36,334 bases of DNA from Pseudomonadota bacterium (lineage in GTDB: Bacteria > Pseudomonadota > Alphaproteobacteria > Rhizobiales > Hyphomicrobiaceae), in contig CAUJKI010000540.1 in assembly GCA_963205015.1 (NCBI GenBank), forward strand, positions 1 to 36,334, written 5' to 3'. The translations under genes were made by a program, and so were the position numbers. Positions 1-36,334 of this stretch are shown here, one piece after another. The number at the start of each line of letters is the position of its first letter. Position 1 is the first letter of the stretch. Under the pieces are notes generated by a model. The model saw only the letters and a program-made list of their open reading frames with translations, had not been told where the DNA came from and did not search any database.

Positions 1-1053
1 GGCATCATCGAGCCGGGCCACTTCAGGTTCCACGCCAATGGCGAGACGGTCGTGCGGCTTGAGGAGCGGTTCGGCTACGCGCACAAAGGCGTGCAGGGGC
101 TGATGCGCGGCGCCCCGCTCGCGCGTGCGGTCCGGCTCGCTGGACGCGTGTCGGGCGACAGCACGGTTGCGATCGCGCTCGCGTTCGCCCGCGCGGTCGA
201 GGCGGCCGCCGGCGTCGAGGCGCCGGCGCGTGCGCAGGGATTGCGTGCGGTCATGGCCGAGCTAGAACGCCTTGCCAATCACCTCGGCGATTTCGGCGCC
301 ATCTGCAACGATGCCTCCTTCTCGCTGATCCATGCCCATTGCGGTGCGCTGCGCGAGCAGGTGCTGAGGTGCGCGAACGTTGGCTTCGGTCATCGCCTGA
401 TGATGGATCGCGTGGTGCCGGGTGGTGTCGCGCGCGATCTGGACGAGGCCGGCGCGGCCAACATTCGCGCTCTGATCGCCTACATCCGCCAGCATCTGCC
501 CAACCTGGTGCGCATCTACGATCGCACGGCTTCGCTGCAGGATCGCACGGTTACGACGGGCATTCTGAAGCCAGAGCTGGCGCGGCAGTACGGCGCCGGC
601 GGTTATGTCGGCCGCGCCTCGGGCCGCGCGTTCGATGTGCGCCGGGCACTCCCCTATCCGCCCTACGAAGCCTTACGTTTCGAGGTGCCGGTGCGCACTG
701 CGGGCGATGTCGACGCGCGCGTCTGGATCCGCATCGACGAGATCGGCGAGAGCCTGTCTATCATCGAGCAGTGCCTGGAGAAACTACCCGAGGGCCCGAT
801 TGCGGCTCCGCTGGATGCTGCCCTCGCGAGTGCCGCCGGTCGAGAAGCGACGACGCTCGTCGAAGGCTTCCGCGGCGACGTGCTCGCCTGGGTGCGCCTC
901 GGTGAGGGCGGCACGATTGCGGACGCCTATATCCGCGATCCTTCGTGGCTACAGTGGCCGTTGCTCGAAGCCGCGATCGAGGGCAACATCGTCGCGGACT
1001 TCCCCATCTGCAACAAGTCGTTCAACTGCTCCTATTCGGGGCATGATCTCTGA
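1..1053 (+). CDS. Group-4 hydrogenase-like large subunit (HyfG/HycE/NuoD family), 5'-truncated by window edge
   Basis: The reading frame is open from base 1, so the true start lies outside the window. The visible part opens with GIIEPGHFRF, followed by LEERFGYAHKG, the hallmark of group-4 [NiFe]-hydrogenase and complex I 49-kDa-type large subunits. Such subunits sit on the cytoplasmic arm of membrane-bound, ion-translocating complexes. The first Ni-Fe ligand motif (RVCGxC in true hydrogenases) reads RVSGDST here. The C-terminal CxxC is reduced to ICNKSFNC, with only the first Cys in place, and the protein ends directly after YSGHDL. It is therefore unlikely to bind a Ni-Fe centre. It resembles the hydrogenase-related (Ehr-type) complexes of unknown reaction. 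The next gene, 9 bp downstream, is the matching small subunit. The family is certain; the catalytic role is unknown. Confidence 0.88.
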   Translation, partial: GIIEPGHFRFHANGETVVRLEERFGYAHKGVQGLMRGAPLARAVRLAGRVSGDSTVAIALAFARAVEAAAGVEAPARAQGLRAVMAELERLANHLGDFGAICNDASFSLIHAHCGALREQVLRCANVGFGHRLMMDRVVPGGVARDLDEAGAANIRALIAYIRQHLPNLVRIYDRTASLQDRTVTTGILKPELARQYGAGGYVGRASGRAFDVRRALPYPPYEALRFEVPVRTAGDVDARVWIRIDEIGESLSIIEQCLEKLPEGPIAAPLDAALASAAGREATTLVEGFRGDVLAWVRLGEGGTIADAYIRDPSWLQWPLLEAAIEGNIVADFPICNKSFNCSYSGHDL

Positions 1054-1062
1054 GGCTGCTTC

Positions 1063-1590
1063 ATGCGCCGATTGCTCATCGAGGGACTCCTGAAGGCGCC
1101 GCTCACCGAGGCGCGGCCTAGCGATGACGATGCCGTTCTCGCCGAGCTGGCGGAGCGGCTGCAGAAATCGGCACGCCGCGCGCTCGGCCACAGCCTGTCG
1201 ATCCGTCAGGTGGATGCCGGCTCGTGCAATGCCTGCGAGCTGGAGATTCATGCGCTCAGCAATGTCTATTACGACTTGGAGCGCTTCGGTCTTCGCTTTG
1301 TCGCCTCGCCGCGTCACGCCGACGTTCTGCTGGTGACCGGGCCGGTGACCAAGAATATGCGCGAGGCGCTCGAGCGGACCTACAACGCGACGCCCAATCC
1401 GAAATGGGTCGTGGCGGCCGGCGACTGTGCGTGCGGGAGCGGACTGTACAACGGCTATGCGACCGTCGGCAGCGTCGACAAGGTCGTCCCCGTCGATCTG
1501 CACATCCGCGGGTGTCCACCGACACCAACAGCCCTGCTGCAGGGGCTCGTCGCGCTCATGGAGCGCGCGGCTGCCGTTGGCGAGCGTTGA
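1063..1590 (+). CDS. Group-4 hydrogenase-like small subunit (HyfI/HycG/NuoB family)
   Basis: 175 aa. It carries the NuoB/hydrogenase small-subunit [4Fe-4S] ligand pattern: C55 and C58 in SCNACE, C122 in GDCACGSG, and C151 in GCPPTP. All four ligands of the proximal (N2-like) cluster are present, plus an extra C124. The length fits the short group-4 small subunits. It starts with ATG 9 bp after the large subunit, so the two are co-transcribed and probably form the peripheral catalytic pair of a membrane complex whose membrane subunits lie upstream of the window. Electron transfer through the cluster seems possible even though the partner has lost Ni-Fe ligands. The last 35 bp overlap the convergent kinase gene. 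Confidence 0.92.
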   Translation: MRRLLIEGLLKAPLTEARPSDDDAVLAELAERLQKSARRALGHSLSIRQVDAGSCNACELEIHALSNVYYDLERFGLRFVASPRHADVLLVTGPVTKNMREALERTYNATPNPKWVVAAGDCACGSGLYNGYATVGSVDKVVPVDLHIRGCPPTPTALLQGLVALMERAAAVGER

Positions 1591-2077
1591 GCAGGTATCT
1601 TTCGATCTCGCGGCTCTTGCGGAAAGTCAGCATCTGCCCTTTGAACGTCCCGAGCCTTGCCACGAGCCCGGGGCGGCGCTTGCGCGGATAATTCCACACA
1701 TACTTCAGGAACTCCCAATCAAACCGCTCGGGACATCCGTCGGCGAGGTCGGGGCGCGTGCGCCCGTAGCTCATACTGATCCGCTTCAGAACGCGCGTGA
1801 TGCAGAGCCAGCGCGGCAGATCCAGGAAGAAGACCGTGTCGGCATCGCGCAATCGCATGTCGAGCGTGCCGCCATAGTCCCCATCGATGATCCAGCGGGG
1901 CCGCGTAAGAAGCTCCTTTACCGTGTCGTGCCAAACATCCCCGTCGGGCTCGGTCCAGCCGGGCAGCCAGTAGTGCTGATCCAGATGCACGACGGGAAGC
2001 CCGGAGAGCTTCGCAAGCCGCCGGGCGAACGTGGATTTTCCCGCACCGGGGCTGCCGAGAATGAGCACGCGCTCCAT
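1556..2077 (-). CDS. P-loop kinase of the adenylate kinase-like / FlaR (topology modulation) family
   Basis: 173 aa. The N-terminus MERVLILGSPGAGKST is a Walker A P-loop (GSPGAGKST, residues 8-16). HLDQHYWLPGW (31-41) and the IIDGDYGG region (63-70) match small nucleoside-kinase-like P-loop proteins often annotated as topology modulation protein or AAA family ATPase. A conserved R-rich lid-like stretch (YPRKRRPG, about 130-137) follows. The substrate is unknown. ATG at 2077 is chosen because the P-loop follows at the normal distance; the frame stays open upstream but only as antisense of other sequence. It is convergent with the hydrogenase small subunit and shares 35 bp at the 3' ends. The next upstream gene on this strand (flavin monooxygenase) ends 41 bp before its start, so the two may be co-transcribed. 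Confidence 0.85.
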   Translation of the reverse strand: MERVLILGSPGAGKSTFARRLAKLSGLPVVHLDQHYWLPGWTEPDGDVWHDTVKELLTRPRWIIDGDYGGTLDMRLRDADTVFFLDLPRWLCITRVLKRISMSYGRTRPDLADGCPERFDWEFLKYVWNYPRKRRPGLVARLGTFKGQMLTFRKSREIERYLLNARQRQPRAP

Positions 2078-2118
2078 GACAGTGACCAACTGCTGTTTCG
2101 AGCGGTGCTCTTTGCTGC

Positions 2119-3462
2119 CTACTCTGCCGCAGCAGGCCGGAATGCCGGGAGTGCTGCGCGTGCGGATTTGTCCATGGGCTTCGGCCACCACTTGTCCTCC
2201 CATTCCGAGAACAGCGGTTTCAGCTTCGGCATGACCTGCTCGGCGAAGAGCTTCGTATTGTACTTCGTCAGCTCCTTGGACATGTTTCCGTACTGGAGGA
2301 GCAGCATGAAGTGGCCGACGTTGAGCGTCTTGGCGACGTACTCGAGCTGCTCGGCCACGTCCTTCGGCGAGCCGACGACGACATAGCCGCGATCGACGAT
2401 CTCCTCCATGTTGCGCGCGACCATGTTGAAGCGCGTGCCGGCCGTGGTGCCGGTCGTCACGCCGGCGAGCTGGTCCTTGGGTTTGTTGTGTCCCGGCTGA
2501 GCGCTTTCGGCCTGGGCCCGTGCGGCCTCGTCGGCTGCGCGCTTGACCTGGCTTTCGAGACCCGCACGCATGGTCGCCTCGGTGTTGTAGCCGGGGGGCG
2601 AGGCAAAGCGCGGATCGACGTGCAGGCAGCGGCCGTAGAAATATTCGGCAGCTTCGGCGTAGCGCTCCATGGCTTCCGAGCGGCTCTCGGCGACGCCGAC
2701 GAACTGGAGGAAACCTGCGCGGTACGGATTGCGGTCCTTGCCGAGCCGGTCCATCTCGTCCCAAAAGCCCTGCATGGTCGCCTGCCCGGCCTTGTAGCCG
2801 TAGTAGGAGAGATAGCAGTAGACGTAGTCCATCTCCGCGCACCACCGCCACGTCTCGACGGAGCCGCCGCCAGGGATCCATACCGGCGGATGCGGTTGCT
2901 GGATCGGCCGCGGCCAGATGTTGACGTAGCGTTGCTGGTTGAAGCGGCCGTTGAAGGCGAAGGTGTCCTTTTCCTGCCAGGCGCGCATGACGAGATCGTG
3001 CGCTTCCAGATACCGCTCGCGCAGCATCGAGGGATTCTGGCCGTAGGCGAAGGTCGTGTCCATGGGGGTGCCGACGGGAAAGCCGGCAATGAGGCGTCCG
3101 CCCGAAATGCAGTCGATCATAGCGAACTCTTCCGCAACCCTTGTCGGCGGATTGTAGAGCGCGAGGCTATTGCCCATGACGCAGATGGCCGTGTCGGTAG
3201 TCCGACGTGCGAGTGCCGTCGCGATCAGGTTCGGCGAGGGCATGAGGCCATAGCCGTTGGAGTGGTGCTCGTTGCAGCAGATGGCGTCGAAGCCGCAGTC
3301 CGCTGCGAACTCCATCTCGTCCATGAAGTCGTTGTACATGTGGTGGGCGCGCTTGGGGTCGAACAGCGAGGAATGGATATCGACCCACACCGAAGGATGC
3401 TTCTCCCGAAAATCGTCGGGAAGCTCGGTATACGGCATAAGGTGGAACCACATCAGCTTCAT
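2119..3462 (-). CDS. LLM-class flavin-dependent oxidoreductase (luciferase-like monooxygenase)
   Basis: 447 aa. It has bacterial luciferase-family TIM-barrel landmarks: MKLMWFHLMPY start, CNEHHSNGYG (active-site EHH, about 61-70), an MGNSLALYNPPTRVAEEFAMIDCISGGR block (FMN and substrate side), and later VWIPGGGSVETW. The C-terminal part has YVVVGSPKDVAEQL, typical for this group. Proteins of this type use reduced FMN and O2 to oxidise an organic substrate; the substrate cannot be told here. ATG at 3462 is chosen over upstream in-frame codons because of the purine-rich AAGAGGAG about 10 bp before it and because the barrel's first strand begins immediately. A 400-bp gap separates it from divergent infC. 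Confidence 0.9.
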   Translation of the reverse strand: MKLMWFHLMPYTELPDDFREKHPSVWVDIHSSLFDPKRAHHMYNDFMDEMEFAADCGFDAICCNEHHSNGYGLMPSPNLIATALARRTTDTAICVMGNSLALYNPPTRVAEEFAMIDCISGGRLIAGFPVGTPMDTTFAYGQNPSMLRERYLEAHDLVMRAWQEKDTFAFNGRFNQQRYVNIWPRPIQQPHPPVWIPGGGSVETWRWCAEMDYVYCYLSYYGYKAGQATMQGFWDEMDRLGKDRNPYRAGFLQFVGVAESRSEAMERYAEAAEYFYGRCLHVDPRFASPPGYNTEATMRAGLESQVKRAADEAARAQAESAQPGHNKPKDQLAGVTTGTTAGTRFNMVARNMEEIVDRGYVVVGSPKDVAEQLEYVAKTLNVGHFMLLLQYGNMSKELTKYNTKLFAEQVMPKLKPLFSEWEDKWWPKPMDKSARAALPAFRPAAAE

Positions 3463-3862
3463 GGGACGCGCTCCTCTTGGGGCCGGGCGGCCGATCGTTG
3501 GCCTTCGTGTCTCCTCGCTCGGCGGCATGGGCTGCCGCTCGTCCTCTTGTTGCCCGCGCCGGCCGGGGCACTTCAACAGGTGTCCGGACAGAGTGAGTTA
3601 ACCGACCGCCGGAGACAAGCCCCGTGCGTGAAAGGGGGCGATTCGGCCCGAGGGGAGGCGCTGCGTTGCAGAAAGAACCGCCGCCCTGCGGCTCATGCAA
3701 CTGTCACCGGCCAAGCCCCGGCTCCTGCTTGACAGGCGTCGGAAAATCGCCCTTCTCTAGTCCCGTTTCTGCGTCGAGTTGTCGCCTGCGGCCGGGGTGG
3801 CACAATCTGCCGAGGCAGATTTTCCGAATGACGTTTGATCGGCCCATTTCAGGAGATGCAAC
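3463..3862. promoter_or_regulatory. Intergenic region between divergent monooxygenase and infC genes
   Basis: There is no credible gene in these 400 bases. The region must hold the divergent promoters of the flavin monooxygenase (minus) and infC (plus). A perfect TTGACA hexamer lies at 3729-3734 on the plus strand, but 17-18 bp downstream there is only CTTCTC/TTCTCT, so the promoter call is weak. A clear Shine-Dalgarno AGGAG for infC is at 3851-3855. I see no riboswitch or tRNA-like fold. Confidence 0.45.
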
Positions 3863-3865
3863 ATA
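3851..3865 (+). promoter_or_regulatory. Shine-Dalgarno and ATA start codon of infC
   Basis: AGGAG at 3851-3855 is followed by 7 bases and then ATA at 3863-3865. This spacing favours ATA over the ATG at 3875. An out-of-frame ATG at 3856 touches the SD and opens only a 20-codon frame, so it is not a likely competitor. Confidence 0.6.
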
Positions 3866-4402
3866 CGCCGTCCAATGCGCGCAGGTCCGGAGCGCGAACC
3901 ATCCGGTCCCAGAACTAACGACGGGATTCGCTCGCGAACAGTCCGCCTCATAAACGCCGACGGCGATAACGTCGGCGTCGTCGAGACGCTTGACGCTTTG
4001 CGCCAGGCCGAAGAAGCCGGGCTCGACCTCGTCGAGGTGTCGCCCGACGCCGATCCGCCGGTCGCCAAGATCCTGGACTATGGCAAGTACAAGTTCCAGG
4101 AGCAGAAGAAGCAGGCCGAAGCCCGCAAGAAGCAGAAAATCGTCGAGATCAAAGAGATCAAGATGCGCCCGAGCATCGATGATCACGACTACGACGTGAA
4201 AATGCGCGCCATCCGGCGCTTCTTCGAGGAAGGCGATAAGGTCAAGGTGACCCTGCGGTTCCGCGGCCGCGAGATGGCCCACCAGCAGCTCGGCATGGCC
4301 GTGCTCCAGCGGGTCAAGGCCGAGGTGCAGGAGATCAGCAAGGTCGAATCTGAGCCGCGCCTCGAGGGCCGCCAGATGGTCATGGTGCTCGCGCCAAAAT
4401 AG
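3863..4402 (+). CDS. infC: Translation initiation factor IF-3, probable ATA start
   Basis: 179 aa from the ATA codon at 3863. IF-3 binds the 30S subunit and controls start-codon fidelity. Visible motifs are [13 protein letters not shown] (N-domain), [34 protein letters not shown], then [18 protein letters not shown] and [16 protein letters not shown] in the C-domain. The first ATG, at 3875, lies 19 bp from the only good ribosome site (AGGAG, 3851-3855), which is too far. ATA at 3863 is 7 bp from it, in frame, and restores the RRP(x)RA N-terminus usual in alphaproteobacterial IF-3. Rare AUU/AUC/AUA starts are known for infC and underlie its autoregulation. The usual followers rpmI and rplT are absent; pheT comes next after 182 bp. 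Confidence 0.93.
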
Positions 4403-4584
4403 CCGCGCGCCGCCTGCCGCCGCGCCACGGAGGCCCGGCGGCTGACGAGTGGCAGGCCGGGCGGCACCGGATGGGGCCGCCGCCTGCCCATGCGGTTGAA
4501 ATTCACCTGAAATCGTTCCATGAGTGGCGCCGCCGGCGATGATGCCGCCTGTCCGGCGGCCGCGCCTCATTGCGAGATCCGTTC

Positions 4585-7008
4585 ATGAAATTCACGTTCA
4601 ACTGGCTCCAGGACCACCTCGACACGACCACGCCGCTCGACGAGATCGTCGATCGGCTGTCGATCATCGGCCTCGAGGTCGAAGGCGTCGAGGAGCCGGC
4701 CAAGGTGCTGAGCCCCTTCGTGGTGGCCCGCGTGGTCGATGCCAAGCCCCATCCCAATGCCGACAAGCTGCGCGTCTGTCAGGTCGACGCCGGCTCCGGC
4801 GTTGTCGAAGTCGTCTGCGGAGCGCCGAATGCGCGCGCCGGCATGATCGGGGTGTTCGCGCCGCTCGGCAGCTACATCCCCGGCACGGGCATCACGCTCG
4901 ACAAGCGCCCCGTTCGCGGCGTCGTGTCTAACGGCATGCTCGTCTCCGAACGCGAGCTCGAGCTTTCCGAGGACCACGAGGGCATCATCGACCTCGGCGA
5001 CGGCCATGCAAAGGACGTGGGCAAGCGGTACGTGGACGTCATGGGCCTCGACGATCCCGTCGTCGAGGTCAAGCTCACGCCAAACCGGCCGGACTGTACG
5101 GGCGTGCGCGGCATCGCGCGCGACATCGCCGCTTGCGGCCTCGGAAAGCTCAAGCCTGAGCTGCCCACACCCGGCGTCGAAGGCAAGTACGAGTGCCCGA
5201 TCGATATCCTGCTCGAGTTCCCGCCCGAGCTGGCGCACGCCTGCCCGGTCTTCGCCGGCCGCTATATCCGCGGCATCAGGAATGGCGCCTCGCCCGCGTG
5301 GGTGCAGCAGCGCCTCAAAGCTATCGGGCTCCGGCCCATCAATGCCGTCGTCGATGTGACGAACTACGTCAGCATGGATCGTGGCCGGCCGCTGCACGTC
5401 TATGACGCCGACCGGGTGATCGGCGCGATCCGCGCCCGCAACGGCCGCAATGGCGAGCGCTTCCTCGGCCTCGACGGCAAGGAGCACTCCGTCGAGGATG
5501 GCATGTGCGTCATCGCCGACACGCAGCGCGTGCTCGGCTTTGGCGGCATCATGGGCGGCGAGGAGTCCGGCTCCACGCACGAGACGACGAACGTGCTCAT
5601 CGAGTGCGCCTACTTCGACCCGCTGCTGACGGCGGCGACAGGCCGCAAGGCCGGCCTGCAGACGGATGCGCGCTACCGCTTCGAGCGCGGCGTGGATCCG
5701 GCGTTCATCAAGGGCGGCCTCGACCTTGGCACCCGGCTCATGCTGGACTTCGCGGGCGGCGAGCCCTCGCGTGCGAAGATCGCCGGCAAGGCGCCGGTTA
5801 AGAAGACAGTCGTCTCGTTTGCCTTCTCGCGCGTGAAAAAGCTCGCGGGGCTCGATATCAAGACGAGCGAGGCGCGCAAGACTCTCGATGCGCTCGGCTT
5901 CGCGGTCGAAGGGCCGGGCGAGACGGTCAAGGTGACGGTGCCGACGTGGCGGCCGGACGTACATGGCGCGGCCGATATCGTCGAGGAGATCGTGCGTATC
6001 GCCGGTCTCGACAAGGTGCCGCCGGCTGCCATGCCGCGCCAGCACGGCGTCACGCGCTCGGTGCTGACGGACGTGCAGAAGCGGGCACGGCGGGCGCGGC
6101 GCGTGCTTGCGACGCGGGGCTTCGTCGAGGCGATCACATGGTCGTTCACGCCGCGCGCCTGGGCCGAGCATTTCGGTGGCGGCAGCGACGCCCTCGAGCT
6201 TGCCAATCCCATCTCGACCGAGATGAGCTCGATGCGCCCGAGCCTGCTTCCTGGATTGCTGGCGTCGGCGCAGCGCAACCGGAACCGCGGATTTGCAGAC
6301 GTTGCGCTCTTCGAGGTCGGGCAAGCCTACAAGGGCGACAGGCCCGAGGATCAGCTCCTGCTCGCCTCCGGCGTGCGGGTCGGCGCGGCGCAGCTTCTAG
6401 GACATGGCCGGCACTGGGATGGCGCGGCGAAGCCCGCTGACGTGTTCGATGTGAAAGCAGATGCCGCGGCAGCGCTGGCGGCGCTTGGTATCGATCCAGC
6501 ACGGGCGCAGATCACACGCGACGCGCCGGCATGGTTCCACCCCGGTCGCTCTGGGACACTGCGGCTCGGGCCGAAGGTCGTGCTCGCATACTTCGGCGAG
6601 ATCCATCCTCTGACGCTGAAGGCGCTCGATGTGACGGGGCCGGCCTCGGCCTTCGAGGTATTCGTCAGCGCGCTGCCCGCCGAGAAGCGCAAAGCGCGCG
6701 CGCGTGCGCCTTTGGCGTCTGCCGATCTGTTGCCCGTCACACGTGACTTCGCCTTTCTGCTCGATCGCGACGTGGCGGCCGGCGATGTCATCAAGGCGGC
6801 TTCCGCCGCCGACAAGGGGCTGATCTCAAGCGTGCGCGTGTTCGACCTCTTCGAGGGCGATGCGCTCGGCGCCGGCAAGAAGTCGCTCGGGCTCGAAGTG
6901 ACGCTTTCGCCGACAGAGAAGACGCTCACCGACGCCGAGATCGACGCGGTCTCAAAGAAGGTTATCGCCGAAGTGAAGCGCGCCACGGGCGGTGACGTGA
7001 GGGGTTGA
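4585..7008 (+). CDS. pheT: Phenylalanine--tRNA ligase beta subunit
   Basis: 807 aa, full length for the family. It is the large subunit of the (alpha-beta)2 PheRS, which charges tRNA-Phe. The start MKFTFNWLQDHL is canonical. The EMAP/OB-like tRNA-binding domain is seen at about 39-150 (KPHPNADKLRVCQVDAG), followed by the B3/B4 editing module (NRPDCTGVRGIARDIAA; INAVVDVTNYVSMDRGRPLHVYDAD), B5, the catalytic-like core (NPISTEMSSMRPSLLPGLL) and a C-terminal FDX-ACB anticodon-binding domain from about 715 (LPVTRDFAFLLDRDV). ATG at 4585 is preferred to the TTG at 4570 by homology. The alpha-subunit gene pheS, normally just upstream, is missing from the window, so the partner must be encoded elsewhere. 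Confidence 0.97.
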   Translation: MKFTFNWLQDHLDTTTPLDEIVDRLSIIGLEVEGVEEPAKVLSPFVVARVVDAKPHPNADKLRVCQVDAGSGVVEVVCGAPNARAGMIGVFAPLGSYIPGTGITLDKRPVRGVVSNGMLVSERELELSEDHEGIIDLGDGHAKDVGKRYVDVMGLDDPVVEVKLTPNRPDCTGVRGIARDIAACGLGKLKPELPTPGVEGKYECPIDILLEFPPELAHACPVFAGRYIRGIRNGASPAWVQQRLKAIGLRPINAVVDVTNYVSMDRGRPLHVYDADRVIGAIRARNGRNGERFLGLDGKEHSVEDGMCVIADTQRVLGFGGIMGGEESGSTHETTNVLIECAYFDPLLTAATGRKAGLQTDARYRFERGVDPAFIKGGLDLGTRLMLDFAGGEPSRAKIAGKAPVKKTVVSFAFSRVKKLAGLDIKTSEARKTLDALGFAVEGPGETVKVTVPTWRPDVHGAADIVEEIVRIAGLDKVPPAAMPRQHGVTRSVLTDVQKRARRARRVLATRGFVEAITWSFTPRAWAEHFGGGSDALELANPISTEMSSMRPSLLPGLLASAQRNRNRGFADVALFEVGQAYKGDRPEDQLLLASGVRVGAAQLLGHGRHWDGAAKPADVFDVKADAAAALAALGIDPARAQITRDAPAWFHPGRSGTLRLGPKVVLAYFGEIHPLTLKALDVTGPASAFEVFVSALPAEKRKARARAPLASADLLPVTRDFAFLLDRDVAAGDVIKAASAADKGLISSVRVFDLFEGDALGAGKKSLGLEVTLSPTEKTLTDAEIDAVSKKVIAEVKRATGGDVRG

Positions 7009-7071
7009 TCGGCGCCGAGCGCACAAGCCTACCGGAACGCGTGGCTCCTCCGCGTGTTCTGCAAAATAGCA

Positions 7072-7089
7072 CTGTAACAAATCTGTCAT
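7072..7089 (+). promoter_or_regulatory. Pho box (PhoB operator) upstream of Na/Pi cotransporter
   Basis: CTGTAAC-AAAT-CTGTCAT: two 7-bp direct repeats with a 4-bp AT-rich spacer, the classic PhoB site. The second repeat is a perfect CTGTCAT and the first matches 5 of 7. It lies about 93 bp before the phosphate transporter start codon, where activation under phosphate starvation makes sense. Confidence 0.72.
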
Positions 7090-7182
7090 ATTTGCTTGCG
7101 CCCCTGGGCGAATGGGACCAGATTTCCGAGCTTGGTCCGCAACTTGGCGCGGCTTGCCGCCGCCGATCGAGGAGGCGCGGAA

Positions 7183-8871
7183 ATGCAGGCCACCTTCGTT
7201 CTGCTCCAGCTTGCCGGCTTCGTGGCCCTGCTGCTCTGGGGCATGCGCATGGTGCATACGGGCATGGTGCGCGCCTTCGGCGGCAACCTGCGCCAGTTTC
7301 TCGCGACCGGCCTCAAGAACCGTTGGAAGGCGTTTCTCGCCGGCATGGGCGTCACTGCGCTCCTACAGAGCAGCACGGCGACGGCCCTCATGTCGACGAG
7401 CTTCATCGCCGCCGGCTTCATGACGATCGTCCCTGCGCTCGCGGTGACCCTCGGCGCCAACGTCGGCACGACGCTGATTGTGCAGGTGCTGAGCTTCAAC
7501 GTGTCGGCGGTGGCGCCGCTGTTCATGCTGGCCGGGGTGGTCGCGTTCAACAAGGGCGGCAAGACGCGGACGCGCGATCTCGGCCGCGTGTCGATCGGCG
7601 TCGGGCTCATCCTGCTTGCCCTGCATCTCATCGTTGCAACCATCGAGCCGGTCGAGAAGACGGCCGCATTGCGTGATCTGTTCGCGATCGTATCCGGAGA
7701 TCCGATCATCGATATTGCGCTTGCGGCGCTGCTGACGTGGGCCGCCTACTCCAGTATCGCCGCAGTGCTCCTGATCATGACACTGGCCGAGCACCAGATC
7801 GTGACGCCAGTGGCCGCGGTCGCTCTCGTCCTCGGCGCCAATCTCGGCAACATCATCCCGCAGTATTTTGCCGCGGGCACCAACAGGTCGGCGCGCCAGC
7901 TCGCGCTCGGCAATCTCATCGTGCGCGGTGTGGGCTGTCTGATCGCCATGCCGATGCTGCCGTGGCTGGCGCAGGCGATGACAGCGCTGGACGCAAGTCC
8001 CGCCCGTCAGGTCGCCAACTTTCACACGCTATTCAACGTGGCGCTGGCGGTAGCCTTCATAGGCCTGCTGGATCCGCTGGCGCGCCTCTGCGTGAAGCTC
8101 ATTCCTCCGGGCGCCTCCGCCGCCGATCCCGGCGCGCCGCAATACCTCAATGCCGCCGTCGTCAAGTCGCCGAGCCTGGCGCTGGCCGACGCGACGCGCG
8201 AGGTGCTCCGCATGGTGGACATCGTGCAGGCGATGCTGACGACGTTCCTCGATGCCCTTCGCAACGATGATCGCAAGCTCCTCGCGACGCTGGCCGATAT
8301 GGACGATGATCTCGACCGGCTCCACAACGCCGTGAAACTACACCTGATGGCCATCAGCCGTCAGGACGGCCTCAGCGATGCCGATGCGAAGCGCTGCTCC
8401 GACATCCTCGCGTTCACGATCAATCTCGAGCACATCGGCGACATCCTCGACAAGAATCTGCGCGATCTCGCCGCGAAGAAGATCAAGCGCAAGCTCACCT
8501 TCTCCGATGACGGTCTGGAGGAGATCACCAACATGCATCGCTGCCTGCTGGACAATCTCCATCTCGCTACGAGCGTTTTCGTGATCGGAGACATTCAGTC
8601 GGCGAGAGCGCTGCTCGCGGAGAAGGACCGGATGCGCGACCTTGAGCAGGAAGCCAACGAGAACCATCTGCGCCGACTCAGAGAGGGCAAAACGCAGAGC
8701 ATCGAGACCAGTTCGCTTCACATCGACATTACCCGCGACCTGAAGCGCATCACGGCGCACATCGCGTCGGTCGCCTATCCGATCCTGGAGCGCACTGGAT
8801 CGATCCGGAGATCTCGGCTACTGGATGATGATGGCAAGGTGCCCGCCGATCCGCAGGGGCGGCCGAACTGA
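7183..8871 (+). CDS. Na+/phosphate cotransporter (NptA/YjbB-like) with C-terminal PhoU domain
   Basis: 562 aa. The N-terminal half is a polytopic PNaS-family transporter. The signature QSSTA is at 62-66, followed by a GANVGTT loop. The inverted second repeat has GANLGNIIPQ, but its QSS is YSS. A PhoU-like four-helix region occupies about 345-550 (DLDRLHNAVKLHLMAIS; CSDILAFTINLEHIGDILDKNL; DITRDLKRITAHIASVAYPIL). This fusion architecture is common in inner-membrane phosphate transporters; phosphate export or import direction cannot be told. ATG at 7183 follows GAGGAGG at an ideal distance, while upstream in-frame starts lack one. The Pho box about 93 bp upstream indicates PhoB control. Not in an operon with pheT: 174 bp separate them. 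Confidence 0.93.
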   Translation: MQATFVLLQLAGFVALLLWGMRMVHTGMVRAFGGNLRQFLATGLKNRWKAFLAGMGVTALLQSSTATALMSTSFIAAGFMTIVPALAVTLGANVGTTLIVQVLSFNVSAVAPLFMLAGVVAFNKGGKTRTRDLGRVSIGVGLILLALHLIVATIEPVEKTAALRDLFAIVSGDPIIDIALAALLTWAAYSSIAAVLLIMTLAEHQIVTPVAAVALVLGANLGNIIPQYFAAGTNRSARQLALGNLIVRGVGCLIAMPMLPWLAQAMTALDASPARQVANFHTLFNVALAVAFIGLLDPLARLCVKLIPPGASAADPGAPQYLNAAVVKSPSLALADATREVLRMVDIVQAMLTTFLDALRNDDRKLLATLADMDDDLDRLHNAVKLHLMAISRQDGLSDADAKRCSDILAFTINLEHIGDILDKNLRDLAAKKIKRKLTFSDDGLEEITNMHRCLLDNLHLATSVFVIGDIQSARALLAEKDRMRDLEQEANENHLRRLREGKTQSIETSSLHIDITRDLKRITAHIASVAYPILERTGSIRRSRLLDDDGKVPADPQGRPN

Positions 8872-8879
8872 GACGGTGC

Positions 8880-9362
8880 TCAATCGTCGGAGCCATCGCT
8901 CAGTTTCTTGCGAAGCAGCACCTGATAGGGCGCGAAGCCCTGCGCGGCGAAGAATTCCTGTGCGCCAGTGTTTGCCGCCCAATGCGAAAGGGCGATCTCG
9001 ATGATGTCCTCGCCTTCGGCAAAGGCCTCGGCGTGGGCCATCAGTGCGCCGGCAATGCCACGGCGACGGGCGTTCGGTGCGACCGACAGGTGATGGACGT
9101 AGAGACGCCTTCGCGCCGGCGAGAATGGACTGGCGGGACGTGTCTGGATATCGAACCAGATGTAGCCGGCCGGTTTCCCGTCGAGTTCCGCGATCGCGAC
9201 GTTCGCAAGTCTCGGCGCGAGCAGGGACTTGAGGCTTTGTGCATCGACCAGCTTCTCGAAGTCCTCGGGATAGAGGTCGTGATGGACGCTTTGCACGACC
9301 TGATTGAGCTGCACGAGTAGATCCAGATCCGCTTCCGCCGCGAACCGCACGACGATCGTCAT
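8880..9362 (-). CDS. GNAT-family N-acetyltransferase
   Basis: 160 aa. A single GNAT domain: strand beta4 YVHHLSVAPNARRRGIAGALMAHAEAFA (about 87-114) holds the acetyl-CoA pyrophosphate-binding RxxGxA loop, and W-A-A-N-T-G-A-Q-E-F-F-AAQGFAPYQ is the typical motif B end. Substrate unknown. It is convergent with the Na/Pi transporter, with 8 bp between the stops. ATG at 9362 begins MTIVVRFAAEADLDLL, the usual first strand and helix. Confidence 0.93.
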   Translation of the reverse strand: MTIVVRFAAEADLDLLVQLNQVVQSVHHDLYPEDFEKLVDAQSLKSLLAPRLANVAIAELDGKPAGYIWFDIQTRPASPFSPARRRLYVHHLSVAPNARRRGIAGALMAHAEAFAEGEDIIEIALSHWAANTGAQEFFAAQGFAPYQVLLRKKLSDGSDD

Positions 9363-9379
9363 GTCTCTATCCCTCTTCT

Positions 9380-9495
9380 CCTTCTCCCCGTTCTTACGGG
9401 GAGAAGGTCGGGATGAGGGGCGGGAACTCGTTGAAACGTTGGCGTATGCCGCCGCCCCTCACCCTAACCCTCTCCCCGCAAGCGCGGGGAGAGGG
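9380..9495. repeat. Inverted pair of GC-rich palindromic repeat elements (REP/BIME-like)
   Basis: Two related hairpins face each other. Element 1 has an 11-bp perfect stem (9380-9390 with 9397-9407, loop TTCTTA). Element 2 has a 12-bp perfect stem (9468-9479 with 9484-9495, loop AAGC). Their flanks are also inverted copies (GGATGAGGGGCGG at 9411-9423 against CCGCCCCTCACCC at 9452-9464), so the whole 116 bp can fold back on itself. A third copy lies at 25678-25705. It sits between the GNAT gene start and the 3' end of rnpB. Family-wide, such elements are dispersed intergenic repeats; function here unknown. Confidence 0.8.
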
Positions 9496-9616
9496 GATGT
9501 TCGCCCCTTTCCAGCATCCCTTGGCCGCGAATGCTGCGCTCTCGATATGGCCGCCGCGGGCCTGCCCCAAACGGCAGAAGGCGAGCACCTCTTCCCAGCA
9601 GCCCGCGGCAAGAAAA

Positions 9617-10029
<413 letters not shown>

Positions 10030-10040
10030 GGCAGCAATAA

Positions 10041-10059
10041 GGGGGGCGCATGGCCCCCC
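10041..10059 (-). terminator. Hairpin between aldehyde dehydrogenase gene and rnpB
   Basis: A seven-pair GC stem (10041-10047 with 10053-10059, loop GCATG) is followed on the minus strand by TTATTG. It is a plausible rho-independent terminator for the aldehyde dehydrogenase gene, just upstream of the rnpB 5' end. Confidence 0.5.
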
Positions 10060-10092
10060 GTCAAGGTTTTCGCGTTGTTCGGGTTACCGGGA

Positions 10093-11526
10093 TCAGGCGG
10101 CGTTCCAGCCCATGACGGATTTGATCTCGAGATACTCCTCGATCCCGTGCCGGCCCCATTCGCGCCCGTTGCCCGACTGGCGATAGCCGCCGAAGGGTGC
10201 GGCCGGATCGGCGTTGGCCATGTTGACTGTCACCATGCCGGCGCGGATCTGGCGGGCGACGCGCTTCGCGCGCTCGCGATCGGACGAATGGACATAGCCC
10301 GCGAGGCCGAACATGTGGTCATTGGCGATGCGCACGGCATCCGCCTCGTCGCTATAGGGCAGGATCGAGAGCACCGGCCCAAAGATCTCCTCGCGCGCGA
10401 TCCGCATTTCCGGCTTCACGTCGGCAAAGATCGTTGGCTTGACGTAATAGCCCTGGTTGAGGCCTTCCGGCTTGCCGGGGCCGCCGGTTACGAGCCTCGC
10501 GCCTTCGGAAATGCCGGACTGGATGAGGTCCTGGATCTTGCGCCACTGCAGATCCGAGACGACGGGCCCCATGTCGCTGTCGGCCGCGGCTGGATCGCCG
10601 ACCTTCACGCTGAGCGCAGCGGCCTTGGCGATCTCGGCGACCTCGCCGATGCGATCCGCCGGTACAAGCATCCGCGTCGGCGCGTTGCACGACTGACCAG
10701 AATTGCGGAAGCAGAGCTTCACGCCTTCCGTGACCGCCTTCGACCAGTCCACATCATCGAGCAGGATATTCGCCGACTTGCCACCGAGCTCCTGGCCGAC
10801 ACGCTTGACCGTCGGCGCGGCGCGAACAGCAACATCGATGCCGGCACCCGTCGAACCTGTGAACGACATGCAGTCGATGCCCGGATGCTCAGCCATGGCC
10901 TGGCCCACGACCTTGTCGCCATGCACGAGATTGAACACGCCTGCCGGCACGCCTGCCTCTTCCAGCATCTCGGCAATGAGGATGGCCGAGAACGGCGCGA
11001 CCTCGGAAGGCTTCAGCACCATCGTGCAGCCGGCGGCGAGCGCGGCCGCGACCTTGCAGGAGATCTGGTTCGCCGGCCAGTTCCACGGCGTGATCATGCC
11101 GATGACGCCGATCGGCTCGCGCAGGATCTCCGTCGCGCCGTGCGCCTCCTCGAAGGGATAGGTCTTGAGAATGCCGTGCATGGTGCGGAAGTGGCCCATG
11201 CCGGCGCCGGCCTGGAAGCGCGTCGCGAAGGAGAGCGGGGCGCCCATCTCGCGGCTGATGATCTCGCCCATCTCCCCGAAGCGGCGCTTGTAGATCGCGG
11301 CAATCTTCTCGAGAAGAGCGAGGCGTTCCTCGCGCGCGCTTGCGGCGAATGCCGGGAATGCTGCGCGGGCTGCAGCGACGGCCCGATCCACGTCCGCCCT
11401 GGTCCCGAGCGCCACCTTGGCGAAGGGCTGCTCGGTTGCGGGATTGATGACGTCGATTGTGGTCGCGCCTACGGGTTCGACCCAGGCACCGTTAATGAAA
11501 TACTTCAGACCCTTCTCGAAACTCAT
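10093..11526 (-). CDS. NAD(P)-dependent aldehyde dehydrogenase
   Basis: 477 aa, normal for the ALDH superfamily. Landmarks are ITPWNWP (about 145-151, cofactor), KPSEVAP (172-178), FTGST (222-226), the general-base Glu in ELGGKS (E247) and the nucleophile Cys in NSGQSC (C280), then EEIFGPVL and PFGGYRQSGNGRE. It oxidises an aldehyde to the acid; the specific substrate is not evident. ATG at 11526 is preceded by GGGAGAG. The upstream in-frame start at 11562 lacks this. It is transcribed away from the CBS-domain gene, with a 352-bp gap between. Confidence 0.95.
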   Translation of the reverse strand: MSFEKGLKYFINGAWVEPVGATTIDVINPATEQPFAKVALGTRADVDRAVAAARAAFPAFAASAREERLALLEKIAAIYKRRFGEMGEIISREMGAPLSFATRFQAGAGMGHFRTMHGILKTYPFEEAHGATEILREPIGVIGMITPWNWPANQISCKVAAALAAGCTMVLKPSEVAPFSAILIAEMLEEAGVPAGVFNLVHGDKVVGQAMAEHPGIDCMSFTGSTGAGIDVAVRAAPTVKRVGQELGGKSANILLDDVDWSKAVTEGVKLCFRNSGQSCNAPTRMLVPADRIGEVAEIAKAAALSVKVGDPAAADSDMGPVVSDLQWRKIQDLIQSGISEGARLVTGGPGKPEGLNQGYYVKPTIFADVKPEMRIAREEIFGPVLSILPYSDEADAVRIANDHMFGLAGYVHSSDRERAKRVARQIRAGMVTVNMANADPAAPFGGYRQSGNGREWGRHGIEEYLEIKSVMGWNAA

Positions 11527-11878
11527 GCTTGCTCTCCCGCTGAATGTTGCATTGCGCTGCATCAGGGCGCAGCGGCTGTTCGCGGCCAGCTTTAGGCCTC
11601 GGGGCGCTGCTGATCAATGGTTTGAAAGGCCGCGCGGATTTGTGCGCTGCACGCCTCGTCGGTGCGCAGACTGACCTTTCCCCTTGCAAGCCCCCGGGCG
11701 ATGGCCCAACTTAAACAAATGGACGCGGCACCAATTTTGTACCGCGCGCGTCCCGAGACGCAGCGACGAACGGTTCCATCGGCCACGATGACCGGTTCGT
11801 GGAGCGACAGGGCTGATGGGGGCGGGGCGCCCTGTACCCGCGTGATGGGTCATCCGACCGGTGAACGGGAGGATATCC
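11527..11878. promoter_or_regulatory. Divergent intergenic region between aldehyde dehydrogenase and CBS-pair gene
   Basis: No gene is supported in these 352 bases. It must carry promoters for both flanking genes. I found neither a convincing -35/-10 pair nor an FNR- or Crp-like palindrome. The only clear element is the ribosome site CGGGAGG at 11866-11872 for the CBS gene. Confidence 0.4.
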
Positions 11879-12310
11879 ATGCATGTTGCCTCGATACTCA
11901 AGGTCAAGGGCCACGGCGTAGAGACGGTTCGCGCCGATGCAAAACTGACGACCGTGGCCAGCCGCCTAGCAGACAAGCGCATCGGTGCCGTGGTCGTGAC
12001 CGACAGGGCTGGCAGGATTGCCGGCATCGTCTCCGAGCGCGACGTTGTCCACGCCCTCGCAAGGGAAGGCGCGGAGTGCCTTGGCTGGCCAGTCTCGGAG
12101 ATCATGACGCGCGAAGTGCTCACCTGCGCCGAGGATGACACCATCGACGAGATCATGAGCCGCATGACCATGCGGCGGTGCCGGCATCTGCCGGTGGTCG
12201 CCAGCGGCCGGCTCGCCGGCATCATCTCGATCGGCGACGTCGTGAAGCATCACATCGCCGAGGTGGAGATGGAGGCGATGGCCATGCGCGATTATATCGC
12301 CACCGCCTGA
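11879..12310 (+). CDS. Stand-alone CBS-domain pair protein
   Basis: 143 aa made almost entirely of two CBS motifs (about 8-64 and 75-130), for example IGAVVVTDRAGRIAGIVSERDVV and RCRHLPVVASGRLAGIISIGDVV. CBS pairs bind adenine nucleotides and act as energy sensors. Small soluble versions of this form (ending in VKHHIAEVEMEAMAMRDYI) are frequent in alphaproteobacteria and have no enzymatic domain. ATG at 11879 follows CGGGAGG by about 6 bp. A strong terminator hairpin lies directly after the stop, so it is probably monocistronic. Confidence 0.93.
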   Translation: MHVASILKVKGHGVETVRADAKLTTVASRLADKRIGAVVVTDRAGRIAGIVSERDVVHALAREGAECLGWPVSEIMTREVLTCAEDDTIDEIMSRMTMRRCRHLPVVASGRLAGIISIGDVVKHHIAEVEMEAMAMRDYIATA

Positions 12311-12324
12311 CGCGTGACGGCGCA

Positions 12325-12361
12325 CACCGCGCAGCGCCAGCAGGCGCTGCGCGGTGATTTT
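12325..12361 (+). terminator. Rho-independent terminator of the CBS gene
   Basis: A 14-bp perfect stem (12325-12338 with 12343-12356, loop AGCA) is followed by ATTTT. It is placed 15 bp after the CBS stop codon. Confidence 0.8.
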
Positions 12362-12390
12362 CGTGTCTGCCTCGGCTATTCGGCGCGTCT

Positions 12391-12660
12391 CTAGAACCGC
12401 CAGCAGTTGCGTCGATCGTTGGCTGCGCCGCTGAGCGCCGACTTGATCTCGCTTCGGTCGATGCCGATGTCCTTCAGCATACGGTCATCGAGCGCGTGGA
12501 GTTCCTTCTCCGCGGCTCTGAATGACCGGTAGCGGATAACTTCCGTCACGACCTGCTTGAGGAAGCCAAAGGAACCAGACAAGGCGCTGGTGCTTGAGGC
12601 CGTCAAGGGACCTTCGGCGGCGCCATAGGGCGCGCCTATTTCACACTTCTGCGTAGACAT
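12391..12660 (-). CDS. DUF1127 (YjiS-like) small protein
   Basis: 89 aa. The C-terminal half carries the DUF1127 pattern: RYRSFRAAEKELHALDDRMLKDIGIDRSEI (about 44-73). These small arginine-rich proteins are abundant in Rhizobiales; some bind RNA or affect phosphate and carbon metabolism, but no function can be assigned here. The low-complexity N-terminus (ASSTSALSGSFG) is not conserved in the family. ATG at 12660 is chosen to match family length; the frame is open further upstream. It lies 50 bp downstream of another small minus-strand gene. Confidence 0.8.
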   Translation of the reverse strand: MSTQKCEIGAPYGAAEGPLTASSTSALSGSFGFLKQVVTEVIRYRSFRAAEKELHALDDRMLKDIGIDRSEIKSALSGAANDRRNCWRF

Positions 12661-12710
12661 GGGGAATTGCTCTCGAAGCTCGAGTTGAGACCGGATGTGA
12701 ATCGGGGCGA

Positions 12711-12923
12711 TCAGGCGATATTGAATCGTCGGATGCCGTTCACATTCCAAATGAGCTGGACGATTTGCTGTGCCGTCCAATGGCGCGCCACGTGTTTACG
12801 TACGCGCACTGCAAGCATTTTCGGCGGCGTTACAAATGCGCTCAGAAAAGCAGCAGTTTTCGGCGTCGTCTGAGGCGCGCCGTCTTCCTTGTGCATCGCG
12901 CTCATGGTGGTGCTCTCGCTCAT
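12711..12923 (-). CDS. Small hypothetical protein
   Basis: 70 aa, starting MSESTTMSAMHKEDG. I do not recognise a family. The C-terminal half is basic and amphipathic (VRVRKHVARHWTAQQIVQLIW). Support for a real gene: AGGAG followed by 8 bases and then ATG at 12923 (a second ATG at 12929 is too close to it), and the same strand and proximity (50 bp) to the DUF1127 gene, suggesting a two-gene unit. There are no membrane segments or signal peptide. Confidence 0.45.
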   Translation of the reverse strand: MSESTTMSAMHKEDGAPQTTPKTAAFLSAFVTPPKMLAVRVRKHVARHWTAQQIVQLIWNVNGIRRFNIA

Positions 12924-13184
12924 TGTCATCTCTCCTCTGAGTCCTTATCAGCGCGTCGGCCGAGGATTAACCGCGCGGGCGAGGTTAATGTCATGCTTCG
13001 GTTGGTTTGATAATCCGCTGTTGCGGACAAAGATTGCGGAATTCCGTTCGCAGATCCGGGTCTCTCCGTGTTAAATGCGGCAATCCCGGCTATCCAATGA
13101 ACTGGTGCGAAAGGCGGCCGCCTCGGCGGTCGAGATGCTTGCGCGGCATGAGCGCTGGTGCCGGTCGGATCCTGCAGGTGTGCA

Positions 13185-14084
13185 ATGGGACAGCCCGATG
13201 AAATGCTGGTGATGGTGCGCGTCGCCGACCGCGGAGGTTTCACGGCGGCTGCCGAGGATGTCGGCCTGACGCCGTCGGCCGTTGCGAAGCTCGTGTCGCG
13301 CCTGGAGCAGCGTCTCGGCGTGCGCCTCCTCAACCGGACGACGCGCCGCGTAACGTTGACTGCCGAAGGCGAGCGCTATGTCGCTCGTGCGCGCAAAATT
13401 CTTGCCGACATCGACGAGTGCGAGGCGGACGTGATGGCACAAGGTGCCGCGCCGCGCGGCGAGCTTCGCGTCGCCTGTGCGACCGGCGTGGGCTTCACGA
13501 CCATCGTCAACGCACTGCCGCGGTTTCGCGAGCGCTATCCGGATGTCCGCATCGAGTTCGCCATAGGCAGTCGTCGCATCGACCTCGTCGAGAATCAGAT
13601 CGACGTCGCGATCCGGCTCGGAGCACTGCCCGATAGCTCGTTCGTCGCCCGAAAGCTCGCCACATTCCGTCGGATCGTCTGCGCGGCACCAACATATCTT
13701 GCGAATGCGCCCCGGCTCGAGACGCCCGACGACTTGCTTCACCACGAATGCCTGTTCGCGTCGACGTCGGCGGATCTCGACCTCTGGCCATTCAAGGATG
13801 GAGTGCGCACGCGGCGCATCAAGGTGAACAGCCGCTACACCTTCGATGACGGCATGGCCTGCTATCTCGCGAGCCTTGCCGGCGTCGGGATCATACGTCT
13901 GTCGGACGAGCAGGCGGCGCGGGCACTGAAGGTCGGTCGTCTTGTGCCGGTTCTGGAGGAGGCCCATGTTTCGGAGGCCGTACAACTGCACGCGGTCGTG
14001 CCGCACGGCCGCCAGAGCTCGCCGAAGGTTCGCGCATTCATCGACTTCCTTGCCGAGGCCTATGAGCAGGAGGGGTGGAGGTAG
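13185..14084 (+). CDS. LysR-family transcriptional regulator
   Basis: 299 aa. The N-terminal winged helix-turn-helix is clear: FTAAAEDVGLTPSAVAKLVSRLEQRLGVRLLNRTTRRVTLTAEG (about 19-62). A periplasmic-binding-like effector domain follows (GELRVACATGVGFTTIVNALPRFRERYPDVRIEF...), with the DxAIRLG loop typical of the subgroup close to DsdC/AaeR-like regulators. Effector and targets are unknown. LysR genes usually regulate a divergent neighbour; upstream on the minus strand is only the small hypothetical/DUF1127 pair, 261 bp away. ATG at 13185 is used; MLVMVRV at 13203 is a possible alternative. Confidence 0.93.
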   Translation: MGQPDEMLVMVRVADRGGFTAAAEDVGLTPSAVAKLVSRLEQRLGVRLLNRTTRRVTLTAEGERYVARARKILADIDECEADVMAQGAAPRGELRVACATGVGFTTIVNALPRFRERYPDVRIEFAIGSRRIDLVENQIDVAIRLGALPDSSFVARKLATFRRIVCAAPTYLANAPRLETPDDLLHHECLFASTSADLDLWPFKDGVRTRRIKVNSRYTFDDGMACYLASLAGVGIIRLSDEQAARALKVGRLVPVLEEAHVSEAVQLHAVVPHGRQSSPKVRAFIDFLAEAYEQEGWR

Positions 14085-14105
14085 GAGGGGCGTGCCGCTG
14101 CTTCG

Positions 14106-14285
14106 GCGTGAGCGCTCCCACTTCCTGAGCGCGCGACTGCGCGTCGGCGCGAGCGCCGCCCCCGCGGAGCCGATGAGCGCAGCGAATGCGGCGTAAGCGC
14201 TCCCACTTCCTGAGCGCGCGACTGCGCGTCGGCGCGAGCGCCGCCCCCGCGGAGCCGATGAGCGAAGCGAATGCGGCGTGAGCGC
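14106..14285. repeat. 85-bp tandem duplication (two full copies plus a 10-bp remnant)
   Basis: Copy 1 is 14106-14190, copy 2 is 14191-14275, and a third copy starts at 14276 and ends after GCGTGAGCGC. The two full copies differ at only two positions (GTGAGC/GTAAGC and GCGCAGCG/GCGAAGCG). The unit is very GC-rich, with internal inverted segments (GCGCGCGACTGCGCGTC). It fills the space between the LysR gene and tRNA-Leu. Confidence 0.9.
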
Positions 14286-14290
14286 AAATA

Positions 14291-14377
14291 TGGTGCGGAC
14301 GGTGGGAATCGAACCCACACGACGTTGCCGTCTCAGGATTTTAAGTCCTGTGTGTCTACCAGTTCCACCACGTCCGC
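14291..14377 (-). tRNA. tRNA-Leu (anticodon UAA)
   Basis: The 87-nt gene on the minus strand begins GCGGACG and ends GTCCGCACCA, so CCA is encoded. The anticodon stem-loop is CAGGA-CTTAAAA-TCCTG, giving anticodon TAA, which reads UUA (a rare codon in this GC-rich genome). A long class II variable arm (GAGACGGCAACGTC) and T-loop GGTTCGATTCC confirm Leu identity. Confidence 0.97.
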
Positions 14378-14473
14378 GCGCGAAGCCGGGCACTGAGGCC
14401 CGGCTCCGACCCACTGGGCTATAGATCGTCGCGCATCCTTCGACAACAGCAGGTTGGCCGACCGCGCGCGCCA

Positions 14474-15595
14474 TCACCTGAAGAAAACGTCGGCGCGCAT
14501 GCCTGGCAGCAGCGGAGAGCTGCCTTCGAGGTCGACCATGACCTCCATCACCTCGACATCCGTGGCACGGCGCGCCCCGCGAGAGCCCATGCGCGGCATC
14601 GCGAGCGAGGGCGCAAGATCCTTCACCGTGCCGCTGAACTCCCGACCTGGATAGGCCGTGCTGCGCACGAAGACCTGCTGCCCAGCCTTGATCTTCGCGA
14701 CGTCCTGCTCGTCGACCTCGGCGCGGACGCGCATCAGTGTCAGATCACCCATGATCAGAAGAACGTGCTCGCTGGAGGGCATGGCAAGCTCGCCGGCTTT
14801 GGCGTGGATCTGTAGTACCGATCCGGTAAGGGGCGCGCGAACGCGCATCTTCTCGACCATTTCCTCGGCGAGGGTCAACTCGGCGCGGGCCGCGATGAGC
14901 GCCGCCTCGACGCGATTGGGTGCCGGCACTTTGGATTTGGCATGCGCCATGGCCAAAGCCGTGCGCTCCTGTCGTAGCTTGTCCTCGGCCTGTGCGAGCT
15001 GATTGCGCGCCTGGATGAGTGCCTGCGGATTGCCGGCTGCCCTGCGATCCGCAGCGATCACGCCGTCGAGGGCGAAGCGTGCGTTGGTCGAGGCGCGCTC
15101 GGCAGTATAGAGCGCGTCCTCGGCCTTGCGCACGTCCTCGCGCCCGGCCGTCTCGGGCTGCGCGTCGCGCTCGCGCTGGCGCACGGAGACTTCGACCTCG
15201 GCCGCCGCGAGGCGCGCGCGCGCTTCCTTGTCGTTGAGGCGGACCAGCACGTCGCCCTTGGTGACGCGGTCGCCGGTGGCGGCATTCACCTCCTGAATGC
15301 GGCCCGGCGCGAGAGAGCTCACGCGGATCTGCCCCGAGCGCGGCTCGACCCGTCCGGGTGCCGCTGCGATCCACGTCGTTTGCGGACGTTCGGTAACCGG
15401 CTGCGCGGGAATTGCGGAAGCTGGTGCGATCGCTGCCGCGAAATGCTTGGGTGCGGCCTGCATCGCCGCGAGGACGGAGGCCGAGCCTGCAGCGAAGAGG
15501 CCGAGCATCAGGACAAGTCGGCGTCCTCGCCCATGGGAGCGGTCTGCGTTTGCCATCGACTGCGGTTGGCTGGTGGTCTGCTGGTGCGACTGCAT
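14474..15595 (-). CDS. HlyD/DevB-type periplasmic adaptor (membrane fusion protein) of an ABC exporter
   Basis: 373 aa. There is an N-terminal cytoplasmic tail, one membrane segment (about 27-47, LVLMLGLFAAGSASVLAAM) and then the periplasmic part: a split lipoyl/barrel-sandwich motif (GRVEPRSGQIRVSSLAPGRIQEVNAATGDRVTKGDVLVRL ... VRAPLTGSVLQIHAKAGELA), a long alpha-helical hairpin of heptad-like sequence between (about 125-235), and a beta-barrel (VDEQDVAKIKAGQQVFV). This is the DevB/MacA-like adaptor, which links an inner-membrane ABC transporter to an outer-membrane channel. The likely partners are the permease and ATPase at 20604-22568, which share the same operator motif. ATG at 15595 has a strong AGGAGG. 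No TolC-like gene is seen nearby. Confidence 0.9.
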   Translation of the reverse strand: MQSHQQTTSQPQSMANADRSHGRGRRLVLMLGLFAAGSASVLAAMQAAPKHFAAAIAPASAIPAQPVTERPQTTWIAAAPGRVEPRSGQIRVSSLAPGRIQEVNAATGDRVTKGDVLVRLNDKEARARLAAAEVEVSVRQRERDAQPETAGREDVRKAEDALYTAERASTNARFALDGVIAADRRAAGNPQALIQARNQLAQAEDKLRQERTALAMAHAKSKVPAPNRVEAALIAARAELTLAEEMVEKMRVRAPLTGSVLQIHAKAGELAMPSSEHVLLIMGDLTLMRVRAEVDEQDVAKIKAGQQVFVRSTAYPGREFSGTVKDLAPSLAMPRMGSRGARRATDVEVMEVMVDLEGSSPLLPGMRADVFFR

Positions 15596-15690
15596 GGCAA
15601 ATCCTCCTGGGTGGCCCCGCGGGGCTCGGCACAGAGGCTCCCCCTGCGCTTGTTCAACGCTGGCACCCTAGGCGGCGCGTAGCGCGCGGT

Positions 15691-15708
15691 CTGTTTCGCA
15701 GGGAACAG
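15691..15708. promoter_or_regulatory. Crp-like palindromic operator, site a (adaptor gene)
   Basis: CTGTTTCGCAGGGAACAG. It ends 95 bp before the HlyD/DevB start codon on the minus strand. Twenty bases downstream, on that strand, is TAGGGT, a weak -10 candidate; this matches the spacing of a class II activator site. It is one of six copies in the cluster. Confidence 0.7.
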
Positions 15709-15742
15709 GCCTCCCCAATCCGGCGCGATCGAAAAATGCAGT

Positions 15743-15760
15743 CTGTTATGCCGGTAACAG
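15743..15760. promoter_or_regulatory. Crp-like palindromic operator, site b (cold-shock-like gene)
   Basis: CTGTTATGCCGGTAACAG. It lies 87 bp before the plus-strand cold-shock-like gene. Its centre is 52 bp (about five helical turns) from site a, so the two divergent units have paired sites on one DNA face. Confidence 0.68.
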
Positions 15761-15847
15761 CGCCCGTGCAGCCGCCCTGCAATGCTTCTCCCATCACGCA
15801 GACGGCCGCAGCCGGCATCGACCGGAGGCTACATCAAGGAGAGTGCC

Positions 15848-16072
15848 ATGCAGGGCGAAATCACGAAATATCGCGACGATCTCGGGTTCGGCGTCATCAC
15901 GACCGATGACGGGCGCCGCTATCGCTTCGCCAGGAAGCAGGTCATCAGCGCCTCGGCGGACCTTGTCGGGCAGGAAGTCGATTTCCTCATTTCGGGGAAC
16001 CAGCCGGCGGAGATCATCGTCCTATCGGGATCGGCGTGGACAGCCTTTGGCGGCATTCCCGGAACGGCATGA
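15848..16072 (+). CDS. Small cold-shock-like (OB-fold) protein
   Basis: 74 aa: MQGEITKYRDDLGFGVITTDDGRRYRF, then VGQEVDFLISG. The pattern G-x-I-x-K-Y-x-x-x-L-G-F-G-V-I followed by V-G-x-E-V-x-F resembles the first strands of a cold-shock domain (GxVKWFNxxKGFGFI ... VxFxV), although the aromatic RNP1 residues are only partly kept. A nucleic-acid-binding role is inferred, not shown. ATG at 15848 has AAGGAGAG 6 bp upstream. Site b upstream and a terminator at 16104-16141 make it a single-gene unit of the local regulon. Confidence 0.82.
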   Translation: MQGEITKYRDDLGFGVITTDDGRRYRFARKQVISASADLVGQEVDFLISGNQPAEIIVLSGSAWTAFGGIPGTA

Positions 16073-16103
16073 AAACGACGCAAGATGCGCAAGAGACCAA
16101 GTC

Positions 16104-16141
16104 GAGCCCTTCGGACCTCTGGCCGGAGGGCTCATTGTTTT
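16104..16141 (+). terminator. Rho-independent terminator after the cold-shock-like gene
   Basis: An 11-bp stem (GAGCCCTTCGG at 16104-16114 with CCGGAGGGCTC at 16123-16133, one G-U pair) is followed by ATTGTTTT. Confidence 0.72.
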
Positions 16142-16255
16142 GGGCGAGCCCTGCTTCTTCCCCGCGGTCCGACGTCGTGATGGACGTGCATGAGGCCGCA
16201 GGCAGGGTGCGCCGCGGCCTCCGAATATTCGCGACCAAATTCGGTGCTGTGCCCG

Positions 16256-16453
16256 TCAGCGCGCGTGAACGCGCAGGATAGGGGCGCGCAACCAGAGGAG
16301 GTTCGGGCAGAGCGTCTGCGTGCACTGGCGCGTGGCGGAAGCGCCATCTTCCGCTGGCGTGGTGGGAGATGCGGTGGCCCAGCTTCCGACGAAGGTGCCG
16401 ATCATGACGGCGGCGAGCATGGCCAGACTACGAGGTTTCATCAGCGTGTGCAT
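16256..16453 (-). CDS. Small secreted protein of unknown function
   Basis: 65 aa. A clear signal peptide: basic start (MHTLMKPRS), hydrophobic core LAMLAAVMIGTFVGSW and an ATA/S cleavage site near residue 28. The mature part of about 37 aa has two cysteines (C44, C49; C-x4-C) and an arginine-rich end. I do not recognise a family. Support for expression: a perfect copy of the Crp-like operator (site c) lies 59 bp upstream, the same distance as for two other genes of the cluster, and no other gene could use that site. A GGAG lies about 9 bp before ATG 16453. The frame continues upstream, but without a ribosome site. Confidence 0.55.
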   Translation of the reverse strand: MHTLMKPRSLAMLAAVMIGTFVGSWATASPTTPAEDGASATRQCTQTLCPNLLWLRAPILRVHAR

Positions 16454-16512
16454 GGCAGCGGCTCCACATCGACGAGTGTGCCGCAAGTGTGCCAGTCGCA
16501 CCTGATGTAAAG

Positions 16513-16530
16513 CTGTTCCGTCCGGAACAG
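16513..16530. promoter_or_regulatory. Crp-like palindromic operator, site c
   Basis: CTGTTCCGTCCGGAACAG, perfectly symmetric except for the two central bases. It ends 59 bp before the small secreted protein on the minus strand. It also lies 14 bp beyond the stop of the adenylate cyclase gene, which it cannot activate from there. Confidence 0.75.
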
Positions 16531-16543
16531 TGGGCTGGCGGGG

Positions 16544-17887
16544 CTAAAGTGTCGAGCGCGCCACCGGACCTGCCAGGGTGCCCTCTTGCGGCACCAGTAG
16601 CGGTTCGCTCGTGGTGACAGTACCGCCGCGGTGCTCAGGGCGCCGTCCTTTCAGGAACCAGGTGTGCACTGCGCCATATCCCTTGATGTCGATGCTGCCG
16701 TTCGGCTCGAGCCGGTAGCCATCGCCGAGGCGGATCTGCGTCAGTTCGGATACGAGGATGGCATGGGGTTGGCTCAGGTTCTCGAGGCGCGAGGCGAGGT
16801 TCACCGTATCGCCCCACACATCGTAGATCAGACGCTTCGCCCCGATCACGCCGGCCAGCACGGGCCCGCTGGCTATGCCGATGCGAAGCGCGATGTCGAC
16901 GTCGTGCTCCTTTGATATGCGCTGAGCAGCATCGAGCATACCGAGTGCCATGCCGGCAATTCGATCCGCATGATCTGCAGCAGGCACCGGCAAGCCGGCC
17001 GCAGCCATATAGGCGTCGCCGATGGTCTTGATCTTCTCCACGCCGCAGCGCTCGGCCAGCTCATCGAAGGCGCGCACGATCGTGTTGAGAAGCGCAACTG
17101 TTCGCGCGGGGCCAAGCTCTTTGGCGAGCGCAACGAAGCCCTTGATGTCGGCAAAGAGGACGGACGCCTCGTCGAACTCGTTGGCAATGGTCGTGTCGGG
17201 CGCCTCTTTCAGTTTGCCGACGATAGTGTCCGGCAGGATATTGTGCAGGAGCGCGTCCGTTTCGGCTTCGGCCTGCTCGACGAGGCGGAACGCATAGTAG
17301 AGCACGATCGAGATGACACAGAATGTGGTGGCCACGGCGGTGACGTGAAGCGACGCGATGTCGGCGGCGGAGATGACCAGCCCTTGGGCACTCTCGAGAA
17401 AGAACAGCCAGGCCATCAGATACAGGGTGATCGCGACGGCGATGGCGACGACGATGAGCTTCAGCCGTTCGACGCCCAGGATGACGAAGAAGGCCGCGGG
17501 GGCAGCGAAGTACTGCATATGGATGCCCGTTTCGCGCCCGACGTAGGAGGTCAGGACGAAGATGCCGACGAGCTCCGAGATCAGGATCGCCATGGGGCCG
17601 ACCAGCTCGCCATAGCGATGCAGGAAAGGAATCGACAGGGCAACCATGGCCATCAGGAAATTGATGATGATGACCGGCTTCCAGGATTGGTAATCCAGGA
17701 ACATCTGCTGGAAGGCATAGACGAGGGTGAAGAGCGCGATCACGTACGCCGTGACATTCATGATCTTGAGGCGGCGTCTCACGCGGGGAGGATAGCCCTC
17801 GGTGCCATACGCAGACAGCCGCGAGAGTGAGCTGGCGAGCTTGCGTAGGACCGGGTTATCCAAAAGTGGGATGCGAGACCGCCCCAT
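16544..17887 (-). CDS. Membrane-bound class III adenylate cyclase
   Basis: 447 aa. The N-terminal half has about six membrane helices (about 43-200), and the C-terminal half is a class III cyclase homology domain. Metal-binding Asp residues are D247 (LFADIKGF) and D291 (TIGDAYM). The transition-state pair is N363 and R367 (TVNLASR). The adenine-specifying residues are those of adenylate, not guanylate, cyclases: K287 in KTIGD and D356 in YDVWGD. The predicted reaction is ATP to cAMP at the cytoplasmic face, with the membrane domain as a possible sensor. ATG at 17887 has GGAG 9 bp upstream; a TTG at 17941 is a weaker alternative. It is divergent from the Crp-like gene, with only 166 bp between, suggesting a signal-and-receptor pair. 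Confidence 0.92.
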   Translation of the reverse strand: MGRSRIPLLDNPVLRKLASSLSRLSAYGTEGYPPRVRRRLKIMNVTAYVIALFTLVYAFQQMFLDYQSWKPVIIINFLMAMVALSIPFLHRYGELVGPMAILISELVGIFVLTSYVGRETGIHMQYFAAPAAFFVILGVERLKLIVVAIAVAITLYLMAWLFFLESAQGLVISAADIASLHVTAVATTFCVISIVLYYAFRLVEQAEAETDALLHNILPDTIVGKLKEAPDTTIANEFDEASVLFADIKGFVALAKELGPARTVALLNTIVRAFDELAERCGVEKIKTIGDAYMAAAGLPVPAADHADRIAGMALGMLDAAQRISKEHDVDIALRIGIASGPVLAGVIGAKRLIYDVWGDTVNLASRLENLSQPHAILVSELTQIRLGDGYRLEPNGSIDIKGYGAVHTWFLKGRRPEHRGGTVTTSEPLLVPQEGTLAGPVARSTL

Positions 17888-18053
17888 CCTGCGTCTCCAA
17901 TTCGGGTGGGACAATATCCGGCGAACGACCCGCCATCTCAACCCTGTTCAGATGGCTTGGTTCATGCGTCCGACATGATAGGATGCGCCGCTTCCCGCCC
18001 GCCTTTTAGCCCGATGGCACGTTGCGGGCCATAGACTCCTCGGATGTGGCCGC

Positions 18054-18755
18054 ATGGATCACAAGACAATTGCCCTACTGCTGGCGCAGACGGATCTTTT
18101 CCGCGATCTCGATGATGGCGACCGGCTGGCCGTCGTCGGCCGCATGCGGCGCGTTCAATTCGAAACGAACCAGATGATCTTCTCGCGCGGAGACCCCGGC
18201 CGGGAGATTTATCTTGTGCTCGATGGGCGCATTCGCCTGTCGGTGCTGTCGGCCGAGGGACGGGAGCTGTCGTTCGCGCACGCCGGGCCAGGCCAGCTCT
18301 TTGGCGAGATCGCGACGCTCGACGGCGGTGAGCGGACCGCGGGTGCGACGGCGATCGGTCCTGTCAGCGCCATGAGCCTTCCCCAGAAGGCACTCATCGA
18401 GTTGATCGAGAACCACCCCAAGGTGGCCAAGGCGGCCATCCGTTTCCTCTGCCAGCGTCTCAGGGATACGGACCATAAGCTCGAGGCCATCGCGCTGCAT
18501 CGCATCGAGGTACGCCTCGCGCGGCTCATGCTTTCCGCGATCAAGCTGCAGGGCGCGGTGCCGAAGAACGGCGAAGTCAGGCTCGATCTCGGGCTTTCGC
18601 AGAGTGAGGTGGGGCTCCTGATCGGCGCGAGCCGGCCGAAGGTCAATCTGGCGCTCACGGCACTCGAGGACATGGGCGCGATCACGAGATCGGGCGCCGC
18701 CTACGTCTGCGACATCGAGGTCCTCGGCTCCGTGGCGGATATGGATACGGCCTGA
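18054..18755 (+). CDS. Crp/Fnr-family transcriptional regulator
   Basis: 233 aa. The N-terminal cyclic-nucleotide-binding barrel (about 12-125) has the phosphate-binding cassette F-GEIA-TLDGGERTAGA: E85 for ribose, R94-T95-A96 for phosphate. The long C-helix has T139 where E. coli CRP has T127, which contacts adenine; the next residue is Asp rather than Ser. No FNR cysteine cluster is present. The winged HTH (about 181-205) has recognition helix ASRPKVNLAL: R194 corresponds to CRP R180, but E181 and R185 are replaced by P195 and L199. cAMP binding is therefore plausible, with altered DNA specificity. Likely target: the six TGTTC-N6-GAACA sites around it. No such site lies before its own gene. 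Confidence 0.94.
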   Translation: MDHKTIALLLAQTDLFRDLDDGDRLAVVGRMRRVQFETNQMIFSRGDPGREIYLVLDGRIRLSVLSAEGRELSFAHAGPGQLFGEIATLDGGERTAGATAIGPVSAMSLPQKALIELIENHPKVAKAAIRFLCQRLRDTDHKLEAIALHRIEVRLARLMLSAIKLQGAVPKNGEVRLDLGLSQSEVGLLIGASRPKVNLALTALEDMGAITRSGAAYVCDIEVLGSVADMDTA

Positions 18756-18867
18756 GAAACGCGCTCCTCATTATTGCCCGCGCATTTCCCCGCTTCCTCC
18801 AATGAATGCCTGAATTGATCGGATTTCTGCTTCTAGGCGGCTCTTTTCGGGCTTCCGCAGGCGTCGC

Positions 18868-18885
18868 TTGTTCCAGGCGGAACAG
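18868..18885. promoter_or_regulatory. Crp-like palindromic operator, site d (hydrolase gene)
   Basis: TTGTTCCAGGCGGAACAG. It ends 59 bp before the alpha/beta hydrolase start. TACGGT stands 20 bp downstream, in the position of a -10 element for a class II Crp promoter. There is no -35-like sequence. Confidence 0.72.
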
Positions 18886-18944
18886 CGCCTGAGCGGTCCG
18901 TTGCCTACGGTTCGAGCATCGTCACTCGAGCCGGGGTTGAGCAC

Positions 18945-19805
18945 ATGACCTTCGAGAACCAGGGCTACTATGTCGCCGGCGGCCGTACCGGTGTGCTGCT
19001 GATGCACGGCCTGTGCGGCACGCCGACCGAGATGCGCTTCGTGGCAAACGGCCTGGCGCGGACGGGATGCACCGTCTACTGCCCCATGCTTGCAGGCCAT
19101 GGCGGCACGGAAGCGGACATCAAGTCCACCACCTGGCAGGACTGGTACGGGAGCGCGGAGCGAGCCCTCGACCGCCTGTGCAAGGAGTGCGACACCGTCA
19201 TCGTCGGCGGCCTTTCCACGGGCGCCGTGCTCGCCCTGCTGCTCGCCGCGCGCCGCCCCGCCGATGTGCAGGGCACGGCCCTGCTGGCGCCGACGCTCTG
19301 GCTCAACGGCTGGCTCATTCCCTGGTATGCGCGGCTTTTCCGCCTCGTTTTCAGCACGCGCGTTGCCAACCTGATCGGCTTTCCCGATCTCCATCCGCAC
19401 GGCATCAAGGACGAGCGCATCCGCGAGTTCATTCGCAATGCGCTCTTCAGCGGCGATGGCTCCGTGGCCGGCCTGCCGTCCACGCCGGGCGGCGCAGTCC
19501 TGGAGCACCGGCGTCTGGTCCAGGCCACGTGCGCCGAGCTCGGCCGTATCGAGCAGCCGACCCTGATCATTCACCCGCGCGAGGACGACTACGCCGACCT
19601 CGACAACGCCTGGTACCTCCAGCGCCGACTCAAGGGCTTGGTCGACATGGTGGTGCTCGATGACAGCTATCACATCGTCACGGTCGATCGTCAGCGCCAC
19701 GTGGTCGTCGAGCGGATTGCCGCGTTCGTGGGGGCCGTTGCGGCCCGCTTGAGCGGCAAGGCGGGCTCCGCCCGCAACGGCGCGACGGCACGTGCAGCGG
19801 CCTGA
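18945..19805 (+). CDS. Alpha/beta hydrolase, Est30-like carboxylesterase / acylglycerol lipase type
   Basis: 286 aa, cytoplasmic (no signal peptide). The oxyanion-hole segment VLLMHGLCGTPTEM (17-30), nucleophile elbow GGLSTG with S91, acid D215 (HPREDDYADLDNA) and H243 (DDSYHIVTVDR) form a complete catalytic triad. The pattern matches bacterial carboxylesterases and monoacylglycerol lipases that cleave short acyl esters. The C-terminal 25 residues are Ala-rich and variable. It is preceded by site d and followed 100 bp later by the next regulon gene. In context it may modify or recycle the acyl compound handled by the exporter, which is inference only. Confidence 0.88.
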   Translation: MTFENQGYYVAGGRTGVLLMHGLCGTPTEMRFVANGLARTGCTVYCPMLAGHGGTEADIKSTTWQDWYGSAERALDRLCKECDTVIVGGLSTGAVLALLLAARRPADVQGTALLAPTLWLNGWLIPWYARLFRLVFSTRVANLIGFPDLHPHGIKDERIREFIRNALFSGDGSVAGLPSTPGGAVLEHRRLVQATCAELGRIEQPTLIIHPREDDYADLDNAWYLQRRLKGLVDMVVLDDSYHIVTVDRQRHVVVERIAAFVGAVAARLSGKAGSARNGATARAAA

Positions 19806-19830
19806 TCGGCGGATGCGAAAAACTTCGCGC

Positions 19831-19848
19831 CTGTACCCCGCGGAACAG
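19831..19848. promoter_or_regulatory. Crp-like palindromic operator, site e (exported protein / exporter operon)
   Basis: CTGTACCCCGCGGAACAG. It ends 57 bp before the start of the 215-aa exported protein. CACAAT (4 of 6 to TATAAT) lies 20 bp downstream. It probably drives the operon 19906-22568, as there is no other site before the permease or ATPase. Confidence 0.68.
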
Positions 19849-19905
19849 CGCCCCCGCCGCACCTCCCACACAATGCTTACACCTCGAACACGAAAGGAAC
19901 GCCCA

Positions 19906-20553
19906 ATGACCAAGCTTCCCATCGCCCTCGCCACCCTGGCCATTGCTGCTGCTTCGTCCATCACGCTCACCACCGAAGCCGATGCTCGCGGAGGACATCG
20001 CGGACACTTCCGCTTCCATCACATCCACGTCGGTCCCCCCATCTATCGTTATGAGGAGCCGGAGCGCGTCTATCGCAAGCCGAAGGTCGTGAAGCCGGTT
20101 GCGGCTCCCGCCCCCGCTCCCGTCGTCAAGTTCGCGGATGGCGAAGGACGCATGTTCGATCGTGCCAGCAAGACGTGGTTCGACGGCGCCGGCGTCTGCT
20201 GGAAGGGCGAGAAGACGTTCGCTTACCGCAGCGGTTCCTGGTTCTACGGCGATGCGCGCTGGGTGCAGACGAGCACCGGTTGGGGCGTCTCCTCGGGTGA
20301 TCTCCCCGAGCAGGTCGACTGCAGCGCGGTCAAGGCGTTCGTCGGCAAGATCAAGGCGGTGAGCACCGCTGCGGAAGAATCCGCGAACGTGGAGCCAAAG
20401 CCCTCCGCAGCCAAGCAGGCGTCGCCGGTCCGCACCGTTGACCCGGCGCCCGCCATCGTCGCGCCGAAGGCGCCTGAAGCCACGGCCAACGCGAGCGACT
20501 GCAAGAAGTATCTCCCGAGCCTCGGAGAGACCGTCTCCGTTCCCTGCACCTAG
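19906..20553 (+). CDS. Exported protein of unknown function
   Basis: 215 aa. Signal peptide: MTKLPIALATLAIAAASSITLTT with a probable ADA cleavage site near residue 27. The mature N-terminus is His-rich (GGHRGHFRFHHIHVGPP), followed by a Pro/Ala/Lys linker (about 50-70). A compact central region (about 72-135) is rich in Trp and Tyr: TWFDGAGVCWKGEKTF, GSWFYGDARWVQT. An Ala/Pro/Lys-rich tail ends with SDCKKYLPSLGETVSVPCT. Four cysteines could form two disulfides in the periplasm. No family recognised. GAAAGGA precedes ATG 19906, and site e lies upstream. It is the first gene of the probable exporter operon. Confidence 0.85.
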   Translation: MTKLPIALATLAIAAASSITLTTEADARGGHRGHFRFHHIHVGPPIYRYEEPERVYRKPKVVKPVAAPAPAPVVKFADGEGRMFDRASKTWFDGAGVCWKGEKTFAYRSGSWFYGDARWVQTSTGWGVSSGDLPEQVDCSAVKAFVGKIKAVSTAAEESANVEPKPSAAKQASPVRTVDPAPAIVAPKAPEATANASDCKKYLPSLGETVSVPCT

Positions 20554-20603
20554 TAGGCGGCTTGCCCGCTCGAAGGCCCAACGACACGCCTGGGAGACCT
20601 ACG

Positions 20604-21812
20604 ATGCATACGACGGCTGAAGCCACTTCCATCGCCATGCCGGGCCGACCGATGCCGGCCCGCAAGGGGGCGATGCGCCTCCCGATGGTCCCGAAGCTCG
20701 CCTATCGCAATCTCTTTCATGACCGCCTCGGGCTGATTGTGACGGTGGTCGGCATCGTCTTCTCGGTCGTCCTGGTGGCGGTCCAGTTCGGGCTGTACCT
20801 CGGCTCGGAGAACCGCATCGCCGCCATGTTCGATCATGCCGAAGGCGATCTCTGGGTCGTGCCGCTCGGCACGAAGAGCTTCGACGATCCCGCCATGCTC
20901 TCCGGACGCGAGCGCCACAATATCCTCTCAATGCGTGGCGTCGCGAACGTGCAGGAGCTGGCCGTCGGCTTCGTCAACTGGCGCAAACCGAAGGGAGGCT
21001 CGACAGCGGCGCTGCTGGTCGGCTCGGAGATCAGGCAAGGCTCGGCATTGCCGTGGAGCGTGATCGAAGGCAGCGCCAACGCGCTCGCCGCGCCGTCGGC
21101 CGTCGCTGTCGATAGCACGTATTTCCAGGAGCTCGGCATCGCGCGCATGGGCGATCGCGCCGAGATCAATAATATGGACGTCACCGTGCAAGCCGTGACC
21201 AAGGGCATCCGCTCGTTCACGACGCTGCCGTATGTCTTCACCACTCTTTCGACCGCGCGCACGCTGCTCGGCGCATCTGCAGACCAGTCGTCCTACACGC
21301 TCGTCTCGGTTGCGCCAGGCACCTCGGTCGAGGATCTCCGTGCCGCGCTTACGAAGCGCCTGCCGGATACCGAGATCCTGACGCACGCCGAGTTCCGCAA
21401 GCGCAGCCTCGACTACTGGCTGTTCGAGACGGGGGCGGGTGCGGCGCTGATCGCAGGCGCACTGCTCGGTATCATCGTCGGCATGGTGATCGTTGCGCAG
21501 ACGCTCTACGCGAGCACGAAGGATCACCTCAATGAATTCGCGACGCTGCGCGCGCTCGGGGCCTCGGCGAGCTACATCAACAAGGTCATTCTGATCCAGG
21601 CCATTCTCAGTGCAGTGATCGGCTACGTCCTCGGCATGGTTCTGAACCTCATTGTCATCTGGGCCGTGGAAGACTCGACGCTCCTGATCGTCATGACACC
21701 GCGTCTGGCGCTCATGCTGCTCGCCCTGACGGTCGGCATGTGTGTGCTCGCGGCCCTCTGCGCCATCTTCAAAGTCATCCGCATCGATCCGGCCGTGGTG
21801 TTCAGCCGCTGA
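20604..21812 (+). CDS. DevC-type ABC exporter permease (FtsX/MacB-like)
   Basis: 402 aa. Topology is that of DevC/MacB permeases: one N-terminal membrane helix (about 43-64, GLIVTVVGIVFSVVLVAVQFG), a large periplasmic domain (about 65-270, with GDLWVVPLGTKSFDDPAML and TFTTLPYVFTTL-like segments) and three C-terminal helices (AGALLGIIVGMVIVAQTLY; VILIQAILSAVIGYVLGMVLNLIVIW; LALMLLALTVGMCVLAALCAIF), ending RIDPAVVFSR. The phrase LAYRNLFHDRLGLIVTVVGI is typical of the DevC branch. ATG at 20604 is preceded by GGGAG. It is followed 24 bp later by the ATPase, and the adaptor is encoded at 14474-15595. Related systems export glycolipids, heterocyst lipids or macrolides; the cargo here is unknown. 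Confidence 0.9.
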   Translation: MHTTAEATSIAMPGRPMPARKGAMRLPMVPKLAYRNLFHDRLGLIVTVVGIVFSVVLVAVQFGLYLGSENRIAAMFDHAEGDLWVVPLGTKSFDDPAMLSGRERHNILSMRGVANVQELAVGFVNWRKPKGGSTAALLVGSEIRQGSALPWSVIEGSANALAAPSAVAVDSTYFQELGIARMGDRAEINNMDVTVQAVTKGIRSFTTLPYVFTTLSTARTLLGASADQSSYTLVSVAPGTSVEDLRAALTKRLPDTEILTHAEFRKRSLDYWLFETGAGAALIAGALLGIIVGMVIVAQTLYASTKDHLNEFATLRALGASASYINKVILIQAILSAVIGYVLGMVLNLIVIWAVEDSTLLIVMTPRLALMLLALTVGMCVLAALCAIFKVIRIDPAVVFSR

Positions 21813-21836
21813 CCGCCTTCACTTGGAGAGACGACC

Positions 21837-22568
21837 ATGACGAACTTCATGCTCGAAGCGCGCGACATCACGAAGGTCTACCGCTCGGAAGCCGGTGACA
21901 TCATGCCCCTCAAGGGCGTCAGCGTTGAGCTGGCCGCCGGCGAGCTCACCCTGCTCATGGGCCCGTCCGGCAGCGGCAAGACCACGCTGCTCTCCATCCT
22001 CGGCTGCATCCTCTCGCCGACGAGCGGCAGCCTTCAGATTGCTGGCCACGCGACGGCAGGTCTCAGTGCCGAGGGCATGGCCGGTCTCCGCCGCCGTCAT
22101 GTCGGGTTCGTGTTCCAGTCCTACAACCTCGTGCCGACGCTGACGGCGCTCGAGAACGTCATGCTCGCGCTCGACTTGAGGGGGGCTTCGCGGGCCGAAG
22201 CGCCGGATCTCGCCTGGGAAGCCCTGAGCGCTGTCAGGCTCTCGCATCGCGCGCATGTCATGCCGAGCAAGCTCTCCGGCGGCGAGAAGCAGCGCGTGTC
22301 GATCGCGCGCGCACTGGCCGGCGCGCCGTCAGTGATTCTCGCCGACGAGCCGACAGCGGCGCTCGACAGCGAGAATGGTCAGGCCGTCATGGCGCTGCTT
22401 GCCGAGGTGGCGCGGGACACGCGCCGCGCGGTCCTCGTCGTCACGCACGATCATCGCACGCTCAAGTACGGCGATCGTATGATCCGCATCGAGGATGGCC
22501 GCATCGCAAGCCGCGCCCGTCGCCGCAGTGCGACGGTTGCCGACGTCGAGCTCGCCCCTGCTGCGTAA
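21837..22568 (+). CDS. DevA/LolD-type ABC exporter ATPase
   Basis: 243 aa, a single nucleotide-binding domain. Walker A is GPSGSGKTT (about 42-50), Q-loop FVFQSYNLVPTLTA, signature LSGGEKQR, Walker B VILADEPTAALDS and H-loop VVTHDHR. The pattern belongs to the MacB/LolD/DevA exporter class, which pairs with FtsX-like permeases. It starts 24 bp after the permease with TTGGAGAG upstream, so co-translation as one transporter is expected. The Arg-rich tail (SRARRRSATVADVELAPAA) extends beyond the core domain. Confidence 0.95.
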   Translation: MTNFMLEARDITKVYRSEAGDIMPLKGVSVELAAGELTLLMGPSGSGKTTLLSILGCILSPTSGSLQIAGHATAGLSAEGMAGLRRRHVGFVFQSYNLVPTLTALENVMLALDLRGASRAEAPDLAWEALSAVRLSHRAHVMPSKLSGGEKQRVSIARALAGAPSVILADEPTAALDSENGQAVMALLAEVARDTRRAVLVVTHDHRTLKYGDRMIRIEDGRIASRARRRSATVADVELAPAA

Positions 22569-22579
22569 TTTTCGCGATC

Positions 22580-22597
22580 CTGTTTCCGGCGGAACAG
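22580..22597. promoter_or_regulatory. Crp-like palindromic operator, site f (DUF2147 gene)
   Basis: CTGTTTCCGGCGGAACAG. It ends 97 bp before the DUF2147 start. CATACT (4 of 6 to TATAAT) lies 20 bp downstream, as for a class II Crp promoter. Confidence 0.72.
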
Positions 22598-22694
22598 CGC
22601 CGCACTGCCCCAATCAACATACTGCCCCCTGCGCCGACCTGAAGAACGGGTCGGGCAACACCAGGACCCAACGGACAAGCCAAAGGAGAGTGTC

Positions 22695-23114
22695 ATGATC
22701 GTTTCCGTCAAGCGCATGGCCCGTGCTGCCGCCCTCTTCGCCGCGAGCATAGCCACGACGACGCCGTCTGCTGCCAACGAGGCGACCGGCCTCTGGTTCG
22801 ACCACACCGGCCGCGGCGCTGTCGAGATCACCAACTGCGGCGACGCACTTTGCGGCCGCATCATCTGGCTCAAGGACACAGCCAACAACAAGACCTGTGG
22901 CAAGCAGGTGATCGGCAACGTAAAGGCTGTTGGCGCCGGCAAATGGGACAAGGGTTGGATCTATGATCCGGAGGACGATGCGCGCTACAGCGTCGAGATC
23001 ACCCCTTTCGGGGGCGACCGGCTGAAGGTCATGGGCTATATGGGAAGCAAGATGCTCAGCGAAACCATGACGTGGCGGCGGGCGCCGGCCGATCTCAAGC
23101 GTTGCAATGCCTGA
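22695..23114 (+). CDS. DUF2147 periplasmic protein
   Basis: 139 aa. It has a signal peptide (MIVSVKRMARAAALFAASIATTTPSAA, cleavage near residue 27) and then the DUF2147 pattern: GLWFDHTGRGAVEITNCGDALCGRIIWLKD ... GKQVIGNVKAVGAGKWDKGWIYDPEDDARYSVEI ... LKVMGYMGSKMLSETMTWRR. This is a small all-beta, lipocalin-like fold in the periplasm; ligands are not established. Cys pairs (C48, C53) are typical. AAAGGAGAG lies 4 bp before ATG 22695. It is monocistronic between site f and a terminator. Confidence 0.9.
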   Translation: MIVSVKRMARAAALFAASIATTTPSAANEATGLWFDHTGRGAVEITNCGDALCGRIIWLKDTANNKTCGKQVIGNVKAVGAGKWDKGWIYDPEDDARYSVEITPFGGDRLKVMGYMGSKMLSETMTWRRAPADLKRCNA

Positions 23115-23129
23115 TTCGAAGCCATTGGC

Positions 23130-23161
23130 GCCCCGTCCCTGCATGTCGCGCAGGGCGGGGC
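23130..23161 (+). terminator. Terminator hairpin after the DUF2147 gene
   Basis: GCCCCG(T)CCCTGC at 23130-23142 pairs with GCAGGGCGGGGC at 23150-23161, with a single bulged T. It is followed by GCAATCGTGTTT, a poor T-run, so termination efficiency is uncertain. Confidence 0.55.
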
Positions 23162-23395
23162 GCAATCGTGTTTGAGTGCCACGGCTGCGCTTGCTTATTG
23201 CATGAATCAATCTCTCAGGCGACGCACGGGTCATGCCGCGCTACAACCTGCGGCCGTACAGTTACCCGAGCTTCAATGACCACTTTCGCGTGACCGCATC
23301 CCGCATCCGCGCGTGCGCTCTTCCATCACGGGCAATCCCGTTCTACTCCATCGGTGGAACGCGGCGGTCCACGATGCCCTATGGAGCGGATACCC

Positions 23396-24790
23396 ATGGT
23401 GAGCCCGAGCGATGCCCTGGCCGATATCTGGCGGACAATCGGCGGCGAGAGCGCCGCGCTCGCGCGTGTGAGCCTGACCGGCGCGGAGCCCGCTCTGCCT
23501 TCCTCCTTCAGGACCGGAACGATCGCCCAGGCGACGATCGCGGCTTCGGCGTTGGCAGCGAGCGAGGTCGATCGTGTGCGCAATGGCCGCGCTCAGAAGG
23601 TGTCGGTCGATATGCGCCACGCCGCCGCCGAGTTCGTCGCCGAGCGGCTGTACACGATCGACGGAAAGCCGCCGCCTCCGGCATGGGATAAGATTGCCGG
23701 AACCTACCAGACGGGCGACGGACGCTGGGTGCGCCTGCATACGAACTTCCCGCACCATCGCGACGGCATTCTCGACATGCTGCGCATTCCCTACGATCGC
23801 GATCAGGTCGCCGCGGCGCTCAAAGGCTGGACCGGCCAGGACTACGAGGACGAGGTCGCACGGCGCGGTCTCGTCGGCACCATGATGCGCAGCCCCGCCG
23901 AGTGGGCGGCGCATCCTCAGGGCCAGGCGATTGCGGGCCTTCCCCTCATGGAGATCGTGAAGATTGCGGATGCGCCACCGCAGGCCGTGCCGCCGGGGGC
24001 GCGGCCCCTTTCGGGTATCCGCGTGCTCGATCTGACGCGCGTGCTTGCGGGGCCGGTGTGCGGCCGTACGCTCGCAGCGCACGGTGCGGACGTCTTGCGC
24101 GTGACAGGGCCGCATTTGCCCGACATTCCCGGTCTCGATGTCGATACGGGCCGCGGCAAACTCTCGGCGCACATCGATCTCAGGAGTGGGGAAGGCAAGG
24201 TCGCGCTTTCGGCGCTGATCGAGACGGCCGACATCTTCGTGCAAGGTTACCGGCCGGGCGGCATCACTGAGCGAGGCTTCTCTCCCGAGCACGTCGCGAG
24301 GCTGCGTCCCGGCATCGTCTACGTTTCACTTTGCGCCTGGGGCCATGTGGGGCCGTGGGCGCAGCGGCGCGGCTTCGACTCGCTCGTGCAGACGGCGACC
24401 GGCATCAATCGCGCCGAGGCCGAGGTCGCGGGCGTCGATCGGCCGGTCGAGCTTCCCTGCCAGGCACTCGATCACGGCGCCGGATACCTCATGGCGGCCG
24501 GCGCTATGGTGGCGCTCAAGAGACGGGCGGAGATGGGCGGCTCGTGGCTCGTGCGCGTGTCACTTGCGCAGGTCGGGCACTGGCTGTCAGGCCTTGGCCG
24601 AACGCCCGACGGGCACAAGGCGGCGAAGATCAATCGCGCCGCCGTGCAGGACCTGTTGGTGGACCTGCCGAGTGCATTCGGCGCCATGTCGGCGCTGAGC
24701 CACGCCGGTCGGCTCTCCGAGACGCCGCCGTACTGGGATCGCCCGTCCGTCGCGCTCGGCACGCATGCGGCGGCATGGCCGCTGGCCTGA
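23396..24790 (+). CDS. Family III CoA-transferase (CaiB/BaiF-like)
   Basis: 464 aa. The second half contains the class III CoA-transferase blocks: LSGIRVLDLTRVLAGPVCGRTLAAHGADVLRV (about 205-236), TGRGKLSAHIDLRSGEGK, FVQGYRPGGITERGFSPEHVARLRPGIVYVSLCAWGHVGPWAQRRGFDSLVQTATGI. The first half (1-200) is a longer, less typical region found in the 450-480-aa branch of this family. The enzyme would transfer CoA between carboxylic acids; substrates unknown. ATG at 23396 follows GGAGCGG by 9 bp and is preferred to ATG 23381. It is followed 79 bp later by a 3-hydroxybutyrate dehydrogenase-like gene, which may share its promoter. Confidence 0.9.
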   Translation: MVSPSDALADIWRTIGGESAALARVSLTGAEPALPSSFRTGTIAQATIAASALAASEVDRVRNGRAQKVSVDMRHAAAEFVAERLYTIDGKPPPPAWDKIAGTYQTGDGRWVRLHTNFPHHRDGILDMLRIPYDRDQVAAALKGWTGQDYEDEVARRGLVGTMMRSPAEWAAHPQGQAIAGLPLMEIVKIADAPPQAVPPGARPLSGIRVLDLTRVLAGPVCGRTLAAHGADVLRVTGPHLPDIPGLDVDTGRGKLSAHIDLRSGEGKVALSALIETADIFVQGYRPGGITERGFSPEHVARLRPGIVYVSLCAWGHVGPWAQRRGFDSLVQTATGINRAEAEVAGVDRPVELPCQALDHGAGYLMAAGAMVALKRRAEMGGSWLVRVSLAQVGHWLSGLGRTPDGHKAAKINRAAVQDLLVDLPSAFGAMSALSHAGRLSETPPYWDRPSVALGTHAAAWPLA

Positions 24791-24869
24791 GGGAACCTAT
24801 TGCGCTTGAGTGAGCTTCGCGGGACAAGGGCGGCAAGTTCGGTCTGCTGAAAGAATGGAGCACAAGATC

Positions 24870-25649
24870 ATGAGCTTGAAAGGCCGGAATGCAATCGTTA
24901 CGGGCTCGACGTCCGGAATTGGTCTCGCCATGGCGACGGCGCTGGCGAAGGCGGGTGCGAACGTCATGATCAACGGTCTCGGCAGCGAAGCGGAGATCGC
25001 CGAGGCGACGAAGGAAGTGGCGGCGGCGGGCACGCGTGTCCTCTATGATCCCGCCAACATGCTCCGCCACAATCAGATTGCCGAGATGATCGAGCGCTGC
25101 GAGAGGGATCTCGGCTCGGTCGACATCCTCGTCAACAATGCCGGCATCCAGCACGTGGCGCCAGTCGAGGAATTCCCGATCGAGAAGTGGGACGCGATCA
25201 TTGCGATCAACCTCACCTCGGCCTTTCACACGACGCGCGCCGCCGTGCCCGGCATGAAGAAGCGCAACTGGGGGCGCATCATCAATCTCGCTTCAGCGCA
25301 CTCCCTCGTTGCCTCTCCATTCAAGTCGGCCTACGTCTCGGCGAAGCACGGCCTCGCCGGATTCACGAAGACCGTCGCGCTGGAGCTGGCGCAGACGGGC
25401 ATCACGGCCAATGCGATATCGCCGGGTTTCGTGAAGACGCCGCTCGTTGCCAAGCAGATCCCCGACCTCGCGAAAAGCAAGGGCATCACGGAAGCCCAGG
25501 CGCAGAAGGAGATCCTCGAAGCGCAGCCGACCGGTCGCTTTGTCGAGGCCGAGGAGATCGGTGCGCTGGCGGTGTTTCTCGCCAGCGACGCTGCGTCCTC
25601 CATCACCGGCGCCAACTTCTCGATCGACGGTGGCTGGACGGCGCGTTGA
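24870..25649 (+). CDS. bdhA: 3-hydroxybutyrate dehydrogenase (SDR family)
   Basis: 259 aa. Classical SDR: TGSTSGIG (11-18, NAD-binding), NNAGIQHVAPVEEFPIEKWD (89-108), catalytic S142, Y155 and K159 (SAYVSAKHG), and ISPGFVKTPLV. The stretch NNAGIQHV and the insertion after FVKTPLVAKQI, rich in Lys and Gln and ending QPTGRFVEAEEIG, are characteristic of D-beta-hydroxybutyrate dehydrogenases, which interconvert 3-hydroxybutyrate and acetoacetate in PHB turnover. ATG 24870 has GGAG 9 bp upstream. A palindromic repeat lies between its stop and convergent argJ. Confidence 0.88.
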   Translation: MSLKGRNAIVTGSTSGIGLAMATALAKAGANVMINGLGSEAEIAEATKEVAAAGTRVLYDPANMLRHNQIAEMIERCERDLGSVDILVNNAGIQHVAPVEEFPIEKWDAIIAINLTSAFHTTRAAVPGMKKRNWGRIINLASAHSLVASPFKSAYVSAKHGLAGFTKTVALELAQTGITANAISPGFVKTPLVAKQIPDLAKSKGITEAQAQKEILEAQPTGRFVEAEEIGALAVFLASDAASSITGANFSIDGGWTAR

Positions 25650-25677
25650 TCGAGTGCCGCGGGCTGCTCCGCCTTTC

Positions 25678-25705
25678 CCCTTCTCCCCGCTAGCGGGGAG
25701 AGGGG
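25678..25705. repeat. Third copy of the GC-rich palindromic repeat
   Basis: The core is a perfect 18-bp palindrome CTCCCCGCTAGCGGGGAG (25683-25700), extending to 28 bp with one G-U pair. It is the same family as the elements at 9380-9495 (TTCTCCCCGC...GCGGGGAGAGGGGATG). It lies between the convergent stops of bdhA and argJ, where it could serve as a bidirectional terminator. Confidence 0.78.
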
Positions 25706-25730
25706 ATGATCAAGCCACTTCGCTCCCGCC

Positions 25731-26981
25731 TCAGCTCCGATAATCCGCGTTGACTGAGATGTAGCCGTGCGTGAGATCGCACGTCCAGATCGTGGCCTTG
25801 CCGGCACCGATGCCGAGATCGACCTTGATGGTGATCTCGAGGTTTTTCATGTACGCGGCGACTGTCTCCTCGACATAGGTGGGTGAGCGCTCGCCGTCCT
25901 TCGCCACCTGATGCGGCCCGAACCAGATCGCGAGCCGGTCGCGGTCGGCAGCTTCGCCAGCTTTACCGACAGCCATGACGACGCGGCCCCAGTTCGGGTC
26001 CTCGCCGGCAATCGCGGTCTTCACGAGCGGCGAGTTGGCGATCGCAAGGCCGATTGTCCGTGCCGCGCGGTCGTTCTCTGCGCCCTCAACGTCGATGGTC
26101 ACGAACTTCGAGAGCCCCTCGCCGTCCTTGGCCACCATGATCGCTAGCTCGCGCATGAGGTCGTGCGCCTTGGCGGTGAAGTCGGCGAGAACCGGATCGT
26201 CGGCGCTGGCAACGGCTTTCTGCCCGCGCGCGGCCGCCTTGCCCGTCGCGAACATCAGCATCGTGTCGCTGGTGGACGTATCACCATCGACGGTCATGCA
26301 GTTGAAGCTCTTTTGCGCGCCGGCCGCGAGCAGGCTCTGGAGCGCCGGCGCCGCGATGGCCGCATCCGTGAAGATGAAGCACAGCATGGTCGCCATGTCG
26401 GGCGCGATCATGCCGGCACCCTTGCAAAAGCCGTTGATCGAAACCTGGACGCCGCCGATCGTCGCGGTGCGCGTCACAAGTTTGGGGAATGTGTCCGTGG
26501 TCATGATCGCCCGCGCGGTATCGGCCCAGGCATCGGGCTTCGCGGACTTGGCGAGCCCATCGAGCAGGTGTGCGAACCTGCCCGCCTCCAGCGGCTCGCC
26601 GATGACACCCGTCGAGGCGAGATAGACATCGCTCCGCGCACAGCCGACGGCCTTCATGGCGAACTCGGCCGTCAGCTCGACGGCTTCGCGGCCCTTCTTG
26701 CCGGTGAAGGCATTGGAGTTTCCGGAGTTCACGACGAGCGCCCTCGCGCGGCCGGACTTCAGGCTCTCGCGGCACCACAGCACAGGCGCCGAGCAGGTCT
26801 TGGACTGGGTCAGGACGCCCGCGGCGACCGTCCCCTCGTCCATGACAGCGATCATGAGGTCCTTTCGGTTGCGGTACTTGATGCCGGCCTCGCACGCCGC
26901 AAAGCGCACGCCGTCGATGACGGGGACCTCGGGGAGGGCCTTGGGGGCGAACGGGGACACGGCGGCATCAGCTTTGGCCAT
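25731..26981 (-). CDS. argJ: Glutamate N-acetyltransferase / amino-acid acetyltransferase
   Basis: 416 aa. Arginine biosynthesis: transfers acetyl from N-acetylornithine to glutamate. ArgJ is an Ntn-type self-cleaving protein; the cleavage site is visible as APDMATML with nucleophile T198, splitting it into alpha and beta chains. Other blocks are [14 protein letters not shown] (about 84-97), [23 protein letters not shown] and [12 protein letters not shown] at 26981 has GGAG 7 bp upstream. It is divergent from the ZnuB-like gene and convergent with bdhA. argE, also in this window, hydrolyses the same acetylornithine; see findings. Confidence 0.96.
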
Positions 26982-27094
26982 GGAGCGGCTCCGGCAGCGA
27001 AAAAGTTCGGGGAAGGAACGCAATACTGCCTGCGATGCCGACGGCGCAAGGTGAACGTGGTCCGCGTGTTCGGCGCCCCGCGCGGGACGCGGAT

Positions 27095-27107
27095 GCAACA
27101 TTGTTGC
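27095..27107. promoter_or_regulatory. Palindrome in the argJ-znuB-like intergenic region
   Basis: GCAACATTGTTGC, a 13-bp inverted repeat around a central T, lies 45 bp before the ZnuB-like start. A metal-responsive (Zur-like) operator is possible by position, but the sequence is not a good match to known alphaproteobacterial Zur boxes. Confidence 0.35.
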
Positions 27108-27152
27108 CTTCACCCTTTACAGGGAGCCCGGCGCGGCCCAAAAGTCTCGGCC

Positions 27153-27950
27153 ATGATCGAGCCCTTCCTGCTTCGCGCGCTCATTGCCGGCCTCGGCATT
27201 GCCATCGTGGCGGCGCCGCTCGGCTGCCTCGTGGTGTGGCGGCGCATGTCCTATTTCGGCTCGACGGTGGCCCATGCGGGCCTGCTCGGGGTTGCCTTCG
27301 GCATTGCCTTCGACATCGACCTGACGCTCGGCGTGATCGTGGTTTCGCTCGCCGTCGGCGCCCTGCTGGTCGTGCTGGAGCGCCAACCGCTGCTGCCTGT
27401 GGACAGTCTGCTCGGGATCCTCTCGCATGCGGCGCTGGCGCTCGGGTTGATTGCGGCAGCGCGCCTCTCCGGCCAGCGCCTCGATCTCATGGGCTACCTC
27501 TTCGGCGACATCCTGGCCGTCACCGAGGGCGATCTTCTTTGGGTGTTCGTCGGCGGGGCCCTGGTTCTGGTGGCGATCGCACTCTTCTGGAAGACGCTGG
27601 TGGCGGTCGCGGTCCACAAGGAGCTGGCGGCTGCCGAGGGGCATAATACTGCCCGCGCGGAAGCGGCGCTGATCATGTTGCTGGCGTTTATCATTGCCGT
27701 CGCCATGAAGGTCGTCGGCGTACTGCTGATCGTCGCCTTCCTGATCATGCCCGCGGCGGCGGCGCGGCCCTTCTCGGGGACGCCGGAGGTGATGGTGATG
27801 GGTGCCGCGGGCCTCGGCATCGCCGGCACGGCCGGAGGGCTCGCCCTCTCGGTGGCCTGGGATGTGCCCGCCGGACCGGCCATCGTCGTGATACTGTCGG
27901 CTTTTTGCCTCGCCTCGCTCGCCGCGGCATTCTCGCTGCAGCGGCGGTAG
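27153..27950 (+). CDS. ZnuB-like metal ABC transporter permease
   Basis: 265 aa, hydrophobic throughout, with about eight membrane helices; no periplasmic domain. It matches the ABC-3 family: [31 protein letters not shown] (about 24-54) is the typical start of ZnuB, and [21 protein letters not shown] lies near residue 200. It would form the membrane channel for Zn2+ or Mn2+ uptake. The partner ATPase (ZnuC) and binding protein (ZnuA) are not next to it in this window. ispG starts 11 bp after its stop. Confidence 0.88.
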
Positions 27951-27961
27951 TTGGCTGTGAC

Positions 27962-29245
27962 ATGAAGGTGTGGCAAGCAGAGGCGCCGGAACCGCGAACA
28001 GGCCGAAACATGCTGACGAGCCCAGCTGAACGCCGCCAGACCCATGCCGTGAATGTCGGCGGGGTGATCGTCGGCGGCGGTGCACCGGTCGTCGTTCAGT
28101 CGATGACCAATACGGACACCGCCGATGCCGAGGGGACGGCGCGGCAGGTCGCGGCCCTCGCGCGGGCCGGCTCCGAGATCGTCCGCATCACTGTCGACCG
28201 CGACGAATCCGCAAAGGCCGTCCCGGTGATCCGCGAGAAACTCGCGAAGATGCGCGTCAGCGTGCCGATCGTCGGCGATTTCCATTACAACGGCCACACG
28301 CTGCTTGCCGAGAACCCTGCCTGCGCGGAAGCCCTCGACAAGTATCGAATCAATCCCGGTAATGTCGGCTTCAAGGACAAGAAGGACCGCCAGTTCTCGG
28401 CGATCATCGACCTCGCGCTCCGTCACAACAAGCCCGTGCGGATCGGCGTCAACTGGGGCTCGCTCGACCAGGAGCTGCTCACGCACCTCATGGACGAGAA
28501 CGCCAGGAGCTCCACACCCCGGCCCGCCCGCTCGGTCATGCACGAGGCCATCGTGCAGTCGGCGCTGCTCTCGGCGGAACGTGCGGAAGAGCTCGGCCTC
28601 GGCGGCGATCGCATCGTCATTTCGGCGAAGGTCTCGGCCGTGCAGGATCTGATTGCGGTCTATGGGATGTTGGCCGATCGCTGCCACTATGCGCTGCACC
28701 TGGGGCTTACCGAGGCCGGCATGGGCTCGAAGGGCATTGTCGCGTCCTCGGCTGCCATGGGCATCGTCCTCCAGGCCGGCATCGGCGACACGATCCGCTA
28801 TTCGCTGACACCCGAGCCCGGCGGCGACCGTACGCTCGAGGTTCAAGCCGCGCAGGAACTGCTGCAGACCATGGGCCTCAGAACGTTCATGCCGATCGTG
28901 GCGGCTTGCCCGGGGTGTGGGCGCACGACCTCGACCGTGTTTCAGGAGCTGGCGCGTGATGTACAGGCCATGATCCGCGAGCGCATGCCCGAGTGGCGCG
29001 CGCGTTATCCTGGAGTCGAGGGGCTGAACCTCGCCGTCATGGGCTGTATCGTGAACGGGCCCGGCGAGTCCAAGCATGCCGACATCGGCATCTCGCTTCC
29101 CGGTACGGGCGAGACGCCCTCGGCGCCGATCTTCATCGACGGCAAGAAGGCCATGACGCTGCGCGGACCGAATATCGCCAGCGAGTTCAAGACGATCGTC
29201 GAGGACTACATCGAGAAGCGCTACGGCGCGAAGGCGGCGCAATAG
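27962..29245 (+). CDS. ispG: 4-hydroxy-3-methylbut-2-en-1-yl diphosphate synthase
   Basis: 427 aa from ATG 27962; ATG 28010 (411 aa) is an alternative and neither has a strong ribosome site. IspG reduces MEcPP to HMBPP in the MEP isoprenoid pathway, using a [4Fe-4S] cluster. The N-terminal TIM barrel has [37 protein letters not shown] and INPGNVG. The C-terminal domain supplies the cluster ligands in [13 protein letters not shown] and [10 protein letters not shown]. It lies 11 bp after the ZnuB-like gene and may be partly co-transcribed with it. Confidence 0.97.
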
Positions 29246-29379
29246 GCGCCCGGTACGCACAGCAGGCGCATTGCCGGGCCTCGAGGCACGATTTAGCCGA
29301 GACAAAGCGGGGCGCGACCCCATAAGATCAACGAGGCCGCTGACGGCGGCCGCTCGTGCCAATTTACCGAGCTCATCCC

Positions 29380-29772
29380 ATGTACGAACAGGTCACGCGC
29401 TCGATCCGCGTGCGCGTCCGGCCGGAGTACCTCGAAGCGCAGTCTGCCCCTGAAGATGGGCGGTTCTTCTGGGCCTACACGGTCGAGATCGTCAACGAAG
29501 GCAGCGAGACGGTGCAACTCCGCTCGCGCCACTGGCGCATCACCGATGCCAACGGTCACGTGGAGGAAGTGCGCGGCCCGGGCGTCATCGGTCAGACGCC
29601 GGTGCTCGGCCCGGGCGAGTCCTTCGAGTATACGTCGGGCTGTCCGCTCAGGACGTCGTCGGGGATCATGGTCGGCTCCTATCAGATGATCAAGGACAAC
29701 GGCACTCTGATCGACGTCGCCATCCCCGCCTTCTCGCTCGACAGCCCGTTCGCCCGGCGCAGTCTGAACTGA
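29380..29772 (+). CDS. apaG: ApaG domain protein
   Basis: 130 aa, an FN3-like beta sandwich. Family blocks: [85 protein letters not shown]. ApaG is linked to Co2+/Mg2+ resistance and Ap4A levels in enterics, mechanism unsettled. ATG 29380 (MYEQVTRSI) is the conserved start. It is preceded by a 134-bp gap in which I see no clear promoter, and followed by argE 29 bp later. Confidence 0.95.
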
Positions 29773-29801
29773 CCCCGGCGAACTGATCCCAAGGAGTTTG
29801 A

Positions 29802-30962
29802 ATGTCGTCCCTTCTCTCCGACACCAAGGCTTTGCTTGCGAAGCTGGTGTCGTTCGACACGACGAGTGCGAAGACCAACCTCCCCTGCGCCGAGTTCATC
29901 CGCGATTATCTTGCGGGACACGGCATCCTCGCGACGCTCCTTCCGTCGGACGACGGCATCCACGCCAATCTGTTTGCAAGTATCGGCCCGCAGGGGGACG
30001 GCGGCATTGCTTTCTCGGGACACATGGACGTCGTGCCGGTGGCGGGCCAGCCCTGGGAGACCGATCCCTTCGAGATGGTCGAGCGGGACGGGCACCTCTA
30101 CGGCCGCGGCACGTGCGACATGAAAGGCTATCTTGCGTGTGTTCTGGCGCTGGTGCCGGAGATGAAGAAGCGCGCGTTGAAGCGACCGCTCTACGTCGTG
30201 TTCTCCTATGACGAGGAAGTGGGCTGCACAGGCGTCAAGCCCATGATCGCCGAGTTCGGCAAATCATTGCCGACGCCGGGCATCGTGCTCGTCGGCGAGC
30301 CGACATTGATGACGGTCGTCGATGCCCACAAGGGCGGCTATCGCTTCCGCACGGAGATCACCGGCCAGGCGGCGCACTCATCGAAGCCGCAGCTCGGCGC
30401 TTCCGCGATTTTTGCGGCGGCCGATCTTGCCATGGAGCTGAGGCGTATCGAGGAGCGACTCAAGGCGCGTCAGATCAATCCGCGCTTCGACCCACCCTAT
30501 TCCTCGATTTCGGTCGGCTCGATCTCGGGCGGTGTGGCACACAACATCGTCCCGCCGCACTGCGAGATGAACTGGGGTGTCCGTGCGCTGCCGGGCCTCG
30601 ATGTGTCGGCGCTCGCCAAGGAGTTCGACGACTACGCGCAGAAGCATGTGCTGCCGCCCATGCGCGCGGTGAGCGAGGATTGCGCGATCGTGACAACGCC
30701 GACCGGCGTCTTGCCGGCGTTCTCGTCAGGCGAAAATTCCGCGGCGACATCGCTGGCCCTGAAGCTCGTCGGGCAGAACGAGACGTTCGCCGTCGCCTAC
30801 GGCACCGAGGCGAGCCATTTCCAGGCGGCTGGATGCTCGTCGGTCGTGTGCGGGCCGGGCAGCATCGACCAGGCCCATCAGGCCAATGAATTCGTCGCAA
30901 TCAGTGAGCTCGAACGCTGCCTGACGTATCTGGGTCGCGTGATCGATACCGCGAGCGAGTAG
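29802..30962 (+). CDS. argE: Acetylornithine deacetylase
   Basis: 386 aa, M20 metallopeptidase family. Zn-binding motifs: FSGHMDVVP (about 71-79), RGTCDMKGYLA (about 102-112), SYDEEVGCTG and VGEPT. The dimerisation domain has GQAAHSSKPQLGASAI, and a late HQANEFV supplies the last ligand His. It converts N-acetylornithine to ornithine, or a related N-acyl amino acid. AAGGAG lies 7 bp before ATG 29802. It starts 29 bp after apaG. Confidence 0.93.
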   Translation: MSSLLSDTKALLAKLVSFDTTSAKTNLPCAEFIRDYLAGHGILATLLPSDDGIHANLFASIGPQGDGGIAFSGHMDVVPVAGQPWETDPFEMVERDGHLYGRGTCDMKGYLACVLALVPEMKKRALKRPLYVVFSYDEEVGCTGVKPMIAEFGKSLPTPGIVLVGEPTLMTVVDAHKGGYRFRTEITGQAAHSSKPQLGASAIFAAADLAMELRRIEERLKARQINPRFDPPYSSISVGSISGGVAHNIVPPHCEMNWGVRALPGLDVSALAKEFDDYAQKHVLPPMRAVSEDCAIVTTPTGVLPAFSSGENSAATSLALKLVGQNETFAVAYGTEASHFQAAGCSSVVCGPGSIDQAHQANEFVAISELERCLTYLGRVIDTASE

Positions 30963-30988
30963 CAGGGCCGTATCTCAACGGAGGCCCA

Positions 30989-31243
30989 ATGGTAGCGAAA
31001 ACCAGCGGCTCCGTCCGCAAGCTCATCGAGTTCGATGGCGAAACGTGGCGTGCGCTCGAAGGCCTGTCGCACGACAGTTTGGCGACCCTGCAGGAGCTTG
31101 CCGACGAAGCCTTCCGCGATCTCCTTAAGAAGCATCACCGCCCGGTGACGCTGCGGGAGGCCTTGAAGGCCAGCAAGCGCGCCATTCCTGCGAACGATGC
31201 GGGGCGTGCTGCGCGAAGCCGTCCAAAGCCGCCCCGCTCTTGA
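30989..31243 (+). CDS. Small protein, possible ribbon-helix-helix DNA-binding type
   Basis: 84 aa. RKLIEFDGETWRALEGLSHDSLATLQELADEAFRDLLKK (about 10-48) has the strand-helix-turn-helix pattern of ribbon-helix-helix proteins, but the match is weak. The C-terminus is basic (SKRAIPANDAGRAARSRPKPPRS). CGGAGG lies 5 bp before ATG 30989, 26 bp after argE, so it is probably co-transcribed. Its stop abuts the stop of the convergent SDR gene with no base between (TGA|TCA). Confidence 0.65.
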   Translation: MVAKTSGSVRKLIEFDGETWRALEGLSHDSLATLQELADEAFRDLLKKHHRPVTLREALKASKRAIPANDAGRAARSRPKPPRS

Positions 31244-31993
31244 TCAATACGTCGCTCGCCCGCCCGAGATGTCGAGGACGCTGCCGGTCGTGAACGAGCA
31301 GTCCTCGGACGCGGCGAAGGCCGCGAGCGCCGCGATCTCCCCGACATTTACGAAGCGTGCCCGCGGGATCTTCGAGAGCATGTAGTCGATCTGCTGCTGC
31401 GTCATCTGGTCGAAGATCGCGGTCTTCGCAGCGGCCGGCGTGATGGCGTTCACCGCGATGTCGTATTGCGCCAGCTCCTTGGCGAGGCTCTTGGTCAAGC
31501 CGATGACACCGGCCTTCGAGGCTGAATAGTGGGCCGCATTGGGATTGCCTTCCTTGCCGGCGATCGAGGCGATGTTGATGATACGCCCGTACTTCTGCGC
31601 GATCATGGTCGGGACGACGGCGCGACAGCAATAGAAGGGTCCGTCGAGATTGATGCGAATGACACGCTGCCAATCGGCGATCGGCAGCTCCCAGGTCGGC
31701 GCGTTGCCGCCCGCGATGCCGGCATTGTTGACGAGGATATCGATGCGGCTGAAATCCGTGAGTGTCGCTTTGACGGCACCCTCGATCGATTCCGGATTGG
31801 TCACGTCGACGGCATAGGCCTTGGAAGCCTGTCCGAGTGCTGCGGCCGTCTTGTCGGCAAGGGGTTTGTCCATATCCCAGATCGCCACTTTGGCACCCGA
31901 GGCGATGAAGCGCTCGGCTATCGCACGGCCGATGCCCTGCGCGCCACCCGTGATAACAGCAACCCTATCCTTGAGATCAATCGCATTGGCCAT
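31244..31993 (-). CDS. SDR-family dehydrogenase
   Basis: 249 aa, classical SDR. TGGAQGIG (15-22) and D40 at the end of strand 2 point to NAD rather than NADP. NNAGIAGG (89-96), S143, Y156 and K160 complete the active site. Sequence style is that of sugar or sugar-acid dehydrogenases in catabolic operons. It is the last gene of the minus-strand operon, 31 bp after the OtnC-like gene, and may supply the oxidation step before the kinase; the substrate is inferred only from context. Confidence 0.9.
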   Translation of the reverse strand: MANAIDLKDRVAVITGGAQGIGRAIAERFIASGAKVAIWDMDKPLADKTAAALGQASKAYAVDVTNPESIEGAVKATLTDFSRIDILVNNAGIAGGNAPTWELPIADWQRVIRINLDGPFYCCRAVVPTMIAQKYGRIINIASIAGKEGNPNAAHYSASKAGVIGLTKSLAKELAQYDIAVNAITPAAAKTAIFDQMTQQQIDYMLSKIPRARFVNVGEIAALAAFAASEDCSFTTGSVLDISGGRATY

Positions 31994-32024
31994 GGCGTAT
32001 CCTCGGTTTGATCGTTGACTGAAT

Positions 32025-32657
32025 TCATCGGAAGCGGCGTTCCAGCTCGGCGACCTGCTCGTCCGTCAGGAGGCGCAGGCGTTCCCCGCGCAGCATGAGA
32101 AAGAGCTTGGCCGTTTCCTCGAGCTCCTCGATGGCGTCCTGCGCAGACGAAAGGCTCGTGCCCGAGACGACGGGGCCGTGGTTGGCGAGCAGCACGGCAT
32201 GATGCTTGCCCGCGAGTGCGCCAACCGCGGTGGCGAGTGTCTCGTCGCCCGGTGGATAGTAGGACACGAGCGGCAGGCGGCCGATCCGCATGGCGTAGTA
32301 GGCGGTGATCGGCGGCAGACAGTTATTGTGATCGATATTCTCGAGGCAACTCACGGCGACGGAATGCGTCGAATGTAGATGTACGACGGCGCCGCTTCCG
32401 GGCCGCGCGCTGTACATCGTCGTGTGAAGGAAAGCCTCCTTGGTCGGCCTGTCGCCGTCGACGAGCCGGCCAGCGGTATCGAGCTTCGACAATCGTGCCG
32501 GATCGAGCGTGCCGAGCGACGACCCCGTCGGCGTCATGAGCCAGCCGCCATCGGGAAGCGCGACGGAGATGTTGCCGGTCGAGCCGTGCGTCAGCCCGCG
32601 ATTGAAGAGCGACGCGCCGGCTCTCACGATGTCCTCGCGCAGGCGGCTTTCGCTCAC
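32025..32657 (-). CDS. otnC: Class II aldolase/adducin family protein, OtnC-like 3-oxo-tetronate 4-phosphate decarboxylase
   Basis: 210 aa. Class II aldolase features: GLTHGSTGNIS (22-31), MTPTGSSLG, E74 in TKEAFLHTTMY, Zn ligands H93 and H95 (HLHSTHS) and H160 (ANHGPV). Next to an OtnK-type kinase, the expected role is decarboxylation of 3-oxo-tetronate 4-phosphate to dihydroxyacetone phosphate. It starts with GTG at 32657 and overlaps the kinase stop by 4 bp (GTGA), so translation is coupled. Confidence 0.88.
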   Translation of the reverse strand: MSESRLREDIVRAGASLFNRGLTHGSTGNISVALPDGGWLMTPTGSSLGTLDPARLSKLDTAGRLVDGDRPTKEAFLHTTMYSARPGSGAVVHLHSTHSVAVSCLENIDHNNCLPPITAYYAMRIGRLPLVSYYPPGDETLATAVGALAGKHHAVLLANHGPVVSGTSLSSAQDAIEELEETAKLFLMLRGERLRLLTDEQVAELERRFR

Positions 32658-33919
32658 GACAGCTTCTCCCAGGCTTTGAGAAAGAAATCGGGTGCGCCGA
32701 AATTACCGGACTTGAGCGCGAGAACCATGTCGCGCTCGCCGATCGCACGCGTCCACGGCACGCCGGGGTCGATCTCGGGGCCGATCTCGAGCGCGGTCAC
32801 GCCGAGGCCGTTGACTACGGCGCCCGACGTTTCGCCGCCCGCAACGATGATGCGGCTGAAGCCAGCGTCGCTGAGCCCGATGGCGACCTTAGCCAACGCT
32901 TCCTCGACGATGGCGCCCGCCTTGTCGCGTCCGAGTTTGGCTTGTGCCGCGCCGACCGCTTCCGGGTCGGCACTCGAATAGACGAGTGGCGGCCGTTCGG
33001 CGGCCTGATCTTTCACCCAGGCGACGATGCGCGCGGCCGTCAATTCGCCCGATGCAAGGGCGAGCGGATCGATGCGCAATGTGGGCAGACCAGCAGCGAT
33101 CGCGGCCTGCACTTGGCCACGTGTCGCGGTGCTGCAGCTTCCGGCGAGGATAAGCGCGCGGCCCTTTGGCGCGCGCATGGATGCCGGCGCGTCGGCGGCT
33201 TCCATCAGCCCCTCGCGCACGAAGTTCGCGGGAAGGCCGAGTGCGACGCCGGAGCCGCCGGTGATCAGCTTCATGCCGGCGGCGGCCGTGCCCATGTCCA
33301 CGAGATGGCGGTCGGTGATCGCGTCGAGGACGAGAAAGCGTTCGTCGCGCTGGTCTGCGGCGGCGATTGCCGCTTTGATCGCATCCGCGCCCGCATCGAC
33401 AACCGCGAAAGGCACAAGCCCAACCTTGAGCTTTGTCTGTCGCTGCAGGACGCGCACCAGGTTCGAGTCGCGCATCGGCGTCAGCGGGTGGTCCTTCATC
33501 GGGCTCTCGGCGAGCGGTACGTCGCCGACAAAGAGATTGCCCTGATAAACGGTCCGTTTGTTCGTCGGAAAGGCCGGGCACACGATTGCCTGCCGTGCGC
33601 CGAGATGCTCGAGCAATGCCTCCGCGACGGGGCCGATATTGCCCTCGTCCGTCGAGTCGAACGTCGAGCAGTATTTGAAGAAGAGCTGCTTCGCGCCGCC
33701 CGCGAGCAATGCATCCGCCGCTTCAAGCGAGAGCGAGACGGCCTCGCCGACTGGGCACGTTCGCGTCTTGAGCGCGACGACGACGGCATCGAAGCCGGAA
33801 AGGTCGGTCCCCTTGTCCGGCACCTGCATGACCTGCACGGTTCGCATGCCGCCGCGCGTCAGCATGAGCGCGAGATCGGTCGCGCCGGTCAGGTCATCAG
33901 CGATGCATCCGAGCAGCAT
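32654..33919 (-). CDS. otnK: Four-carbon acid sugar kinase (DUF1537 family), OtnK-like 3-oxo-tetronate kinase
   Basis: 421 aa. The N-terminal domain has GCIADDLTGATDLALML (4-20), the hallmark of the family. FKYCSTFDSTDEGNIGPV and CPAFPTNKRTVYQGNLFVGDVPLAESPMKDHPLTPM are also typical of OtnK. The C-terminal nucleotide-binding domain has ILAGSCSTATRGQV and IIVAGGETSGAVVNGL. It phosphorylates 3-oxo-tetronates (L-threonate, D-threonate or D-erythronate routes). GGGAGG precedes ATG 33919. It lies 42 bp after the molybdenum hydroxylase gene. Confidence 0.93.
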   Translation of the reverse strand: MLLGCIADDLTGATDLALMLTRGGMRTVQVMQVPDKGTDLSGFDAVVVALKTRTCPVGEAVSLSLEAADALLAGGAKQLFFKYCSTFDSTDEGNIGPVAEALLEHLGARQAIVCPAFPTNKRTVYQGNLFVGDVPLAESPMKDHPLTPMRDSNLVRVLQRQTKLKVGLVPFAVVDAGADAIKAAIAAADQRDERFLVLDAITDRHLVDMGTAAAGMKLITGGSGVALGLPANFVREGLMEAADAPASMRAPKGRALILAGSCSTATRGQVQAAIAAGLPTLRIDPLALASGELTAARIVAWVKDQAAERPPLVYSSADPEAVGAAQAKLGRDKAGAIVEEALAKVAIGLSDAGFSRIIVAGGETSGAVVNGLGVTALEIGPEIDPGVPWTRAIGERDMVLALKSGNFGAPDFFLKAWEKLS

Positions 33920-33961
33920 GGCGTCGGCCTCCCTGGGGCAGCGTGGTTTCCTGGCGATCTT

Positions 33962-36277
33962 TTATGCCGCCTTGGCCTTTCGCGCACTCTCGATGGCCTG
34001 CCAGATTCGCGCTGGCGTCGCCGGCATCTCGATGTGGGTGATTCCGAGCGGGGCGAGCGCATCGCAGACGGCATTGATCGTGGCCGCGAGCGAGCCGACC
34101 GTGCCGGCTTCGCCGACGCCCTTGGCACCGAGCGAATTGACCTTGGTCGGCACTTCCCGCGTGCGAATGTTGATGTTCGGCAGGTCCTGCGCGCGCGGGA
34201 TCATGTAGTCCATGAACGAGCCCGTCGAGAGCTGCGCCGTCTCCTGATCATAGACGATCGTCTCGCCGATGGCCTGGGCGATGCCTTGCGCGACACCGCC
34301 ATGGATCTGGCCGCGCGCGAGTGTCGGATTGATAACCGTGCCGATGTCCTCGACGATGGTGTAGCGCACGATCTCGAGCGAGCCCGTGTCCGGATCGATC
34401 TCGACCTCGCACATGTGGCAGCCGTTGGGGTAAGTGACCGATGGCGGCTGGAACTCTCCCGCGGCGGTGTATCCGTCCTCGTTCGTCTTCTCCACGTGCT
34501 CGGCAATCTCGAAGAGAGAGATGGAGCGGTTGGTGCCGGTGCGGCGGAAATGCGCCTCTGCAAACTCGATTTCCTCGGGTTTTGCCTCAAGGAGCTCGGC
34601 GGCGATGTCACGTCCCTTGGCAATCGTGTTGTCGATCGTGATCGCGACGCAGGCACCGCCGACGCCGACACTGCTCGAGCCGCCATTGCCGCGGCCGCCC
34701 GGCAGCAGGTCGGTGTCACCCTGCACGTAGCGCACCTTGTCGACCGGCACGCCGAGACGCTGGGCAACGAGCTGCGAGAGCATCGTCTCGAGGCCCTGGC
34801 CGACGCTCATCACGCCCGCATGGAGCGTCACCGTACCATCGCTCGAGACGCGGATTGCGGAGAAGTCCTTGCCGGGCTTGACGAAGGGGCCGCCGGCCAC
34901 CTCGATCGGATTGGCGATGCCGAGGCCGCGCAGCTTGCCACGCTTCGCCGCCTCCGTGCGGCGCGCCTCGAAGCCGGCGCGGTCGGCAAGCTCGGCCGCG
35001 CCCGTCATGTTCCCTTCGAATTCGCCGCAGTCGTAGATGAACGTGAAGCCCGTGTCGTAGGGCATGGCCGTCGGCGGCACGAGATTGCGCAAGCGGAGCT
35101 GATAAGGATCGATCTTCATCTCGCGCGCGGCGAGATCGATCAGGCGCTCGATGGCATAGGTCGCCTCGGGGCGGCCGGCACCGCGATAAGGGGCCGAGGT
35201 CTGCCGGTTGGTGAAGATTCCGCGCACGCTCGCGACGATGGTGGGGATGCGATAGACGCCGGCGATGCCGCCGAGATTGCCGATCATGAACAGCGAGCGG
35301 CCGCTGAGATAGCAGCCGATATTCACGTCGAACTTCCCCCGCAGACCCAGGAACTTGCCGTCCTTGTCGAGCGCCAGCTCGGCGTCAATGCGCACGTCGC
35401 GCCCGTGATCGTCCGAAAGGAAGGATTCGCGCCGCTCGGAGATCCAGCGCACAGGGCGGCCGAGACGCTTCGCCGCCCAGAGCACGAGCACGTCCTCGGG
35501 ATAGGCGCCGCTCTTCATGCCGAAGGAGCCGCCGACGTCGCCGGCGAGAATGCGTACCTTCGACTGGTCGACCTTGAAGAGGCCCGCCAGCGTTGGGCGC
35601 ATGTTGAACGGGCCCTGCGTCGAGGCGTGAATGACGAAGCGTCCTTCGTCGTCGATCAGGCCGAGTGCGCCGCGCGGTTCCATGCTGCAGGCGGTGACCC
35701 GCGAGACATGCGACTGCAGGCGGACGACGTGCGCGGCGTCGGCGGCCGCCTTCTCGAAGGCGGCGTTGTCACCTTTCTTCCAGAGATAGGCGATGTTGTC
35801 GGGAACCTCGTCCCATACGGCCGGCGCGCCGGATGCAAGAGCTGGCTCGAAGTCCGCGACGGCATCGAGTGGCTCGTAGTCGATCTCGACCAGCTCGCCC
35901 GCGACTTCCGCCTGCTCGACGCTCTCCGCGACGACAAGCACAACGCACTCGCCGACAAAGCGGACGCGGTCGCGTGCGAGCACGGGGCGCTTGGCCTGAT
36001 GGGCCTTCTGGCCGTCGGACTTCGGCAGCTCGACGCCGCAGGGAAGATCGCTGATGCCGTCCGCGGCGAGATCGGCCCCAGTCAGAACAGCGAGCACGCC
36101 CGGCACGGCCTTGGCGGCCGTCATGTCGATGCTGCGGATCTTCGCGTGCGCGTGCACCGAGCGGACCGTGAAGGCGTGCACGAGGCGCGGCAGACGCAGG
36201 TCGGCCACATAACGACCACGGCCCGTCGCCAGACGCTCATCCTCGATCCGGCCCGTGTACGCGATCGTCTCGGTCAT
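33962..36277 (-). CDS. Molybdenum hydroxylase large subunit (xanthine dehydrogenase / form II CoxL family)
   Basis: 771 aa. Landmarks: TGRGRYVADLRLP near the N-terminus, GDVGGSFGMKSGAYPED (about 247-262), the active-site loop PYRGAGRPEA (363-372) and the catalytic Glu in GVGEAGT (E723). The loop is AYRGAGR-type (form II), not the Cys-containing loop of true CO dehydrogenase, so an aldehyde or heterocycle oxidase is expected. It binds the molybdopterin cytosine dinucleotide cofactor. FAD and 2Fe-2S subunits are not in the window; they may lie beyond its right edge. GGAG precedes ATG 36277. It is first of four closely spaced minus-strand genes. Confidence 0.93.
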   Translation of the reverse strand: MTETIAYTGRIEDERLATGRGRYVADLRLPRLVHAFTVRSVHAHAKIRSIDMTAAKAVPGVLAVLTGADLAADGISDLPCGVELPKSDGQKAHQAKRPVLARDRVRFVGECVVLVVAESVEQAEVAGELVEIDYEPLDAVADFEPALASGAPAVWDEVPDNIAYLWKKGDNAAFEKAAADAAHVVRLQSHVSRVTACSMEPRGALGLIDDEGRFVIHASTQGPFNMRPTLAGLFKVDQSKVRILAGDVGGSFGMKSGAYPEDVLVLWAAKRLGRPVRWISERRESFLSDDHGRDVRIDAELALDKDGKFLGLRGKFDVNIGCYLSGRSLFMIGNLGGIAGVYRIPTIVASVRGIFTNRQTSAPYRGAGRPEATYAIERLIDLAAREMKIDPYQLRLRNLVPPTAMPYDTGFTFIYDCGEFEGNMTGAAELADRAGFEARRTEAAKRGKLRGLGIANPIEVAGGPFVKPGKDFSAIRVSSDGTVTLHAGVMSVGQGLETMLSQLVAQRLGVPVDKVRYVQGDTDLLPGGRGNGGSSSVGVGGACVAITIDNTIAKGRDIAAELLEAKPEEIEFAEAHFRRTGTNRSISLFEIAEHVEKTNEDGYTAAGEFQPPSVTYPNGCHMCEVEIDPDTGSLEIVRYTIVEDIGTVINPTLARGQIHGGVAQGIAQAIGETIVYDQETAQLSTGSFMDYMIPRAQDLPNINIRTREVPTKVNSLGAKGVGEAGTVGSLAATINAVCDALAPLGITHIEMPATPARIWQAIESARKAKAA

Positions 36278-36334
36278 CCGTATTCTCCGTAAAACCTCTC
36301 AGGCTTGGCGACAACCATAGTGGCGGAGCGCCGT

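Follow-up and report, generated by a model that had tools for sequence, protein, structure and literature searches.

A predicted cAMP circuit joining a MASE7 adenylate cyclase and a Clr-like regulator to a tripartite exporter locus in Hyphomicrobiaceae

Gene content of the locus

The stretch of DNA analysed here (the window, 36,334 nucleotides) belongs to genome G000 of the Hyphomicrobiaceae, a 5.56-Mb draft of 687 contigs that is 95% complete. It contains a gene for a class III adenylate cyclase with a MASE7 membrane domain of six transmembrane segments (447 residues; 16544–17887, minus strand) and, divergent from it, a gene for a Clr-like regulator of the Crp family (233 residues; 18054–18755, plus strand), at the positions and in the arrangement that an earlier note on this DNA had given for them. 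The reading frame of the cyclase is open from a TTG at 17941 (465 residues), and its start was placed at ATG 17887 because the methionine there aligns in two same-genus orthologues and the stretch upstream of it does not. With this start, the 166-bp intergenic region proposed earlier (17888–18053) also holds.

On the cyclase side, and likewise on the minus strand, lie genes for a periplasmic adaptor of the HlyD/MacA/DevB type (14474–15595; Pfam HlyD_D23 and HlyD_3) and for a small protein of 65 residues with a signal-peptide-like N-terminus (16256–16453). On the regulator side, all on the plus strand, follow genes for an alpha/beta hydrolase (18945–19805; Pfam Hydrolase_4) with a GLSTG elbow and monoacylglycerol lipase 4lhe as its best PDB match (E 5e-28), a secreted-type protein to which no Pfam family could be assigned (19906–20553), a MacB/DevC-type ABC exporter permease (20562–21812), an ABC ATPase of the DevA/LolD/MacB type (21837–22568) and a DUF2147 protein (22695–23114; Pfam PF09917), for which no solved relative was found by sequence. 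A 74-residue open reading frame (15848–16072, plus strand) lies between the adaptor and peptide genes, in a region that is kept in the relatives G003 and G004.

The permease (MacB_PCD plus FtsX), the ABC ATPase and the HlyD adaptor all score above the Pfam cut-offs, and together they have the composition of a tripartite exporter of the MacB superfamily. Exporters of the DevBCA/MacAB type (PMC8277102) likewise consist of an adaptor, a MacB-fold permease and an ATPase, and the subunits show weak matches to DevA, DevB and DevC, all of them below the curated NCBI cut-offs (214 bits against 296 for DevA, 99 against 129 for DevB, TIGR02971, and 134 against 290 for DevC). Unlike DevBCA, which exports glycolipid in Anabaena (PMC8277102), the locus also includes a hydrolase, a DUF2147 protein and secreted proteins.

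Conserved residues of the cyclase and the regulator

The cyclase matches MASE7 (PF20967) with 136 bits (cut-off 26) and Guanylate_cyc (PF00211) with 184 bits (cut-off 22), and its best PDB match is 7yzi, of the mycobacterial Cya/Rv1625c type, over nearly the full length (E 1.8e-73). The complete catalytic set is present, i.e. D265 and D309 for the metal, K305 and D374 for the purine, and N381 and R385, in the numbering of the 465-residue frame. Counted from ATG 17887 the purine pair becomes K287 and D356, the residues that the earlier note had called adenine-specific; the alignment confirms these as well as both metal Asp residues and the Asn/Arg pair. The Lys/Asp purine pair and both metal Asp residues are also invariant in 18 aligned orthologues. 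The product of the cyclase is predicted to be cAMP.

Mycobacterial Cya/Rv1625c (7YZI; PMC12505454, PMC9433096) shares with the window cyclase the combination of a MASE7-type membrane domain and a class III catalytic domain, and the Rv1625c membrane domain acts as receptor for inhibitory C18:1 fatty acids (PMC12505454). The cyclase described here differs from Cya/Rv1625c in its genetic link to a Clr-like receptor and to the regulon of an exporter. In the CyaC-CycR-Clr system of S. meliloti (PMC10463352), too, a membrane cyclase acts together with Clr and has a regulator gene as its neighbour. CyaC is, however, a di-heme redox sensor that pairs with a TetR regulator (PMC10463352), whereas the window cyclase is of the MASE7 type and has no TetR gene beside it. 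Furthermore, Thr484 of CyaC, the residue mutated to silence that cyclase (PMC10463352), corresponds by motif position to Asp374 here. A search of the literature on MASE7 with adenylate cyclase yielded no paper naming MASE7.

The closest solved sequence to the regulator is Clr of S. meliloti (7pza/7pzb; E 1e-42), followed by mycobacterial CRP (1e-29). All side chains checked with which Clr reads bases (Q184, S194, R195, K197 and N199; PMC10127613) are identical in the regulator, and they are identical in nearly all aligned Crp proteins of the family, which group beside Clr and G044 in a tree, in a group that does not contain Clr itself. With E. coli CRP the regulator has the fold, the cAMP cassette and the class II activation geometry in common, but the match is only about 53 bits, the operator is another one, and the E. 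coli cassette is one residue longer; the score against the CRP equivalog model (NF008732) is 58.7 bits, with a cut-off of 266.

The phosphate cassette of the regulator consists of G84-E85 and R94-T95-A96, and its C-helix carries T139 and D140, so that the cassette and the Thr at the adenine-contact position are present as previously described. In Clr the corresponding residues are G85-E86 and R95-S96, at equal spacing; the distance of nine residues from Glu to Arg is common to the regulator, Clr and mycobacterial CRP. The two purine contacts on the C-helix of Clr, associated with its dual specificity, are T140-T141, in place of which the regulator has T139-D140. The regulator appears to work like Clr, though its ligand profile, i.e. 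nucleotide affinity or selectivity, may differ because D140 replaces the purine contact T141.

Operators, promoters and co-inheritance

The published Clr box is HGTYHCNNNNGRWACA. Both perfect operators of the window, TGTTCCAGGCGGAACA (18869–18884, plus strand) and TGTTCCGGACGGAACA (16514–16529, minus strand), fit this box, and the other sites, TGTACCCCGCGGAACA (19832–19847, plus strand), TGTTTCCGGCGGAACA (22581–22596, plus strand) and TGTTCCCTGCGAAACA (15692–15707, minus strand), are at most one mismatch away from TGTTCCNNNNGGAACA. The operator at 18869 has a -10 hexamer TACGGT (18906–18911) and is predicted to drive the hydrolase gene, the first target. With CACAAT (19869–19874) the operator at 19832 would drive the genes of the secreted protein, the permease and the ATPase; with CATACT (22618–22623) the one at 22581 would drive the DUF2147 gene, and with TAGGGT (15670–15665) the one at 15692 the adaptor gene. 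The operator at 16514 lies upstream of the gene for the 65-residue peptide, with a candidate -10 sequence CACACT that is one base off; the peptide gene stands at a constant place after this operator and has orthologues in G003, G004 and G029. The operator positions of the window carry boxes also in G003, G004, G018 and G029. A weak operator-like site with three mismatches (TGTTATGCCGGTAACA, 15744–15759) lies upstream of the 74-residue frame, and two same-genus relatives have a site with two mismatches in its place.

Only strict sites are informative, as a search of the window with up to three mismatches gave 13 sites versus 8.9 expected, which is no significant excess. At one mismatch or less the whole 5.56-Mb genome contains 12 sites versus 17 in a reversed control, and is therefore not enriched in boxes by number alone. 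Five of the 12 are found here within 7 kb (15.7–22.6 kb), including the only two perfect operators of the genome. The operator signal in this genome is its concentration at one locus.

Of 94 sites, which are from related loci and hence not independent, 72 have a YANNNT hexamer 29.5 bases downstream from the centre of the box, always in a single orientation only; the frequency at random or shifted positions is about 3.2%. With this spacing the centre of the box falls at -41.5, the position of a class II activator. Promoters whose sites lie at -42 or farther upstream are likewise activated by Clr (PMC10127613, PMC5498481). With one mismatch or fewer allowed, the full promoter model, i.e. operator plus -10 hexamer, has four matches in the genome, all of them at the locus, and this fixed geometry provides a ready predictor of regulons in Hyphomicrobiaceae.

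The 166-bp region shared by the cyclase and regulator genes contains no Clr box, so that mutual regulation or autoregulation through such a box is not indicated. Autoregulation as a general feature was also considered and dropped, since the region immediately preceding the tandem crp-cyclase operons of other genomes showed no Clr box. Upstream of crp in six tandem operons (L063 and L070–L074) there is a recurrent direct repeat of the TGCAA type, about 20 bp apart, at which a different regulator may act.

The permease at 20562 has two kinds of paralogue in most genomes of the family. Those with 52–57% identity are present nearly everywhere, and those with about 58% or more go with the regulator in 74 of 76 occurrences. 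In a set of exporter loci chosen without the use of boxes, 73 operators were found in 40 regulated-exporter loci (2 in the reversed control), mostly unlinked to the regulator gene, versus none in 20 paralogous loci of similar gene content, so that the paralogous exporter serves as a natural control. The window genome itself has a second exporter set of adaptor, ATPase, permease and DUF2147 protein without Clr boxes (L138, G000:C462:10773-11954). Such box-free sets, present in most family genomes, are likely constitutive paralogues.

The regulator was found in 87 of 103 family genomes, the cyclase in 81 and both in 79 (Fisher P 5e-10, from counts that ignore shared ancestry). The two genes are adjacent in 68 genomes, as tandem crp-cyclase pairs in 64 and divergently in four (the window genome, G003, G004 and G029). 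Perfect operators follow the regulator: genomes with it contain 351, versus 47 in the reversed control, and those without it 7 versus 10, shared ancestry again being ignored. Comparative genomics therefore bears out the earlier view of cyclase and regulator as one module, with an export system under control of the regulator. The pairing is not obligatory, as this cyclase is absent from eight genomes that do contain the regulator, and in G018 regulator, exporter and operators occur together with the cyclase on another contig. In G006 the Crp gene adjoins a different class III cyclase, with an open frame of 1076 residues (L026 region, G006:C111:89083-90439), so cyclase partners may be exchanged.

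Proposed circuit and its alternatives

We consider it probable that the locus encodes a dedicated cAMP circuit, running from the MASE7 cyclase through the Clr-like receptor to the tripartite exporter locus. A signal in the membrane, which is probably a fatty acid or some other lipid, would be read by the membrane domain of the cyclase and would alter the rate at which the enzyme makes cAMP. The nucleotide would then bind the adjacent Clr-like dimer through the GE..RTA cassette and T139/D140 of the C-helix, and the loaded dimer would bind TGTTCC-N4-GGAACA boxes at -41.5 as a class II activator. In vivo this should activate five promoters, for the MacB/DevBCA-type exporter with its adaptor, the hydrolase, the secreted protein, the DUF2147 protein and the small secreted peptide. 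The C18:1 receptor of Rv1625c, the likeness of the hydrolase to monoacylglycerol lipase and the glycolipids of DevBCA make a lipid-responsive circuit for export or envelope remodelling the best guess by analogy, in which a lipid may be both signal and cargo.

How self-contained such a circuit would be was judged from the rest of the genome. A single class III cyclase (PF00211) was found, and only one of seven cNMP-fold proteins carries the GE..R(S/T) cassette, although a draft of 687 contigs that is 95% complete could lack a further cyclase or receptor. The description of the module as self-contained holds in this sense for the window genome. The accompanying proposal that cAMP is made locally is not borne out, as nothing shows spatial confinement, and with a sole cyclase in the genome local cAMP is also unnecessary.

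In a stronger form of the proposal, which is tentative and, in our estimate, rather doubtful, the whole cAMP pathway of the genus would be a minimal, single-purpose system made up of a single lipid-sensing MASE7 cyclase, a single Clr-like receptor and a single locus for lipid export. Such a system would have been reduced from a larger regulon of the family, and a purine pocket built on the Asp would set the choice of nucleotide. G004 and most other relatives carry further class III cyclases, and a second paralogue of the Clr-like type, with 59% identity and no cyclase gene next to it, occurs in the same-genus genome G003 (L062, G003:C2:1243215-1243883). Because predicted regulons are larger in relatives such as G011 and G019, and G003 keeps this second protein, the form with a single locus is probably a derived state of the genus.

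The larger regulons would also fit a global cAMP/Clr system of the ordinary kind known from Sinorhizobium, in which the exporter locus is one of many targets and nothing is dedicated. The Clr system of S. meliloti comprises 28 cyclases and more than 150 regulated genes (PMC10127613, PMC5498481), with a clr gene that is not divergent from a cyclase gene as here, and other genera of the family have many more boxes (13 perfect ones in G011) and several class III cyclases. In the window genome, by contrast, one cyclase was found and the promoter model at one mismatch or less points to essentially one target locus, and the same-genus genomes G001 and G002 have neither gene. We regard a global system as unlikely.

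Less probable still is that the regulator uses cGMP or another nucleotide, an Asp in place of Ser128 of CRP and T141 of Clr having retuned the purine pocket, and that the cyclase serves elsewhere or makes another product. Clr, the closest solved relative, responds to cAMP and cGMP alike (PMC10127613). In Crp proteins of the family T139 is often replaced by Ala and D140 is kept in most, which suggests that the purine may be contacted chiefly by the Asp. In CNG channels, an Asp on the C-helix favours cGMP. Against this, the partner cyclases invariably have the adenine-type Lys and Asp next to regulators of the Asp type, and mycobacterial CRP, a cAMP receptor, has Asn at the position of D140, which therefore tolerates change. 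The earlier hint at a different ligand, drawn from the Asp and the short cassette, is weakened accordingly: E. coli CRP was the wrong yardstick, Clr and mycobacterial CRP both have a cassette of this length, and the Asp occurs in most Crp proteins of the family.

That a different protein of the Crp/Fnr type acts at the operators, with the cyclase-Crp pair a mere neighbour, is very improbable: the window genome has six other cNMP-fold proteins, and G113 and G114 retain one to three perfect boxes without regulator or cyclase, but the SRPKVN recognition helix is absent from all six, boxes track the regulator over 103 genomes, and regulator residues and boxes match Clr and the Clr box.

The dedicated circuit from MASE7 cyclase to exporter agrees in outline with the module, operators and export control of the earlier note. 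Its parts are of known kinds, but a small dedicated circuit of this type appears not to have been described before: the literature searched contained no case of an exporter under the control of a dedicated pair of MASE7 cyclase and Clr, and nothing relevant on cAMP in Hyphomicrobium or Hyphomicrobiaceae. Studies of cAMP usually deal with a global signal, for which many cyclases supply a single receptor. Because a single cyclase, a single receptor and a single target locus can be picked out from the sequence, the locus could provide a clean system for MASE7 sensing, and what these membrane domains sense is a question common to Rv1625c and mammalian cyclases. In other genera, boxes outside the exporter locus precede genes for secreted proteins and for a membrane protein resembling fatty-acid hydroxylases (L178 and further loci), which hints at an envelope regulon.
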